From: Natronospira proteinivora
Lineage (GTDB): Bacteria; Pseudomonadota; Gammaproteobacteria; Natronospirales; Natronospiraceae
Direction of reading: 5' to 3'
NCBI RefSeq assembly: GCF_024170465.1
Contig: NZ_JALJYF010000001.1
Location: forward strand, 186,001 to 250,000
Length of the DNA stretch: 64,000 nucleotides
Of the stretch, positions 1 through 64,000 are shown one piece after another. The notes under the pieces were generated by a model that made no database searches, had not been told where the DNA came from, and was given only the letters and a program-made list of their open reading frames with translations. The position numbers were made by a program, and so were the translations under genes. The first letter of the stretch is position 1; each line of letters opens with the position of its first letter.

Positions 1-1
1 C

Positions 2-556
2 GATACAGTGGGCTTTATTCGGCATCTGCCCCACGATTTGGTGGCCGCCTTCCGCTCCACCTTGCAGGAGACCCGGGATGCCGATCTGCTCTTGCACGTG
101 ATCGATGCAGCGGATCCGGAACGCAATGACCGCATTGAGACCGTCAACGAGGTCCTGCGGGAAATTGGTGCTCAAAATGTGCCCCAATTGCTGGTTTACA
201 ACAAGATCGACCTGACCGAATTCGAGCCTGGTATTGAACGGGATGATGACGGTGACATCGTATCGGTACGCGTCTCGGCCCTGTCCGGGGCGGGGCTGGA
301 TCTATTGCGGTCGGCAGTGGCCGAGCGGCTTGCCGGGCGGGAACTGGCCGGCTGGATCGTGTTGGCGCCGGCCCAGGGCTGGCTGCGGGCGCGGCTCTAT
401 GCCCTGGATGCGGTCAAGGACGAACAGACGGGTGAATCTGGAGAGGTCCATCTTTACGTTCGCCTGTCCGATGAGGTCTACCAGCGCCTGGCCCGGGAGG
501 CGGATCTGCCCCGGCCGGAGCCGGAAAAACCTATGCCGTCGGTCGCCCAGCACTGA
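2..556 (+). CDS. hflX: GTPase HflX, C-terminal part (5' end outside window)
   Basis: HflX is a ribosome-associated GTPase that splits stalled or stressed 70S ribosomes. The frame is open from base 2 and begins in the G3/switch-II motif DTVGFIRHLPH, typical of HflX. The G4 motif NKID and a G5-like SALSG follow, then the short HflX C-terminal domain. About 184 residues are present, so the N-terminal HflX domain and the P-loop lie upstream of the window. It is followed after about 140 bp by hflK and hflC, the order seen in many gammaproteobacteria (hfq-hflX-hflK-hflC). Identity is secure; the only limitation is the truncation by the window edge. Confidence 0.93.
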   Translation, partial: DTVGFIRHLPHDLVAAFRSTLQETRDADLLLHVIDAADPERNDRIETVNEVLREIGAQNVPQLLVYNKIDLTEFEPGIERDDDGDIVSVRVSALSGAGLDLLRSAVAERLAGRELAGWIVLAPAQGWLRARLYALDAVKDEQTGESGEVHLYVRLSDEVYQRLAREADLPRPEPEKPMPSVAQH

Positions 557-648
557 TCGAGATTGGGTCGGTAATTGGGTCAGTGGCGAGGAAAAAGGCC
601 GACTTCGCTTGCCCGCCTATGGGCGCCCTCCGTAGAATAGGCTTTTTG

Positions 649-669
649 CCCCGGGCATCACGCCCGGGG
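649..669. other. GC-rich stem-loop between hflX and hflK
   Basis: An 8-bp perfect stem (ccccgggc / gcccgggg) with a 5-nt loop lies 30 bp before hflK. No U-tract follows, so it is not a standard intrinsic terminator. It may be an mRNA processing or stability structure, or a partial attenuator, between hflX and hflKC. Confidence 0.4.
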
Positions 670-698
670 TCTGTTGTGTTATCCGAGGACTGGCATCA

Positions 699-2144
699 AT
701 GGCTTGGAATGAACCGGGTAAGAATCGTGACCCCTGGGGCGGCAGCGGCAATGGCTCCGGCAATAACGGCGGTGACCGTGGCCGGGGCGATCAGGGCCCG
801 CCTGATCTGGACGAGGTCTTTCGCAATCTGAAGGACAAGCTCTTCGGCGGCGGTGGTGGCCGCAGCGGTCGTAGCGGCGGCGGTGGTGCCGGACAGGGGC
901 CTAGCGCGGCCATGGTGGGTATGATTGCCGGCGCCCTGCTGGTGGTCTGGCTGCTGTCGGGCTTTTATACCGTGGATGATGCTGAACGCGGCGTGGTTCT
1001 GAGGGTGGGGGGCTATGAGCGCACCGAAGGCCCGGGTCTGCACTGGCGGATTCCCTGGCCGGTGGAATCGGTGGAAAAGGTCAACGTCAATGAGATCCGC
1101 CGCTTCAACTACCGCTCCCGGATGCTTACCAAGGACGAGAACATCGTCGATGTGGATGTGAACGTTCAGTACAAGGTGGGTGATTCCGGCCCTCTGAGTG
1201 AATTGGCCGCCCGTCTGCTGGAGTCAGCTGATGTGGAAGACGGTGAGGTTCGCGTTGAGGATGTGGAAGAGTTGGAAGAAGTGGAGCCGGAAGCCGTCGA
1301 TGATGACGAAATCCAGTTCGACTTTGACGATGAAGAGTTGACCGGTAGCGACATGGCCTGTGTCTACCAGTACCCGGATTACGATAACGGCGGCGAAGAA
1401 GCCGAGTTGGCCTCCGAGGCCACCGGGCCCCAGGATGTCGCCGAACCGGCGCACAATTATCTGTTCAATGTGGCGCGCCCGGACGAAACCCTCAACGAGG
1501 TGACCGAGAGTGCCGTGCGTGAGGTGGTGGGTAACACCGTCATGGGCTGCATCCTGATTGGTGAGGGCCGGACTTTTCTGGAACTGTCCACCCGCTTGTC
1601 GGTGCAGGAAACACTGAACCGCTATGGTGCGGGCATCGAGATCACCCAGGTCAACGTGCAGGATGTAAACTTCCCCGAGCCGGTTCAGCCCGCCGTGGAG
1701 GATGCCATCAAGGCGCGTGAGGATCGGGAACGCCTGATGTTGGAAGCCGAAGCCTATCGAAATGATGTGGTGCCACGGGCTCGCGGTGCGGCCGCACGCG
1801 AAATTGAAGAGGCCCGAGGTTATCGGGCCCGGGTGGTGGATCGTTCCGAGGGTGATGCCTCCCGCTTTACCCAACTGGTGGCCGAGTATGAACTGGCCCC
1901 GGAAGTGACCCGGGAACGCCTCTACCTGGAAGCCATGGAGGAAATCCTCGGCCGTACGCCGAAGATCCTCATCGATTCCAGCGAAGGCAGCAACAACCTG
2001 TTGTATCTGCCCATGGATAAACTATTGGAAAAACATCGCGTGAACGATAGTGACAACGGCTCCAGCGATAGCGACAGCCGTTCCAGCGAACGGGAGCAAC
2101 CCAATCTGAGAGACGGCCTGCGTAGCCGGGGAGGTCGCCGATGA
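699..2144 (+). CDS. hflK: HflK, membrane protease FtsH regulator (SPFH/prohibitin family), with acidic insertion
   Basis: HflK pairs with HflC in a large periplasmic-facing assembly that encloses FtsH and tunes its proteolysis. The 481-residue product has a Gly/Asp-rich cytoplasmic N-terminus (1-70), one transmembrane segment (about 72-90), the SPFH domain, and a coiled-coil C-terminal region ending in the LPMDKLLEKH-type segment seen in HflK. Between VQYKV and YLFNV, which are nearly adjacent in E. coli HflK, there is an extra block of about 90 residues (about 162-252) dominated by Asp and Glu. This explains why the protein is longer than the usual 380-420 residues. The stop overlaps the hflC start (ATGA), indicating translational coupling. 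Confidence 0.95.
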   Translation: MAWNEPGKNRDPWGGSGNGSGNNGGDRGRGDQGPPDLDEVFRNLKDKLFGGGGGRSGRSGGGGAGQGPSAAMVGMIAGALLVVWLLSGFYTVDDAERGVVLRVGGYERTEGPGLHWRIPWPVESVEKVNVNEIRRFNYRSRMLTKDENIVDVDVNVQYKVGDSGPLSELAARLLESADVEDGEVRVEDVEELEEVEPEAVDDDEIQFDFDDEELTGSDMACVYQYPDYDNGGEEAELASEATGPQDVAEPAHNYLFNVARPDETLNEVTESAVREVVGNTVMGCILIGEGRTFLELSTRLSVQETLNRYGAGIEITQVNVQDVNFPEPVQPAVEDAIKAREDRERLMLEAEAYRNDVVPRARGAAAREIEEARGYRARVVDRSEGDASRFTQLVAEYELAPEVTRERLYLEAMEEILGRTPKILIDSSEGSNNLLYLPMDKLLEKHRVNDSDNGSSDSDSRSSEREQPNLRDGLRSRGGRR

Positions 2145-3019
2145 ACCGTTGGCTGGTACCGATACTGATCGTCCTGGGCCTGCTTGCCATACTGGCCTAC
2201 AACAGTATTTTCATCGTGGATGAGCGTGAGGCCGTTGTGAAGCTGCGCTTCGGTGAAATGGTTCAGGAAAACTATGAACCGGGGCTGCATTTCAAGCTGC
2301 CCTTCGCCGACCGGGTGCTCAAGTTCGAGCGCCGGATCATTACCCTGGATCATCGTCCGGAGCGTTTCCTGACCCAGGAACGCAAGAATGTGCTGGTGGA
2401 TTTCTTCGTCAAGTGGCGGATCGAAGATGCCGGTGATTTCTACCGGGCCACGCGTGGGGACATGGCTCAGGCCCGGGAGCGGATGCTTGAAATCTCCCGA
2501 GCCGGTATTCGTAATGAGTTTGCTCGCCGCCAGGTGGAGGATGTGATTGCTGCCGAGCGCATGGAAATGATGCGCCTGATGGTGGATCGTGGCCGGGATG
2601 CGGCTTCCGAACTGGGGGTCAGCATTGTGGACTTCCGCATCAAGCAGATCGAGCTACCCGATGACGTGACCCAGTCGGTATTCGACCGGATGGTCAACGA
2701 GCGCCGCCGGGATGCCACACTGCTGCGCGCCCAGGGTGAAGAAGGTGCCGAGCGGATTCGTGCTGACGCCGACCGTCAGCGGGAAGAGATTCTGGCCGAT
2801 GCCTATCGGCGGGCTGAGGAAATCCGTGGTGACGGTGATGCTCGTGCCACCGAAATTTATGCCACCGCCTATGAGGTGGACCGGGAGTTCTTCTCCTTCT
2901 ACCGAAGCCTGACTGCCTATCAGCGGGCTCTTGGCCAGGAAGGCAAGGACATCATGGTCCTGGAGCCGGAAGGCGAATTCTTCCGCTACTTCAAGGAAAT
3001 GATTCCGGAAACCCAATAA
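2141..3019 (+). CDS. hflC: HflC, membrane protease FtsH regulator (SPFH/prohibitin family)
   Basis: This is the partner of HflK in the FtsH-modulating complex. The 292-residue protein has an N-terminal membrane anchor (about residues 4-22), then an SPFH domain starting FIVDEREAVVKLRFGE, and an Arg/Glu/Ala-rich helical region (RADADRQREE) followed by the C-terminal FYRSLTAYQ segment typical of HflC. Length matches the family, and unlike HflK there is no insertion. It overlaps the end of hflK by four bases and is followed by a strong stem-loop. Confidence 0.96.
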   Translation: MNRWLVPILIVLGLLAILAYNSIFIVDEREAVVKLRFGEMVQENYEPGLHFKLPFADRVLKFERRIITLDHRPERFLTQERKNVLVDFFVKWRIEDAGDFYRATRGDMAQARERMLEISRAGIRNEFARRQVEDVIAAERMEMMRLMVDRGRDAASELGVSIVDFRIKQIELPDDVTQSVFDRMVNERRRDATLLRAQGEEGAERIRADADRQREEILADAYRRAEEIRGDGDARATEIYATAYEVDREFFSFYRSLTAYQRALGQEGKDIMVLEPEGEFFRYFKEMIPETQ

Positions 3020-3030
3020 GCAACTTGCCG

Positions 3031-3059
3031 ACACCACCCGGGCTGGCCCCGGGTGGTGT
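3031..3059. terminator. Strong stem-loop after hflC (terminator-like, no U-tract)
   Basis: A perfect 12-bp stem (acaccacccggg paired with its complement) with a 5-nt loop starts 11 bp after the hflC stop. There is no run of T after it, so it may act as a 3'-end stabilising structure or weak terminator rather than a complete intrinsic terminator. Confidence 0.5.
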
Positions 3060-3140
3060 GTCCGGCTTTCCCGCGCATCGCCGGGATACGGTTCACACAC
3101 CCAACCGGGCTCAAGCCTGGGCTAATCCTGGAATCTCGTC

Positions 3141-5673
<2,533 letters not shown>

Positions 5674-5690
5674 TTTCCAGGTTAAGCGCG

Positions 5691-5724
5691 AAAAAAAGGC
5701 CGGTCATTTGACCGGCCTTTTTTT
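5691..5724. terminator. Bidirectional intrinsic terminator between purA and rpsT
   Basis: A-tract, GC stem and T-tract: aaaaaaaggccggtc pairs with its complement around a 4-nt loop. It is symmetrical, with U-tracts in both directions, and serves the convergent purA (plus) and rpsT (minus) transcripts. Confidence 0.9.
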
Positions 5725-5747
5725 CGTTCGCTTAATCCAGGATTGGC

Positions 5748-6014
5748 TCAGGAAGCCATGTCCTTCAAACGGGTGTTGAGGCGGCTCTTATGGCGAGCAG
5801 CCTTGTTTTTGCTGATCATGCCCTTGGTGGACATGCGATCGAGATAGGGCACGGCAGCCTTGTAGGCTTCTTCGGCCTTGGCCTTGTCCCCAGCCTCGAT
5901 GGCATTGATCACCTTTTTCAGGCCGGAACGCATACGCGAACGCATGCTGGCATTATGCTGGCGGCGCTCTTCGGCCTGACGGGCGCGTTTCTTTGCGGAC
6001 TTGATGTTAGCCAA
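5748..6014 (-). CDS. rpsT: 30S ribosomal protein S20 (UUG start)
   Basis: S20 binds 16S rRNA early in 30S assembly. The 88-residue basic protein starts [20 protein letters not shown] and matches bacterial S20 over its full length. The start codon is TTG (minus strand, 6014-6012), preceded by an AGGAG-type ribosome binding site. E. coli rpsT also uses UUG, where the weak start contributes to S20 autoregulation, so the same control is likely here. It is a lone gene on the minus strand, convergent with purA and divergent from murJ, the order usual in gammaproteobacteria. Confidence 0.97.
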
Positions 6015-6079
6015 GACTAGCTCCTGATTACTTTAACTGACGCTGCAAAAGGCCTCCGCGCCCGGGCGCGAGGGACCAT

Positions 6080-6097
6080 GTCCGGTGACAGCCGGAC
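6080..6097 (-). promoter_or_regulatory. Stem-loop in the rpsT 5' leader
   Basis: A 6-bp perfect stem (gtccgg / ccggac, loop tgacag) lies about 65 bases upstream of the rpsT start, inside the predicted 5' leader. It could contribute to autoregulation of S20 translation; this is inference from position only. Confidence 0.35.
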
Positions 6098-6109
6098 GGA
6101 AAGCCGCGT

Positions 6110-6138
6110 ATGATGCGGAAAAAGCGGCCTCTTGTCAA
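6110..6138 (-). promoter_or_regulatory. Predicted sigma-70 promoter of rpsT
   Basis: On the minus strand a perfect TTGACA (-35, 6138-6133) is followed after 17 bp by CATCAT (-10, 6115-6110; 4 of 6 consensus positions). Transcription would begin near 6103 and give a leader of about 90 nt. The -35 box lies within one arm of the large palindrome at 6124-6172. Confidence 0.45.
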
Positions 6139-6172
6139 GATTACCCAATGGGTGATCTTGACAAGAGGCCGC
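6124..6172. repeat. Large near-perfect palindrome (24-bp arms) upstream of rpsT and murJ
   Basis: Two 24-base arms (gcggcctcttgtcaagat... and its complement) are separated by one base, with one mismatch that would be a G-U pair in RNA. Each arm contains a smaller imperfect palindrome, TCTTG-N-CAAGA, and a TTGACA-like hexamer. It lies between the divergent rpsT and murJ genes. It could be an operator for a dimeric regulator, a cruciform, or a relic of an inverted-repeat element. Confidence 0.7.
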
Positions 6173-6201
6173 GTGAACAGTGAACAGTTCCCAGTGAACA
6201 G
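6173..6201 (+). repeat. Three direct copies of GTGAACA next to the palindrome
   Basis: GTGAACA occurs at 6173, 6180 and 6194, spaced 7 and 14 bases apart. The rest of the 388-bp rpsT-murJ gap (6202-6402) holds a GC-rich inverted repeat near 6205-6227 and a purine-rich A-tract, but no convincing gene. Confidence 0.4.
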
Positions 6202-6402
6202 GGGCTGGCCGCCGCCAGCGGCCGCTCAAAAATCAAGAATAAGGGTGTTTAACTTGTTGACTGAGAAAGAAAAAGGAAAGCACCTTCCCAAGGAACGGAT
6301 TAGCGGACAGCTCGGAATCGGGGTGAGGCCCCTGAATTGTTGGGCCCTGCTCGCCTCGTACGGTTTCCGTGGGGTGTTTCACTCTACCCGCGGAGGCTGC
6401 GG

Positions 6403-7947
6403 ATGAGTCTGCTGCGCTCCACCGGGCTGGTTGGGAGCATGACGCTCCTCTCCCGTGTACTGGGATTCCTGCGGGATGTGGTCTTCGCCCGGGTATTCGG
6501 GGCAGGGCCGGTGATGGACGCCTTCATCGTCGCCTTCAAGATCCCCAATTTCATGCGCCGTCTATTCGCCGAGGGGGGCTTCTCCCAGGCCTTCGTGCCG
6601 GTGCTGGGGGAGTACCGGAGTAAGCAGGATCATGCCCAGGTCCAAGCCCTGGTGGATCGGGTGGCCGGTGTGCTGGGCGGGGTGCTGGCCCTGATTACGC
6701 TGCTGGGCGTTATCGCCGCCCCCTTGCTGATCTGGGTTTTCGCGCCCGGCTTTGATGGCGACGACGGGCGTCGCGAGCTGGCCGTGGCCATGCTCCGCTG
6801 GACCTTTCCCTATCTGCTGTTCATCTCCCTGGTGTCCCTGGCCGCCGGTATTCTCAATACCTACAACCGTTTCGGCGTCCCGGCCTTCACGCCGGTTTTG
6901 CTCAACCTGGTCTTGATTGGGGCGGCCATCTGGGGAGCGCCGTATTTTGCCGAGCCGGGAATGGCTTTGGCCGTGGGGGTCTTCGGGGCGGGCCTGGTGC
7001 AGTTGCTTTTCCAGATTCCCTTTCTCAAGCAACTGCGCCTGCTGCCGCGTCCCCGCTGGGACCGCCAGCACGAAGGGGTGCGCCGCATCATGCGATTGAT
7101 GGCCCCGGCGGTGTTCGGTTCCTCGGTGGCCCAGATCAATCTGCTGATCGATACCATCATCGCCTCCTTTTTGATCACTGGGAGCGTGAGCTGGCTGTAT
7201 TATTCCGACCGCCTGATGGAATTTCCCCTGGGGGTGTTTGGGATTGCCCTGGGAACGGTGATCCTGCCCGGACTCAGTGCCCGTCATGCCGAGCAGGACC
7301 ATCAGGCCTTTTCCGACACCCTGGACTGGGCCCTGCGGCTGGTATGGCTGGTGGCGGTGCCGGCCGCGGTGGGGCTGCTCTGTCTCGCCGGGCCCATGCT
7401 GGCCACCTTGTTCCAATACGGGGCCTTCAGCGACCGGGATGTGGAAATGGCCAGCTACAGTCTGATGGCCTATGCCATGGGGCTGGTTGGGTTTACCCTG
7501 GTCAAGGTGCTGGCGCCGGGCTATTTCGCCCGTCAGGACACGGTGACGCCGGTGAAGGCCGGGGTGGTGTCGATGGTCTGCAATATCGCCCTGAACGCCG
7601 CCATCGTGATCCCCATGGTGATGACCGGGTTCATCGCCCCCCACATGGGGCTGGCCCTGGCCACCTCAATGGCGGCCTTCATCAACGCCGGCCTGCTGTT
7701 TGCCGGTCTCATGCGGCGCGGTATCTACCGTCCCCGGGCCGGCTGGCGGGGCCTGTTTGTGCGGGGGCTGCTGGCGAATCTGGCCATGGCCGGGGTGGTG
7801 GTTTGGCTGGCCGGCTCCCTGGATGCCTGGCTGGCGGCCTCGGTGATGACCCGGGTGCTGGATCTGGCGGTGGCCATTGCCGTGGGCGGTGGGGTCTATG
7901 CGGTGACCCTTTTGCTGATGGGGCTGCGGCCCCGGCACGTGGCCTGA
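6403..7947 (+). CDS. murJ: Lipid II flippase MurJ (MviN)
   Basis: MurJ flips lipid II across the inner membrane for peptidoglycan synthesis. The 514-residue protein is almost entirely hydrophobic (about 14 transmembrane segments) and starts SLLRSTGLVGSMTLLSRVLGF, then RDVVFARVFGAGPVMDAF, the MurJ signature. The ATG at 6403 sits after a CGGAGG ribosome binding site and fits the family N-terminus; an upstream ATG at 6337 would add 22 unsupported residues. The location between rpsT and ribF-ileS is the conserved gammaproteobacterial order. Confidence 0.95.
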   Translation: MSLLRSTGLVGSMTLLSRVLGFLRDVVFARVFGAGPVMDAFIVAFKIPNFMRRLFAEGGFSQAFVPVLGEYRSKQDHAQVQALVDRVAGVLGGVLALITLLGVIAAPLLIWVFAPGFDGDDGRRELAVAMLRWTFPYLLFISLVSLAAGILNTYNRFGVPAFTPVLLNLVLIGAAIWGAPYFAEPGMALAVGVFGAGLVQLLFQIPFLKQLRLLPRPRWDRQHEGVRRIMRLMAPAVFGSSVAQINLLIDTIIASFLITGSVSWLYYSDRLMEFPLGVFGIALGTVILPGLSARHAEQDHQAFSDTLDWALRLVWLVAVPAAVGLLCLAGPMLATLFQYGAFSDRDVEMASYSLMAYAMGLVGFTLVKVLAPGYFARQDTVTPVKAGVVSMVCNIALNAAIVIPMVMTGFIAPHMGLALATSMAAFINAGLLFAGLMRRGIYRPRAGWRGLFVRGLLANLAMAGVVVWLAGSLDAWLAASVMTRVLDLAVAIAVGGGVYAVTLLLMGLRPRHVA

Positions 7948-7952
7948 GCGGC

Positions 7953-7961
7953 TGATATAAT
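7953..7961 (+). promoter_or_regulatory. Perfect extended -10 element upstream of ribF
   Basis: TGATATAAT is a consensus TGnTATAAT extended -10 box in the 44-bp gap between murJ and ribF. No good -35 is seen, which extended -10 promoters tolerate. It would start transcription near 7968 for ribF-ileS-lspA. Confidence 0.45.
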
Positions 7962-7991
7962 GCCGCGTTTTGCCACCGGGGGCTTGTCACC

Positions 7992-8921
7992 GTGCGCCTG
8001 ATCCGCGGACGCCACAACCTGCATCGGACCCTGAAAGGCGGGGCGGTGACCATTGGCAATTTCGATGGGCTTCATCGGGGGCACCAGGCCATGCTGGAAC
8101 GGGCGCGAAAGGCCGTGAACCAGCGGCTCTTGACGGTGGTGAGCTTCGAGCCCCGGCCCTTGGATTTTTTTCTGGCCGACAAGGCGCCCTTGCGGGTGGC
8201 GGGCTTTCGGGACAAATGCGAACGACTGGCCCAAGCTGGCGTGGACCAGTTCGTGGTGCTGCGTTTTGACAGTGCCCTGGCCGCCATGGCGCCGGATCGC
8301 TTTGAGCGCGAGATACTGGCCCAGGGCCTGGCACCGGAATACGTCCTCATTGGCGATGATTTTCGCTATGGTCACAAGCGGGCCGGTGATGCGGACTCCC
8401 TGGCCCGGGCCGGCGGCCAGTTGGGTTTTCGCCTGGATTGCATGCCCACGGTGGCCGAGCAGGGCCTGAGAATCTCCAGTACGCGGATTCGCGAATGCCT
8501 GGAGGCCGGCGATCTCAAGGGGGCCGCGACCTTGCTGGGCTATCCGCCGGCGGTGACCGCGCGGGTCCGGCATGGTCGTCGCCTGGGCCGAAGCCTGGGC
8601 TATCCCACGGCCAACCTGGCCGTTCACGAACAGCTGGCGGCCCGTGACGGGGTCTATGTGGTGACCGTTTCGGGGCTGGGTGATCAGGCCCTGCCGGCGA
8701 TTGCCAGCCTGGGCCGACGGCCCACGGTGGAGGGGCGTCGCCGCCTGCTGGAAGTCCATCTCTTTGATTGGGCCGGGGATCTGTACGGACGGCATTTGCG
8801 GGTGAATCTGCTGCATCACCTGCGGGACGAAGAACGCTTCCAGGATCTGGACGCCCTCAGGGTCCAGATGGATGAAGACAGCCGCCAGGCACGCGCCTGG
8901 CTGGCCGAGAATTCACGATAA
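7992..8921 (+). CDS. ribF: Bifunctional riboflavin kinase / FAD synthetase RibF
   Basis: RibF phosphorylates riboflavin to FMN and adenylylates FMN to FAD. The 309-residue protein has the N-terminal nucleotidyltransferase domain ([16 protein letters not shown], with the GxFDGxHxGH signature; later [14 protein letters not shown]) and the C-terminal kinase domain ([19 protein letters not shown]). The start is GTG at 7992. No FMN riboswitch is visible upstream, as expected for ribF. It is followed by ileS after 17 bp, a near-universal pairing in gammaproteobacteria. Confidence 0.96.
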
Positions 8922-8938
8922 AGGCATCAGGTGACACG

Positions 8939-11752
8939 GTGACTGACTACAAAGCAACGCTCAATCTGCCCAAGACCGATTTCCCCATGCGGGGTAATCT
9001 CGCCAAGCGCGAACCCGAGCGCCTGGCCCAATGGGAATCCGAGGGGCTTTATCACAAGATTCGCGAGCGTTTTAAGGGGCGGCCTAAGTTCATCCTTCCC
9101 GATGGGCCGCCCTATGCCAATGGCGATATCCATATCGGCCATGCCGTGAACAAGATCCTCAAGGACATGGTGGTCAAGTCCCGCACCCTGGAAGGCTTTG
9201 ATGTCCCCTATGTGCCGGGCTGGGATTGCCACGGCCTGCCCATTGAGCTCAAGGTCGAGGCCAAAGTGGGCAAGGTGGGGGACAAGGTGGATGCCAAGGC
9301 CTTCCGCCAGGCCTGCCGGGATTATGCCCATGAGCAGATCGACCGCCAGCGCACCGACTTCAAGCGCCTGGGTGTATTGGGTGACTGGGAACGGCCCTAT
9401 CTGACCATGCACCCCAAGTATGAGGCCGATCAGCTCCGGGCCTTCGGCAAGATGATCGAGCGGGGTCATCTCTACAAGGGCTACAAGCCCGTTCACTGGT
9501 GCATGGACTGTCGCTCGGCCATGGCCGAGGCCGAGGTGGAATATCAGGATCACACCTCGCCGGCCGTGGATGTGCGCTTCCCCATCGCCGATAAGGCCGA
9601 TCTGGCCAAGCGTTTCGGCCTCGCCGCCGACCAGCTGGATGCCCCGGCCTTTCTGCCTATCTGGACCACCACCCCCTGGACCATCCCCGCCAACCGGGCG
9701 GTGGCCCTGAGCCCCAATCTGGAATACGGCCTGTATGCCGTTACCGGCCCCCAGGGTCGGGAAATCACCGTGCTGCCCACGGAAATGGTGGACACCGTGC
9801 TGGGCCGCTGGGGCTTTTCCGAGCCCGAGCGCCTGGCCGTGGTGGCGGGCCGTGAACTGCTCCGCCTGACCCTGCAACATCCTTACCTGGCCCGGGAAGT
9901 CCCGGTGGTACTGGGTGACCATGTCACCACCGAATCCGGTACCGGTGCCGTGCATACCGCCCCCGGCCATGGTCAGGAAGACTATCTCATGGGCCTGGAA
10001 TATGACCTGCCCATGGATCATCAGGTGAATGAACGCGGGGTCTTCTTTGAAGAAGCCGAGTACATTGGTGGCGAGCATGTCTTCAAGGCCAACCCCAAGC
10101 TGGTGGCCTTGCTGGAAGACAAGGGCATGTTGCTGCACCACGAGAAATACGATCACAGCTATCCCCATTGCTGGCGCCACAAGACCCCGGTGATCTTCCG
10201 GGGCACGCCCCAGTGGTTTGTGAGCATGGACAATGGCGGCATGCGAGAGGCTGCTCTCAAGGAAATCGGCCATGTGGCCTTCACCCCGGATTGGGGCGAG
10301 GCACGCATTCGCTCCATGGTGGAAAACCGTCCGGACTGGTGTATCTCCCGTCAGCGCAGCTGGGGGGTGCCCATTGCGCTCTTCCTGCATCGCAAGACCG
10401 GTGAGCTGCATCCCGAAACACCCAGGCTATTGGAAGAAGTGGCCAAGCGGGTGGAAGTGGACAGCATCGATGCCTGGTTCGATCTGGATCCGGCTGAATT
10501 GCTGGGCGAGGAGGCGGCCGATTATGAAAAGGTCAGCGACATCCTGGATGTCTGGTTTGACTCTGGCATGGTCCATTTCTGCGTGCTGGGTGAGCACGAG
10601 GACTTGAGCTTCCCGGCGGATCTCTTCCTGGAAGGTTCCGACCAGCATCGGGGCTGGTTCCAGTCATCGTTGCTGACCTCGGTGGCCATCAACGATGTGG
10701 CCCCCTACAAGGGCGTTTTGACTCACGGCTTCACTGTGGACGAGAAGGGCCGCAAGATGTCCAAGTCCATGGGCAATGTGGTGGCCCCTCAGAAGGTCTT
10801 TAATCAAATGGGCGCGGATGTGCTGCGCCTGTGGGTGGCGGCCAGTGATTACCGCGGCGAGATCGCGGTGTCCGATGAGATCCTCAAGCGGGTGGCGGAC
10901 AGCTATCGCCGCATGCGTAACACCCTGCGTTTCCTGCTGGCGAATATGGCGGGTTTTGACCCGGCCAAGGACGCCGTTGCACCCAGCGAGATGCTGTCCC
11001 TGGACCGCTGGGTAGTGGCCCGGGCCGGTGAGCTTCAGGATGAGATCCGCGGGGCCTATGATCGCTATGAGTTTCACCATATCTATCAGCGTGTTCACAA
11101 CTTCTGCGTGAATGATCTGGGTGGCTTCTACCTGGATGTCATCAAGGATCGCCAGTACACCACCCAGGCCGACAGCCATGCCCGCCGTTCCTGTCAGACG
11201 GCGCTCTATCACATTGCCGAGGCTATGGTGCGCTGGTTGGCCCCCATCCTCTCTTTCACCAGTGAGGAAATCTGGGAGCATCTGCCGGGTGAGCGGGACG
11301 AAAGCATCTTTCTGGAGACCTGGTATGAATTACCTTCGGTGACCGCCGATGATGTGGACTGGCAGGCGGTGATCACGGTTCGGGAGCAGGTGTCTCGCGT
11401 GCTGGAACGCCTGCGCAATGAAGAGGCCATCGGCGCCTCCCTGGACGCCCAAGTGGACCTGTATACAAGCGATGAACTGAAGACCAAACTGGCGGTGCTG
11501 GGCGATGAACTGCGTTTTGCCCTGATTACCAGTGAGGCGGCCGTTCACGGCGAGACCGACAAGCCGGCTGAAGCCGAAGCGGCCCAGGAAATGGAGGGTC
11601 TGTGGATCCATGCTCGCCGCTGCGATCATGATAAATGCGCCCGCTGCTGGCATCGCCGACCTGATGTGGGCGCAAACCGCGAGCACCCGGAGATCTGCGG
11701 CCGCTGTGTGAACAATGTGGACGGCGAGGGTGAGCAACGCCATTATGCTTGA
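8939..11752 (+). CDS. ileS: Isoleucyl-tRNA synthetase
   Basis: IleRS charges tRNA-Ile and edits valine. The 937-residue class Ia enzyme carries HIGH (65-68), the long CP1 editing domain ([12 protein letters not shown], then the [11 protein letters not shown] motif), KMSKS (about 606-610) and a C-terminal zinc site (C900, C903, C920, C923). Length and organisation match the bacterial IleS1 type. The start is GTG at 8939, directly after ribF. The family N-terminus ([19 protein letters not shown]) confirms the start. Confidence 0.98.
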
Positions 11753-11822
11753 AGCGCCTGAAAAATAAAGGATGAACGGCAAAGGCCATAATGCAGGCCG
11801 AAAGGATGCTTACCGAGTTGTT

Positions 11823-11848
11823 GTGGGAGCGGCATTCCTGCCGCGACA
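11823..11848 (+). repeat. REP-like single hairpin in the ileS-lspA gap
   Basis: In the 212-bp gap between ileS and lspA, the segment gtgggagcggcattcctgcc closely resembles one arm of the REP pair at 12483-12555 and contains its own 6-bp stem (gcggca / tgccgc). A weaker complementary tail (tcccaca) lies at about 11874-11879. The rest of the gap has no convincing gene. Confidence 0.5.
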
Positions 11849-11964
11849 GGCCGTCGAGACTGGAAAGCCTCATCCCACAGCAAATCGGTCAGCGGACTGG
11901 TTTGCACTGGTTGATGGCGAATCGACTGACTTCTTGAAAGACTCATTCGGCCGGGAGAGCTGAG

Positions 11965-12471
11965 ATGTTGGGAGTGGACATCAAGAAACCGAAAGGCCCG
12001 GGGGCCCTGATCTGGCTGATTCCGGCCGGCGTCATCATTGTCCTGGATCAGATCACCAAGATCTTGATCCAGTGGCATATGGAGCTCTACGAGACCATCA
12101 ATCTCACCCCCTTCCTCAATTTGCGCTATCTGGTTAATCCCGGGGCGGCTTTCAGCTTTCTGGCCGATGCCGGGGGCTGGCAGCGCTGGGTGCTTTCGGT
12201 GTTGGCTGCCGGTGTCAGCTTGGCGATCATCGTCTGGCTCTGGTACATGCCGCGCAAGGGTGAAGGGCGGCTGGCATGTGGCCTGGCCTTTATCCTGGGG
12301 GGCGCGGTGGGTAATCTCATCGATCGCATTGCCTATGGTCACGTGGTGGATTTCATTGATGTGTTTTATGGGAGCTGGCATTGGCCGGCCTTCAATGTGG
12401 CCGATTCAGCCATCACCATCGGCGCCATCCTGGTGATCATTGATAGTTTCTCTCCTCGCCACAAGGCCTGA
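11965..12471 (+). CDS. lspA: Lipoprotein signal peptidase (signal peptidase II)
   Basis: LspA cleaves prolipoprotein signal peptides just before the lipidated cysteine, in the inner membrane. The 168-residue protein has four predicted transmembrane segments and the family blocks VLDQITK, NPGAAFSF, GNLIDR..GHVVDFID and FNVADSAI; the last two carry the catalytic aspartates. It follows ileS as in most gammaproteobacteria. The gap is 212 bp, larger than usual, and contains a REP-like hairpin. Its substrates in this window include at least four predicted lipoproteins. Confidence 0.95.
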   Translation: MLGVDIKKPKGPGALIWLIPAGVIIVLDQITKILIQWHMELYETINLTPFLNLRYLVNPGAAFSFLADAGGWQRWVLSVLAAGVSLAIIVWLWYMPRKGEGRLACGLAFILGGAVGNLIDRIAYGHVVDFIDVFYGSWHWPAFNVADSAITIGAILVIIDSFSPRHKA

Positions 12472-12482
12472 TTCATCCCCAC

Positions 12483-12555
12483 CTCCGTAGGAGCGGCTTT
12501 AGCCGCGACCCAGGCCGCGGTGGAGCCTATCGCGGCTAAAGCCGCTCCTACGGAG
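12483..12555. repeat. REP-type palindrome with 26-bp perfect arms
   Basis: Arm 1 (12483-12508, starting ctccgtaggagcggctttag) is exactly complementary to arm 2 (12530-12555), with a 21-base GC-rich loop. The core GTAGGAGCGGCTTTAGCCGCGA is a well-known REP form in pseudomonads and other gammaproteobacteria, where such pairs are moved by RAYT transposases. No RAYT gene is in this window. Confidence 0.85.
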
Positions 12556-12556
12556 T

Positions 12557-12580
12557 GCCCCGAGTGACCCGGGGCTTTTT
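12557..12580 (+). terminator. Intrinsic terminator after lspA
   Basis: The stem gccccg / cggggc with a 7-nt loop is followed by a run of five T. It lies directly after the REP palindrome and would end the ribF-ileS-lspA transcript. Confidence 0.7.
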
Positions 12581-12607
12581 ACCGTCCCCGCTCCCCTGCG
12601 GTACAAT
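12578..12607 (+). promoter_or_regulatory. Possible promoter of ispH
   Basis: TACAAT (-10, 12602-12607) lies 35 bp before the ispH start, with TTTACC as a weak -35 18 bp upstream. It begins immediately after the lspA terminator, which suggests ispH has its own promoter here. Confidence 0.35.
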
Positions 12608-12642
12608 GGAGCCCGAATCCAAGCCTACCCCCGAGGCACCCC

Positions 12643-13599
12643 ATGGACATTCTGCTTTCCAATCCCCGCGGATTCTGCGCCGGCGTGGACCGGGCCATCG
12701 AGATTGTCGAGCGGGCCCTGGATATCTATGGCGCCCCCATCTATGTCCGCCATGAAGTGGTGCATAACCGCTATGTGGTCAATCGCCTGCGGGATATGGG
12801 CGCGGTCTTCGTCGAAGAACTGCATGAAGTGCCTGACGACACCATTGTCATCTTCAGCGCCCACGGCGTTTCCCGGGCGGTAGAAGAAGAGGCGGAACGG
12901 CGTGGTCTGAAGGTCTTTGACGCCACCTGCCCCCTGGTAACCAAGGTTCATCTGGAAGTTCACCGCTATGCTCGGGATGGGCGGGATGTGATCCTCATCG
13001 GCCATGCCGGGCATCCGGAAGTGGAAGGCACCATGGGGCGTTTCGACACCCAGTGGGGTGGTCGTATCCACCTGGTGGAAGTGCCGGAGGATGTGGACAA
13101 GCTGGACGTGAAAAATCCCGACAGCGTGGCCTTTGTTACCCAGACCACTCTGTCCATGGATGATACCGCTCAGGTGATCGAGGCGGTGCGCCAGCGTTTT
13201 CCGTCGGTGGCCAGCCCTCGCAAGGAAGATATCTGCTATGCCACCCAGAACCGCCAGGATGCGGTCCGGATCATGGCGGGTGAAGTGGATGTGATGCTGG
13301 TGGTGGGCTCGCCCAACAGTTCCAACAGCAACCGCCTGCGGGAAATGGCCGAGCGGGAAGGGGCCCAGGCCTGGCTGGTGGATGGCCCGGACGATCTGGA
13401 CCGGGGCTGGTTTGATGGCGTGGCCAAGGTGGGAGTTACTGCCGGGGCCTCCGCTCCCGAAGTGCTGGTCCAGCAGGTGGTGGACCGCTTGCGGGACTGG
13501 GGCGGTCGCACGGCCCAGGAGCGGGAAGGCCGGGCGGAGACTGTGACCTTTTCCCTGCCCAAGCTCTTGCGAACCCGCCCCTCCCGGCAGGCGTCCTGA
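12643..13599 (+). CDS. ispH: 4-hydroxy-3-methylbut-2-enyl diphosphate reductase (IspH/LytB)
   Basis: IspH is the last enzyme of the MEP isoprenoid pathway and reduces HMBPP to IPP and DMAPP with a [4Fe-4S] cluster. The 318-residue protein starts [19 protein letters not shown] and contains the three cluster cysteines (GFCAGV; DATCPLV; then the NSSNSNRL substrate loop after the ICYATQNRQ block), plus HGVSRAV and [13 protein letters not shown]. Length matches the family. It normally follows fkpB; here fkpB is absent and a REP element and terminator separate it from lspA. Confidence 0.97.
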
Positions 13600-13600
13600 A

Positions 13601-13615
13601 CCCCGCGAATCGGGG
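13601..13615. other. Short hairpin between convergent ispH and pseudopilin gene
   Basis: A 5-bp GC stem (ccccg / cgggg) with a 5-nt loop fills the 16-bp gap between the two stop codons. There is no T-run, so termination activity is uncertain. Confidence 0.3.
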
Positions 13616-14143
13616 TCAGCAATCGGCGGAGGGCATTCGTTGCGGATCCCGGGTGGCTCTCGGGCGACCGGTCACATTGACAACCACCGCGCGTGTTGCG
13701 GTTTGGGCGCCAGGCGGGCAGACGAGAAAGGTTCCATTGGTGGAACGCCTGCCATCGGTTCTCAGGGTAAAACGCTGCCGGTTGGCCCGCAGGCCTTCGG
13801 GGGCTGCATTCATCACCTGCAGGATCTGATCGGCTTCCAGCAGCTCATTGCTGCCATGGTGTTTCTGATGGCGGTAGATGATCCAGCCATATTGCCAGGC
13901 ATCGGTGTCTTTCAGGCAATGGCGGCCATCCCGGCTGGGACAGAGACTAACCGGCAGCTGTGAGCGCAGGGACTCCTGTCTGGCATATTGAATTGCTCCC
14001 ACCAGACGATTGCTGGCGGCGGATTGACGATGCTCATCCACCCAGGCGGAGAAGCGGGGCGTCCCTAGACCGAACAGCAGTCCGGCGATGGCCAGAACGA
14101 TGAGTAATTCCAACAGCGTTAATCCATTCATTCGATATCGCAT
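13616..14143 (-). CDS. fimT: GspH/FimT-family type IV pseudopilin
   Basis: This is a predicted minor pseudopilin of the type IV pilus / type II secretion superfamily. The 175-residue product begins with a short leader ending in Gly, followed by LTLLELLIVLAIAGLLFGLG, the class III prepilin signal with Glu at +5. The C-terminal half carries the GspH-like domain with cysteine pairs (LCPSRDGRHC; VCPPG). I use the ATG at 14143, which sits after GGAGG; the longer frame upstream has no pilin-like content. In pseudomonads fimT also follows ispH but on the same strand; here it is inverted. FimT homologues can bind DNA for competence; that role is possible but not shown. Confidence 0.85.
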   Translation of the reverse strand: MRYRMNGLTLLELLIVLAIAGLLFGLGTPRFSAWVDEHRQSAASNRLVGAIQYARQESLRSQLPVSLCPSRDGRHCLKDTDAWQYGWIIYRHQKHHGSNELLEADQILQVMNAAPEGLRANRQRFTLRTDGRRSTNGTFLVCPPGAQTATRAVVVNVTGRPRATRDPQRMPSADC

Positions 14144-14227
14144 GGCAACCTCCCTGTTGATGCCATCCGTGGCTGGGAATGAAAAACTAGAAAAGGCGCA
14201 CCGGCCGGTGCAACAACGGGACAGCAA

Positions 14228-15334
14228 ATGACGGAAAAATCCGACACGATCATTATCGGTGGCGGTATCATTGGCTTGATGACCGCCCGTGAGCTGGCTC
14301 GCCGGGGCCGCTCGGTGACTGTTCTGGACCGGGGGCAGCTGGGGGCCCAGGCCTCCGGGGCGGCCGGCGGTATTCTCTGTCCCCTCTATCCTTGGCGGCT
14401 TCCCCTGGCTCTGCAGTCCCTGGCGGCCCAGTCCATGCGTGAATTTCCGCAAGTGGTAGCTGAGCTGACGGGCAGCAGTGGCTGTGCCATTGGGCTTCGC
14501 CGCACGGGCTTGCTGGTTCTCGATCATGACGAACTGGATTTGGCCCGCCAGTGGGCAGAGCAATGGTCCATCGAATACGAATCGCTGAGTGCCAGGCAGT
14601 TGCAGGCCATCGAGCCGGAGCTGGCGGTGGACGGCGAGGGCTTGTGCTTTCCCCGCATGCGCAACGTCTATAGCCGTGATTTGATCCGGGCCCTGGCCGC
14701 CGAAGCGCCCAGCCTTGGTATCCATATCCACCCCTCCCTGGCGGTGGAAGACTTACGGTTGGAAGTGGGCGAGGCCGCCGTCAAGACGGCCCAAGGCTGG
14801 ATGCAGGCCGAGCAGCTGGTGATTGCCGGGGGGGCCTGGAGCGGCTTGCTGCTGGAACGGCTGGGTGCGGTATTACCGCTTCGTCCGGTGCGGGGCCAGG
14901 TGATCCAGTTTCCGGCCGGCAGCAGCGCTTTGCGGCATATGGTGCTCAAGGGGCGCAAGTATCTGGTGCCCCGGCCTGGGGGCGAGCTGATTGTGGGCAG
15001 TACCCTGGAAGAGGCCGGTTTTGATGCCGAGCCCACCGAAACCGGCCAGCGCGTCTTGCATGAGGCCGCCACGGCCATGGTGCCGGGACTGTCCCAGAAA
15101 CCCGTCGAGGATCACTGGGCCGGCCTGCGCCCGGCCGCCCCCGATGGCTTGCCCTTTATCGGCGCCTGGCCGGAGCCGGGGCGGGCCGCCATTCATCTCA
15201 ATACCGGCCATTACCAGAATGGCATCCTATTAGCGCCACTCAGCGGTCGTTTGCTGGCCCAGCAGATGTGCGGTGAAGTGCCGGAGCAGGATCTTGCGCC
15301 CTTCCGACCCGGTCGTGAGAGGATTGTCGAGTAA
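14228..15334 (+). CDS. thiO: FAD-dependent glycine oxidase ThiO-like (DAO family)
   Basis: ThiO oxidises glycine to the imine needed for the thiazole of thiamine. The 368-residue protein has an N-terminal dinucleotide-binding site (IIIGGGIIGLMTARELARRG, FAD Rossmann fold), the QASGAAGGILCPLYPW segment typical of ThiO-like enzymes, and the C-terminal DAO motifs (GSTLEEAGFD, WAGLRPAAPDGLPFIG, NTGHYQNGILLAP). Other D-amino-acid oxidases are possible, but ThiO fits best. It is divergent from the pseudopilin gene and stands alone; no TPP riboswitch is seen. Confidence 0.85.
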   Translation: MTEKSDTIIIGGGIIGLMTARELARRGRSVTVLDRGQLGAQASGAAGGILCPLYPWRLPLALQSLAAQSMREFPQVVAELTGSSGCAIGLRRTGLLVLDHDELDLARQWAEQWSIEYESLSARQLQAIEPELAVDGEGLCFPRMRNVYSRDLIRALAAEAPSLGIHIHPSLAVEDLRLEVGEAAVKTAQGWMQAEQLVIAGGAWSGLLLERLGAVLPLRPVRGQVIQFPAGSSALRHMVLKGRKYLVPRPGGELIVGSTLEEAGFDAEPTETGQRVLHEAATAMVPGLSQKPVEDHWAGLRPAAPDGLPFIGAWPEPGRAAIHLNTGHYQNGILLAPLSGRLLAQQMCGEVPEQDLAPFRPGRERIVE

Positions 15335-15376
15335 CACGCCAAGCGGTCCGCAATCGGCGATTCCGCCAATCCCTGA

Positions 15377-15406
15377 TTGCGGTGGGGCTGGCCGCTTCGT
15401 TATAAT
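15377..15406 (+). promoter_or_regulatory. Promoter of tRNA-Thr
   Basis: A perfect TATAAT (15401-15406) lies 12 bp before the mature tRNA 5' end, with TTGCGG as -35 18 bp upstream. This arrangement is typical of stable RNA genes. Confidence 0.7.
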
Positions 15407-15418
15407 CCCGCTCTTGTT

Positions 15419-15494
15419 GCCGGAATAGCTCAGCTGGTAGAGCAGCGCATTCGTAATGCGAAGGTCGGAGGTTCGACTCCTCTTTCCGGCACCA
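15419..15494 (+). tRNA. tRNA-Thr (anticodon CGT)
   Basis: A 76-nt tRNA with encoded CCA. The acceptor stem GCCGGAA pairs with TTCCGGC, the D-arm is GCTC..GAGC, the anticodon loop TTCGTAA gives anticodon CGT (reading ACG, Thr), and the T-arm is GGAGG-TTCGACT-CCTCT. All four helices form. An intrinsic terminator follows directly. Confidence 0.95.
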
Positions 15495-15501
15495 GTTAGT
15501 T

Positions 15502-15533
15502 AAAGGGCTGCCCAATTTGGGTGGCCCTTTTTT
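15502..15533 (+). terminator. Terminator of tRNA-Thr
   Basis: The stem aaagggc..ccca / tggg..gcccttt, with two central G-T wobbles, is followed by T-tract. A close copy occurs at 15709-15740, where the wobbles have become C-G pairs. Confidence 0.8.
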
Positions 15534-15550
15534 GTTGGTGGAGGGCGAAT

Positions 15551-15740
15551 CCTCCGACCTTCCATTGCTTAAATGCGAAGGTCTCCGGTTGCGGGTATCG
15601 TCCCTGATACCCGCCCCTCCCGCTGGTCGGGGTCATCCGCCGCTGGCGGCTGACGCCAATGCGTTCCGGACGCATTGGTCGACTCCATCTTTCCGGCACC
15701 AGTTAGTTAAAGGGCCGTCCAATCTGGGCGGCCCTTTTTT
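15551..15740. repeat. Scrambled, partial duplicate of tRNA-Thr and its terminator
   Basis: Fragments of the tRNA recur here: an inverted copy of its GAAGGTCGGAGG (15551-15562), a direct copy of AATGCGAAGGTC (15572-15583), then about 60 bp (15681-15743) nearly identical to the tRNA 3' end, CCA, spacer and terminator. Between them are hairpins (gcgggtatc / gatacccgc; aatgcgt / acgcatt). No functional cloverleaf can be built. It may be a decayed second tRNA copy or the trace of an integrated element. Confidence 0.75.
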
Positions 15741-15803
15741 GTTTTAAAATTTATTATCATTGGGGTTTTGGGAGTTCGGAGAATAGAAAGGGGAATGTGG
15801 GAG

Positions 15804-16592
15804 ATGAATTCGGAACGTATATTGCGATTCAAGCACCGTCTGCTGCCTTTCGTGGGGCTGATTTTTCTATTGCTGGGTTTGATGATTTTGCCCTGGCTGA
15901 CCTCAGCCAAGACCTTGAACTGTGAACGGGGTACCGGCGAGTGTCGCTTCAGTGAAAGCAGTATTTTCAGTGAGCATTCCGTCGTGATTCCGTTGGCGAC
16001 TGTTCAGGAGGCCGTGGTGGACCGTCGGGCCAGCAGCTCAGACAGTGGTGGCTATGTCTATCGCACCCTGCTGGTGACGGACGAGGACCGTCATCAGTTA
16101 ACCGTGGGTTCGTCCTCACCCAGAGGCCCTCATGATCGCCTGGCGGCCCAGGTCAATCATTTTCTATCCGATACGAGCGAATCCGAATTATCGGTTCGGC
16201 GGACCATGGGATGGTGGGGCTTGTTCTTTTTGGCCTTCCCCCTGGGCGGTCTATTCTTGATGTTCGGGGTCAGGAATATTAGCGAGGCCGAATTGGATGT
16301 GGTCAACGGTCAGCTGCATTTGCGAAAGCGCCGCTGGTGGCAGTCGACAGCATTGGGGCGCACACTGGATGTGGAAGAGATTGAAGATGTTGACCTGGAA
16401 AATCGTCAGTCCAAGAATGGCCAGACCCGTCGTACGGTTTTGCGCATGCGGGATGGTGAGGTGATTCCCCTGTTCGGCATCGCCACCAATGGCAAGGGGC
16501 CTGTGCGGCGCCGGGATCAACTAATTTCCCTGTTGCAACAATCACCTCAGTTCCAGGGTCCAAAACATGGAAGCCATCATCAGGAGAGATGA
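15804..16592 (+). CDS. Membrane protein of unknown function with two tandem TM + PH-like modules
   Basis: I do not recognise a named family. The product (262 residues from the ATG at 15804; an ATG at 15795 is also possible) has hydrophobic segments at about 15-35 (LLPFVGLIFLLLGLMILPWL) and 145-165 (WGLFFLAFPLGGLFLMFGV). Each is followed by a soluble beta-rich stretch of about 90 residues that ends in a charged helix (DRLAAQVNHFL and RDQLISLLQQ) and shares the pattern of a VQEAVVDRR/IEDVDLENR strand followed by TLLVTDED/TVLRMRDG. This looks like an internal duplication of a membrane-anchored PH-like domain. It is directly followed by a lipoprotein gene with no gap. Confidence 0.7.
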   Translation: MNSERILRFKHRLLPFVGLIFLLLGLMILPWLTSAKTLNCERGTGECRFSESSIFSEHSVVIPLATVQEAVVDRRASSSDSGGYVYRTLLVTDEDRHQLTVGSSSPRGPHDRLAAQVNHFLSDTSESELSVRRTMGWWGLFFLAFPLGGLFLMFGVRNISEAELDVVNGQLHLRKRRWWQSTALGRTLDVEEIEDVDLENRQSKNGQTRRTVLRMRDGEVIPLFGIATNGKGPVRRRDQLISLLQQSPQFQGPKHGSHHQER

Positions 16593-17126
16593 ATGAAGCC
16601 TATCAAGCAGTGGTGGATCGGAGTGGTTCTGGTCGCGGCATTTTTCAGTGTGACCATTGCCGGCTGTAGCGATGAATCGGAGGAAAACCGGTCAGGCGGT
16701 GAAGCCGACGAGGATGTGTTTCTGCAGCAACCCCATTGGCAGGAATATGTCCGGCAGGCCGATGAGAGTCCCTATGATCCCGAGCGGTCCGAATGGGATC
16801 GTGTGGAAGCCCTGGAACAGAGCGAACGACTGGCGCCGGAAGCGCTCTGCACGAATCCGGATACGGCCCTTGAAGCCTGGGCCGAGTCCCGTTATCTGAT
16901 TGGTCCGGCGCAGGATGCGGATCTTGAAATCAATATGCGCACCCGTGTGCTGCGGGATGGCTCCATGGAGGGGCTGCTGCAACGCTGGGGGTTCAAGGAC
17001 GACTCGGTAGCGGGGACCGACCATCGGGTACGGTTCACCCGGGCGGATGAATGTTGGCAAATTGAAGAAGTGGTGGCTCGTCATTACTGCCGCCGGGGGG
17101 TGTCTGAAGGGTTGATTTGCCGTTGA
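16593..17126 (+). CDS. Predicted lipoprotein of unknown function
   Basis: The 177-residue product has a type II signal peptide ending in the lipobox VTIAGC, so it should be lipidated and carried to the envelope. An acidic linker (DESEENRSGGEADED) follows, then a soluble domain with paired cysteines (ALCTNPD, ECWQIEE, YCRRGVSEGLICR). I recognise no family. Its ATG abuts the stop of the preceding membrane-protein gene (TGA ATG), and its end overlaps the start of the hydrolase gene, so the three are probably translated as one coupled operon. Confidence 0.75.
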   Translation: MKPIKQWWIGVVLVAAFFSVTIAGCSDESEENRSGGEADEDVFLQQPHWQEYVRQADESPYDPERSEWDRVEALEQSERLAPEALCTNPDTALEAWAESRYLIGPAQDADLEINMRTRVLRDGSMEGLLQRWGFKDDSVAGTDHRVRFTRADECWQIEEVVARHYCRRGVSEGLICR

Positions 17127-18637
17127 TACCGGATTGGCGATGGTCAGGGCAATATTGGGGGCCTGCTGTGTTGCTGGTCTTCGGCTTGGCCTTGTTTCTC
17201 GTGTACACGGGGCACGATTCTGATTCCTGGCCATCACGGGCCAGCTCAGAGACAAGCAACCAGGCGACGGCCATTGCCTGGGAAGATTGCGATGACTTGA
17301 TGCCGGCCGGAATCCAGGCCCGGTGTGCCTGGTTCGAGCCCGGAGTGCAAGGGGAAAGGGAGCAGGCGATCCGACTGCCCCTGCTGCTGATGCGCCGGGA
17401 TTCAGTCCCTGAAACAGCCCCCCTGACGATCCATCTGCCTGGAGGCCCGGGTGCGGCGGCTGGGACGGACGAGTATTCGGCTTGGTACTGGGGCGCTTGG
17501 TTATTGGAGTTGGGGCTGGAGGATCGCCTTTTGATATTTGATCCCCGTGGTACCGGAATGGCCGAACCACGTCTCCATTGCCCAGGTAACCATCTTGCCA
17601 TCAGTGCCATGTTGGCCCAGCCACTCTCCGCCACTGCCGAAAGCCGCTTGGCCTTGAAGTCGCTCAGTCAATGCCGGGGGTATTGGCAGGACAGGGGCGT
17701 TGCACTGGATGATTTTGCGGCCCGTCATCTGCTGGACGATGTACCAGCAATTATGGACGCCATTGGAGAAGAAAAGGCTCGTCTGCTGGGGCTTTCCCAT
17801 GGTTCGAGGCTGGCCCTTCGCCTGCTTGAGGATCATCCGGATCGCTTCTCCGCGGCGGTTCTCGATGGGGTATTCCCTCCCCATATCGACCCCTTCCAGA
17901 CCCAGCCAGAGGTCCATGCTTATTCTCTGAGGAACCTGACCGGTTACTGCCGTTCACAAGAGGGGTGTTCTGATAGGCAGCTGAGGGACGCCCATGAACA
18001 GGTCAGGAACCGTCTGGCTGAACAAGCGGTATTGATCCAGGTGCCTCGCCACGATGCGCCGGATCAAGCTTTATGGTTGACTGAAGCCCGTTTTCTGGAC
18101 CTGGTTTTCGCCGCGCAGGCATTTGATGAGAGTCTGGCGACCCTACCATCCTCAATTGTGCGGGCAGCCGACAAGGACTATCGTTCCTTCGCCCGAATGC
18201 TCAGCCAGGTCATCGACCCTGCCCTTGATCCGGACCGCAATGTACCGGTCTATTGGGCTTCTCTATGCAATGAAGGCCATCTGCCGAACCCGGAAGGCAT
18301 TCATTCCGCCGCACATCGACGAGGACTGGAAGTCAGCTTTCCGGTGGCGGGTCTGCGTGCCCATCCTTGTCTCAATGATTGGGCAGGGCCCTTTACGCGG
18401 GAGAATTTTGCCCAGCCAGTGACCGCCGAGCAGCCGGTGCTACTCCTGGCGGGACAATGGGATTCGGTTACGCCCGTGTCATGGACTCGGGAACAAGCGG
18501 CGCTGCTGGACAATGCTCATGTTCTGGAAGTGAAGGGTCGTAGCCACGGGGTGGTTTTTGATGTCCGCTGTGCTGGAAAGGCGGTCAAGGACTTTCTGGA
18601 AAGTCCGAATGATTTTCGCCTCTCCCAGGATTGTTGA
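17117..18637 (+). CDS. Alpha/beta hydrolase with TAP-like C-terminal domain, membrane- or envelope-located
   Basis: This resembles the tripeptidyl/proline aminopeptidase (TAP-like) branch of alpha/beta hydrolases. The 506-residue product has an N-terminal hydrophobic anchor (about 12-30), the oxyanion motif LPGGPG, the nucleophile elbow GLSHGSRL, and in the TAP-like C-terminus the catalytic Asp (GQWDSVTP) and His (GRSHGVV). Cysteine pairs suggest an oxidising, periplasmic location. The start is a TTG at 17117 or 17123; the second overlaps the previous stop as TTGA. It is the last gene of the three-gene cluster and ends at a stem-loop. The substrate is unknown; peptides or esters are plausible. 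Confidence 0.8.
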   Translation: MPLIPDWRWSGQYWGPAVLLVFGLALFLVYTGHDSDSWPSRASSETSNQATAIAWEDCDDLMPAGIQARCAWFEPGVQGEREQAIRLPLLLMRRDSVPETAPLTIHLPGGPGAAAGTDEYSAWYWGAWLLELGLEDRLLIFDPRGTGMAEPRLHCPGNHLAISAMLAQPLSATAESRLALKSLSQCRGYWQDRGVALDDFAARHLLDDVPAIMDAIGEEKARLLGLSHGSRLALRLLEDHPDRFSAAVLDGVFPPHIDPFQTQPEVHAYSLRNLTGYCRSQEGCSDRQLRDAHEQVRNRLAEQAVLIQVPRHDAPDQALWLTEARFLDLVFAAQAFDESLATLPSSIVRAADKDYRSFARMLSQVIDPALDPDRNVPVYWASLCNEGHLPNPEGIHSAAHRRGLEVSFPVAGLRAHPCLNDWAGPFTRENFAQPVTAEQPVLLLAGQWDSVTPVSWTREQAALLDNAHVLEVKGRSHGVVFDVRCAGKAVKDFLESPNDFRLSQDC

Positions 18638-18638
18638 A

Positions 18639-18657
18639 TGAGCCCCGCAGGGGCTCA
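18639..18657. terminator. Hairpin between convergent hydrolase and thiI genes
   Basis: An 8-bp perfect stem (tgagcccc / ggggctca) with a 3-nt loop begins right after the hydrolase stop. There is no clear U-tract on the plus strand. Confidence 0.4.
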
Positions 18658-18669
18658 GGAACAACCGGA

Positions 18670-19959
18670 TTAACGGAGCAGGGGATCGGGGGAGGCGATC
18701 TCGACAGCCTCTCCACATTGGAAATCAACGCGGCGGGCATCGGCCAGCGTGTCCCGAATCATCTGCTCATACTCCGGAAATGCATTGCTTTCCTCCCCTT
18801 CCAGACGGTGATGCTGGGAGCGGGTGCGGGGAGATTGCTCAATCAGGGCGCAGCAGTCCTTGTAGGGCCGGATGGCGTTATCAAAGGTTCCGATACGGCG
18901 GGCGATATCGATGATCTCCTGCTTATCCAGACCCACCAGGGGGCGAAGGATAGGCAGGGTCACCGCACGGGATTTACTCACCATGTTTTCCAGGGTCTGG
19001 GAGGCCACCTGCCCCAGACTATCCCCGTTGGCTAGGGCCAGGGCGCCGGTTTCGGCGCACAGGGCTTCGGCCACCCGGGCCATGAAACGGCGGAACATGA
19101 TCACCCCGTAATCGCTGGGAGCGGCCAGCATGGCCAGGTCGAAGTGGGTGTAGGGCACCAGATAAAGCCTAGAGCGTACGGTGAAATGGCTCAGATGGCG
19201 TGCCATTTCCACCACTTTATTCTGTTCCAGGTCGTGTTGCTGCTGATGGGTGGCGGTGAAATGGATGAAATCCTGAGGGCAACCCCGCTTGGCCATCATC
19301 CAGGCCGCCACTGGGGAATCGATGCCGCCCGAGAGCATGGTCATCAGACGCCCCCCGCTGCCCACCGGCAGCCCGCCCATGGCCGGACGACGTTCACAGA
19401 AGACGTAGATTCCTTCCGGGTAGAGATTGATGTGGAAGCTGCGGTCGGCGTGATTCAGGGAAACCTTTTCCCAATCGGTCTGCTGAATGATCTGTCCGCC
19501 CAGTTCCCGTTCCAGTTCGCTGGAACGGATGGCAAAGCGCTTGTCGGCCCGGTTTACTTTCACCCGAAAGGTTTGTCCGGCCTGGTGACTCACCCCGGCC
19601 AGGTCCAGCACTTGGGCCTGAATGGCCTCCAGGTGTTCTCTTCGGGGGCCTTCGGGGGTCGCTGTCCAGATGGCGGGCTGAATACGGGCCAGACCGGCCA
19701 CCTGTTCCAGGGTCTGCAACACCTCGGCCAGTCGTGATTGGCCGTCTTCCGGCACCTCGACAAACAGCCGCTTGTGCCGCCAATGGGCGGACCAGCCCGG
19801 GCCGGCAAAGGCCAGGTGCAGATTGATGTTCTCCCGCAGCCGTTTTTTGAAATCCTTGAGATTCCGGCCTTTCAGCGCCAACTCACCATAAGTGAGCAGG
19901 ATGCGGTTAATGCGGCTGTTTTGGGGGACAACCGGGCTGTCGTCGTGTTGTTGGCTCAT
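18670..19959 (-). CDS. thiI: tRNA 4-thiouridine synthase ThiI, short form without rhodanese domain
   Basis: ThiI adenylates U8 of tRNA for sulfur transfer and, in enterics, also feeds sulfur to thiamine thiazole. The 429-residue product has a ferredoxin-like and THUMP region (LLTYGELALKGRN; KRFAIRSSELERELGG), then the PP-loop LSGGIDSPVAAWMM and the conserved FRRFM and ANGDSLGQVASQTLENM blocks. It keeps a Cys near YKDCCALI but ends about 50 residues before the length of E. coli ThiI and lacks the rhodanese domain with its persulfide Cys. I chose the ATG at 19959 (SQQHDD); 57 upstream in-frame bases code for no recognisable sequence. It is divergent from the YigZ gene, with 47 bp between. Confidence 0.9.
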   Translation of the reverse strand: MSQQHDDSPVVPQNSRINRILLTYGELALKGRNLKDFKKRLRENINLHLAFAGPGWSAHWRHKRLFVEVPEDGQSRLAEVLQTLEQVAGLARIQPAIWTATPEGPRREHLEAIQAQVLDLAGVSHQAGQTFRVKVNRADKRFAIRSSELERELGGQIIQQTDWEKVSLNHADRSFHINLYPEGIYVFCERRPAMGGLPVGSGGRLMTMLSGGIDSPVAAWMMAKRGCPQDFIHFTATHQQQHDLEQNKVVEMARHLSHFTVRSRLYLVPYTHFDLAMLAAPSDYGVIMFRRFMARVAEALCAETGALALANGDSLGQVASQTLENMVSKSRAVTLPILRPLVGLDKQEIIDIARRIGTFDNAIRPYKDCCALIEQSPRTRSQHHRLEGEESNAFPEYEQMIRDTLADARRVDFQCGEAVEIASPDPLLR

Positions 19960-20006
19960 GGGTCTGAATGTTCTGAAGATATTGTCGCGAGCGAAATAAG
20001 CCGCCC

Positions 20007-20699
20007 ATGATAACATCCCGCCTTGCCTTGATGCCGCTGGAGGTCCGATTGCAGGCTGGTCATACCCCCTATCAATATCCGGATGGTGAGGTGGCGCGTG
20101 AGCTTGAGGTGAAACGCAGCCGCTTTATCGCCCTGATCGGACCCGCCGCCAGCCGGGGGGAGGCCATGACCTTCGTCGAGCGCTGCCAGAGCCGTTATCC
20201 GGATGCCCGTCATGTCTGCTGGGCCTTCGTGGCCGGCAACCCTGCGGGTGGGGCGGAAATGGGCAGCAATGATGCTGGTGAGCCGGCGGGGACCGCCGGC
20301 CGGCCCATGCTCTCTGTGTTGGAGCACAAGGGCCTGGGTGATGTGGTGGCCGTGGTGATTCGTTATTTCGGCGGTATCAAGCTGGGCGCCGGTGGACTGG
20401 TGAGGGCCTATTCAGCGGCTGTTCAGCAGGCACTGGATGGTTTGCCATTGGCCTGGCGCGAGCCGATGATCGAACGCCTCCTTAAGTTTGATTTCGAATT
20501 CGAAAGTCTGGTACGCCGGCTGGTGCCGGCCTATGGGGGCCATCTCGAGGCCCCGGACTATGCCCAGCAGGTGACCGCTGCATTGCAGATTCGAGAGGTT
20601 GACTGGCCCGCCCTGGAGGATGCCCTGCGGGAAGCCAGTCGGGCCCGTATTCAAGCATTCGACACCCAAGATAATGATGGAAAAGACCATGGCAAATGA
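20007..20699 (+). CDS. yigZ: YigZ/IMPACT family protein
   Basis: The 230-residue product has the UPF0029/IMPACT N-terminal domain: EVKRSRFIALIGP, HVCWAFVAG, SNDAGEPAGTAGRPML, and VVIRYFGGIKLGAGGLVRAY, which are the family's strongest motifs. A YigZ-type C-terminal domain follows. The molecular role is not settled; IMPACT relatives in eukaryotes modulate translation control. The ATG at 20007 is used; one at 20031 is also possible. It overlaps the following small gene by 11 bp, so the two are probably co-translated. Confidence 0.9.
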   Translation: MITSRLALMPLEVRLQAGHTPYQYPDGEVARELEVKRSRFIALIGPAASRGEAMTFVERCQSRYPDARHVCWAFVAGNPAGGAEMGSNDAGEPAGTAGRPMLSVLEHKGLGDVVAVVIRYFGGIKLGAGGLVRAYSAAVQQALDGLPLAWREPMIERLLKFDFEFESLVRRLVPAYGGHLEAPDYAQQVTAALQIREVDWPALEDALREASRARIQAFDTQDNDGKDHGK

Positions 20700-21186
20700 C
20701 CCGCAAGCCCAATCCGATGAATTGAAACTGGCCTCGGAGGAATATCGCCTGGTGGTGGCACCGGCCCTGGCGGCCGCGGCGGAGACGGCCGCTGAGCGGG
20801 GTGACCCTCAGCTGTTCAATGATATGGCCTCCATGCTGGCTTTGTGCTGGATGGTGGAAGGGTTGGTGGCGGCCTACCAGCGCGAGGTGGATCGGGAGCA
20901 ATGGGTCTCGGAAGCTCCCGCCATGGATGCGGCCCCCCTGGGGGCTTGTGCCCTGGTCTTTACCGAGTCGGATCTGGAAGCGGATCAGGTCAATGAGTGT
21001 ATCGGTGCGCTGGCTCAGGCCAGCCGGCTACTCAAGGAAGATGGTGTGGACAAGGCTGGGCGGGAGGCGCTAACCGCCGCTTGGCGGGCCCTGCGGGTCG
21101 ATGCCTATGAGCAGGCCATTGATCGTTTACAGGGCTGTGCCCGCGCCATGGCAGTGGCGGTGGATGAGTGGGAGCAGCATCGTTAA
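20689..21186 (+). CDS. Small acidic protein of unknown function
   Basis: The 165-residue product (ATG at 20689, ANDPQAQSDELKLASEEYR) is predicted to be all-helical, soluble and acidic, with Ala-rich amphipathic stretches (APALAAAAETAAERGD; REALTAAWRALRVDAYEQAIDRLQ). There is no signal peptide or membrane segment. I recognise no family. Overlap with the YigZ gene suggests co-expression. It runs convergently into the lipoprotein gene that follows, overlapping it by four bases. Confidence 0.65.
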   Translation: MANDPQAQSDELKLASEEYRLVVAPALAAAAETAAERGDPQLFNDMASMLALCWMVEGLVAAYQREVDREQWVSEAPAMDAAPLGACALVFTESDLEADQVNECIGALAQASRLLKEDGVDKAGREALTAAWRALRVDAYEQAIDRLQGCARAMAVAVDEWEQHR

Positions 21187-21581
21187 GGGCTGTCTTCTTC
21201 CCTGGGGTAGGTCCGACATTGAATCCAGCGTGTCTCCTGCCAGCTCCGTTCTTCGCAGCGGAATTCACCGCGCTGGGTGCTCAGGCGTCGACGGGGGTCG
21301 TGGGCATCCATGTAATCTTGCTGGGGATCAATGATTTCCAGGGCAAACAGCTGGCGTTGCTCGCGCTGGTCCTGTTGGGCCTGGCGGCAGCGGGTATAGG
21401 CCGGAGAAGGGTATTCATGGCCCTGCTCTTGGCAGCGGGTATCGTCCCGCTTGGCCTGTTCAATATTGGATTGCCGGTCACGGGTTCGTTGATCACTGAC
21501 AAAGCCGCTGCAAGCCAGACTGGTCAGGGCTAGGCTGATTATCAGAGTAACAGCGCTTGTGCGGATCATCTGCATGGTCAT
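21183..21581 (-). CDS. Small predicted lipoprotein of unknown function
   Basis: About 132 residues from the ATG at 21581 (another ATG at 21575 also fits the CGGAGAG ribosome binding site). The N-terminus is a hydrophobic signal ending LTSLACSG, a plausible lipobox. The mature part is highly charged and rich in Gln, Arg and Asp (SDQRTRDRQSNIEQAKRDD; RQAQQDQREQRQ), with four more cysteines (TRCQEQ, YTRCRQ, EFRCEER, IQCRTY) that could form disulfides. I recognise no family. It is alone on the minus strand between two plus-strand genes. Confidence 0.65.
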   Translation of the reverse strand: MTMQMIRTSAVTLIISLALTSLACSGFVSDQRTRDRQSNIEQAKRDDTRCQEQGHEYPSPAYTRCRQAQQDQREQRQLFALEIIDPQQDYMDAHDPRRRLSTQRGEFRCEERSWQETRWIQCRTYPREEDSP

Positions 21582-21792
21582 CACTCTCCGGGATTGCTCT
21601 CATTGTCCCTGATTACACCGGCTATCACCAAGTGCTTTGCTGTCGCGAGCGGTAGCAAACTGCTAAAGTTTGACCGGTTCCTGGTCGAATAGGTTCATGG
21701 GCCGAAAAGCCAATTGATTGGACAGGATCAATGAGCAACCTGAACCGGGATGTTTTTGGATGCCGAATGTATACCAATAGGGAAGGCTGGTA

Positions 21793-24315
21793 ATGCTGAC
21801 AGGTCAGTTGATGGTGACCGATAGGGATGTGGATAGCCAAGTTCGGGCGGAGATGATCAAGCGCCTGTTCACCTATTGTTTTCCCTCCCATATTGTCTGT
21901 ATTCCGGCTGCCGTTCTGATTGCCATTCTGGTATCTGCCGTGGTGTCCTGGAACGTGGCACTGGGTTGGGCTCTGGCCCTGATTATATCCGAGCTGGGTC
22001 GCCTGGTGGCCTGCCTGTTTTTCTTTCGTTCTCGTGGTCACGTCAATAATTCGGGTATCTGGTTTGCCATATTCCTGACCGGTGCCTTGGTCTCCGGGGC
22101 CATCTGGGGTTCGGCCGGGGTGCTATTGTTTCCTGAAGGCCAGCCGGAATATCAAATCATCATGGCTCTGATTCTCGTGGCCATAGCTGGCATTGGATTG
22201 CCCCTGCTGGCACCGGCGTTCTGGTTATATATGGTCATCATGGTGTTGATACTGGCACCGATCTCCCTGATGTTGCTGTTGAACAGTTCCTCCCTCACTC
22301 AGATTGCCGCGGTTCTAATCGGTTTGTCGGCACTGGTATTGGTCCTTGCGGCTCGCCGCCTTAATTGGGATCAGACCGAATCCGTCGCGGCCCGGCATTC
22401 CTTCGCCTCGGCTGCCGAATCTCTGCGTCAGGAAGTGGATGAACGGCGCCGGATCGAGACCGAGTTGCGGCGCCGGGAGACCACGAACCAGCGCCGTAAG
22501 CTGATCCTGATGGAGCTGGCCCGGCATTCAGTGATTGCCGAGGGGGACCTGGCGCAAGCCCTGAGGGAAGTCTCCCAGTCGGTGGCCCGTGGCTTGGGGG
22601 TGACCCGTATATCCGTCTGGTTTCTGTCGCAAGAGAATGCGCAATTCGATTGCCGACTGATTCTGGATGGTGATCGGGTGGATAATGCCCCCAATCTGAA
22701 CCTGGATATCCGGATTGACCGGGCTGATCGCGAGGAATTTGAACGTCTGCGGACACTGGTGGTACCGGATGTGAAGAATCATGCCCATGCCGGACGCTAC
22801 TGGGATGACTATTTTCGCAGCACAGGGATTCACTCCATTCTTGCTGCCCCCTTTCGCCGGGACGGTCGAGTGCGCGGTTTTTTGATGGCCGAATCCCGGA
22901 TCCAGCGATTTTGGACCGAAGATGACGATAGCTTTATTAGTTCGGCGGTGGATTTTATTTCTCTGGCCATGGCGGCCTCCGATCGACGAAAGGCTCAGCA
23001 TCGTCTGCGGGAGATGGCAACCCTGGATGGTTTGACCCGTTTGCCCAATCGCAACGCTTTTCATGAGTTCATCGGTCAATCCATTAAGTCGGCGGCAGAA
23101 GAAGGCAACCGTCTGGGACTGCTGTTTGTGGATTTGGACCGTTTCAAGGCCGTCAATGACTCCCTGGGCCACCATGCGGGTGACATTGTGCTGCAGGAAA
23201 TGTCCCAGCGACTTCTGGACAGCCTGCGGGATGGAGACTGGGTGGCTCGACTGGCCGGTGACGAATTCACCGTCATCGTGCATGACTTGGAAAGCCTGGA
23301 GACCCTGCGGGGTATCGCCAACCGAGTTCGCAAATCGCTGATTCAGCCCATGGTGCTGGATAACACCGAGATAACACTGACCTGCAGCATTGGCATTGCG
23401 ATCTATCCGGATGATGCCGAGGACCCGGAGCGCCTGCTGCAAAGCGCGGATGCGGCCATGTACGAAGCCAAGAAACAAGGCCGCAACCGTTATGCCTTCT
23501 TTACGCCGGAGTTGCGTGAACGTGCGGTGCGGAGGCTTTCCCTGGACAATGAGCTGCGCCGGGCAGTGGAGGACAATGAATTCCTACTGCATTACCAGCC
23601 CATTGTTCGTCCTGAGACGGGCACGATGGTGGGGGTGGAAGCCTTGGTTCGTTGGCAGCGTTCGGATGGTCGTATGATCTCGCCCGGGGAATTTATTCCT
23701 CTGGCCGAGGAGACCGGACTGGTGGTACCCATCGGGGAATGGGTGCTCAATGAAGCCCTGATGCAATTGGGGGAATGGGATCGCGACCATCATGGCGGTC
23801 TGACAATGAGTGTGAATTTTTCCATGGTTCAGTGTCGCCATGGTGGCCTGCCGGCCATGGTGGATCGGGCCCTGAACCGAAGCGGCATCGATTCGGCACG
23901 CCTGGTGGCCGAGGTGACTGAAAGCGATGTGCTGGTGGGCCAACAGCAGTATCAGGCCGTCTTTGACCGCTTACGGGAGCGCGGCGTCCGGGTGGCCATG
24001 GATGATTTCGGCACCGGCAGTTCCTCCCTGGGCCAGCTGAAGCGCCTGCCAGTGGACATTCTCAAGCTGGATCGCTCTTTCGTGCGCGATATCACCAAGT
24101 CCAGCCAGGATGAGGCCATTACCCGGGCCGCCATCACCATGGCGGATGCCCTGGGCCTGAACGTGATTGCTGAAGGGGTGGAGGAGGCTACCCAGCGGGA
24201 TTTGCTGATCGACGCCGGTTGTCGCTTGATGCAGGGCTTTTATTTTAGCCGCCCAAGGCCAGCGGAGGAAATCGAAGGGCTCTTGCGTGAGAAGCGCAAT
24301 TTACCGGAAAGCTGA
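21793..24315 (+). CDS. Membrane GAF-GGDEF-EAL protein (cyclic-di-GMP synthesis/degradation)
   Basis: This 840-residue protein can in principle make and break c-di-GMP. The first 190 residues hold several hydrophobic helices (integral membrane sensor), followed by a short coiled coil, a GAF domain (about 235-395), a GGDEF domain with active AGDEF (488-492), and an EAL domain with the catalytic EAL motif (616-618) plus later DDFGTGSSSL and AEGVE motifs. An RxxD (RDGD) five residues before AGDEF is a product-inhibition I-site. Both catalytic sites look intact, so net activity cannot be predicted. It stands alone; an HD-GYP protein for the same messenger lies at 42-43 kb. Confidence 0.93.
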   Translation: MLTGQLMVTDRDVDSQVRAEMIKRLFTYCFPSHIVCIPAAVLIAILVSAVVSWNVALGWALALIISELGRLVACLFFFRSRGHVNNSGIWFAIFLTGALVSGAIWGSAGVLLFPEGQPEYQIIMALILVAIAGIGLPLLAPAFWLYMVIMVLILAPISLMLLLNSSSLTQIAAVLIGLSALVLVLAARRLNWDQTESVAARHSFASAAESLRQEVDERRRIETELRRRETTNQRRKLILMELARHSVIAEGDLAQALREVSQSVARGLGVTRISVWFLSQENAQFDCRLILDGDRVDNAPNLNLDIRIDRADREEFERLRTLVVPDVKNHAHAGRYWDDYFRSTGIHSILAAPFRRDGRVRGFLMAESRIQRFWTEDDDSFISSAVDFISLAMAASDRRKAQHRLREMATLDGLTRLPNRNAFHEFIGQSIKSAAEEGNRLGLLFVDLDRFKAVNDSLGHHAGDIVLQEMSQRLLDSLRDGDWVARLAGDEFTVIVHDLESLETLRGIANRVRKSLIQPMVLDNTEITLTCSIGIAIYPDDAEDPERLLQSADAAMYEAKKQGRNRYAFFTPELRERAVRRLSLDNELRRAVEDNEFLLHYQPIVRPETGTMVGVEALVRWQRSDGRMISPGEFIPLAEETGLVVPIGEWVLNEALMQLGEWDRDHHGGLTMSVNFSMVQCRHGGLPAMVDRALNRSGIDSARLVAEVTESDVLVGQQQYQAVFDRLRERGVRVAMDDFGTGSSSLGQLKRLPVDILKLDRSFVRDITKSSQDEAITRAAITMADALGLNVIAEGVEEATQRDLLIDAGCRLMQGFYFSRPRPAEEIEGLLREKRNLPES

Positions 24316-24382
24316 TCCTCCAGACTGAGAATGTTGGGGGAGGTGAGCTGGCTTGGGCTTCGTTTGAGTTGCCAAGGTAGAC
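24314..24382. repeat. Dispersed imperfect repeat, copy A
   Basis: This about 70-bp sequence starting gatcctccagactgag and containing gtgagctggcttgggcttcg resembles 31978-32044 at roughly 70% of positions, judged by eye. It lies directly after the stop codon of the GGDEF-EAL gene. It shows no coding potential. Confidence 0.45.
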
Positions 24383-24424
24383 AGTTCCGAGCCAGATTGT
24401 TCTTCCCGAAATGTCACGAAGCAC

Positions 24425-24456
24425 AAAAAAGCCCCGCCAAACGGCGGGGCTTTTTT
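24425..24456. terminator. Bidirectional intrinsic terminator
   Basis: The perfect stem aaaaaagccccgcc / ggcggggctttttt with a 4-nt loop (aaac) serves the convergent GGDEF-EAL gene and fadE. Confidence 0.92.
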
Positions 24457-24499
24457 GACGTGGTGGACCATTCTTCAGCCCACCGGATCCTCTTTGTAT

Positions 24500-26959
24500 T
24501 CAGCTGGCCTTGGCCGCCTGCTTGGCGGTCTTGCCGGCATGGGCCTCCGGTGCCCGTTCCGGATCCAGCTCGTCCACGGCAATAGCCGCGGCCGTGGCCT
24601 TGGCGGATTCCCGGATGACCTCGGCTTCCTGTTCGGCGATCACCTTTTCTTCCACGCCCCGCTGGAGATGCTCCTCCAGATTGTTGGGAGTCAGGCGAAC
24701 ACCCAGGCCCTTCTGCAAGCGGGCTTCCAGGGGCTCGGCGGCCAGCATGCGCTCCATGGCGTATTCCACCTTGCCCACCGGATCGGCCGGGTCGTTGCTG
24801 ATGAATACACCGCGGGTCAGGCGATCCCGAGCTGCGGACGGGGTCAGCAGCAGGGAGGCCACCTCATGGCCCAGCTTGTCAGTGGGCCGGCGATAACTGC
24901 TGCCGGTGGGCATCACCACCCACTTCACCAGGCGACCCAGCAAGGGCGAGGGGAAGTTGCGGAAGATCTCGTTGAGTCGATCTTCAATGGTGTGCAGGGA
25001 GTCCTGACAGGCCCAGTGCACCAGCGGCAGATCCGAGGCCGGGCGACCCTGATCCTCGAACTGCTTGAGCATGGCCGAGCCCATGTAGAGATGGCTCAGG
25101 ACATCGCCAAAGCGGGCAGACAGCTTCTCCTTGCGCTTGAGCTCACCACCCAAGAGCAGCAGGGCCACATCCGCAGAGAAGGCAAAGGCCGAGCTCATTC
25201 GGGAGAACTGCTTGTAATAGCGGCTGACTTCCCCGGCTTCCGGGCTGCGGATAAACAGGCCCCGGGTCAGGCCGGTGACGAAGGCGCGCACCGCATTGCT
25301 GATGGTAAAGCCCACATGGGAGAACAGGGCCCGGTCAAACTTGGCCACGGCCTGTTCCTCATCCTCCATGCCCACGCATTCCATCTCCTTGAGAAGATAG
25401 GGATGGCAGCGGATGGCGCCCTGGCCGAAGATCATCAGGCCCCGGGTCAGGATGTTGGCCCCTTCCACCGTGATGCTGATGGGAATGGACTGATAGGTGC
25501 GGGCCAGATAGTTGCTCGGCCCCATCATGACACCCTTACCGGCATGAATGTCCATGGCGTCATTGACCACTTGGCGCATGCCTTCGGTGCAGTGATACTT
25601 GAGGATGGCCGACAGGACTGAGGGCTTCTCGCCCAGATCCAGGGCGCCGGCGGTCATTCGCCGCATGGCTTCCATGCGGTAGGTATAGCCGCCAATCCGG
25701 GTCATGGCTTCTTCTACCCCTTCGAACTTGCCGATGGGGGTCTTGAACTGCTTGCGGACCCGGGCATAAGCACCGGTGGTGCGGCTGGAGATCTTGCCCG
25801 CACCGGTACCCAGGGCCGGCAGGGAAATGGCACGGCCCACGGACAGGCAGTTCATCAGCATGCGCCAGCCTTCACCGATGAAGTCCTGACCGCCGATCAG
25901 ATGCTCCATGGGAACGAAGACATCCTTGCCGCGGGTGGGTCCGTTCTGGAAGGAGGCATTGAGGGGGAAGTGACGCTGGCCAATCTCCACCCCGGGTGTG
26001 TCGGTGGGAATCAGGGCCAGGGTAATGCCCAGGCTCTTTTTGTCGCCCAGCAATCCGTCCGGGTCGTAGGCCTTGAAGGCCACACCCAGCAGGGTGGCCA
26101 CCGGTGCCAGGGTGATGTAGCGCTTGTCCCAGGTAATTCTAAAGCCCAGCACTTCCTTGCCGTTGTGCTCACCTTTACAGACGATGCCGGTATCGGGCAG
26201 AGCGCCGGCATCGGAACCCGCGTGGGGACCGGTGAGGGCGAAGCAGGGAATCTCCTCGCCCTTGGCCAGCCGGGGCAGATAATAGTCTTTTTGCTTGTCG
26301 GTGCCGTAATGTAGCAACAGCTCACCCGGGCCCAGGGAATTGGGCACCATCACGGTGACCCCGGCGGAGGGGCTGCGGCTGGCCACTTTCATCACCACCG
26401 AGGAGTGGGCCAGGGCCGAGAAACCATGCCCCCCGTACTCCTTGGGAATGATCATGCCGAAAAAGCCCTTCTCCCGGATGAAGTCCCAGGTGGCGGCCGG
26501 CAGATCGTTTTTCTCGTGAGTGATCTCCCAGTCGTCGAGCATCTTGCAGAGCGCTTCGGTGGGGCCGTCCACAAAGGCCTGCTCCTCGTCGCTCAGCTGG
26601 GGAGACGGGTAGCTGAGGAGCTTGTTCCAGTCCGGCTTGCCGGTAAACAGGTCCGCATCCCACCAGGTGTTACCCGCATCCAGGGCAACCCGCTCGGTCT
26701 GGGAAATGGGTGGCATGACCGAACGGAACCAGGCCAGCAGCTTGCGGCTGAACAGATTGCGCCGCAGGGGCGTGACGTTCAGGGGAATCGCCACGGCCAA
26801 AAATACAATGGTTCCGATCAGGGGGAAGCTGCCGGAAATCAGCCAGTTGACACCCAGAAGACCGGCAAAGGCCAGCGTCCAGACAGGCAGTTTGGAACGG
26901 GTGTAGGCCAGAGTCAGTGCCAGAGCGATGGTAACGAGAAACCAAACAAGGCCGGACAT
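24500..26959 (-). CDS. fadE: Acyl-CoA dehydrogenase FadE
   Basis: FadE catalyses the first step of fatty-acid beta-oxidation, forming trans-2-enoyl-CoA with FAD. The 819-residue protein is the large gammaproteobacterial FadE type (about 815 residues in E. coli). It has hydrophobic N-terminal helices (1-55, membrane association), then the acyl-CoA dehydrogenase core (IPKEYGGHGFSALAHS; FALTGPHAGSDAG; HAGKGVMMGPSNYLARTYQ; ITVEGANILTRGLMIFGQGA) and the FadE-specific C-terminal DUF1974-like domain. The ATG at 26959 follows a GGAGGACAACC ribosome binding site. A PsrA-like operator lies upstream. Confidence 0.95.
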   Translation of the reverse strand: MSGLVWFLVTIALALTLAYTRSKLPVWTLAFAGLLGVNWLISGSFPLIGTIVFLAVAIPLNVTPLRRNLFSRKLLAWFRSVMPPISQTERVALDAGNTWWDADLFTGKPDWNKLLSYPSPQLSDEEQAFVDGPTEALCKMLDDWEITHEKNDLPAATWDFIREKGFFGMIIPKEYGGHGFSALAHSSVVMKVASRSPSAGVTVMVPNSLGPGELLLHYGTDKQKDYYLPRLAKGEEIPCFALTGPHAGSDAGALPDTGIVCKGEHNGKEVLGFRITWDKRYITLAPVATLLGVAFKAYDPDGLLGDKKSLGITLALIPTDTPGVEIGQRHFPLNASFQNGPTRGKDVFVPMEHLIGGQDFIGEGWRMLMNCLSVGRAISLPALGTGAGKISSRTTGAYARVRKQFKTPIGKFEGVEEAMTRIGGYTYRMEAMRRMTAGALDLGEKPSVLSAILKYHCTEGMRQVVNDAMDIHAGKGVMMGPSNYLARTYQSIPISITVEGANILTRGLMIFGQGAIRCHPYLLKEMECVGMEDEEQAVAKFDRALFSHVGFTISNAVRAFVTGLTRGLFIRSPEAGEVSRYYKQFSRMSSAFAFSADVALLLLGGELKRKEKLSARFGDVLSHLYMGSAMLKQFEDQGRPASDLPLVHWACQDSLHTIEDRLNEIFRNFPSPLLGRLVKWVVMPTGSSYRRPTDKLGHEVASLLLTPSAARDRLTRGVFISNDPADPVGKVEYAMERMLAAEPLEARLQKGLGVRLTPNNLEEHLQRGVEEKVIAEQEAEVIRESAKATAAAIAVDELDPERAPEAHAGKTAKQAAKAS

Positions 26960-27034
26960 GGTTGTCCTCCTGTGAGAAGTGTCGCTGAGAAGTCGTCAAA
27001 AGGGCCCCGTCAATAAGGACGCTTGGGCCAAATT

Positions 27035-27048
27035 CAAACGCTTGTTTC
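27035..27048. promoter_or_regulatory. PsrA-like operator upstream of fadE
   Basis: CAAACGCTTGTTTC fits the published consensus for the TetR-type fatty-acid regulator PsrA, (G/C)AAAC-N2-4-GTTT(G/C). It lies about 80 bp upstream of the fadE start, in the gap between fadE and nadC. Long-chain acyl-CoA would relieve repression. The assignment is based on the motif and the target gene. Confidence 0.5.
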
Positions 27049-27100
27049 AAGGGCCAGCCAGCATATCATATTCCGCTGGCGTGGGTGACTGCAGGCCGGA

Positions 27101-27928
27101 TTATTCCAGTCGCATGGATAAATCCACGGCCCGGATATGCTTGGTCAGGGCGCCGACCGAAATGTAGTTCACTCCGGTGGCGGCCACTTGAGCCAGGGCC
27201 GCTTCAGTCAGCCCGCCGGAGGCCTCCAGCTTGGCACGACCCTGATTCAAGGCCACCGCCTCCGAGAGTTGTTCCAGGCTAAGGTTGTCCAGCAGCAAGC
27301 TGTCAGCACCCGCAGCCAGGGCCTGTTCGACTTCGGCCAGGTTTTCCACCTCCACTTCCACCGGAATCCCCGGATGACAGTCTCGGGCGGTGCTGACCGC
27401 CGGGGCGATGCCGCCGCAGGCGGCAATGTGATTTTCCTTGATGAGAATGCCATCGAACAGCCCGGTTCGATGGTTTTCACCGCCGCCGCAACGGACCGCA
27501 TATTTCTGGGCGGTTCGCAGGCCGGGTAGGGTCTTGCGGGTATCGAGAATGGTACAGCCGGTGCCGGCTACGGCCTCCACCAGACGGCGGGTGGCCGTGG
27601 CCGTGGACGACAGGGTTTGGAGAAAGTTAAGCGCCGTTCGTTCACCGCTGAGCAAAACCCGGGCCGGTCCGCTCAAGGTGCACAAAACCTGATTGGCTTG
27701 CACGGCATCGCCATCGGCCACATTCCAGTGGATCTGGATCCCGGGATCGATGGACTTGAAGACTGCATCCGCCCACGGTTGTCCACAAAACACGGCCGCT
27801 TCCCGGGTAATGATGCGTCCCCGGGCCGTGTTGCTTTCCGGGATGAGGGCAGCGGTCAGGTCACCCTGACCCAGGTCTTCATCCAGGGCGGCGGTTACCT
27901 GGCGAGTTAGATCGTCGGGGATTTGCAT
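27101..27928 (-). CDS. nadC: Nicotinate-nucleotide pyrophosphorylase (quinolinate phosphoribosyltransferase)
   Basis: NadC converts quinolinate and PRPP to nicotinate mononucleotide in de novo NAD synthesis. The 275-residue protein has [31 protein letters not shown], the substrate-binding [29 protein letters not shown] region, [10 protein letters not shown], and the C-terminal LEASGGL and [12 protein letters not shown] motifs. Length and motif order match the family. It is in the same orientation as fadE and the retropepsin-like gene, separated by short gaps. Confidence 0.97.
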
Positions 27929-27951
27929 GGGGTATGAGTCCTTGCCCTTGA

Positions 27952-28473
27952 CTACTGTGGTGCGCGAATGGTGAGTACGCCGTCCCGCTGATTCAATTCC
28001 AGGGGGGCGAGAAAGTTCATGCCCAGCAGCACCTTGTCCATCTCCATGACCGGATTGATGGTGGCCTGGAGGCCGCGTCGGCGTATGCCACCGATCTCCA
28101 CCTCATCCAGCACAGTGGCATGGCTGGTAACCCGGCCACCGGCGGTTCGCGTGTCCACGGCTTGGCCGCGGGAAAGGCCGATGGCATCGGCGATATGGGC
28201 GGGAATGGCAATGCGCGTGGCACCGGTGTCAACGAAAAAAGTCACCGGATGGCCATTGATGGTGCCATCCACCAGATAATGCCCCTGGCGGTTGCTTTCC
28301 AGCCGGATCTCCAGGGCCCCGCCATCCACTGACTGGGCTATCACCTCCCTGTTGGGGTGCTGGCGCTCGTCCAGGCCTTGTTGGAAGGCGAGCGTGAGTA
28401 CCCCCAGCACGGCCAGGGTGGCGAGCAGGCCCATGAGAAGGCCCAGGCGGTTGCTGACATCATTGGAATTCAT
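27952..28473 (-). CDS. Membrane-anchored retropepsin-like aspartic protease (TIGR02281 type)
   Basis: The 173-residue product has one N-terminal transmembrane helix (about 9-30) and a single-domain aspartyl protease fold. It shows [13 protein letters not shown], the DTGA active-site motif typical of clan AA enzymes, and [13 protein letters not shown], the C-terminal glycine turn. Single-domain enzymes of this type should act as dimers, here on the periplasmic side. The substrate is unknown. It is upstream of nadC on the same strand. Confidence 0.88.
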
Positions 28474-28642
28474 AGGGCAATTATACCGATAGTTGGCCCC
28501 TGGCAGGGCAAGGAAAGGCGGTTAGAGGGATGGCCAAGCCTGACCATTCGTCGTGGCCCCTTGGAATCAGTCCTGATTCGCGCGACACTATGCGTTTCCC
28601 GCACGAACTCTTGGTCCATATCAAGTATTCAAGGAGGCCCTC

Positions 28643-29227
28643 GTGAGCCACGAATTGATGTCTCTGCCGTATTCCATGGATGCCCTGGAACCGCATATCT
28701 CCAAGGAAACCCTGGAATATCACTATGGCAAGCACCACCAGACCTATGTGAATACCCTCAACGGTCTTGTTGAAGGGACCCCGGACGCCGATCTCAGTTT
28801 GGAAGCGCTGATCAAGAAGGCCTCCGGCAAGCTGTTCAACCAGGCTGCCCAGGTGTGGAACCACAATTTCTACTGGCAATCCCTGAGCCCCAACGGTGGC
28901 GGTGACCCCGAAGGCGAGCTCAAGGCGGCCATTGAGAAGGAATGGGGCTCGGTAGATGCCTTCCGCAAGGAATTCACGGAAAAGACCATTGCCAATTTCG
29001 CCTCCGGCTGGGGCTGGCTGGTGAAGAAGAGCGACGGCAGTCTGGCCATCGTGGAAACCGATGATGCCGAAACCCCGCTCACCGATGACAGCGTGACCCC
29101 GCTACTCACCTGTGACATTTGGGAGCACGCCTATTACATCGACTACCGGAACGCCCGCCCCAAGTACATGGAAGCGTTCTGGAAGCTGGTGAACTGGGAC
29201 TTTGCTGCCAAGAACTTCGCCGGCTGA
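28643..29227 (+). CDS. sodB: Superoxide dismutase [Fe]
   Basis: SodB dismutates superoxide in the cytoplasm. The 194-residue protein matches E. coli SodB closely: LPYSMDALEPHISKETLEYH, KHHQTYVNTLN, AAQVWNHNFYW and DIWEHAYYIDYRNARPKYME. The metal ligands (His27, the His of WNHNFYW, and Asp and His of DIWEH) are all present. The start is GTG at 28643 after AAGGAGG. It is followed by a DUF1289 gene. The iron type is inferred from family residues; Mn use cannot be fully excluded. Confidence 0.96.
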   Translation: MSHELMSLPYSMDALEPHISKETLEYHYGKHHQTYVNTLNGLVEGTPDADLSLEALIKKASGKLFNQAAQVWNHNFYWQSLSPNGGGDPEGELKAAIEKEWGSVDAFRKEFTEKTIANFASGWGWLVKKSDGSLAIVETDDAETPLTDDSVTPLLTCDIWEHAYYIDYRNARPKYMEAFWKLVNWDFAAKNFAG

Positions 29228-29315
29228 TCAGCGCCCTGATCAAGGCGCTGGCTGGCTATTGCCCGGCCAGTGCCTTGTTTTCATTAGCCGCACTAATAGC
29301 TCACGCCAAGATTCC

Positions 29316-29579
29316 ATGACCCAAAGCACCGTCAGACGTTATCTCAAGGATCCGGCCAGTTACGATCCCTCCAGCTTTCCCCGGCCCATGCCCGAGAGCC
29401 CGGAGCCGCCGGAATCCCCCTGCGTGGGGGTGTGCACCATGGATGATGAAGGCCATTGCATTGGCTGTTTCAGAACCCTGGATGAAATCGCCCAATGGGG
29501 AACGTTGAGCCCGGAAGAGCAATGGCGCGTGGTGGAAGAACTGCCGGCACGGGATCCGCAAGCCAACAGCGGAAGCTAG
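29316..29579 (+). CDS. DUF1289 Cys-rich small protein
   Basis: The 87-residue product contains the DUF1289 pattern SPCVGVCTMDDEGHCIGCFRT followed by LDEIAQWGTLSPEEQWRVVEELP. The four cysteines in C-x3-C..C-x2-C arrangement suggest metal or Fe-S binding. The function of the family is not established. It is 88 bp after sodB and 19 bp before the hydantoinase gene, and may share the sodB transcript. Confidence 0.88.
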   Translation: MTQSTVRRYLKDPASYDPSSFPRPMPESPEPPESPCVGVCTMDDEGHCIGCFRTLDEIAQWGTLSPEEQWRVVEELPARDPQANSGS

Positions 29580-29598
29580 TGCCTGCTTCGGGGGTCCC

Positions 29599-31155
29599 AT
29601 GGATCCATTTACAGTTGACCCGGTCAAGCTATCCGTCTTTGCCAATCGCATTGATGCCATTTGCGAGCAGATGGGCGCGGTACTCAGACGGGCTGCCTTC
29701 TCGCCCAATATTCGGGATCGACTGGATTTCTCCTGCGCCCTGTTCGATGCTCGTGGTGAGCTCTGCGCGCAAGCGGCCCACATCCCGGTCCATCTCGGCA
29801 GCATGGCCCATGCCATGGCGGATGTGGTGGATGCCCGGGGGTGGCAGCCGGGGGATATCCTCGCCCTCAATGATCCCTACCTGGGTGGTACCCATCTGCC
29901 GGATGTGACGGTCATCATGCCGGTGTTTCTCGACGGTGAGTTGCTGGGTTTCGTGGCCAACCGGGCCCATCACTCGGATATCGGGGCCGACAGCCCCGGT
30001 TCCCTGCCCCTGTCACGGCGATTGGAGGAAGAGGGCGTTGTTATTCCCCCCACCCTGATTGGCCGTGACGATGAGCTGGATGAGACCGTGATGGACGCTC
30101 TGACCCAGCGCATGAACACCCCCTCCCTGGTGGCGGGGGATTTTGCCGCCCAGGTGGCCGCCGCCCGCTCCGGCCGTGAGCAGGTGTTAAGCCTGGCCCG
30201 GGACAGTGGCCTGTCAAACTGGCGGGCGAATCTGGCGGCGGTCAATGATTATGCGGCGCGGCTGGCCGATTCGGCCCTGGCCCGTTTGCCCGAGGGCAGT
30301 GTTAGCTTCACCGACTGGATGGATGACGATGGTTTCGGCCACCGTGATTTGCCCATTCAGGTCCGAATTACGGTGGACAAGGGCGCGGTCCGGGTGGATT
30401 TTTCCGGGACTGCGGCCCAGGTGGAAGGCAACATCAATTGCCCCTTGTCGGTGACAGCCGCCGCCGTCCTGTATGTCTTTCGTTGTCTTATGCCGGAAGA
30501 AACCCCGGCCTCCGCGGGCGCCTTCCGGGCGATTCAAATTCATGCCGAGCCCGGGTCGCTGTTGAATGCCCGGGCACCGGCGGCAGTGGCGGCCGGTAAT
30601 GTGGAGACCAGCAGCCGGGTGGTGGATGTGGTCATGGGGGCCCTGGCCAAGGCGGTGCCGGAGCAAATGGCGGCCGCCAGCCAGGGGACCATGAACAATC
30701 TGGCCATGGGGGCGACCTCCGGTCGCCGTTGGGACTACTACGAAACTCTGGGTGGCGGCATGGGGGCCCATTGTCATGGTCCGGGCCTGGACGGTGTCCA
30801 TAGCCACATGACCAACACCCTGAACACGCCGGTGGAAGTGGTGGAAATGAACTGGCCCTTGCGAGTTCTCGCCTACGGCTATCGCCAGGGATCCGGGGGC
30901 CATGGACACCATGATGGCGGAGTTGGGCTGGAACGTTGCTACCAATTTCTGGCACCGGCGGAAGTCAGCGTCATCAGCGAGCGGCGGCGCCATGCCCCCT
31001 GGGGTTTGGCCGAAGGGGGAGACGGATCGCGGGGACGTAACTTCCTGAATGAGCAGGAATTACCCAGCAAGGCCTGTTTTCGGGTTCAGGCCGGGGACCG
31101 GCTGCTGATTCAGACGCCGGGGGGCGGCGCTTGGGGGCCACCCGCGCGTCCATGA
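29599..31155 (+). CDS. Hydantoinase B / oxoprolinase family protein (HyuB-like), without a HyuA neighbour
   Basis: The 518-residue product matches the HyuB half of ATP-dependent hydantoinases and 5-oxoprolinases: [67 protein letters not shown], and the C-terminal [16 protein letters not shown] block. These enzymes usually need a HyuA (ATPase-like) subunit or fused domain. None is encoded next to it; the flanking genes are DUF1289 and a BON lipoprotein. It could pair with a HyuA elsewhere or have diverged. Confidence 0.88.
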
Positions 31156-31195
31156 TAAAATATCCTTTGAATCTCCTGACTATGCTGAGGCTTCC

Positions 31196-31549
31196 ATGTT
31201 GAAAGAAAACCGGTTTTTCATACTGCTGCTGATCTGCCTGATGGCCTTGTCGGGCTGCATCGGGGTGGGTGAGGTGGACCCGGATGATGATCGTTCCATT
31301 GAGCGAGCGGTACGCGCGGAGATTCGGGATTCTCCGGCACGCGGTTCCGGTTCGGTGAACGTGGATGTGGAAGATGGTGTGGTGACCCTGAGCGGTACTG
31401 TTAATGATGCTTCGGGCGTGGGCGATGCTGTTCTGCGAGCCGAGCGTATTCCCGGGGTTGAACGGGTCATTACCGAGATTGAATTTGATGGCAGTGAAGA
31501 GCCCATGGAACGCCAGGGTCCGGAGCCGGAAGAACCGGTCCAACGCTGA
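31196..31549 (+). CDS. BON-domain lipoprotein
   Basis: The 117-residue product has a signal peptide with lipobox LSGC and one BON domain (SIERAVRAEIRDSP, VEDGVVTLSGTVNDASGVGDAV, RIPGVERVITEIEF). BON domains bind phospholipid or other envelope components and are common in osmotically induced proteins such as OsmY. It ends in a Glu/Pro-rich tail. It lies 29 bp before grxD. Confidence 0.85.
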   Translation: MLKENRFFILLLICLMALSGCIGVGEVDPDDDRSIERAVRAEIRDSPARGSGSVNVDVEDGVVTLSGTVNDASGVGDAVLRAERIPGVERVITEIEFDGSEEPMERQGPEPEEPVQR

Positions 31550-31578
31550 TCCAATTTTACCAACGGTAGAGAGTAATC

Positions 31579-31899
31579 ATGAATATTGAGCAAAAGATCA
31601 AAGAGCAGATCGAAAGCAATGATGTTCTGCTTTACATGAAGGGCACGCCGGATTTTCCCCAGTGCGGCTTCTCCGCCCAGACCGCCCAGGTGCTCAAACA
31701 GGTGGGTGTTCCTTTCTCCTACTTTAATATCCTTGAGGATCAGGAATTGCGGGAGGAGTTGAAGACTTATTCCAACTGGCCCACTTATCCCCAGCTCTAT
31801 ATCAAGGGCGAGCTGGTCGGCGGCTGCGACATCATCATGCAGATGTATGAATCCGGCGAGTTGGAAAAAGAACTCAAGTCGGTTGCCGGCGAGAGCTGA
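31579..31899 (+). CDS. grxD: Monothiol glutaredoxin Grx4 (CGFS type)
   Basis: CGFS glutaredoxins bind a bridging [2Fe-2S] cluster with glutathione and pass it to client proteins, often with BolA. The 106-residue protein has [15 protein letters not shown] (active site CGFS), [20 protein letters not shown] with the cis-Pro TYPQ, and the GGCD motif for glutathione. Length matches E. coli GrxD. An intrinsic terminator follows. Confidence 0.96.
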
Positions 31900-31933
31900 T
31901 CAACAATCATCGAAGATTGTCGGGAACTGCATT

Positions 31934-31960
31934 AAAAAGGGGGCTTGAAGCCCCCTTTTT
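31934..31960 (+). terminator. Intrinsic terminator after grxD
   Basis: The perfect stem aaaaagggggc / gcccccttttt with a 5-nt loop ends in a T-tract. The symmetrical A-tract could also stop transcription on the minus strand (rnt-pyrC). Confidence 0.92.
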
Positions 31961-31977
31961 GTTTCTTCGTAAAGCTC

Positions 31978-32044
31978 GATCCTCAAGGCTGAAAGCAGTG
32001 GGGATGTGGGCTGGCTTCGGCCTCGATTAGCCTGCCAACGTCGA
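31978..32044. repeat. Dispersed imperfect repeat, copy B
   Basis: This about 67-bp segment (gatcctcaaggctgaaag ... gggctggcttcggcctcg) resembles 24314-24382. It lies between the grxD terminator and the rnt stop codon, again in a gap between convergent genes. Confidence 0.45.
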
Positions 32045-32061
32045 ACCTTCGCCGGGGTGAA

Positions 32062-32712
32062 TCAGTCATTGGTTACGGCTGCTTCGTAGACGGCCTGGAA
32101 ACGATTGACGATGTCACAGAACAGCTCGGCGGTTTGTTCGGCATCGTAGGCGGCGGAATGGGCCGCCTTCTCGTCCCAGCTCATGCCGGCCGCCCTGGCC
32201 GCCCGCTGTAGCACCGTCTGGCCGAAGGCCACGCCGCCCAAAGTGGCGGTGTCGAAGCTGGAGAAGGGGTGGAAAGGATTGCGCTTGATGCCGGCCCGTT
32301 CCACTGCGGCATTCAGAAATTGCAGATCAAACCAGCTGTTATGCCCCACCAGTATGGCCCGGGTGCAGCCGGTCTCCTTGATCTCCGCCCGAATGGGCTT
32401 GAATAGCCGCCCGAGGGCATCGTTTTCCTTCATGGCAGGGCGCAGGGGATGGTCCGGGTCGATGCCGGTGACATCCAGGGCCGCCTGTTCGATGTTGGCC
32501 CCTTCAAAGGGCGCCACATGATAGCGGAAGGTTTCCCCCCGGTGGAGACGCCCGTCTTCATCCATGCGGATCAGCACGGCGGCAATCTCCAGCAGGGCAT
32601 CGGTGGCCGGGTTGAAGCCGCCGGTTTCCACATCCACCACCACAGGCAGAAAGCTGCGAAAGCGATTGGCGATTCTGGGTGGTTCAAATTCCAGATGTTG
32701 ATGATCCGTCAT
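32062..32712 (-). CDS. rnt: Ribonuclease T
   Basis: RNase T trims 3' ends of tRNA and other stable RNAs and removes the terminal A of tRNA CCA ends. The 216-residue DEDDh exonuclease has [19 protein letters not shown] (Exo I), [12 protein letters not shown] (Exo II), and [14 protein letters not shown] (Exo III, His and Asp), plus the RNase T signature [14 protein letters not shown]. It overlaps the pyrC stop by four bases (ATGA) and is thus translated with pyrC, an association also seen in pseudomonads. Confidence 0.96.
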
Positions 32713-33755
32713 GCTGATTCCAGTGGGGTGGCAGTCCAGGCCAGGCTCTCGCCGGCACGAAAGGGGACGATGATTTCCTCGCCGAGGGGCAGTTCCGCCG
32801 GCACGGGCTTTTCCTTGCGCTCCAGGCGGACCCGTCCCCGGTTGCGGGGCAGGCGGTAGAAGTCCGAACCGTTGTGACTGGCGAAGGCTTCCAGCTGCTC
32901 CAGGCAGCCGGCGGCATCAAAGATCTCCGCATACAGCTCCAGTGCCGTATGGGCCGAGTAGATACCCGCGCAACCACAAGCCGATTCCTTGGCGCCCTTG
33001 GGATGCGGCGCGCTGTCGGTGCCCAGAAAGAATTGGGGTGAGCCGCTGGTGGCCGCTTCCAGCAAGGCCTGGCGATCCTCTTCCCGCTTGAGCACGGGCA
33101 GGCAGAAATGATGAGGGCGCAATCCACCCCGGAACAGGGCGTTGCGGTTTTCCATCAGATGCTGGGGGGTAATGGTGGCCGCCACCCGGTTGGGGGCGGA
33201 TTCCACGAAGGCCACTGCCTCCCGGGTGGTGATGTGTTCAAACACCACCCGCAGGGGGGCAAAATCCTCCACCACCTGGGTCAGGGTCTCATCAATAAAC
33301 CGCTTTTCCCGATCGAAGAAGTCCACATCGGGTCGGGTCACTTCCCCGTGAACCAGCAGGGGGATGTCATGGTCGGCCATGGCATCCAGAGCCCCCCGGA
33401 TATGACGAATATCGGTGACTCCGGCGTCAGAGTTGGTGGTGGCCCCGGCTGGATACAGCTTGAAGGCGTGAATGTCCGGATGGGCCGCCGCCGCGCTCAC
33501 TGTCTCTTCATCGGTGTTGTCGGTGAGGTACAGGGTCATCAGCGGCTGGAAGTCGCTCCCCGCCGGGCTTGCCGCCAGAACTCGATCCCGGTAGGCCTCG
33601 GCCTGGGCCACCGTGGTCACCGGGGGCGTAAGGTTGGGCATGATGATGGCCCGCCGAAAGATCCGCGCGGTTTCGGGGACCACTGCCTTAAGTGCGGCCC
33701 CGTCTCGCACATGCAGATGCCAATCGTCCGGGCGGGTGATTTCAAGCTGATCCAT
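32709..33755 (-). CDS. pyrC: Dihydroorotase PyrC
   Basis: PyrC cyclises carbamoyl-aspartate to dihydroorotate in pyrimidine synthesis. The 348-residue type II enzyme starts [18 protein letters not shown] with the metal-binding HxH. It continues with [11 protein letters not shown], the lysine region [44 protein letters not shown] and [13 protein letters not shown]. All typical E. coli-type PyrC motifs are present. It is upstream of rnt in the same operon. Confidence 0.97.
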
Positions 33756-33844
33756 GAAGGGTTTCCGCTCAATGCTCGTGAAATCGTAAAGGCATTATTG
33801 TATCAGGCCCTTCCAGGCCGCCGCTTTCGGCCGACCATGTGCCC

Positions 33845-35359
33845 CTAAGGCCGGCCCACCAGCCAATTCAGCCAATCCACGCCAAACCGCACGCCAAAAC
33901 CGGTGGTATCGCTGGGGATATGGGCCAGACCGCCTTCGCGGCTGCCGGAGGACAGATCCACATGGACCCAGCCGATATCATCGGGAACGAAACGCCCCAG
34001 GAAACGGGCCGCATAAAGATGATCGGCTTCCGCCGGGGCCCGGCATTGCAGGACATCGGCCACCTCGGATTTCAGGTCCTGGTCGTAATCACGGGCATAG
34101 GGCAGGGGCCAGACCCGTTCCCCGCTGCGCTCCCCCGACTCGATCAGCGGCAGGGTCCAATCCGATCGATTACTCATGGCGCCGCTCATGCGGTGGCCGA
34201 GGGCGGCCACGCAGCTGCCGGTCAGAGTGGCGTAGTCCAGAATGGCTCGTGGCTGTTTCCGGCTGGCCAGGGCCAGGGTGTCGGCCAGTACCATGCGGCC
34301 TTCGGCATCGGTGTTGATGATCTCGATGGTGGTGCCGTCCACGGCGGTGACCACATCGTTGCATTTGCTGGCCTTGGAGCCGATGTGGTTTTCCGCCAGC
34401 GCCAGCCAGCAATCCACCGGGTGGGGGAAGTTCAGCCGGGTCAGGGCCAGCAGGGTGCCCAGGGCCACCGCACTGCCCTGCATATCCCCATGCATGCCCA
34501 GCATGCCGCCGGCATTTTTCAGATTGGTGCCGCCGGTATCAAAGCAAATTCCCTTGCCCACCAGGGCCAGGCTGGATCCATCGCTGCCGCTGGGTCGATA
34601 TTGCAGGTGGAGGATGCCGGCATCGTCATTGGGGCTGGCTTCTACCACCGAGAGAAAGGCGCCGGCTCCCTCCCGTTTCAGTTGTTTCCGGTCCAAAAAG
34701 CGGCTTTTCCAACCTTCCCGCTTGGCCAGGGTTTCAGCCAGCTCCCGGTAATGGCCGGGTGTTAGCTGATTCGGTGGCATGTGGGTCAGCCAGCGGGCCA
34801 GATTATTCCCCTCTGCCGTGGCTTCCGTCCGGCTGAAATCCGGGGCACCGGTGAAACGATGAAAATGCATGGCTTGAATGATGGGCGGCGGTGGGGCGGG
34901 CTTGCCGAGCCGTGGCAGTTGAAAAAGGGCTGCATGCAAGGCCGAAACCAGGGCTTCGGCCAGGGTGTCGGCCGTGGCGTTGTGCTGTTGCCCCAGATTC
35001 AGAACCGCGATTCGACTGGGCCGATCAGTCAAAAGCCCCGCGATAGCCTGGCGGGCCAGTGTGAGTGCCTGGAAAGGCGAGGGTGCCGTCTCTGGCCTCA
35101 GCAGGGCCACGCGGGCATTGGTGGCCGGGTGATTCAGATAGATCAGCTCGCTGTCTGCCGGATGACGTTCCAGGGCTTGTTCAGCCACCGCGGATAGACT
35201 TTCATCCGCCTCGTCCCGGGCTGTTTGAATGCTGTGCGCCGAATCGCCCCCGTCCATGATCCAGATCATGGCATCGAAGTCCGCCAGAATGGCCTCATCA
35301 GGCAGGCTTGTATCCTGTTTTATCTCGATTTTCGGAAAGTCCGGCAACGTCACTTTCAT
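33845..35359 (-). CDS. Leucyl aminopeptidase family protein (peptidase M17)
   Basis: This cytosolic di-metal aminopeptidase homologue of 504 residues uses the ATG at 35359 (KVTLPDFPKIEI). An in-frame extension to 35509 codes for no family sequence. The C-terminal catalytic domain has LVGKGICFDTGGTNLK, MHGDMQGSAVALG and NTDAEGRMVLADTLALA, covering the metal-binding Asp/Glu residues and the bicarbonate-binding Arg. FDTGGTNLK differs from the usual FDSGGISIK, so this is a divergent branch, not necessarily PepA with Xer-type DNA binding. It is divergent from aceE. Confidence 0.9.
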   Translation of the reverse strand: MKVTLPDFPKIEIKQDTSLPDEAILADFDAMIWIMDGGDSAHSIQTARDEADESLSAVAEQALERHPADSELIYLNHPATNARVALLRPETAPSPFQALTLARQAIAGLLTDRPSRIAVLNLGQQHNATADTLAEALVSALHAALFQLPRLGKPAPPPPIIQAMHFHRFTGAPDFSRTEATAEGNNLARWLTHMPPNQLTPGHYRELAETLAKREGWKSRFLDRKQLKREGAGAFLSVVEASPNDDAGILHLQYRPSGSDGSSLALVGKGICFDTGGTNLKNAGGMLGMHGDMQGSAVALGTLLALTRLNFPHPVDCWLALAENHIGSKASKCNDVVTAVDGTTIEIINTDAEGRMVLADTLALASRKQPRAILDYATLTGSCVAALGHRMSGAMSNRSDWTLPLIESGERSGERVWPLPYARDYDQDLKSEVADVLQCRAPAEADHLYAARFLGRFVPDDIGWVHVDLSSGSREGGLAHIPSDTTGFGVRFGVDWLNWLVGRP

Positions 35360-35553
35360 GGCTTTGTCCTTGACCTCGGAGTGGCAAGAAACGATCATAC
35401 ACGCTGTTTGAACTCCGGGCCCTTTGCCCATCCCCCTCGCGATCCCGTCAGCGCCCTGTACCGGCATCTGGCGGCTGCCGCTTTCCGGATGGCCTGTTGA
35501 GCGGGCCATTGCCCGGAAGATGAAGAAAAAAAGCCTTCTGACAAGGATTTACC

Positions 35554-38220
35554 ATGGCAGATAATGACAAGTTTAATGATGTTGACCCGGAAGAGACTCT
35601 TGAGTGGATTGAATCCCTGGAGTCATCCCTGGCCGTGCATGGTCCGGAACGGGCGCATTTCCTGCTGGAACAGCTGATTGACCACGCCCGCCGTTCCGGG
35701 GCCTATTTGCCCTATCGGCCCAATACCGCCTATCTCAACACCATTCCCACTTCGCGCGAACCGGGTTATCCCGGTGACCGGGAGTTGGAAAAGCGTATCG
35801 AGGCCATGATCCGCTGGAATGCCATGGCCATGGTGGTTCATGCCAACCGCAAGGGCACCGAGCTGGGCGGGCATATCGCCAGTTATGCCTCCTCGGCCAT
35901 GCTGTATGAAGTGGGCTTCAACCATTTCTGGCGCGCGCCCAGTGATGAGCATCCCGGCGACAAGGTTTACATTCAGGGCCATTCCTCGCCGGGCATCTAC
36001 GCCCGCAGCTATCTGGAAGGCCGCCTGACCGAAGAACAGCTGCTGCATTTCCGGGAAGACGTGGGCGGCAAGGGCATTACCTCCTATCCCCACCCCTGGC
36101 TGATGCCGGATTACTGGCAGTTCCCCACCGTCTCCATGGGCCTGGGCCCCATCATGGGCATCTATCACGCCCGCTACATGCGTTACCTGGAGCATCGGGG
36201 CCTGATTGATCCCAAGGATGCCAAGGTCTGGTGTTTCCTGGGTGATGGGGAAATGGACGAGCCCGAATCCCTGGGCGCCATCAGCCTGGCCGCCCGGGAA
36301 GGTCTGGATAATCTGATCTTTGTGGTCAACTGCAACCTGCAGCGCCTGGATGGGCCGGTGCGCGGCAACAGCAAGATCATCCAGGAGCTGGAAGCCGATT
36401 TCCTGGGTTCCGGCTGGAATGTGATCAAGCTGATCTGGGGCAATCGTTGGGATCCGCTGCTGGAGAAGGATACCCATGGCTTGCTGCGCCGGCGCATGGA
36501 AGAGGCCGTGGACGGGGAATACCAGAATTTCAAGGCCAAGGGTGGTGCTTATACCCGGGAGCATTTCTTCGGCAAGTACCCGGAGCTCAAGGAAATGGTC
36601 GCCAATATGTCCGACGAGGAGATCTGGCGGCTCAACCGGGGCGGCCACGATTCCCGCAAGGTCTATGCGGCCTATCACCATGCGGTCAATCACAAGGGCC
36701 AACCCACCGTTATCCTGGCCAAGACGGTCAAGGGCTTCGGCATGGGCAAGGCCGGCGAGGCCAAGAATATTGCTCACCAGCAGAAGAAGCTGGGTGAGGA
36801 AGACCTCAAGTATTACCGGGACCGTCTGAATCTGCCCATCTCCGATGAGCAGATCAATGAAGTGCCGATTTACCGGCCCAAGGAAGACAGTCCCGAGATC
36901 AAGTACATGAAGGAACGGCGGGAGAAGCTGGGCGGCTATCTGCCGGCCCGGAAGGACAACTCGCCGAAGCTGGAAATCCCGCCCATTGATATCTTCAAGC
37001 AGTATCTCAATGGCACCGACCGGGAAATCTCCACCACCATGGCCTTTGTGCGGATGCTCACCGCACTGACCAAGGACAAGAAGATCGGCAAGTATGTGGT
37101 GCCCATCATTCCGGATGAGGCGCGTACTTTCGGTATGGATGGCCTGTTCCGTCAACTGGGGATCTACAGCTCCGTGGGGCAGCTCTATGAGCCCCAGGAC
37201 TCCGATCAGCTGATGTTCTACAAGGAAATGAAGACCGGCCAGATCCTGCAGGAAGGGATTACCGAGGCCGGGTCCATGTCATCCTGGATTGCGGCGGCCA
37301 CGGCACCCGCGAACTGGGGTGTGCCCACCATTCCCTTCTACAGCTACTACTCCATGTTCGGCTTCCAGCGCATTGGTGACTTTGCCTGGGCGGCCGGTGA
37401 CATGCAGGCCCGGGGCTTTCTCATGGGTGGGACCGCCGGGCGGACCACGCTCAATGGCGAAGGCCTGCAGCACCAGGATGGGCATAGCCATATCCTGTGC
37501 TCCACCATCCCCAACTGCGTGGCCTATGATCCGGCCTTTGCCTATGAAATGGCCGTGGTGGTCCATGACGGGCTTAAGCGCATGTATGAAGACAAGGAAA
37601 GTGTCTTCTACTACATCACCATGATGAATGAGAACTATGCCCACCCGGCCATGCCGGATGGGGCCGAGGAAGGCATCAAGCGAGGCCTGTATCTCTTCCG
37701 CCAGGGTGATAAGCGCAAGAAGAAGCGGGTCCAGCTCATGGGTTCCGGCACCATCTTCCGGGAAGTGATTGCCGCGGCCGAATTGCTGGAAGAGGACTTC
37801 GGTGTCACTGCCGACATCTGGAGTGCCACCAGCTTCACCGAACTGCGGCGTGACGGCATGGATGTGGATCGCTGGAACCGTCTGCATCCGGATACCAAGA
37901 AGCCGCGCCGCAGCTGGGTGGAAAAACAGATGGAAGGCTTTGATGGTCCGGCCGTGGCGGCCACCGATTACATCCGGGCCTTCCCGGACCAGATCCGGCC
38001 TTGGATGAACCGCCGTTTTCTGACCCTGGGCACCGATGGCTACGGCCGCAGTGACAGCCGGGAAAACCTGCGGCGCTTCTTTGAAGTCAATCGATACCAC
38101 GTTGTCGTGACGGCCCTGAAGGCCCTGGCCGATGAAGGGCAGATGGACGGCAAGAAGGTGGCCGAAGCCATCAAGAAATACGGCATCGACCCGGAAGCGC
38201 CGAATCCTGTCACGGTGTGA
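35554..38220 (+). CDS. aceE: Pyruvate dehydrogenase E1 component (homodimeric)
   Basis: E1 decarboxylates pyruvate with thiamine diphosphate and acetylates the lipoyl groups of E2. The 888-residue protein matches E. coli AceE: GHIASYASSAMLYEVGFNHF, the ThDP motif GDGEMDEPESLGAIS..NLIFVVNCNLQ, KTVKGFGMG, and the C-terminal EGLQHQDGHSHI block. Homodimeric E1 is the form found in gammaproteobacteria. It begins the aceE-aceF-lpd operon. Its stop at 38220 is followed within 10 bases by a heptad-repeat hairpin. Confidence 0.98.
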   Translation: MADNDKFNDVDPEETLEWIESLESSLAVHGPERAHFLLEQLIDHARRSGAYLPYRPNTAYLNTIPTSREPGYPGDRELEKRIEAMIRWNAMAMVVHANRKGTELGGHIASYASSAMLYEVGFNHFWRAPSDEHPGDKVYIQGHSSPGIYARSYLEGRLTEEQLLHFREDVGGKGITSYPHPWLMPDYWQFPTVSMGLGPIMGIYHARYMRYLEHRGLIDPKDAKVWCFLGDGEMDEPESLGAISLAAREGLDNLIFVVNCNLQRLDGPVRGNSKIIQELEADFLGSGWNVIKLIWGNRWDPLLEKDTHGLLRRRMEEAVDGEYQNFKAKGGAYTREHFFGKYPELKEMVANMSDEEIWRLNRGGHDSRKVYAAYHHAVNHKGQPTVILAKTVKGFGMGKAGEAKNIAHQQKKLGEEDLKYYRDRLNLPISDEQINEVPIYRPKEDSPEIKYMKERREKLGGYLPARKDNSPKLEIPPIDIFKQYLNGTDREISTTMAFVRMLTALTKDKKIGKYVVPIIPDEARTFGMDGLFRQLGIYSSVGQLYEPQDSDQLMFYKEMKTGQILQEGITEAGSMSSWIAAATAPANWGVPTIPFYSYYSMFGFQRIGDFAWAAGDMQARGFLMGGTAGRTTLNGEGLQHQDGHSHILCSTIPNCVAYDPAFAYEMAVVVHDGLKRMYEDKESVFYYITMMNENYAHPAMPDGAEEGIKRGLYLFRQGDKRKKKRVQLMGSGTIFREVIAAAELLEEDFGVTADIWSATSFTELRRDGMDVDRWNRLHPDTKKPRRSWVEKQMEGFDGPAVAATDYIRAFPDQIRPWMNRRFLTLGTDGYGRSDSRENLRRFFEVNRYHVVVTALKALADEGQMDGKKVAEAIKKYGIDPEAPNPVTV

Positions 38221-38228
38221 CAGGGAGC

Positions 38229-38293
38229 TACAAGCTGCAAGCCTCAAGCTTCAAGCAGTCTTTCCCGGCTTGCAGCTTGAGGCTTGGGGCTGG
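38229..38293. repeat. Heptad-repeat hairpin between aceE and aceF
   Basis: Four direct 7-base units NNCAAGC (tacaagc, tgcaagc, ctcaagc, ttcaagc) are followed by an 11-base loop (agtctttcccg) and three inverted units GCTTGNN, then gctgg. The two arrays can pair into a long stem. A second element of the same design with six forward units lies between aceF and lpd. Confidence 0.8.
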
Positions 38294-38349
38294 ACCGGTT
38301 CGAAGCCTGTATAACAGAAACTTGAACAATACTTGAAGAAGGCTAACCC

Positions 38350-40035
38350 ATGGCGGATAAGATCGAAGTCAAGGTCCCGGATATCGGTGATTTCGATGAG
38401 GTCGAAGTCATTGATGTGCTGGTGGCGGAAGGGGACAGCGTGGAGGCCGAGGATGGCCTGATCACCCTGGAAACCGACAAGGCGGCGATGGATGTGCCCG
38501 CGCCCCAGGCCGGTAAAGTGGCCAGTCTCAAGGTGGCTTCCGGTGACAAGGTGTCCGAAGGCACGGTGATCGCTGAGCTGGAAGCGGCGGACGCTGGGGC
38601 GGATGCAGAGCCCGCCGCTAAAGACGACGCCCAGGAGGCCTCCGAAACGCCGGCACCTTCCCAGTCTGATGAAGCCGATGACAGCTCCTCGGAAAGTGAG
38701 GAAAAGAAAACCCCGGCTGGTGAAAAAAAGGAAGTGGAGATCACCGTTCCCGACATCGGTGACTTCGATGAAGTGGAATTGATCGATGTCCTGGTCTCCG
38801 AAGGCGATGAAGTGGAAGAAGAGCAGGGCATCGTCACCCTGGAGACCGACAAGGCCGCCATGGATGTACCCGCGCCTCATGGCGGGACCATCAAGTCGGT
38901 GAAGGTGACGTCCGGTGACAAGGTCTCCCAGGGCTCTGTGGTGGCGGTGATGGAAGCACTTATTGGTGGCGAATCCTCTGCCGCTGAGACGCCTGCTGAT
39001 AAGAAAGACGAAAAAGCCGCTGCTAGCGATAAACAGAGCGACGAAAAGGCCGCGCCAGCGCCAAAAGCGCAATCCTCAGACAAGCCCAAGGCTGAAAGTA
39101 AGCCGGACCGAGGCTCCCTGCCCGCGATTGATGAATCCGGTTTTGCCAAGGCCCATGCCAGCCCCTCCGTTCGTAAGTTTGCCCGGGAACTGGGTGCGGA
39201 TCTCGTCAAGATTCATGGTTCCGGCTACAAGGGCCGGATCACGCATGATGATGTGAAAAAATGGGTGAAGTCCCAGCTTCGCGGTGCCAGCGGTGGTGGC
39301 GGTCTGCCCCAGGTGCCGGATATTGATCATTCCCAGTTCGGGGATGTGGAGCGGGTCGCCCTGAGCCGGATCAAGAAGATCTCCGGGCCTCGGCTGCAGG
39401 CAAGCTGGGTCAATGCCCCTCATGTTACCCAGCATGATGACGCCGACATCACCAAGATGGACGCCGTGCGCAAGGCATTGAAATCCGATGCCGAAGCCAT
39501 GGGCATCAAGATGACCCCGCTGGCCTTCATCATGAAGGCCTGTGTTCATGCCCTGCGGGAATTCCCGGATTTCAATAGCTCCCTGGATCCGGATGGCGAG
39601 CACTTGGTGATGAAGAAATACTTCCATCTGGGTTTTGCCGCCGATACCCCCAATGGCCTGGTGGTGCCGGTGATTCGGGACGTGGATGAGAAGTCTGTCT
39701 TTGATGTGGCCGGTGAGCTGGGTGATCTAGCCAAGAAGGCCCGCGATGGAAAGCTGCAACAAAAGCATATGCAGGGGGCCTGCTTCACCGTCTCCAGTTT
39801 GGGAGGCATCGGCGGTACGGCTTTCACACCCATCGTCAATGCCCCGGAAGTAGCCATCCTCGGCGTGTCCAAGGCCGAGATGAAGCCGGTCTGGAATGGC
39901 CAGGATTTCGAGCCGCGCCTGACCCTGCCCCTGTCTCTGTCCTATGACCACCGGGTCATCGACGGTGCGGCTGCGGCCCGCTTTACCCGCTATCTGGCGG
40001 ATGTTTTGGGCGAGTGTCGGAATTTGGTGATGTAG
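38350..40035 (+). CDS. aceF: Dihydrolipoamide acetyltransferase (E2 of pyruvate dehydrogenase), two lipoyl domains
   Basis: E2 forms the core of the complex and transfers acetyl groups to CoA. The 561-residue protein has two lipoyl domains (lipoyl lysines at about 44 and 168 in ETDKAAMD), acidic Ala/Pro-rich linkers, an E3/E1-binding domain (ASPSVRKFARELGADLVKI) and the catalytic domain with the DHRVIDGA active site. E. coli AceF has three lipoyl domains; here the third appears on Lpd instead. The 61-base leader and first lipoyl domain are nearly identical to those of lpd. Confidence 0.97.
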   Translation: MADKIEVKVPDIGDFDEVEVIDVLVAEGDSVEAEDGLITLETDKAAMDVPAPQAGKVASLKVASGDKVSEGTVIAELEAADAGADAEPAAKDDAQEASETPAPSQSDEADDSSSESEEKKTPAGEKKEVEITVPDIGDFDEVELIDVLVSEGDEVEEEQGIVTLETDKAAMDVPAPHGGTIKSVKVTSGDKVSQGSVVAVMEALIGGESSAAETPADKKDEKAAASDKQSDEKAAPAPKAQSSDKPKAESKPDRGSLPAIDESGFAKAHASPSVRKFARELGADLVKIHGSGYKGRITHDDVKKWVKSQLRGASGGGGLPQVPDIDHSQFGDVERVALSRIKKISGPRLQASWVNAPHVTQHDDADITKMDAVRKALKSDAEAMGIKMTPLAFIMKACVHALREFPDFNSSLDPDGEHLVMKKYFHLGFAADTPNGLVVPVIRDVDEKSVFDVAGELGDLAKKARDGKLQQKHMQGACFTVSSLGGIGGTAFTPIVNAPEVAILGVSKAEMKPVWNGQDFEPRLTLPLSLSYDHRVIDGAAAARFTRYLADVLGECRNLVM

Positions 40036-40039
40036 GAGC

Positions 40040-40118
40040 TTCAAGTCTCAAGCCACAAGCTACAAGCTACAAGCTACAAGCAGTCCTTCCCAGCTTGGAG
40101 CTTGTAGCTTGTAGCTGG
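40040..40118. repeat. Heptad-repeat hairpin between aceF and lpd
   Basis: Six direct units (ttcaagt, ctcaagc, cacaagc, then tacaagc three times) are followed by the loop agtccttccca and three inverted units (gcttgga, gcttgta, gcttgta), then gctgg. The array starts 5 bases after the aceF stop. The next 56 bases to the lpd start match those before aceF with only two differences. Confidence 0.8.
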
Positions 40119-40174
40119 ACCGGTTCGAAGCCCGTACAACAGAAACTTGAACAATACTTGAAGAAGGCTAACCC

Positions 40175-41962
40175 ATGGCGGATAAGATCGAAGTCAAGGT
40201 CCCAGACATCGGCGATTTCGACGAAGTCGAGGTCATTGATGTGCTGGTGTCGGAAGGGGATGAGGTGGCGGCCGAAGACGGCCTGGTTACCCTGGAAACC
40301 GATAAGGCCGCCATGGATGTGCCCGCTCCCCAGGCCGGAAAAGTGATCAGTCTCAAAGTGGCTTCCGGTGACAAGGTGTCCGAAGGCACAGTGATCGCTG
40401 AATTGGAGGCTGCTGAAGCAGCCGCCGAGACTGAATCCGCCGAGAAAGAATCGGATGCTGAGGGGGCAGGGAAGACGGAGAAGCCGTCCGGTGAACAGGA
40501 AACTGAGAAGTCGGCACCGGCTGCCGCCAGCTATTCCGGTGACGCGGACAAACATTGTGACCTGCTGGTACTGGGTTCCGGCCCCGGTGGTTATACCGCC
40601 GCCTTCCGGGCCGCGGATCTGGGACTCAAGGTGATTCTGGTGGAACGCTACCCCTCTATTGGTGGCGTTTGTCTGAATGTGGGCTGCATTCCTTCCAAGG
40701 CCCTGCTGCATGCCGGCAAGGTGATTGATGAAGCCGCATACATGGCCGATCACGGCGTGGATTTCGGCAAGCCCAAGATCGACCGGGACAAGCTCCGGAA
40801 CTGGAAAAACCAGGTGGTGGGCAAGCTCACCGGTGGCCTGGCCGGACTGGCAAAGAAGCGCAAGGTGGAAGTCGTGACTGGTGCTGGTCGCTTTGCCGAT
40901 GATCACCATGTGATGGTGGAAAAAGAGGGCAAGGAAACCGCCATTCACTTTGACAAGGCCGTGATTGCGGTGGGCTCCCAACCTGTGAAGCTGCCCTTTA
41001 TCCCTCATGACGATCCCCGGGTAATGGATTCCACCGATGCCCTGGAGCTGGAAGAACTGCCCAAGAAGATGCTGGTGGTGGGCGGCGGCATCATCGGTCT
41101 GGAAATGGCCAATGTCTATTCCTCCCTGGGGGTGGAGATTGATGTGGTGGAGCTGACCGACCAGCTCATGCCCGGTGCCGACAAGGACATCGTCAAGCCG
41201 TATCAGAACCATGTGTCCAAACGGTACGGGCGGATCATGACCGGGACCAAAGCCAGCAAGTTCGAGGCCCACAAGAAAGGCATCAAGGTCACCTTTGAAG
41301 GCAAGGATGTGCCCGGGCCGACCTATTATGGCCGGGTTCTGGTGGCCGTGGGGCGTGCCCCCAATGGCGGCAAGATCGACGCGGACAAGGCCGGGGTCCA
41401 GGTGGATGAGCGCGGCTTCATCGAAGTGGACCACCAGATGCGCAGCAATGTAGATCACATCTTCGCCATTGGCGATGTGGTGGGCCAACCCATGCTGGCC
41501 CACAAGGCGACCCATGAGGGCAAGGTGGCTGCGGAAGTGGCCGCAGGCGAGAAATCCTATTTCGATGCCCGCGTGATTCCCTCCGTGGCCTATACCGATC
41601 CGGAAGTGGCCTGGGTGGGGTTGACCGAGACCGAGGCCAAGGAGCAGGGCATTGCTTATGAAGTGGGCAGTTTCCCCTGGGCGGCCAGCGGCCGGGCCCT
41701 GTCTCTGGGCCGGGACGAGGGACTGACCAAGCTGCTGTTTGATCCCAAGTCCGACCGCATTCTGGGCGGTGCCGCTGTGGGTCCCAATGCGGGTGAGTTG
41801 ATCGCGGAGATGGCCCTGGCCATCGAGATGGGGGCCGATGCCACGGATATCGGCCTGACAGTCCACCCTCATCCCACCCTGAGCGAGACGGTGGCCTTTA
41901 GTGCCGAGGCCTTTGAGGGCACTCTGACCGACCTCTACGTTCCCAAGAAAAAGCGTCGCTAA
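40175..41962 (+). CDS. lpd: Dihydrolipoamide dehydrogenase (E3) with an N-terminal lipoyl domain
   Basis: E3 reoxidises the lipoyl groups with FAD and NAD. Of 595 residues, the first 80 form a lipoyl domain (lipoyl Lys44 in ETDKAAMD) and 81-125 an acidic Ala/Glu linker. The rest is a complete E3: FAD-binding LLVLGSGPGGYTAAF, redox disulfide C166/C171 in CLNVGCIPSK, NAD-binding VVGGGIIGLEMANV, and C-terminal HPHPTLSET with the catalytic His. Lipoyl-E3 fusions are known in Neisseria (p64k) and Ralstonia relatives. The N-terminus is almost the same as that of AceF, pointing to a local duplication. Confidence 0.97.
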   Translation: MADKIEVKVPDIGDFDEVEVIDVLVSEGDEVAAEDGLVTLETDKAAMDVPAPQAGKVISLKVASGDKVSEGTVIAELEAAEAAAETESAEKESDAEGAGKTEKPSGEQETEKSAPAAASYSGDADKHCDLLVLGSGPGGYTAAFRAADLGLKVILVERYPSIGGVCLNVGCIPSKALLHAGKVIDEAAYMADHGVDFGKPKIDRDKLRNWKNQVVGKLTGGLAGLAKKRKVEVVTGAGRFADDHHVMVEKEGKETAIHFDKAVIAVGSQPVKLPFIPHDDPRVMDSTDALELEELPKKMLVVGGGIIGLEMANVYSSLGVEIDVVELTDQLMPGADKDIVKPYQNHVSKRYGRIMTGTKASKFEAHKKGIKVTFEGKDVPGPTYYGRVLVAVGRAPNGGKIDADKAGVQVDERGFIEVDHQMRSNVDHIFAIGDVVGQPMLAHKATHEGKVAAEVAAGEKSYFDARVIPSVAYTDPEVAWVGLTETEAKEQGIAYEVGSFPWAASGRALSLGRDEGLTKLLFDPKSDRILGGAAVGPNAGELIAEMALAIEMGADATDIGLTVHPHPTLSETVAFSAEAFEGTLTDLYVPKKKRR

Positions 41963-41968
41963 AAGCAA

Positions 41969-42001
41969 AAGGCCCCGGACCATGGCGTGGGCCGGGGCCT
42001 T
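41969..42001. terminator. Stem-loop between convergent lpd and HD-GYP genes
   Basis: The stem aaggccccgg / ccggggcctt with a 13-base loop follows the lpd stop by 6 bases. Flanking A and short T tracts on either strand suggest a weak bidirectional terminator. Confidence 0.65.
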
Positions 42002-42031
42002 GACGGCTTCATTTTCTCATCCGGCGGTGAT

Positions 42032-43252
42032 TCAGGCCGCCAGTACCTCGTCCGAAATGCGCCGCATCAACTTGTTGTGTTCACCGTCCGGGGCCAAAGC
42101 CATCCGGATACGACGTTTCTCGCCGTCACGGGCCAGGTCCAGCACGGCCATGCGGTTAAGCATGCGCCCTCCCGGGTTGCGGTGAATGACCACCAGAGGA
42201 CGAAGGCGATTCTGAGGCCGGCTGCCTACGACAATGCCTTCGGCACCATCATCCAGACTGACGTGGCTGCCCGGCGGATAGATGCCCAGACGCCGCACCA
42301 GCGCATCCACGGTTTCCTTGCCCCAACGGTTGGGTGCCTGGCGTGACAGGGAAATCAGGGCTTGGTGACTGGACAGGGAGAGTTTCTTGGGCCAAGTGGC
42401 GGTCATGGCGTCATAGCTGTTGGCCAGCCCCACGATTCGCATGGGCAGTGTGACCGCCTCGCCACTGAGACCATCGGGAAAGCCGGAGCCATCCACCCGT
42501 TCCTGGTGATGGCGGGCGATCCGAGCCACCCCTTTGGGCACACCCGAGGCCAGCAGCATCTTTTCCGATTCGATCGGGCATTGCTGGACCATGGCCAGGT
42601 CTTCCTTATTCAGCGGCCCTTCCTGGAAAACCACATGGCGGGGTAGCTTGGTCTTGCCCACGTCATGCAGCAATGCGGCCAGGGACAGGGTGGCCTGTTT
42701 GCGGCCGTCCAGCGCCAGTTCTTCACCAATCATCAGTGAGAGCGCGCAGACGTTGACGCAATGCTCAACCAAGGCATCGTCATAGTCCCTCATGCTTAGC
42801 AGCCAAAGCATCACATCCGGCGAGTAACTCAGTTGACGGTGCAGCTCCTGCACATGGGGCCAGAGTTCATCAATCTGAAAGCCCACATTGCCCCGCAGGC
42901 GCCCGATTACATCGCCCATGATTTCACGGGCTTCGATACGAGCAGACTCGGTCTTGCTCAGAGACTGGCGGAAGGTTTCCGCCAGAGGTGGCGCACTGCC
43001 TCGCTGATCCTGCCGCCGGGCCGCGGCAATGGTGGCATTGGCCTCCGGGTTGCGGGCCTGGGGCGGCGCGACTGTGCTGCGTTCCTCGTCTACCCAGACG
43101 AAGCGGCAGTACTTCTTGAGGGTGTCGATCTCTTCCCGGGTCTTGATTTCAAAGCCCTGGAAAAGGAAGGGGGTTTCCGTCCATGGCCGGTCCAGCCGAC
43201 TCACGTAGAGGCCGGGGACCAGCTGGTCGATGGTCATTTTCCTGCTGGGCAT
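42032..43252 (-). CDS. HD-GYP domain protein with N-terminal DUF3391 (probable c-di-GMP phosphodiesterase)
   Basis: HD-GYP proteins hydrolyse c-di-GMP to pGpG or GMP. The 406-residue product has the DUF3391 N-terminus (IDQLVPGLYVSRLDRPW, FVWVDEERS), then the HD-GYP domain: VEHCVNVCALSLMIG, ALLHDVGKTKLP (HD motif), and HHQERVDGSGFPDGL, with GFP in place of GYP. The later block reads GLANSYDAMT, where many active members have AD..DA. The core HD and His residues are kept, so activity is plausible but its metal site may be modified. It stands alone, convergent with lpd. Confidence 0.9.
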   Translation of the reverse strand: MPSRKMTIDQLVPGLYVSRLDRPWTETPFLFQGFEIKTREEIDTLKKYCRFVWVDEERSTVAPPQARNPEANATIAAARRQDQRGSAPPLAETFRQSLSKTESARIEAREIMGDVIGRLRGNVGFQIDELWPHVQELHRQLSYSPDVMLWLLSMRDYDDALVEHCVNVCALSLMIGEELALDGRKQATLSLAALLHDVGKTKLPRHVVFQEGPLNKEDLAMVQQCPIESEKMLLASGVPKGVARIARHHQERVDGSGFPDGLSGEAVTLPMRIVGLANSYDAMTATWPKKLSLSSHQALISLSRQAPNRWGKETVDALVRRLGIYPPGSHVSLDDGAEGIVVGSRPQNRLRPLVVIHRNPGGRMLNRMAVLDLARDGEKRRIRMALAPDGEHNKLMRRISDEVLAA

Positions 43253-43625
43253 GGCGGTGACCCTCGTGGCATCGTCGCTAGTGGAACGCCGACTGGTTTA
43301 TGTTGGGCCCTTGGGATGCCTCCAATTCCGGGGGCACGATGACCTCCCGTTCAGGGTTCTTGAGGGCAGTCCGTGGCGTGGGGAAGCTTCCAAGGCTTTC
43401 TGAATATAAAGCTACCCGATAGACGCTTGTTTTTGAACCTTTTCAGCCCAAAAAAACGGGTGACTCATGACCAATGGTGGCCGACGGGGGGATCAGCGTG
43501 GTGCCCCGTTCGTCTGCCGATGAGCGGTACCTGACGCTGCTAGGTCCGCCAGCCTTTCTTGTTGGGCGGGGGCTTGCCAAAACAGGTAAAATGAGTGGCT
43601 GAATCTGCCATCACGAAGGTTTTTC
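43253..43625. other. Intergenic region between divergent HD-GYP and ribA genes
   Basis: These 373 bp contain no convincing gene. A TATATT (minus strand, 43408-43403) about 150 bp upstream of the HD-GYP start could be part of its promoter, but no clear -35 is present. Near 43447-43462 a short A-run is flanked by cccA/cgggt. No FMN riboswitch is seen before ribA. Confidence 0.4.
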
Positions 43626-44249
43626 ATGATTCCCGAGACCGGCAAGGTCAGCGTGGTCCATAGTAGTCAGTGCCGTATGCCGACCCGCCATGGTTGCTTC
43701 GAAATGCATGTTTTCACCGAATGCGAAAGCGGGCGGGAGCATGTGGCGCTGGTGCTCGGAGACTTGGCGGCTGAGGCGACGCCCCTGTGCCGGGTCCACT
43801 CCGAGTGCCTGACCGGTGAGGTCCTGGGCAGTTTGCGCTGTGATTGTGGTAGTCAACTGGATGAGGCACTGTCGCGCATCGCGGCAGCCGGTGCCGGCGT
43901 ATTGGTCTATCTCCGCCAAGAGGGGCGCGGGATCGGCCTGACCGAAAAGATCCGGGCCTACGCCCTGCAGGACGAGGGTCTGGATACAGTGGAAGCCAAT
44001 CAGAAGCTGGGTTTCGAAGCGGATTTACGCAGCTACCGGCCGGCAGCCGATATTCTGCGCTGGCTGGGTGCAGGTCCGGTCCGCCTGATGACCAACAACC
44101 CGGCCAAGCTGTCGGCGCTCAAGGCCGACGGCATTGCCATCCATCGCCGGGAAGCCATCATCGCCGATCCCAATGCCCATAATCAGTCCTATCTGGATAC
44201 CAAGCGGGACCGCATGGGGCACCTCTTCGAGCCATCGAAGGAGTCCTGA
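43626..44249 (+). CDS. ribA: GTP cyclohydrolase II
   Basis: RibA opens the imidazole ring of GTP in the first step of riboflavin synthesis. The 207-residue stand-alone protein has the zinc site (SECLTGEVLGSLRCDCG, three Cys), the YLRQEGRGIGL motif, and the RLMTNNPAKLSAL block. E. coli RibA is of the same type and length. It is alone rather than fused to RibB or within a rib operon. Confidence 0.96.
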   Translation: MIPETGKVSVVHSSQCRMPTRHGCFEMHVFTECESGREHVALVLGDLAAEATPLCRVHSECLTGEVLGSLRCDCGSQLDEALSRIAAAGAGVLVYLRQEGRGIGLTEKIRAYALQDEGLDTVEANQKLGFEADLRSYRPAADILRWLGAGPVRLMTNNPAKLSALKADGIAIHRREAIIADPNAHNQSYLDTKRDRMGHLFEPSKES

Positions 44250-44306
44250 GCGTTGTGACCGTGTCTGCTATTCTTTCCTCACAAGGTCTGTTTTTCCAGA
44301 GGGTGG

Positions 44307-44945
44307 ATGATGACAGCGCAGTATGATCCGCGCGAAGAACTGGCCAATAGCCTGACTCACGGGCTTGGCGTTCTATTGAGTGTCGGGGGCGGGGTTGCCC
44401 TGATTACGGCATCGGCCCTTCACGCCGGGATACTGGAAGTAGTGACCGCAGCTGTGTTCAGCGCCAGTCTGCTGCTGCTCTACTCGGCTTCCACCCTCTA
44501 TCACTCGGCCAGGCATCCACTGGTTCGCCGCCGCCTCAAGGTGTTTGATCACTGTGCGATTTTTTTGTTGATCGCCGGTACCTATACACCTTTCACCCTG
44601 GTTGGTCTGGGCGGGGGCTGGGGCTGGTCCCTGTTCGGTGTGATCTGGGGAATGGCAGCCCTGGGCATTGTATTGAAGCTCTTTTTCACTGGGCGATACA
44701 AATTGCTATCCACCGCTACCTATATTGCCATGGGCTGGCTGGCCATTATCGCGGTGGTACCCATGACCCGGGAATTGCATCCCATGGCCCTGACCTGGCT
44801 GCTGATAGGTGGGGTGACCTATACCCTGGGAACCATTTTCTACCACAACCGCCGAGTTCCCTATAGCCATGCGATTTGGCACCTCTTCGTGCTGGGAGGC
44901 AGCCTCTGTCACTTCACTGCGGTGAGCTTTCAACTGCTCACTTGA
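44307..44945 (+). CDS. PAQR/hemolysin III family membrane protein (YqfA-like)
   Basis: The 212-residue product has seven predicted transmembrane helices and the family motifs NSLTHGLGVLLSVGG, STLYHSARHPLVRRRLKVFDHCAIFLLIAGTYTPF and HAIWHLFVLGGSLCHF, with the conserved His/Ser/Asp residues of the putative metal site. Bacterial members are often called hemolysin III, but they are probably membrane-homeostasis proteins. The ATG at 44310 is also possible. Its last 8 bases overlap the end of the convergent GNAT gene. Confidence 0.9.
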   Translation: MMTAQYDPREELANSLTHGLGVLLSVGGGVALITASALHAGILEVVTAAVFSASLLLLYSASTLYHSARHPLVRRRLKVFDHCAIFLLIAGTYTPFTLVGLGGGWGWSLFGVIWGMAALGIVLKLFFTGRYKLLSTATYIAMGWLAIIAVVPMTRELHPMALTWLLIGGVTYTLGTIFYHNRRVPYSHAIWHLFVLGGSLCHFTAVSFQLLT

Positions 44946-45450
44946 TGTGTGGCGAGCGCCGCTCGAATAGCAGGGTGTCCCGCCATTCCCCATTCATCTG
45001 GGCGATTTTCTCCCGATAGCCCACCTGCCTGAAGCCATGGGCTTCAAACAGTTGGATGCTGGGCCGGTTTTCGGGGAAGACCACCGCCTGAAGGGTCCAG
45101 AGGCAATAGGTCTCGGAAAATCGAATCAGATCTGCCAGTATCCGGGCGCCCAGGCCGTGGCCCCTGGATTCAGGGGCCACATAGAGCTGAACCTCGGCCA
45201 CACCCCGATAGCAGTAACGGGTGCTGGTGGGGGCCAAGGCACCCCATGCCGCTATTCGCCCCATATCATCATGGATGACGGTGATCGACTCCGGGTGCTT
45301 GCTGCGGGTGAAATCGTCCCAGCATTGCGGCAAGGTTGCCTCGGTTTCAAAACTGGCCTGACCGGTGGCGATGCCGGCCAGGAAAATCGATCGCATGGCC
45401 GGCCAGTCCTCAGCCCGGGCGGCTCGCAGCCCGTGTGAAGACCGGATCAT
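44938..45450 (-). CDS. GNAT family N-acetyltransferase (phosphinothricin/methionine-derivative type)
   Basis: The 170-residue product shows the GNAT fold with acetyl-CoA binding VAPESRGHGLGARILADLI (R/QxxGxG/A) and the subfamily blocks RAARAEDWPAM, IAAWGALAP, YRGVAEVQLYV and FPENRPSIQLFEAHGFRQVGY. This matches the Pat/MddA/YncA group acting on amino-acid analogues such as phosphinothricin or methionine sulfone. It overlaps the stop of the LOG gene by four bases (ATGA), so the two are translationally coupled. Confidence 0.88.
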   Translation of the reverse strand: MIRSSHGLRAARAEDWPAMRSIFLAGIATGQASFETEATLPQCWDDFTRSKHPESITVIHDDMGRIAAWGALAPTSTRYCYRGVAEVQLYVAPESRGHGLGARILADLIRFSETYCLWTLQAVVFPENRPSIQLFEAHGFRQVGYREKIAQMNGEWRDTLLFERRSPHIK

Positions 45451-45995
45451 GCCGTTGCCCCCGCATCGAGCTTTTTCAGTGCTTCTTCAGGTGTTGTCGC
45501 ACGGCTCATGTGATCCCGGTGTCGGGCATCCATGAAACCGTGTTCCACGGCATTGTCCAGCCAATTCAGCAGTGGCCGGAAAAAGTTGCCCGTTTCCAGC
45601 AGGCAAACCGGCTTGTCGATCAGGCCCAGTTGCTGCCAAGTCAGCACTTCAAATAATTCATCCAGAGTGCCGAGACCACCGGGCAGAATAATAAAACCGT
45701 CAGAGAGGTCGATCATGCGCTGTTTTCGGCTGAGCATGTCGGAAACCACTTCCAGGCGGTGCAGTTTTTCATGAGCGACTTCCCGAGCCATCAATGACTC
45801 CGGGATCACGCCAATGACTTCACCGCCCTCTGCCAGGCTGGCGTCTGCCAGGGCCCCCATCAGGCCCACGCGGCCGCCCCCGAAAACCAGACGGCGTTTT
45901 TGTCGAGCCAGGGTTTGCCCAAGTTTTATGGCCTCTTCCCGATAGACAGGCAGGGTGCCTGGGCGGGAACCACAGAATACGCAGATGTTTTTCAC
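45447..45995 (-). CDS. LOG family protein (cytokinin riboside 5'-monophosphate phosphoribohydrolase type)
   Basis: LOG proteins release the base from nucleoside 5'-monophosphates. The 182-residue product starts (V)KNICVFCGSRPG and carries GGGRVGLMGALADAS, SRKQRMIDLSDGFIILPGGLGTLDELFEVLTWQQLG, with the PGGxGTxxE catalytic motif and the RK pair. I prefer the GTG at 45995, which fits the family N-terminus; a GTG at 46046 would add 17 residues. It forms a small operon with the GNAT gene. In bacteria the physiological substrate may be AMP or other nucleotides. Confidence 0.88.
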   Translation of the reverse strand: MKNICVFCGSRPGTLPVYREEAIKLGQTLARQKRRLVFGGGRVGLMGALADASLAEGGEVIGVIPESLMAREVAHEKLHRLEVVSDMLSRKQRMIDLSDGFIILPGGLGTLDELFEVLTWQQLGLIDKPVCLLETGNFFRPLLNWLDNAVEHGFMDARHRDHMSRATTPEEALKKLDAGATA

Positions 45996-46116
45996 TGCCT
46001 TACCCGATGTGCTTGATGAGTCAGGCGGCAGTGTACCAGTCTGCACAGTGGATCATGGCAGTGGGATGGGTTTGACGGGGAGGCTTATTCAGCGACAGGG
46101 TGAATTCGGCCCTGTA

Positions 46117-46413
46117 TCAATCGGCCTTCTTGCTGATAGACTTTTTGGGTCGCCCGATGGGGCGATTGGGACGACCATTGGCATCGTAGCGTTCCGGCCA
46201 GATGGCTTCTGGAGCCAGGTCGAGTGCTTCGGCAATCGCCCGTTCCATACGGGGGTAGGGTTTTCGCAGGGCAAGAATGGGTGCATCGCGAGAAACACCA
46301 TGCTCCCGTGCCACCTGGGCCAGGGAAGATCCCCGGCGGCGAAGCTGTTGTTTGATCCATTCCCGGCGTAAAGCGGAGTCGGCTCGAATATGTTTGGGCA
46401 GTTGCGTTGACAT
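46117..46413 (-). CDS. Ner/Nlp (SfsB)-family DNA-binding protein, phage Mu type
   Basis: The 98-residue basic protein matches the Mu Ner / Nlp family: WIKQQLRRRGSSLAQVAREHGVS (helix-turn-helix), ALRKPYPRMERAIAEALDLAPEAIWPERYD. In Mu-like phages Ner turns down early transcription next to the divergent repressor gene. Here the divergent gene is also a CI/S24-type repressor, so the phage arrangement is kept without other phage genes nearby. A Lys/Arg-rich tail (RPIGRPKKSISKKAD) follows the fold. It may be a domesticated regulator. Confidence 0.9.
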   Translation of the reverse strand: MSTQLPKHIRADSALRREWIKQQLRRRGSSLAQVAREHGVSRDAPILALRKPYPRMERAIAEALDLAPEAIWPERYDANGRPNRPIGRPKKSISKKAD

Positions 46414-46530
46414 GGACGTCTTCTAGCAGGGTGCTGCGACAGTATTGAGCAGTATCTTGCCAATTTATGGGAAACATTGCCACCAGGACACGTGGCCTGC
46501 AGCCATTATCACGAATAAATATGGCGCAGA

Positions 46531-46549
46531 GACCCAAATTCAATGGGTC
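46531..46549. promoter_or_regulatory. Candidate operator between ner-like and CI-like genes
   Basis: An inverted repeat GACCCA-N7-TGGGTC sits 35 bp upstream of the CI-type gene in the 170-bp divergent region. The spacing (19 bp overall) suits a dimeric helix-turn-helix repressor. A second motif pair, cagtatt / cagtat, occurs near 46440-46454. Confidence 0.4.
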
Positions 46550-46583
46550 AAATGTTTGCAAGGCAGCCATTGGGAGTAGGGAT

Positions 46584-47222
46584 ATGTTGAAGACTCGCCT
46601 GAGGAAATGCGCGGAATTGGTCGGAAACGGAGCCAGCCTGGCGCGCGCCACCGGGATACCGCGCCGCACACTGGAGACCTATCTATCTGGTACGGCCGAA
46701 CCCAAGGCTTCCCGGTTGGCGGATATTGCACGGGTTGCCGGCGTGTCCGGTCATTGGTTGCTGACCGGAGAAGGAACCTCGAGGTCCAACGGGGGCGAAC
46801 CCGTCTCTGAATTTCAGTTGGTTCAACGCCCAGCAGTGAGCAAGGCAGATCCACCGCGAAGGGCAGGTGAAGTGGCCGGCAATGGTGGTCTGGGTTTTCA
46901 GCGGGAATGGATTGCCCGGCAGGGGTGGGAGGAAAGGCATCTGAGATTACTGGAGGCCCATGGCGATTCCATGGTGCCGACGATCTGCGATGGCTCCCTG
47001 TTGCTGGTGGATGTAAGTGTCAACATATTGCAGGAAGAGGGCATTTTTCTTCTTGAGGTGGACGATATTCTGCTTTTGCGGCGCCTGCAGTTCGATGTGG
47101 AAGGTGGTGTTCTGGCTGTAAATGACAATCCAGCCTATCGGGAGCAGTATCTGCGCAAGGCGCACAAGGATGAGCTCAGTGTCTATGGCAAAGTGGTTTG
47201 GGTGGGCAATCGGATTGCCTAA
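46584..47222 (+). CDS. CI-type repressor with S24 (LexA-like) domain lacking the catalytic lysine
   Basis: The 212-residue product has an N-terminal CI-type helix-turn-helix (ASLARATGIPRRTLETYLSG, ARVAGVSGHWLLTGEG) and a C-terminal S24 peptidase-like domain with the GDSM serine (S129). At the place of the usual VKRLQ catalytic lysine the sequence is LLRRLQ, with Arg166. If the alignment is right, RecA-stimulated self-cleavage should not work. I chose the ATG at 46584 after GGGAGTAGGG; the longer frame to 46467 has no domain content. It is divergent from the Ner-type gene. Confidence 0.88.
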   Translation: MLKTRLRKCAELVGNGASLARATGIPRRTLETYLSGTAEPKASRLADIARVAGVSGHWLLTGEGTSRSNGGEPVSEFQLVQRPAVSKADPPRRAGEVAGNGGLGFQREWIARQGWEERHLRLLEAHGDSMVPTICDGSLLLVDVSVNILQEEGIFLLEVDDILLLRRLQFDVEGGVLAVNDNPAYREQYLRKAHKDELSVYGKVVWVGNRIA

Positions 47223-47314
47223 AGGGCCAGGTGAGTCGTTGATGGAATGCGAGTGAAAAAAACGGTCGCCATGGTCTACTCTTAGGGGAAATTGGACCAA
47301 TAGGAGCTTAATGT

Positions 47315-47527
47315 ATGCCGATACAGCGCATTGTGGGCATCGTGTTGATTGTGGTCGGGTTGCTGCTGATTTACTTCGGTTGGCAATCCACCGAATCACT
47401 GACCGAACAGGCCCGGGAGGAAGTGACCGGTCGCTACAGTGATGAAACGACTTGGTACTTGGTGGGTGGTGCGGCGGCGGCTGTGGCCGGACTGCTGTTG
47501 ACGGTGTTTGGCGGTCGTAAAGGCTGA
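47315..47527 (+). CDS. DUF3185 family small membrane protein
   Basis: The 70-residue product has two transmembrane helices: IQRIVGIVLIVVGLLLIYFGW and the C-terminal TWYLVGGAAAAVAGLLLTVFGG. A polar connector with TESLTEQAREEVTGRYSDET is typical of DUF3185. The family has no known function. It stands alone and ends in a terminator. The translation start is clear (aggagcttaatg). Confidence 0.85.
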   Translation: MPIQRIVGIVLIVVGLLLIYFGWQSTESLTEQAREEVTGRYSDETTWYLVGGAAAAVAGLLLTVFGGRKG

Positions 47528-47554
47528 AGCCCCGCCAATTCGATGCAATCTGGG

Positions 47555-47583
47555 CCGCGTCCCGAGAGGGGCGCGGTTTTTTT
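47555..47583 (+). terminator. Intrinsic terminator after the DUF3185 gene
   Basis: The stem ccgcgtccc / ggggcgcgg with a GAGA tetraloop is followed by seven T. Confidence 0.88.
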
Positions 47584-47769
47584 GGTTCAGAATTTTGGGT
47601 TCGGAGGGGGCTTTCTTTCTGCCGAGGGATTATTTTTAATTCTTCTTTGTATGATTATTGTATATTTCATGTACATGATCTACATTCTATTTGCGGTTGT
47701 TGTACGGAGTGTATAGGTTTTGCCTCACTCCGGACCGAAATTGACCGCCTTAACCAGGAGGATTGAGAG
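47584..47769 (+). promoter_or_regulatory. AT-rich upstream region of the DUF4397 gene
   Basis: Around 47628-47690 the DNA is far more AT-rich than its surroundings (runs such as ttatttttaattcttctttg) and contains the palindrome catgtacatg. Possible -10 hexamers are present (TATAGG near 47713), but no convincing promoter can be chosen. A strong GGAGG ribosome binding site precedes the gene. Confidence 0.35.
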
Positions 47770-49179
47770 ATGACCCTATACAGAAAAATACTGTTGGCCC
47801 TGTTGCTGAGCTTTTTCACCATTGGCGGCAGTGGCTGTTTCAGCTCATCCAGTAGTTCCAGCGATGACGATGGCAATGGAAATGGCGACGACAATGGCGA
47901 GGCTGAAGTGACCGCTCAGCTGAGGGCTTACCACGCCTCGCCCGATGCCGGTGAGGTTGATATCTTTGTTGGCGAGGAGAGAGTGGCGGAGGGAGTCAGT
48001 TTTCCCGCAGCCAGCGCCTATCTGGAAGTGCCTGCCAGCGCATTGACCGTTTCTATCGTGGCTGCGGGTGGTGATCTGGAAGATGCGGTGTTAAGCGCTG
48101 AAGTGAGTCTTTCCGAGGATGGGCAGTACACCCTGATTGTCTGGGGGTCGGTGGAATCGGAGAATCTGGATACTGCCTTGGTGGACGACAGTAATGAGGG
48201 GGTAAGCGATGGTTTCGTCAAGGTTCGGCCCGCCCATCTGGCTGTGGGTGCCCCCAACGTGGACCTTTATGTCACCGGTCTGGATGACGCCCTGGATGAG
48301 GCAGAGCCGGTAGCCGAAAACCTGGCCTTTGGTGACATCGCGGATGCTTACATCGAGGCGCCCGCTGAGGTTAGTCGGCTGCGAGTGACGGCCGCCGGAG
48401 ACTCCGAGACGGTCATTTATGACTATGTGGCGGATTTCCCGCAGTTTGAAGGGGCTTCCTTGCTGGCTGGTGCCCTTAACGCAGATGCGGGCTTTTCGCC
48501 CATATTGATCGGTGCGGCAACCGGTTCCGATAGCCTACCTTTCCTGCCGCTGATCGATCAGCAATCGGAGCTGCGTGCCGTGCATGGCAGTCCGGACGCT
48601 GGTGATGTCACCGTGGAGGTTCAGCGGGCCGGAGAAGACAATAACTGGATGACTCTGGTCACCGGATTGTCCTATCGAGAGGACACCGGTTATGCCCGCA
48701 TCCTGGGCGACTTCGAATACGAAGCGCGGGTGGTTCTGGAAGGCAGTGGCACGGCCGTCCCACTTGAAAATATCGAGCCCCAGCCGGGTAATGCCTATTC
48801 GGTATTTGCCCTGGGCAGCGTTGATGATGGAACGGTGGCGTTCCTGGTGGAAGCCGACCGGGTCGGTCCCGCTGAGGAAGGCGAGAGTGCTCTGCGTGCG
48901 GTGCACGGCATTGCTGGTGGTCCCACCGTGGATGTTGAAGCCGATGGTGCTGCCGTGATCGAAGCGCTGGAAGAACTGACTGCCAGCAGCTTTTTGGATG
49001 TGGCGGCTGGTGAGTACTCGGTGGAAGTCGTGACCTCGGATGGCGGTGACAATGTCATCGGTCCGGCTGATCTGGCACTCGGTGAAGGCAATGTCTATAC
49101 CGTCGTTGCACTGCCCGTGGATGAAAGCGGTACCGAAGAAGCAAACCTGCTGATCATTCTGGACCGCAGTCCAGAATGA
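47770..49179 (+). CDS. DUF4397 repeat lipoprotein
   Basis: The 469-residue acidic product has a lipoprotein signal (TIGGSGCFSSSSSSSDDD) and a Ser/Asp/Gly-rich tether. Four related beta-rich repeats follow, beginning at LRAYHASPDAGEVDIFV (about 53), VKVRPAHLAVGAPNVDLYV (about 149), LRAVHGSPDAGDVTVEV (about 267) and LRAVHGIAGGPTVDVE (about 375). These are DUF4397 modules, often found in secreted or surface proteins. Its role is unknown; an outer-membrane or surface location is likely. Confidence 0.88.
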   Translation: MTLYRKILLALLLSFFTIGGSGCFSSSSSSSDDDGNGNGDDNGEAEVTAQLRAYHASPDAGEVDIFVGEERVAEGVSFPAASAYLEVPASALTVSIVAAGGDLEDAVLSAEVSLSEDGQYTLIVWGSVESENLDTALVDDSNEGVSDGFVKVRPAHLAVGAPNVDLYVTGLDDALDEAEPVAENLAFGDIADAYIEAPAEVSRLRVTAAGDSETVIYDYVADFPQFEGASLLAGALNADAGFSPILIGAATGSDSLPFLPLIDQQSELRAVHGSPDAGDVTVEVQRAGEDNNWMTLVTGLSYREDTGYARILGDFEYEARVVLEGSGTAVPLENIEPQPGNAYSVFALGSVDDGTVAFLVEADRVGPAEEGESALRAVHGIAGGPTVDVEADGAAVIEALEELTASSFLDVAAGEYSVEVVTSDGGDNVIGPADLALGEGNVYTVVALPVDESGTEEANLLIILDRSPE

Positions 49180-49180
49180 T
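49153..49180. other. Perfect hairpin spanning the DUF4397 stop codon
   Basis: Twelve-base arms (atcattctggac / gtccagaatgat) are perfectly complementary around a CGCA loop. The structure covers the last codons and the stop of the gene. No U-tract follows; a true terminator lies 17 bp further on. Confidence 0.6.
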
Positions 49181-49196
49181 TCCTGGCCCGACTGGC

Positions 49197-49234
49197 AAGG
49201 CCGGTACCCTTCTCGGGTGCCGGTCTTCTTTTTT
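49197..49234 (+). terminator. Intrinsic terminator after the DUF4397 gene
   Basis: The stem aaggccggtaccc / gggtgccggtctt (two wobbles), with a ttctc loop, is followed by a T-rich tract. The remaining 150 bp to the next gene hold its promoter region, without a clear consensus. Confidence 0.8.
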
Positions 49235-49384
49235 ATGCCACCATCGGGTCAACTCGACCGAAATTCTCATTTCAATCTCCTCTTGTAGAGACCATAATTT
49301 GTCATATAGAAGGTGCTCGAGGTTGCCAATGCGGCGGTGGTGAGTGCCTGGCGTGTTTTGAGGATTCGTCAAGAGGAAGGCCCC

Positions 49385-50770
49385 ATGAAAAAAATGCTTT
49401 GTCGAGGTGTACTGGTGTCGGCGGCCATTGCGGGATCCGCCAGTGTGCTGGCCGAGCCTTATCTTCCGTCCGACCCCAGGGCGCTGGGTATGGGTGGTGC
49501 TTCCACTGCGACAGCGGAAGGCCCGAACTCGGTACTTTATAACTCCGCCTTGGCCTCACCCAATATGCGCAATTATCGCTCGGGTTTCGCTTTCCCGACC
49601 TTGGGGGTTTCGGTGGCGGACCGGGACAATTTCATTGATGCCTATGATGACTACGATGACAGCAACGTGGTCGATCGCATTGGTGATGATATCGGTACTT
49701 TCAACAATACTTTTGAGATGATTCGAGCTCGGATCGATGATGACGCCTACGACAGTAATGAGGCCTTGGAGTCGGATATTGCGTTGTTGTCGAATGATCT
49801 GGGGCAGGTCAGCATGACTCAAGAGGAGCTGGAAGAGCGAATCGCGGCCATGTCTGACAAGCCCCTGACCTTCGATCTGCGAGGCTCGGGGAGCTTTGGA
49901 ACCCGCATCGGACAATGGGGAACCGGTCTGCACTATCAATCCCGGGCCTATGCCGGTGGTGCCTTCCAGCTGGATCCCAATGACTTTGGCCTGGTGGGAT
50001 CCGCCTTCGATCAGGCGTCCGGTATTGTCGGGTGTCTGGAAGAAGCCGCCGAAGGCAGTGATCCCGACCAGGATCGCCTGGAAGAATGCCGGGACCGGGA
50101 GTTGCCTGACGATCAAACCGTGGATGAATTTCTCTCGGAGTTCCAGTTCCAGGGCGCGATATTGAGTGAATTCGGCCTGACCTTTGCCCGGGACTTCCAG
50201 ATTGCCGGTCGGGAAGTGGCCTTCGGCGTGACTCCAAAGGTGATCGATGTCAGCACCTTTGATTATGTGGTTGGGGTGCAAGATGAGCGTGATGTGGATA
50301 TTGATGACAGGGAACGGAGTCATGGCAGCCTGTTTAATGTGGACCTGGGTTTTGCCATGCCCATTCGGGATGACATGCGCATCGGCGCCACCGTCAAGAA
50401 CCTGATTCCCGAAACCTTTGAGACCATCGAAGGCAATGAGATTGACCTGGAGCCACAGGTCAGGGTGGGCTTCAGCTGGGACCGGCGGATGTTCACCCTG
50501 GCCACGGACCTGGATCTCACCGAGAACAAGCCCATGGGTTTCGGGCCTGACACTCGTTTCCTGTCCCTGGGTGGTGAGTTGCGCCCCCTCCAGTGGCTTC
50601 AGTTGCGAGCCGGTTATCGCATGAACCTTGCTGATTCGGACATCATCGATGATGTGGCATCCTTTGGGGTCGGTTTCGCGCCAGGGCCGGTACGCGTGGA
50701 TCTCGGCGTCGCCAGCAGCAGCCGGGAAGTGGCGGCGTATATGCAGTTCGGTCTCAGCTTTGGTGGTTGA
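49385..50770 (+). CDS. TraF-like (conjugal transfer protein TraF family) outer-membrane beta-barrel protein
   Basis: The 461-residue product (ATG at 49385 after AAGAGGAAGG) has a Sec signal peptide ending SASVLAEPYLP. A barrel-like protein follows, starting DPRALGMGGASTATAEGPNSVLYNSALAS, the pattern of the TraF_2/FadL-related family. Its end has alternating strands (GAGYR-type, LRAGYRMNLADSD) and a final aromatic-poor FGLSFGG strand. An acidic helical insert (about 100-150) and a Cys pair (GCLEEA, LEECRD) are present. Despite the family name there are no conjugation genes here. A role as a surface porin or transporter is inferred. Confidence 0.8.
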   Translation: MKKMLCRGVLVSAAIAGSASVLAEPYLPSDPRALGMGGASTATAEGPNSVLYNSALASPNMRNYRSGFAFPTLGVSVADRDNFIDAYDDYDDSNVVDRIGDDIGTFNNTFEMIRARIDDDAYDSNEALESDIALLSNDLGQVSMTQEELEERIAAMSDKPLTFDLRGSGSFGTRIGQWGTGLHYQSRAYAGGAFQLDPNDFGLVGSAFDQASGIVGCLEEAAEGSDPDQDRLEECRDRELPDDQTVDEFLSEFQFQGAILSEFGLTFARDFQIAGREVAFGVTPKVIDVSTFDYVVGVQDERDVDIDDRERSHGSLFNVDLGFAMPIRDDMRIGATVKNLIPETFETIEGNEIDLEPQVRVGFSWDRRMFTLATDLDLTENKPMGFGPDTRFLSLGGELRPLQWLQLRAGYRMNLADSDIIDDVASFGVGFAPGPVRVDLGVASSSREVAAYMQFGLSFGG

Positions 50771-50779
50771 TCGGCACCC

Positions 50780-51397
50780 ATGAGCGATGACCATTCGGGA
50801 CAAGTGGGCATCCTGGTTTTCGACCAGGTGGAAGTGCTGGATTTTGCCGGACCTTATGAGGTCTTCTCAGTGGCCCGGCGAGCATCAGATCGGCGCCAGG
50901 GCAGTACCTCTCCCTGTCCGCCGGTATTGCTGGGGACTTCCACCGAGGCGGTGACGGCGACCGGAGGCATGCGGGTCCTTCCGGACCAGCCCCTTGGGGC
51001 GGTTTCGGGTCTGCGGGCCTTGATCGTGCCGGGGGGCTATGGCGTGCGGGTCCTGATGGAAGATTCTGCGGTCATTGCCACTCTGCGGGCGCTTCAGCCG
51101 CAACTGGACGTACTCATGTCCGTCTGCACCGGTGCTGCGGTACTGGCCCGGGCCGGTTTGCTGGACGGACGTTCGGCTACCACTCATAAGCGTTATCTGG
51201 ACTGGTTGAGCGAGCTGGCACCCGATTGTCACCTGGTACGTGAGCGGCGGGTGGTGGATGACGGCAACCTGATCACCGCGGCGGGCATTTCCGCCGGCAT
51301 TGATGCGGCCCTTCACCTGCTGGCCCGCTGGGAGGGCCAGGCAGTCGCCGACGAGACCGCCGATTACATGGAGTACCGACCCCCTGCCTGTCCATGA
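50780..51397 (+). CDS. DJ-1/PfpI (GATase1-like) family protein
   Basis: The 205-residue product starts VGILVFDQVEVLDFAGPYEVFSVA and has the nucleophile elbow SVCTGAAVLARAGLLDGRSATTH, as in isonitrile hydratases and the N-terminal domain of AraC-type ThiJ regulators. No helix-turn-helix is present. Cys in SVCTGA and the early acidic residues suit the family's enzyme site. The substrate is unknown. It is 9 bp after the TraF-like gene and may be in its transcript. Confidence 0.88.
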   Translation: MSDDHSGQVGILVFDQVEVLDFAGPYEVFSVARRASDRRQGSTSPCPPVLLGTSTEAVTATGGMRVLPDQPLGAVSGLRALIVPGGYGVRVLMEDSAVIATLRALQPQLDVLMSVCTGAAVLARAGLLDGRSATTHKRYLDWLSELAPDCHLVRERRVVDDGNLITAAGISAGIDAALHLLARWEGQAVADETADYMEYRPPACP

Positions 51398-51435
51398 AAA
51401 AAGCCGCTGTAGCCAGAAGCTGCAGCGGCTTTTTT
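51397..51435. terminator. Bidirectional intrinsic terminator
   Basis: The 17-bp stem aaaaaagccgctgtagc / gctgcagcggctttttt (one G-T) with a 5-nt loop separates the convergent PfpI and ferredoxin genes. Its 5' A-run overlaps the stop of the PfpI gene (tga). Confidence 0.92.
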
Positions 51436-51455
51436 ATTGTTTTGCCGGGACGAAT

Positions 51456-51779
51456 TTAGCGTTCCAGCATATCCAGCTTGCCGGGTTTTCCATCCCAGTC
51501 GTCGGCGTCTTCCGGCGGCTCTTTCTTCTCCGTGAGTACCGGCCAGTCCTGGGATAGTTCCTCGTTGAGTTCCAGGAAATGCTCCTGTCCCTCGGGTAGG
51601 TCATCTTCCGAGAGGATGGCTTCGGCCGGGCATTCCGGTTCACAAAGCGTGCAGTCGATGCACTCTTCCGGGTCAATCACCAGCATGTTGGGGCCTTCGT
51701 GGAAGCAATCCACCGGGCACACCTCCACGCAGTCGGTGTATTTGCACTTGATGCAGTTTTCGGTCACCACATAGGTCAT
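51456..51779 (-). CDS. fdxA: 7Fe ferredoxin (FdxA type)
   Basis: The 107-residue protein matches Azotobacter Fd[22 protein letters not shown] and [18 protein letters not shown]9, C17 and C50 would hold a [3Fe-4S] cluster and C21, C40, C43 and C46 a [4Fe-4S] cluster; C12 and C25 are the extra cysteines seen in the family. The C-terminal tail is acidic ([17 protein letters not shown]). The ATG at 51779 is the family start. It is downstream of the Nudix gene on the same strand. Confidence 0.95.
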
Positions 51780-51884
51780 GAGGTCGGCTCCCCTGACTGG
51801 ATTATTATCATGTTGAAAGACTCTGCCCCTATTGTGCCATAGCTGGCCGGCCGGATTCGCGCCTGGCCCGGCCAGAGGCATGAT

Positions 51885-52451
51885 TCAGCTATCGCCCCCC
51901 GCAGGGGGTGTCGGGTGCATGGGGCGGCGTACATCCTGGATATGAAAATCCTCTCTGTCGCGATCCAAATCCGCGAAATAGGACTCCAAACAGAAACGAA
52001 TACTGGGAAAGGCCAGCTCATCCCAGGGGATTTCCGTCCGGCGGAACAGAGCCACTTCCAGGCTTTCCTCGCCGGCGGCGAAATCCGCCTGATTCATTTG
52101 GGCCCGATACATGAGATGGATCTGGTTCACATGCACCACATGGGTCATGGACAGGGCGCTGCCGATGGTCACCTCGGCACAGGCCTCTTCCCGGGTCTCC
52201 CGGGCCGCCCCCTCCCGGGTGGTCTCATCGTTTTCCAGGAAACCCGCCGGCACCGTCCAGTAACCGTGCCGGGGCTCGATGGCACGTCGGCACAGCAATA
52301 TTCTGTCCTGCCATTGGGGCACGCAGCCTACCACTACACGGGGGTTTCGGTAATGGATGGTGCCGCAGTGATTGCAGACATAGCGGGGGAGGCTGTCACC
52401 CTCGGGAATTCGCACACTGATTGGGGTGGCGCACTCGGAACAGTATTTCAT
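51885..52451 (-). CDS. Nudix hydrolase with N-terminal zinc ribbon (NudC-like)
   Basis: The 188-residue product starts MKYCSECATPI and has a C-x2-C..C-x2-C zinc ribbon (YCSEC, VCNHCG). It continues with the Nudix domain GFLENDETTREGAARETREEACAEV, which has the full GX5EX7REUXEE box. The substrate is likely a nucleotide diphosphate such as NADH or a coenzyme, based on the zinc ribbon. The ATG at 52451 is preferred over a TTG 15 bases upstream. It is shorter than E. coli NudC because the N-terminal domain is missing. Confidence 0.88.
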   Translation of the reverse strand: MKYCSECATPISVRIPEGDSLPRYVCNHCGTIHYRNPRVVVGCVPQWQDRILLCRRAIEPRHGYWTVPAGFLENDETTREGAARETREEACAEVTIGSALSMTHVVHVNQIHLMYRAQMNQADFAAGEESLEVALFRRTEIPWDELAFPSIRFCLESYFADLDRDREDFHIQDVRRPMHPTPPAGGDS

Positions 52452-52518
52452 GTCGTTTATCGACAAAGGCCGGGGAGGCCGGAAGGATCACCGGCGGGGC
52501 CCCGCGCGGGACGGGAAA

Positions 52519-52605
52519 TGGTGCCCGGGGTCGGACTCGAACCGACATGGCCTTGCGGCCGGGGGATTTTGAATCCCCTGCGTCTACCAATTTCGCCACC
52601 CGGGC
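52519..52605 (-). tRNA. tRNA-Leu (anticodon CAA)
   Basis: An 87-nt class II tRNA with encoded CCA on the minus strand. The acceptor GCCCGGG pairs with CCCGGGC, the D-arm is GGCGAAATTGGTAGACGC, and the anticodon stem-loop GGGGA-TTCAAAA-TCCCC gives anticodon CAA. A long variable arm (ggccgcaaggcc) and T-arm GTCGG-TTCGAGT-CCGAC follow. It lies between queA and the Nudix gene. Confidence 0.95.
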
Positions 52606-52710
52606 GACGAAGGCGAAAAGATACCATGTTGCTCCCCCTTTCAGCTAGTGGCATACGGCTGACCGGTGACCGCGCTTCCAAGACGGCGGGATGGTAAGAT
52701 TCGCGTCGCC

Positions 52711-53757
52711 ATGAAACAGCGTAGCGATTACCAATTCGATCTCCCCGAAGAGCTCATCGCCCAGATGCCACTGCCTGAGCGCTCCGCCAGCCGTCTGTTG
52801 CACCTGGATGGCCGCTCGGGCGAGTGTCAGGATCGTCGCTTCCGGGATCTACCGGCCTTGCTGGCGCCGGATGATTTGCTGGTTTTTAATGACACCCGGG
52901 TTGTTCCGGCCCGGATGCGGGGTCACCGGGCCACCGGGGGGCGGGTGGAAGTGCTGGTGGAACGAGTCATTGGCGATAATCGTTGTCTGGCCAATGTGCG
53001 GGCCAGCAATGCCCCGCCGATTGGTGCGGATATCCTGATCGGTGATTTGGGCCGCTTGACGGTCGTGGGCCGTGAAGCAGGCCTTTTTGAGCTGGTGTTG
53101 GCTGAGGGTAGCTTGGCCGATCTCATGCAGCAGGCCGGCCACATGCCGTTGCCCCCCTATATTCAGCGCGAGGATACCGAGCTCGATTGGAGTCGCTATC
53201 AGACGGTGTATGCAAACAAACCCGGTGCCGTGGCAGCACCCACGGCCGGGCTGCATTTTGATCAGGAAACCCTGGATGCCCTCGATGCCAAGGGCGTGCG
53301 CCAGGCCCGAGTGACCTTGCATGTGGGGGCGGGCACCTTTCAGCCGGTCCGGGTCGAGGATCTGGATGCCCATCATATGCACAGTGAATGGTTGTCCGTG
53401 TCCGAAGCCACCTGCGAGGCCGTTCGGGAGACCCGGGCGCGAGGCAAACGGGTGGTGGCGGTGGGCACCACGGCGGTGCGTTCCCTGGAAACGGCGGCCG
53501 CCGGCGGGGTGCTTGAGCCCTTTGAAGGCGAGACCCAGTTGTTCATCCGCCCCGGCTATCGTTTTCGGGTGGTGGATCGTCTGATCACCAATTTCCACCT
53601 GCCCGAGTCCACTTTGTTAATGCTGGTGTGCGCCTTTGGTGGCTATGAACAAACCCTGGCCGCCTACCGTCACGCCGTGGAAAAGCGCTACCGCTTTTTC
53701 AGCTACGGCGATGCCATGTTGATCGATCCACGAACCCAGGAAGAGAAACCCTGTTAA
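52711..53757 (+). CDS. queA: S-adenosylmethionine:tRNA ribosyltransferase-isomerase QueA
   Basis: QueA transfers the ribosyl part of SAM to 7-aminomethyl-7-deazaguanine in tRNA, giving epoxyqueuosine. The 348-residue protein has [53 protein letters not shown] and [16 protein letters not shown], all diagnostic. The ATG at 52711 fits the family N-terminus; upstream in-frame codons do not. It precedes tgt as usual in queuosine pathways. Confidence 0.97.
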
Positions 53758-54900
<1,143 letters not shown>

Positions 54901-54950
54901 AACGGGCGTTGACCGCACCCACTTACTTGTTTTTCATGAGGTAATCGCAA

Positions 54951-55280
54951 ATGGATCTCTTTATCGCTACAGCTCACGCCCAGGATGCGGCCGGTCAGGA
55001 GGGCAATCCCTGGTTTAGCCTGATCTTCATGGGCCTGATCATCGTCCTGTTCTACTTTCTGCTGATTCGTCCCCAGACCAAGCGCCAGAAAGAACATCGC
55101 CAGATGGTGGATGCCCTCAAGGAAGGGGATGAGGTGGTCACCCAGGGCGGAATTCTTGGCCGCATCGAGAAAGTGGACGAGCAGTTCGTCACTTTGGATG
55201 TGGGGGGCGGGCAGAAGCTCCACGTACAGCGTCACGCCGTGGGTGCCCTGGTTCCCAAGGGCACCTTCGAGGAAAAATAA
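54951..55280 (+). CDS. yajC: Sec translocon accessory protein YajC
   Basis: YajC is a small inner-membrane partner of SecDF. The 109-residue product has one N-terminal transmembrane segment (SLIFMGLIIVLFYFLLIRPQ) with the RPQTKRQKEHR boundary, and a cytoplasmic region with GDEVVTQGGILGRI. Length and motifs match. It immediately precedes secD. Confidence 0.96.
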   Translation: MDLFIATAHAQDAAGQEGNPWFSLIFMGLIIVLFYFLLIRPQTKRQKEHRQMVDALKEGDEVVTQGGILGRIEKVDEQFVTLDVGGGQKLHVQRHAVGALVPKGTFEEK

Positions 55281-55289
55281 GGTAACACC

Positions 55290-57143
55290 ATGATCAATCA
55301 ATTCCCGGCCTGGAAAAACCTGCTGGTCGTCGTCGTGCTCACCGTGGGCGTGGTGCTGGCTTTGCCCAACATCTTCGGTGAGGACCCCTCCGTTCAAGTC
55401 GGTGGAACCGATCGCGCCGAGCTCGATCAGGCCGCCATGGAGCGCATTCTCACCGTCCTTGAGGAGGAAGAGGGTTTGGTCCCCCATCGCTACGGCATGG
55501 AGGAAGGCCAGCTGGTGCTTCGCTTCGAGGACGGCGAGCAGCAGGATCGGGCCCAGGTCCGACTGCGGGCCGAACTGGGCCGGGATTTTCAGGTAGCGGT
55601 CTACCAGGCTCCGGCCATGCCCGACTGGATGCGCGAGATCGGTCTCAGACCCATGAATCTGGGTCTGGACCTGCGTGGCGGGGTGCACTTCCTGCTGCAG
55701 GTGGATATGGAGGCGGTCGTGGAGCAGGCTGTGGAGCGCTTTGACGGCAATGTACGTTCCCTGCTCCGGGACGAGCGAATCCGCTACACCGGGATTGAAC
55801 AGGGCGAGCGAGGCTTCACCGTCTATCTGCGGGATGACGGCCAGCGGTCTAGCACTCTGGACCGACTGAGCCGGGAATTCCCCGAGCTGGACGTTTCCGA
55901 GGGTGATGAAGCCAACGCCATTCGGGTGGTGATCAGTGATGATGAGATCGAGGAAGCCCAGCGCAATGCCCTGGAGCAGAACCGCACCACCCTGCGTAAT
56001 CGTGTGGATGAACTGGGCGTAGCCGAGCCCCTGGTTCAGCGCCAGAACCCGGACCGGATCGTGGTCCAGCTGCCCGGTGTGCAGGACACCACCCGGGCCA
56101 AGGACATCCTCGGTGCCACCGCCCAGCTGGAATTCCGCTTGGTGGACGAAGACAACGATCCCTATCGGGCCGAGGAGACGGGCCGGGTGCCGCCGGGCTC
56201 GAGGCTCTATCAGCACCGGGATGGTTATCCCGTGCTGCTCAAACGGGATGTGATTGCCACCGGGGATCAGCTCACCGGTGCAGGCACTGGTTTTGATGAA
56301 GACAGCGGCCGGCCCATGGTAACCGTGAACCTGGATTCCCAGGGGGGGCGCCGCATGGGCGAGACCACCCGGGAGAACCTGGGGCGCGGCATGGCCGTGG
56401 TCTACCGGGAGCGGGTGACCGAAACCCGAATCGAGAACGGCGAAGAGGTTCGGGAATCCCAGGAAGTGGAGGAGGTCATCAGTGTGGCCACCATCCAGGG
56501 GATTTTCAGCAACCGCTTCCGCATTACCAACCTGGAAGGCGATCAGGCCCGCAATCTGGCCCTGCTGCTCCGGGCGGGCGCACTGGCCGCGCCGGTGGAT
56601 ATCATCGAGGAACGGACCGTGGGTGCCAGCCTGGGGCAGGACAACATCGAAGCCGGCATCATGGCCATCTCCTTCGGTTTCCTGCTGGTGGTCATCTTCA
56701 TGTTGATCTACTACAAGGTCTTCGGCCTGGTGGCCAATCTCGCCCTGTTCTTCAACCTGATCATGGTGGTGGGCCTGCTGTCGGCCCTGGGGGCCACCCT
56801 GACCCTGCCGGGGATTGCCGGCATCGTGCTGACGGTGGGCATGGCGGTGGATGCCAATGTGCTGATCTTCGAGCGGATTCGTGAGGAGATCAAGGCGGGC
56901 AATACGCCCCAGGCGGCTATTTTCTCGGGTTATGAGAAGGCCTTCTCCACCATTGCGGATGCCAACATCACCACATTGATCGCGGCCCTGGTGCTGTTCA
57001 GCTTCGGCACCGGCCCGATCCAGGGCTTTGCCATCACCCTGTCGCTGGGGATTATGTGCTCCATGTTCACCGCCATTCTCGGTACGCGAGCCGCAGTGAA
57101 CCTGATTTACGGCAACCGCAAGGTGAAGGCGCTCAGCATCTGA
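55290..57143 (+). CDS. secD: Protein-export membrane protein SecD
   Basis: SecD works with SecF to drive late stages of Sec-dependent export using the proton (or sodium) gradient. The 617-residue protein has an N-terminal transmembrane helix, the first periplasmic P1 domain with GLDLRGGVHFLLQVDM, the second P1 head, and the six-helix MMPL-like membrane domain (ERTVGASLGQDNIEAGI; GMAVDANVLIFERIREE). The periplasmic regions are rich in Glu and Asp, which would suit a saline habitat. It is 9 bp after yajC. Confidence 0.97.
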   Translation: MINQFPAWKNLLVVVVLTVGVVLALPNIFGEDPSVQVGGTDRAELDQAAMERILTVLEEEEGLVPHRYGMEEGQLVLRFEDGEQQDRAQVRLRAELGRDFQVAVYQAPAMPDWMREIGLRPMNLGLDLRGGVHFLLQVDMEAVVEQAVERFDGNVRSLLRDERIRYTGIEQGERGFTVYLRDDGQRSSTLDRLSREFPELDVSEGDEANAIRVVISDDEIEEAQRNALEQNRTTLRNRVDELGVAEPLVQRQNPDRIVVQLPGVQDTTRAKDILGATAQLEFRLVDEDNDPYRAEETGRVPPGSRLYQHRDGYPVLLKRDVIATGDQLTGAGTGFDEDSGRPMVTVNLDSQGGRRMGETTRENLGRGMAVVYRERVTETRIENGEEVRESQEVEEVISVATIQGIFSNRFRITNLEGDQARNLALLLRAGALAAPVDIIEERTVGASLGQDNIEAGIMAISFGFLLVVIFMLIYYKVFGLVANLALFFNLIMVVGLLSALGATLTLPGIAGIVLTVGMAVDANVLIFERIREEIKAGNTPQAAIFSGYEKAFSTIADANITTLIAALVLFSFGTGPIQGFAITLSLGIMCSMFTAILGTRAAVNLIYGNRKVKALSI

Positions 57144-57172
57144 GCCGGCCACAGGATTCGGAGTAAAAACTG

Positions 57173-58162
57173 ATGGATTTTATTAAGAAGACACCGAAGA
57201 TCGATTTTGTCGGGCGCCGCAAGCGGATCCCGGCCATGGTCCTGTCGGCGGTGCTGATTGTGCTTTCCCTGGGTGCCCTGGGTGTGAAGGGCCTGAACTT
57301 CGGTATCGATTTTACCGGTGGTTTTCTGGTGGAAGTGGGGTATCCGGAAGCGGTGGAAATCCCCGTGGTGCGGGAAACCCTGATGGAGGCCGGTTTCGAG
57401 GAAGCCACGGTGACTACCTTCGGCACGGACCGGGAGATTCTCATCCGCCTGGCACCGGATGCTACCCCCGGTGATGAGGAGGGCGAGGGTGGCGAGGAAG
57501 CCCGGGCCCGGGTCAGTGACATGGTTCTCGAAGCCTTGCGGGCCCAGAATCCGGAAGTGGACATGCGCCGGGTGGAGTTTGTCGGCCCGCAGGTGGGCGC
57601 CGAGTTGGTGGAGCAGGGGGCCCTGGCCGTCCTGTTTGCCCTGATCGGCATCCTGATCTATGTTGCCTTCCGCTTCCAGTACAAGATGGCACCTGGAGCC
57701 ATTGCCTGCCTGGTGCATGATGTGATCATTGTGCTGGGGGTCTTTGCCGTGACCCAGATTCAGTTCGATCTGAGTGTGCTGGCGGCCATCCTGGCGGTGA
57801 TCGGTTATTCCCTCAACGACACCATTGTCTTGTTCGACCGTGTCCGGGAGAACTTCCCCAAGATGCGCAAGGCGGACAGTATCGATGTGATCAACCGCTC
57901 GGTGAACCAGATGCTCTCTCGAACCGTGGTGACCAGTGGGACGACATTGCTGGTGCTGCTGTCTCTGCTTCAGTTTGGTGGTGAGGTGATCTTCGGTTTT
58001 GCCTTGGCCCTGACAGTGGGTGTGATTGTCGGGACTTATTCCTCCATCTATGTGGCTGGCACCACGCTGATTCTCACGAATCTGAATCGGGAAGATTTGC
58101 TGCCCCCGAAGAAGGAAGGCGAGGAGCAGGAAAACACCGAAAGCGTGCCTTTCCAGCCCTGA
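57173..58162 (+). CDS. secF: Protein-export membrane protein SecF
   Basis: SecF is the partner of SecD. The 329-residue protein has an N-terminal transmembrane helix, GLNFGIDFTGGFLVEV, a periplasmic domain, and the membrane domain with GYSLNDTIVLFDRVRENF and the NRSVNQMLSRTVVTSGTTLL motif. It contains a Glu/Gly-rich insert near 103-112 (DEEGEGGEEA). An intrinsic terminator follows. Confidence 0.97.
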   Translation: MDFIKKTPKIDFVGRRKRIPAMVLSAVLIVLSLGALGVKGLNFGIDFTGGFLVEVGYPEAVEIPVVRETLMEAGFEEATVTTFGTDREILIRLAPDATPGDEEGEGGEEARARVSDMVLEALRAQNPEVDMRRVEFVGPQVGAELVEQGALAVLFALIGILIYVAFRFQYKMAPGAIACLVHDVIIVLGVFAVTQIQFDLSVLAAILAVIGYSLNDTIVLFDRVRENFPKMRKADSIDVINRSVNQMLSRTVVTSGTTLLVLLSLLQFGGEVIFGFALALTVGVIVGTYSSIYVAGTTLILTNLNREDLLPPKKEGEEQENTESVPFQP

Positions 58163-58185
58163 TCGAAAGGGAAAGAGCTAGGCAC

Positions 58186-58218
58186 AAAAAAGCCCCCACT
58201 AATGGTGGGGGCTTTTTT
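58186..58218. terminator. Bidirectional intrinsic terminator between secF and suhB
   Basis: The perfect stem aaaaaagcccccac / gtgggggctttttt with a 5-nt loop has A- and T-tracts on both sides and serves the convergent secF and suhB transcripts. Confidence 0.93.
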
Positions 58219-58245
58219 ATGGATCGGCTTTTGGCTCGGCGGTGC

Positions 58246-59040
58246 TTATTTCATTTCCGCCGGGAGGTGGGGGCGGATCAGGCGGCCCAGGGCTGCGAAG
58301 ATCTTGGCGTTGCCGGCCATGATGTTGCCGGTATCCAGATAGTCGGTGCCGCCGGAAAGGCTGCCCACCATGCCGCCCGCTTCCCGGATCAGCAGGGAGC
58401 CAGCGGCGATATCCCAGGGCTTAAGCCCCATCTCCCAGAAACCGTCGATGCGGCCGGCGGCCAGCCAGGCCAGATCAATGGCCGCTGCCCCCGGTCGGCG
58501 GACACCGGCGGTCTTTTCGATCACGGCCCGGAACATGGCCATGTATTCGTCCAGGTAACGGTGATCGGTATAGGGGAAGCCGGTGCCGATAAGAGAACCT
58601 TCCAGGCTGTTCAGTTTGGCCACGCGGATACGCCGGTCATCCAGAAAGGCGCCGCCGCCCCGGCTGGCGGTGAACAGCTCCTGGCGGATGGGATCGTAAA
58701 TGACGCCGTGCTCCAGCTTGCCCCGGTATTGGTAGGCAATGGAGACGGCGAACACGGGCAGGCCGTGAAGGAAATTGGTGGTGCCGTCCAGGGGGTCGAT
58801 GATCCACTGGTGTTCCGAATCCCCCACCTGGCCCCGCTCCTCGGCGAGAAAGGCATGGTCCCGGTAATGGCGCTGGATGGTGCTGATGATGGCGCCTTCG
58901 GCCTCGTGATCCACATCCGTCACGAAGTCATTGCGGGCCTTGCTGGCGATGCTGATGGCATCCCGGTCACCCAGGCGGCGGCTAATGATGTCACCGGCAT
59001 TTCGCGCGGCACGAACGGCAATATTCAACAGCGGGTGCAT
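58246..59040 (-). CDS. suhB: Inositol-1-monophosphatase family protein SuhB
   Basis: SuhB dephosphorylates inositol monophosphates in vitro, and in E. coli it also takes part in rRNA antitermination complexes. The 264-residue protein has the family metal-binding motifs DFVTDVDHEAE, LAEERG, WIIDPLDGTTNFLHG and the C-terminal KPWDIAAGSLLIREAGG. It is divergent from trmJ, a conserved neighbourhood in gammaproteobacteria. Confidence 0.96.
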   Translation of the reverse strand: MHPLLNIAVRAARNAGDIISRRLGDRDAISIASKARNDFVTDVDHEAEGAIISTIQRHYRDHAFLAEERGQVGDSEHQWIIDPLDGTTNFLHGLPVFAVSIAYQYRGKLEHGVIYDPIRQELFTASRGGGAFLDDRRIRVAKLNSLEGSLIGTGFPYTDHRYLDEYMAMFRAVIEKTAGVRRPGAAAIDLAWLAAGRIDGFWEMGLKPWDIAAGSLLIREAGGMVGSLSGGTDYLDTGNIMAGNAKIFAALGRLIRPHLPAEMK

Positions 59041-59172
59041 GGTGCTCCCGTCCTCCAGGCCAGTCTGTTAATGCGCCCCGGCCGGGTAGGGCTGGGGCGA
59101 AAGGGGCGCATAGGATAACATGCCTGCCCGAGTTCGCTGTCTGCTCATTTTTATCGCCGGAAGGAGAGAGTC

Positions 59173-59949
59173 TTGCGACTGGATACCCGCATCGTGCTGG
59201 TGGGAACCACCCATCCCGGAAATATCGGCTCGGCCGCCCGGGCCATGAAAACCATGGGCCTGCATGATCTGGCCTTGGTCAGTCCTCGCAAGCCCCCGGA
59301 TGACGAGGCCCGGGCGCGGGCTTCCGGTGCGCTGGATGTGCTGGAGAATGCCCAAATCCATGAGGACCTGGATGCGGCCATCGCCGACTGTCATTTGGTG
59401 ATCGGGGCCAGCGCCCGGACTCGGCGGTTGGGGGCCGAGCCGGTGGCACCCCCGGTGGCGGCCCGCTCGGTTGTTGAGTTGCCGCCAGGAACCCGGGCCG
59501 CCATCCTCCTGGGTCGGGAACGGACCGGTCTGACCAATGAGGAGCTGGACCGCTGCCACCAGTTGGTCCACATCCCGGCCAATCCCGATTACAGCTCCCT
59601 GAATCTGGCGGCGGCCACCCAGGTGCTGTCCTATGAACTTCGCATGGCGGCCTTGGCGGCCACCGGAGAGACTGGCTTGCCGGAACCTTCCCGGCGCAGC
59701 CAGCCCACGGCCACGGCCGAGGAGCTGGAGCATCTATACCAGCACTTTGAATCGGTCCTGGAGGAGTTGGGCTTTCTGGATCGCAGCAATCCCCGGCAGC
59801 TGATGCGTCGAATCCGTCGTCTGTTCGGCCGGGCCTTGCCGGACCGCAATGAGGTCAATATCTTCCGCGGGATTTTGAGTGCCGTTCAGGGGCGGGGCTC
59901 CGCTCCCCGCCGGGCGGCCGAGCGACGGGGGCAGCAGGACCCGGATTGA
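59173..59949 (+). CDS. trmJ: tRNA (cytidine/uridine-2'-O-)-methyltransferase TrmJ
   Basis: TrmJ methylates the ribose at position 32 of several tRNAs. The 258-residue SPOUT enzyme starts IVLVGTTHPGNIGSAARAMKTMG and has the knot motifs LLGRERTGLTNEEL and IPANPDYSSLNLAAATQVLSYE. The start is TTG at 59173 after AAGGAGAGA. It ends exactly where the convergent gshA stop begins. Confidence 0.95.
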   Translation: MRLDTRIVLVGTTHPGNIGSAARAMKTMGLHDLALVSPRKPPDDEARARASGALDVLENAQIHEDLDAAIADCHLVIGASARTRRLGAEPVAPPVAARSVVELPPGTRAAILLGRERTGLTNEELDRCHQLVHIPANPDYSSLNLAAATQVLSYELRMAALAATGETGLPEPSRRSQPTATAEELEHLYQHFESVLEELGFLDRSNPRQLMRRIRRLFGRALPDRNEVNIFRGILSAVQGRGSAPRRAAERRGQQDPD

Positions 59950-61611
59950 TCAGGAGCTCGCCCGGCCCGGAGAGAAGTAGTTGGCCACATAGGCCTCGAA
60001 GCTGCCTTGCTCGGTCGCTTCCCGCTCTGCTTGCTGCTGCAGGGATTCCCGGGCCATGGTTTCCAGCCGGGCGCGGCTTTCATCAGGCAGTGGATGGGCG
60101 CGATGGTGTTGCATATGCTCATTGCTCAAGCGGTCGGCGAAGTCGGAAAAACTCTCCCCCCGCTCGCGCATGGTCTGCAGAATCCGGGCTGAAGGGGTTT
60201 GATCGGGATCCTCGAGTTTTTTCCATTGGTCGGCCAGGGCCTTGGCATATTTCCCATGGCCGTGATTGCTGTCCAGTAGCTGACAGACCCCTTCCATACC
60301 CTCCAGGATTTCCCGAGTCCAGCCGTAGAGACTGGTCTTGCCCCCCTTTCTCAGCAGCTTCAGGCCCGGCTGTCGTCCCCGGCAGGCGACCCGTTCCTGG
60401 TTGACATCAATTTCATGTTCTTCGCTCTCACTGAGTGGCGGGCTTTCCAGTAACAGGCAGTAGATCAAGAAGGCCTCAATGAAACGGAGCTGGGTTTCAT
60501 TCACTCCCAAGGGATCAAAAGCGCTGACATCCAGGGCCCGGACCTCGATGTATTCCACCCCCCGGTCCCGCAGTGCCTGAACCGGGCGTTCGCCGGGCCG
60601 GGTGGGCTGCTTGGGCCGAATGAAGGAATAATATTCATTCTCGATCTGCAGCATATTGGCATTCAGCTGCCGCCATTCTCCGTCGACCTGGGTGCCGATT
60701 CGCTCGTACTCCGGTTCCGGGGTGGTGGTGGCCCGCTCCAGGGTGTCGGTGTAGCTCGCCAGATCGTTATAAGAGATGCCCAGCCGCGCCTGGTTCTTGT
60801 TCTTGTAGCCGATATCGCTCATGCGAAGGGAAGTACCCCAGGGCTCGTAGAGGGTATGGGCATCGAAGGACTCGAAATGGCTGCTGGCACCTTGCAGGAA
60901 AGACTTGCAGATGGCCGGCGAAGCGCCGAACAGAAAGGGGATCAGCCAGCCGGTGCGCTGGAAGTTGCGGATCAGCCCAAAATAGAAGGTATCCCGGGAT
61001 TCCCGCAGCACCTTGGGGTCCTGGCTGCCGGTGAAAAGCCGCCAGAAGCTCTCAGGCAGAGAGAAGTTGTAATGCACACCGGAGATCACCTGCATGACCC
61101 GGCCATAGCGTTGCCCTAGGCCCTGGCGGTAAACATGGCGCATGCGGCCCCCATTGGACTGGCCGTACTCGGCAATGGGAATGTCCTCATCCCGCCCCAT
61201 GACACAGGGCATGCTGGTGGCCCACAATCGCTCATTCTGGACATCCAGCACATGGGCCGTGAAGGCATGCAGGTCCTGCAGATGTGCCAGGGTCTGGTCC
61301 ACACTGCCGAAAGGGGGCGTGACGAACTCCAGCAGTGCCTCGGAGTAGTCCGTGGTAATGTAGGGGTGCGTGAGTGCGGCACCCAGGGCAGGGGGGTGGG
61401 GGGTCATTGCAATACGGCCATCAGCGGTCACCCGCAGGCTTTCCTTCTCGATGCCGTGTAAACCGTTCTTCAGACAGTTGATGCAGCCCTGATCCCGTAG
61501 CCGGGCCAGTCGCTCTTCGACGCGCTGGGGCACGCGGCGCTCCTTTGTTCCGGGGTTGGTTGTCAGCGGACTGACATGATCGACTGCCTGGGGAATGGCG
61601 TCAAGGATCAT
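59950..61611 (-). CDS. gshA: Glutamate-cysteine ligase (GshA, gammaproteobacterial class I)
   Basis: GshA makes gamma-glutamylcysteine, the first step of glutathione synthesis. The 553-residue protein has GLHGIEKESLRVTADG, YITTDYSEALLEFVTPP, SGVHYNFSLPE, LRMSDIGYKNKNQA and the VEYIEVRALDVSAFDPLGV block, all typical of the class. It is somewhat longer than E. coli GshA (518 residues), with about 30 extra N-terminal residues. Glutathione supports GrxD encoded in this window. Confidence 0.96.
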   Translation of the reverse strand: MILDAIPQAVDHVSPLTTNPGTKERRVPQRVEERLARLRDQGCINCLKNGLHGIEKESLRVTADGRIAMTPHPPALGAALTHPYITTDYSEALLEFVTPPFGSVDQTLAHLQDLHAFTAHVLDVQNERLWATSMPCVMGRDEDIPIAEYGQSNGGRMRHVYRQGLGQRYGRVMQVISGVHYNFSLPESFWRLFTGSQDPKVLRESRDTFYFGLIRNFQRTGWLIPFLFGASPAICKSFLQGASSHFESFDAHTLYEPWGTSLRMSDIGYKNKNQARLGISYNDLASYTDTLERATTTPEPEYERIGTQVDGEWRQLNANMLQIENEYYSFIRPKQPTRPGERPVQALRDRGVEYIEVRALDVSAFDPLGVNETQLRFIEAFLIYCLLLESPPLSESEEHEIDVNQERVACRGRQPGLKLLRKGGKTSLYGWTREILEGMEGVCQLLDSNHGHGKYAKALADQWKKLEDPDQTPSARILQTMRERGESFSDFADRLSNEHMQHHRAHPLPDESRARLETMARESLQQQAEREATEQGSFEAYVANYFSPGRASS

Positions 61612-61726
61612 GAATTGACAGCCGTCATAGCCACAATATGGGGCATTTCACCCACTTGTCGGGAATTTCGTCCCGCCCATGGAAGCGGGTACTGAATCGC
61701 TCGTGCCAAAGACTAGAGTAGTGGAC

Positions 61727-62227
61727 ATGAATCAACGCGGACTCACATTACTGGAACTGATGATCACCCTGGCGGTGGCGGGCGTGCTGTTCGCATTGGC
61801 GGCACCCAATTTCCGCACCATGGTCCAGAACAATCGCATCACCACCCAGGTGAATGAGTTTGTGACCGCCACCACCTATGCCCGTTCGGAGGCTATACGA
61901 CGGGGCGGTTCGGTGACCCTCTGCCGGTCGATCGATCAGGCAACTTGTGCGGAAGATGGGGATGATTGGGCTGATGGCTGGGCCGTGATGGAAGGGACTC
62001 CCGGAGATTATGGAGAGGTTCTGCGGGTCTGGGATGCACTGACCGGCGATCCGGATATGGTCGAGCAGGCGGGGGAGAATGTGGTTGTTTTCGAGGGCAA
62101 TGGCGCAGTCGACCGGTCTCTCGATATCCGCCACAACATACCGGCCTGTTCTGGCGATCAGGCCCGAAGGATTCGTCTGGATCGAACCGGTCGGACGAAT
62201 GTGACAAGACAGGAATGTAATCCATGA
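61727..62227 (+). CDS. GspH/FimT-family minor pilin (FimU-like)
   Basis: This starts the minor-pilin operon. The 166-residue product begins MNQRG, then LTLLELMITLAVAGVLFALA, a class III prepilin signal with Glu at +5, and has a GspH domain with Cys pairs (LCRSIDQATC; PACSGD..QECNP). I use the ATG at 61727; the frame extends upstream without pilin features. It has the same family as 13616-14143, and in pseudomonads this operon place is held by FimU. It overlaps pilV by 4 bases. Confidence 0.88.
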   Translation: MNQRGLTLLELMITLAVAGVLFALAAPNFRTMVQNNRITTQVNEFVTATTYARSEAIRRGGSVTLCRSIDQATCAEDGDDWADGWAVMEGTPGDYGEVLRVWDALTGDPDMVEQAGENVVVFEGNGAVDRSLDIRHNIPACSGDQARRIRLDRTGRTNVTRQECNP

Positions 62228-62721
62228 ACAGTGACAGGGTCCAACGCAGGGCGAGTGGAATCGGCCGGGGCCAGGGGGGCTTCAGCATGCTGGAGGTCCT
62301 GATCTCCCTGCTGGTTCTGAGCATTGGGCTGCTTGGACTGGCCAGTCTGCAGGTGGCGGGACTTCAGAATAATCACAGTGCCTATTTGCGTTCCCAGGCC
62401 ACTTTGCTCAGCTACGAAATCGTGGACTCCATGCGGGCCAATCGTCAGGCGGCATTGCAAGGGGCCTATAACCTGGATAGCTATGGCGATACCCCTAATG
62501 GGAATGGTAACGAGGCAGTCACTTGGGACTTGGACGACTGGCTCAGTAATCTGGACAACACCCTTCCTGAAGGGCAAGGCCGAATCCGGGTGCAGTCGGA
62601 TGGCAGAGTGACAGTCAGGGTGCGGTGGCTGGATGAGCGCCGCCCCGAGGATCTGGACGATACCGAAGAATGGACAGCAGCCGATCAGCGGCGGGAATTC
62701 CGTTATGCAACAGAACTTTAA
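62224..62721 (+). CDS. pilV: Type IV pilus minor pilin PilV
   Basis: PilV helps prime pilus assembly with FimU, PilW, PilX and PilE. The 165-residue product has a 19-residue leader ending GG, then FSMLEVLISLLVLSIGLLGL with Glu at +5, LQNNHSAYLRSQATLLSYEIVDSMRANR, typical of PilV. It overlaps the end of the FimU-like gene and shares 17 bases with pilW. Confidence 0.92.
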   Translation: MNSDRVQRRASGIGRGQGGFSMLEVLISLLVLSIGLLGLASLQVAGLQNNHSAYLRSQATLLSYEIVDSMRANRQAALQGAYNLDSYGDTPNGNGNEAVTWDLDDWLSNLDNTLPEGQGRIRVQSDGRVTVRVRWLDERRPEDLDDTEEWTAADQRREFRYATEL

Positions 62722-63850
62722 CCGAGAAAGGCGACCGGCGAGAAAGGCGCAATCCGGCTTGACGCTGGTTGAGCTGATGATTGCCGTGGCCATCGGCAGC
62801 GTGCTCATGATTGGCGTGATCCAGCTCTTTTCCGGCATGCGGGGTGCTTACTCCCTGAATGAGAGCATGTCCCGGGTTCAGGAGAATGGGCGATTTGCCA
62901 TCGAGTACCTGAGTAGCGACCTACGCATGGCTGGCTATATGGGCTGTATGTCGAATTCAGGGCAGATGGATTTTTATGCCCACAATCTGGACGAGGACAG
63001 TGATTTTTTGACCAACTTCGCTGAAGGACTGCGTGGTTATGAGGCCCGGGGTACTGCCCCGGATGACGATGTCACCATTGAGGTCCTCAACCCGGATACT
63101 TCCACCAATCTTGGCGCCTGGAATCCGGCCCTCCCTGCCGAATTGTCTGATTCAGTCGTTGAAGGCACGGATGTCGTGGTAATCCGCTACATGGATTCTG
63201 ATGGTGTCAATCTGGTGCCGCCCGTAACCACAGGCAGTCAATGGCATACCGATGGCGCGGACGATGATAATTACGCGCAGGACTCCCTGCTTTTGACCAC
63301 CGATTGTGCTGGCCGGGCTGTTCTGTTTCGTCGCAATAACTCATCCAATAGTACTAATGTCCAGCCAAGCGGATCATTACCCTTCGAGTACCGCAATATG
63401 GGTGAGGAAGGGGAGATTGCCCGTGCTATCCAGGCGGCCTATTACATTGGCATTCCGGATTCCACCGGTGTTCCTACGCTCATGCGGCAAGTTATTGATG
63501 ACACCAATGGCTCTGGCCTTAATACCGAGGCGGTGGAGTTGGTGCCGGGTGTTGAGCAAATGCAGATTCTCTATGGTGTGGACACCAGCGGAACCAAGGA
63601 TGCCAGCGGCCATTTTTCAGTGGATCGCTATGTGACGGCCGACCAGGTGACCGCTGTGGCGGACTGGAACAATGTACGGGCCGTCCGGCTCAGCCTGTTG
63701 GTCCGCTCCGAGGCAAATCTGAGCGATGTGGATGACCCGGTTCGCGATTTCTCTCTCCAGCGGACCAATGTAGAGGTTGATATTCAGGATGAACTGGACC
63801 GCCGCAATCGTCGAACCTTCAATACAACGGTTCACCTGAGGAATCGGTAA
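62705..63850 (+). CDS. pilW: Type IV pilus minor pilin PilW
   Basis: The 381-residue product (ATG at 62705) has a leader ending SG, then LTLVELMIAVAIGSVLMIGV with Glu at +5, followed by VQENGRFAIEYLSSDLRMAGYMGC, the diagnostic PilW block. The C-terminus has the VRAVRLSLLVRSE segment found in the family. It overlaps pilV by 17 bases and pilX by one base (TAATG). Confidence 0.93.
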   Translation: MQQNFNRERRPARKAQSGLTLVELMIAVAIGSVLMIGVIQLFSGMRGAYSLNESMSRVQENGRFAIEYLSSDLRMAGYMGCMSNSGQMDFYAHNLDEDSDFLTNFAEGLRGYEARGTAPDDDVTIEVLNPDTSTNLGAWNPALPAELSDSVVEGTDVVVIRYMDSDGVNLVPPVTTGSQWHTDGADDDNYAQDSLLLTTDCAGRAVLFRRNNSSNSTNVQPSGSLPFEYRNMGEEGEIARAIQAAYYIGIPDSTGVPTLMRQVIDDTNGSGLNTEAVELVPGVEQMQILYGVDTSGTKDASGHFSVDRYVTADQVTAVADWNNVRAVRLSLLVRSEANLSDVDDPVRDFSLQRTNVEVDIQDELDRRNRRTFNTTVHLRNR

Positions 63851-64000
63851 TGAGAAGCACGCAATTGGCTCATACTCGTGTTGTCGCTCCCTCCCGCCAG
63901 GGTGGGGCCGTGCTGCTTTTCAGTCTTATTGTGCTGTTGCTGCTCACCGTGATCGGTGTCACTGCCATGCAGACCACCACTTTGCAGGAACGGATGGCGG
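63850..64000 (+). CDS. pilX: Type IV pilus minor pilin PilX, N-terminal part (3' end outside window)
   Basis: The first 50 codons are present. They read MRSTQLAHTRVV, then QGGAVLLFSLIVLLLLTVIG and VTAMQTTTLQERMA, the PilX N-terminal signature. As in PilX proteins, the usual Glu at +5 of pilins is missing. The start ATG shares its first base with the last base of the pilW stop (TAATG). The operon probably continues with pilY1 and pilE outside the window. Confidence 0.9.
   Translation, partial: MRSTQLAHTRVVAPSRQGGAVLLFSLIVLLLLTVIGVTAMQTTTLQERMA

Follow-up and report, generated by a model that had tools for sequence, protein, structure and literature searches.

Three adjoining genes, here called P1, P2 and P3, lie between a tRNA-Thr gene and thiI in the window (the whole 64,000-nucleotide stretch of Natronospira proteinivora DNA analysed here). 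They encode a membrane protein, a lipoprotein and a hydrolase, and raise the question of whether these form a single envelope machine, perhaps acquired next to the tRNA, or separable proteins with activities of their own. The coordinates of the locus are collected in Table 1.

According to the ORF coordinates, P1 runs from an ATG at 15804 to a TGA at 16590-16592 and is directly adjoined by the ATG of P2 at 16593, and the TTG start of P3 at 17117 precedes the TGA stop of P2 at 17124-17126, giving a 10-nt overlap. The gapless joining of three envelope genes, which the original prediction expected to be co-translated, was thus confirmed at both junctions. In a Natronospira metagenome-assembled genome (MAG), G001, P1 and P2 share a 4-nt ATGA overlap, and P3, which starts at a GTG, overlaps P2 by 10 nt; P2 overlaps P3 in a third genome of the genus, G002, as well. 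A sigma-70 scan found no promoter ahead of P1. On the 5' side of the cluster lie a gene for a DAO-family oxidoreductase, a GspH/pilin-like gene in the reverse orientation, and ispH (LytB). The window and, by eye, a genome of the sister genus, G003, carry a DAO-type gene where G001 and G002 have a subtilase-family protease beyond the tRNA-Thr (L037:6129-7460 in G001, Pfam Peptidase_S8; L038:9080-10423 in G002, assigned by eye).

Table 1. Features of the locus, in window coordinates.
Feature	Coordinates	Strand	Basis and remarks
tRNA-Thr (CGT)	15419..15494	+	Opens the conserved slot; ARAGORN; syntenic tRNA-Thr(CGT) in L037 (G001), L038 (G002) and L039 (G003)
Partial tRNA-Thr 3' end (positions 55-76) with rho-independent terminator	15679..15743	+	blastn, 92% over 65 nt; repeat search, 93% over 56 nt
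P1, 262 aa	15804..16592	+	Strand, TM helix and PH-like domain, each present twice; EROS-like architecture
P1 strand 4-9	15813..15830	+	Predicted from the model to be the completing strand of domain B (C-terminal, cytoplasmic)
P1 PH-like domain A, residues 35-122	15906..16169	+	Model; predicted periplasmic
P1 PH-like domain B, residues 158-244	16275..16535	+	Model; predicted cytoplasmic
P2, 177 aa lipoprotein	16593..17126	+	Lipobox Cys25 and four further conserved Cys
P3, 506 aa TM-anchored TAP/Hip1-like serine hydrolase	17117..18637	+	Pfam; Hip1/CaeA PDB matches; triad
thiI, convergent slot boundary	18670..19959	-	Pfam ThiI; on the same side in L037-L039, where ORFs were read

Architecture of P1

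P1 has hydrophobic segments at residues 13-31 and 138-156. Its sequence matched no family in Pfam (none at E <= 1), NCBIfam, PADLOC or PHROG, and no match was found in plasmids. A P1 profile searched against PDB sequences returned nothing useful (best E 0.039), the stretch around the second TM helix drawing cytochrome c1 chains. The AlphaFold2 model of P1, with secondary structure assigned by DSSP, was built from an alignment of two sequences (pLDDT 74.4, pTM 0.43), and the relative placement of its domains is therefore weak. It predicts that a strand, a TM helix and a PH-like domain follow one another twice, as a clean two-fold repeat, with strand 4-9, helix 13-32, strands 35-98 and helix 107-122 in unit 1 and strand 128-133, helix 138-155, strands 158-222 and helix 232-244 in unit 2. 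When the profiles of the two units were compared, whole units scored 29.8 (shuffle maximum 18.1; reversed control 13.4) and the soluble parts 27.9 (shuffle maximum 18.9; reversed control 10.4), scores reached by 0 of 200 shuffles in either case. The PH-like duplication that had been proposed for P1 therefore stood in the shuffle test and in the structure model, which had been suggested as its check; the EROS-like architecture described below was no part of that proposal.

Because each unit has one TM helix, domains A and B would lie on opposite sides of the membrane. The positive charges at the N-terminus of P1, together with Cys40 and Cys47 of domain A, which are invariant in an alignment of three sequences, suggest that domain A is the outer one.

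EROS, in animals, and Ycf4, in photosynthetic organisms, are assembly factors. When the P1 model was compared with the PDB by Foldseek, human EROS (8kei_D) ranked first with an E-value of 1.2e-4 and was the sole match at E <= 0.001. VIA-align superposed the two with a Z of 10.3 (144 of 164 residues, rmsd 3.6, model residues 1-247), the next row scoring 8.9. P1 minus its loop domain (residues 1-32 and 138-247) has 142 residues, nearly as many as the 144 in the alignment. From this we infer that the parts of P1 matched by EROS are the strand at the N-terminus, the two TM helices and the PH-like domain at the C-terminus. In EROS, the PH domain is formed by residues 1-20 and 62-166, and a pair of membrane helices interrupts it between strands 2 and 3, according to its published description (PMC9767466). 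The P1 model likewise shows, with moderate confidence, a PH-like domain interrupted by a TM hairpin, and a PH-like domain fills the loop of that hairpin. The first PH-like domain of P1 would then be an insert in the outer loop of an EROS-type TM hairpin.

P1 might instead be an ordinary bacterial membrane protein with tandem PH domains that binds lipids or proteins, with its likeness to EROS reflecting a shared PH fold and two helices. Many unrelated PH domains do match P1 in VIA-align, at Z 6-8.9, and no sequence family ties P1 to EROS. Yet none of these passed the Foldseek threshold that EROS alone passed, and the 144 residues aligned to EROS, for which the TM helices are needed, compare with about 90 for most plain PH domains among the matches listed. 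Those plain domains align from P1 residue 1-7 to about residue 250, which is consistent with an N-terminal strand that completes the C-terminal domain. A further argument against an ordinary PH protein came from a distant single-unit bacterial relative of P1, L055, which matches the Pfam family Cybc1_Eros along its length. Together, these observations make an ordinary PH protein a possible but rather doubtful account of P1.

L055, from genome G683, is one of two single-unit relatives of P1 kept from a search of the phylum that returned 18 rows; the other is in G454, where the row reads past a stop. Leaving the own genome aside, thirteen of the 18 rows were dropped since they cover only model positions 100-161, the region of the second TM helix, and the rows in G544 and in G693 (at 163343) contain internal stops and had no clear relative among the ORFs listed. 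In three of four comparisons of the P1 units with the single-unit relatives, the score beat all 100 shuffles; that of unit 2 with the G683 protein was reached by 1 of 100. L055 matched Cybc1_Eros in two nearly equal ranges spanning nearly its whole length (E 1.1e-5 and 2.3e-5), at 24.8-25.9 bits and thus below the 27-bit cut-off. The G454 protein had no match to this family, and L055 had no sequence match to the EROS chains in the PDB. The single-unit membrane proteins (L055:1408-1905, minus strand, and L061:1366-1860, plus strand) adjoin ffh-like and FMN-reductase-like genes, named by eye.

As both P1 and L055 fall short of the cut-off of PF15169 (Cybc1_Eros), we do not file P1 as a member of the EROS/Cybc1 family. 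Judged by its model, P1 resembles an EROS-type protein and may function as one. The PF15169 profile found no match in 299 genomes, and the positive controls gave none either. A literature search, including a review searched by terms, found no other bacterial counterpart of EROS in the texts it covered. More speculatively, P1 could be the founding member of a class of assembly factors of the EROS type in bacteria, acting on both membrane faces. Its two units would be inverted relative to each other, each with a single TM helix, and would place one PH-like domain inside and one outside, each completed by the strand of the other unit; they would hold or proof-read envelope membrane proteins. We regard this extension as tentative and rather unlikely. 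An EROS architecture doubled across a bacterial membrane would offer a tractable system for studying client binding by split-PH membrane proteins, and would hint at an origin of the fold by duplication.

The hydrolase P3 and the lipoprotein P2

P3 was originally described as an anchored alpha/beta hydrolase with an intact triad and oxyanion loop, and this description held. An Abhydrolase_1 core (PF00561, E 1.1e-12, 48.6 bits against a cut-off of 25.8) is combined with a TAP-like C-terminal domain, Abhydrolase_4 (PF08386, E 1.2e-11, 45 bits against a cut-off of 21), behind a single N-terminal TM segment (residues 14-32). The motifs include GLSHGS (S227), D449, H477 and HLPGGPG; the six aligned P3-like rows show no variation at S227, D449, H477, the GGPG loop or ten cysteines. 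A profile of these six proteins found Hip1/CaeA as its best PDB matches (E 3.8e-30 to 2.6e-29, positions 46-493). Hip1 has the triad S228/D463/H490 and five predicted disulfides, and cleaves proteins and peptides (PMC4022732). From its sequence, P3 would be a periplasm-facing, anchored peptidase.

In the tree, the four P3 orthologues group in a single clade (100/100) separate from the 22 other TAP-like rows, which include two paralogues from the window's genome; the deeper placement of G003_P3, G019, G054 and G000_c is uncertain owing to their long branches. Besides P3, the own genome encodes TAP-like hydrolases at G000:C2:850104-851291 and G000:C2:408020-409141, which are 27-28% identical to P3. 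A PADLOC match of P3 to the C3a206 TAP-like protein (E 9.3e-10) was rejected as defence context, since it reflects the TAP domain alone.

Could P3 be an esterase, lipase or thioesterase rather than a peptidase? Alpha/beta hydrolases of this kind vary, and some of the matched PDB entries are titled Carboxylesterase A. Against this stand the TAP-like C-terminal domain and the long profile match to Hip1, for which protein and peptide cleavage has been described (PMC4022732), and we consider a non-peptidase activity unlikely.

P2 has a hydrophobic segment at residues 8-26 that contains Cys25, which by the lipobox rule we take to be the lipobox cysteine, and further cysteines at positions 86, 154, 166 and 176. 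All five are conserved in three genomes, by an alignment of three sequences. P2 therefore has the signal helix and lipobox cysteine of a lipoprotein, and its prediction as a lipoprotein with cysteines was upheld. It is probably disulfide-bonded and, by the residue after Cys25, to which we assume the +2 rule applies, probably resides in the outer membrane. No family was found for P2 in Pfam, NCBIfam or PHROGs, and no match in viral contigs. A PADLOC match to RT_UG6 (E 0.0095, 40 residues) was taken as chance and gives no defence context. The model of P2 was poor (pLDDT 63.1), with no Foldseek match at E <= 0.001 and a best structural Z of 5.5; NTF2-like and cystatin-like folds were considered.

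Conservation and history of the slot

Among 56 related genomes, counting the own genome (G000), two have P1, three have P2 and four have a close orthologue of P3 (E < 1e-80); weaker TAP-like matches to P3 occur in 27 of the 56. G001 carries P1-P2-P3 in the order of the window, between tRNA-Thr and thiI, so that the trio recurs in another genome, a check that the original prediction had put forward. The same slot holds P2-P3 in G002 (97% complete), whose whole genome gave no P1 match at E <= 0.001, and P3 alone in G003. Where P1 would sit in G002, between tRNA-Thr and P2 (L038:6201-7030), there are ACGACA-type tandem short repeats and repeated tRNA-proximal pieces and no gene, which suggests that the stretch has decayed or been replaced.

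A profile search of named genomes with P2 found one locus, L042, in a Natronospira MAG. Class-wide searches of 369 genomes returned five genomes for P2 (E <= 0.01), two of them strong and both of the genus, and five for P1, the two strong ones being the own genome and G377; the E-values were computed per genome and must therefore be multiplied by the 369-398 genomes examined. P2 is nearly confined to Natronospira. The P2 rows in G162 and G268, confined to N-terminal positions 3-78, and the weak P1 rows in G153, G241 and G352 were set aside as chance, as were weak rows in G029, G111, G175 and G371 from a further search. A distant one-gene relative of P2 in G239 shares the C-terminal CRRG motif and the last cysteine, and no hydrolase was present beside it among the ORFs at that locus. 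In G377, P1 lies between a symporter-family gene and a tRNA-Arg, with an integrase beyond and neither P2 nor P3 adjoining; that genome contains no full-length TAP/Hip1-like match, the P3 profile giving only a weak match of 61 positions.

The position of the trio behind a "tRNA-Thr duplicate" had been read as typical of acquired genes. ARAGORN identified only one tRNA-Thr, and the supposed duplicate is no further tRNA gene: what recurs 207 nt downstream (15688-15743, 93% over 56 nt) is the final 22 nt of the tRNA together with its terminator, the stem of the copied terminator lying at 15709-15737. By eye, the stretch from the tRNA to the partial copy (15565-15690) resembles pieces of the tRNA anticodon arm and variable region, ATGCGAAGGTC, and would be tRNA-derived remnants; G002 is similar here and G003 partly so.

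A recently acquired, tRNA-linked island would fit this partial 3' copy beside the tRNA-Thr, the lack of P1 and P2 in G003, and the GC3 of the trio (0.60-0.63), which is below that of most neighbours (0.72-0.75 in four of five; 0.66 in the fifth, a nearby GGDEF/EAL-like gene named by eye). But a copy of the tRNA end, 24 nt by blastn, is present in G002 too, and the whole cluster was missing from the slot in none of the close relatives: P3 occupies it in four genomes of two genera, as members of the one well-supported clade, and P1 and P2 are patchy. Since P3 lies between tRNA-Thr and thiI in two genera, the slot is old, and an island comprising the trio is improbable. P1 and P2, lying patchily between the tRNA and P3, may be later additions at the slot or may have been lost in G003; to them, at most, could the idea of acquired genes apply.

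A single dedicated complex, with P1 as anchor and P2 regulating the P3 peptidase, would suit the gene order and overlaps kept in G000 and G001, but is equally improbable given P2 and P3 without P1 in the nearly complete G002, P1 alone in G377, and P3 alone at the slot in G003. The occurrence of P1 without P2 and P3, and of P2 and P3 without P1, makes an obligate three-protein complex unlikely. Thus, of the envelope peptidase or esterase with membrane and lipoprotein partners that had been proposed, the envelope genes and the TAP-type hydrolase stood, and a fixed three-partner machine did not.

With moderate confidence, which applies to the explanation as a whole, we favour an envelope operon of Natronospira that has been vertically kept, with P3 as a TAP/Hip1-type peptidase, P2 as a lipoprotein and P1 as an EROS-type membrane protein stabilising or scaffolding envelope proteins. 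Natronospira is an extremely salt-tolerant gammaproteobacterium of soda lakes, whose description as protein-utilising is cited in the literature (PMC7691419). P3 would be an inner-membrane-anchored, periplasm-facing serine exopeptidase that most likely trims the peptides that this protein-consuming genus takes up, or processes envelope proteins, and P2 is perhaps its periplasmic partner. P1 is predicted to begin with a strand, followed by TM1, the inserted periplasmic PH-like domain, TM2 and a cytoplasmic PH-like domain, which the initial strand would complete. The analogy with EROS and Ycf4 makes an assembly or scaffold factor for envelope membrane proteins its most likely role. P3 would be at best one of its clients because the genes separate between genomes; G377, with P1 but no P3, and G002 and G003, with P3 but no P1, argue against a dedicated P1-P3 pair.

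Comparison with known systems

The peptidase part of the locus is ordinary; P3 belongs to the known TAP/Hip1 type. It resembles Hip1/CaeA of M. tuberculosis and TPP B/C (SlpD/SlpE) of S. lividans in sequence family, triad, five possible disulfides and envelope location, and differs from them in its N-terminal TM anchor and low identity. P1 shares a PH-like fold with the bacterial PH domains (PHb) of the PF08000 family. Those form oligomeric rings (PMC2817789), whereas the PH-like domains of P1 are built around TM helices. Ycf4, the photosystem I assembly factor, is reported to be a relative of EROS (PMC5379978); P1, which has no Pfam match, is tied to it only via EROS. EROS/Cybc1 (8kei chain D; PF15169) differs from P1 in that P1 is bacterial, lacks a sequence-family match and carries a second PH-like domain between its two TM helices, and resembles it in a PH-like domain split by a TM hairpin.
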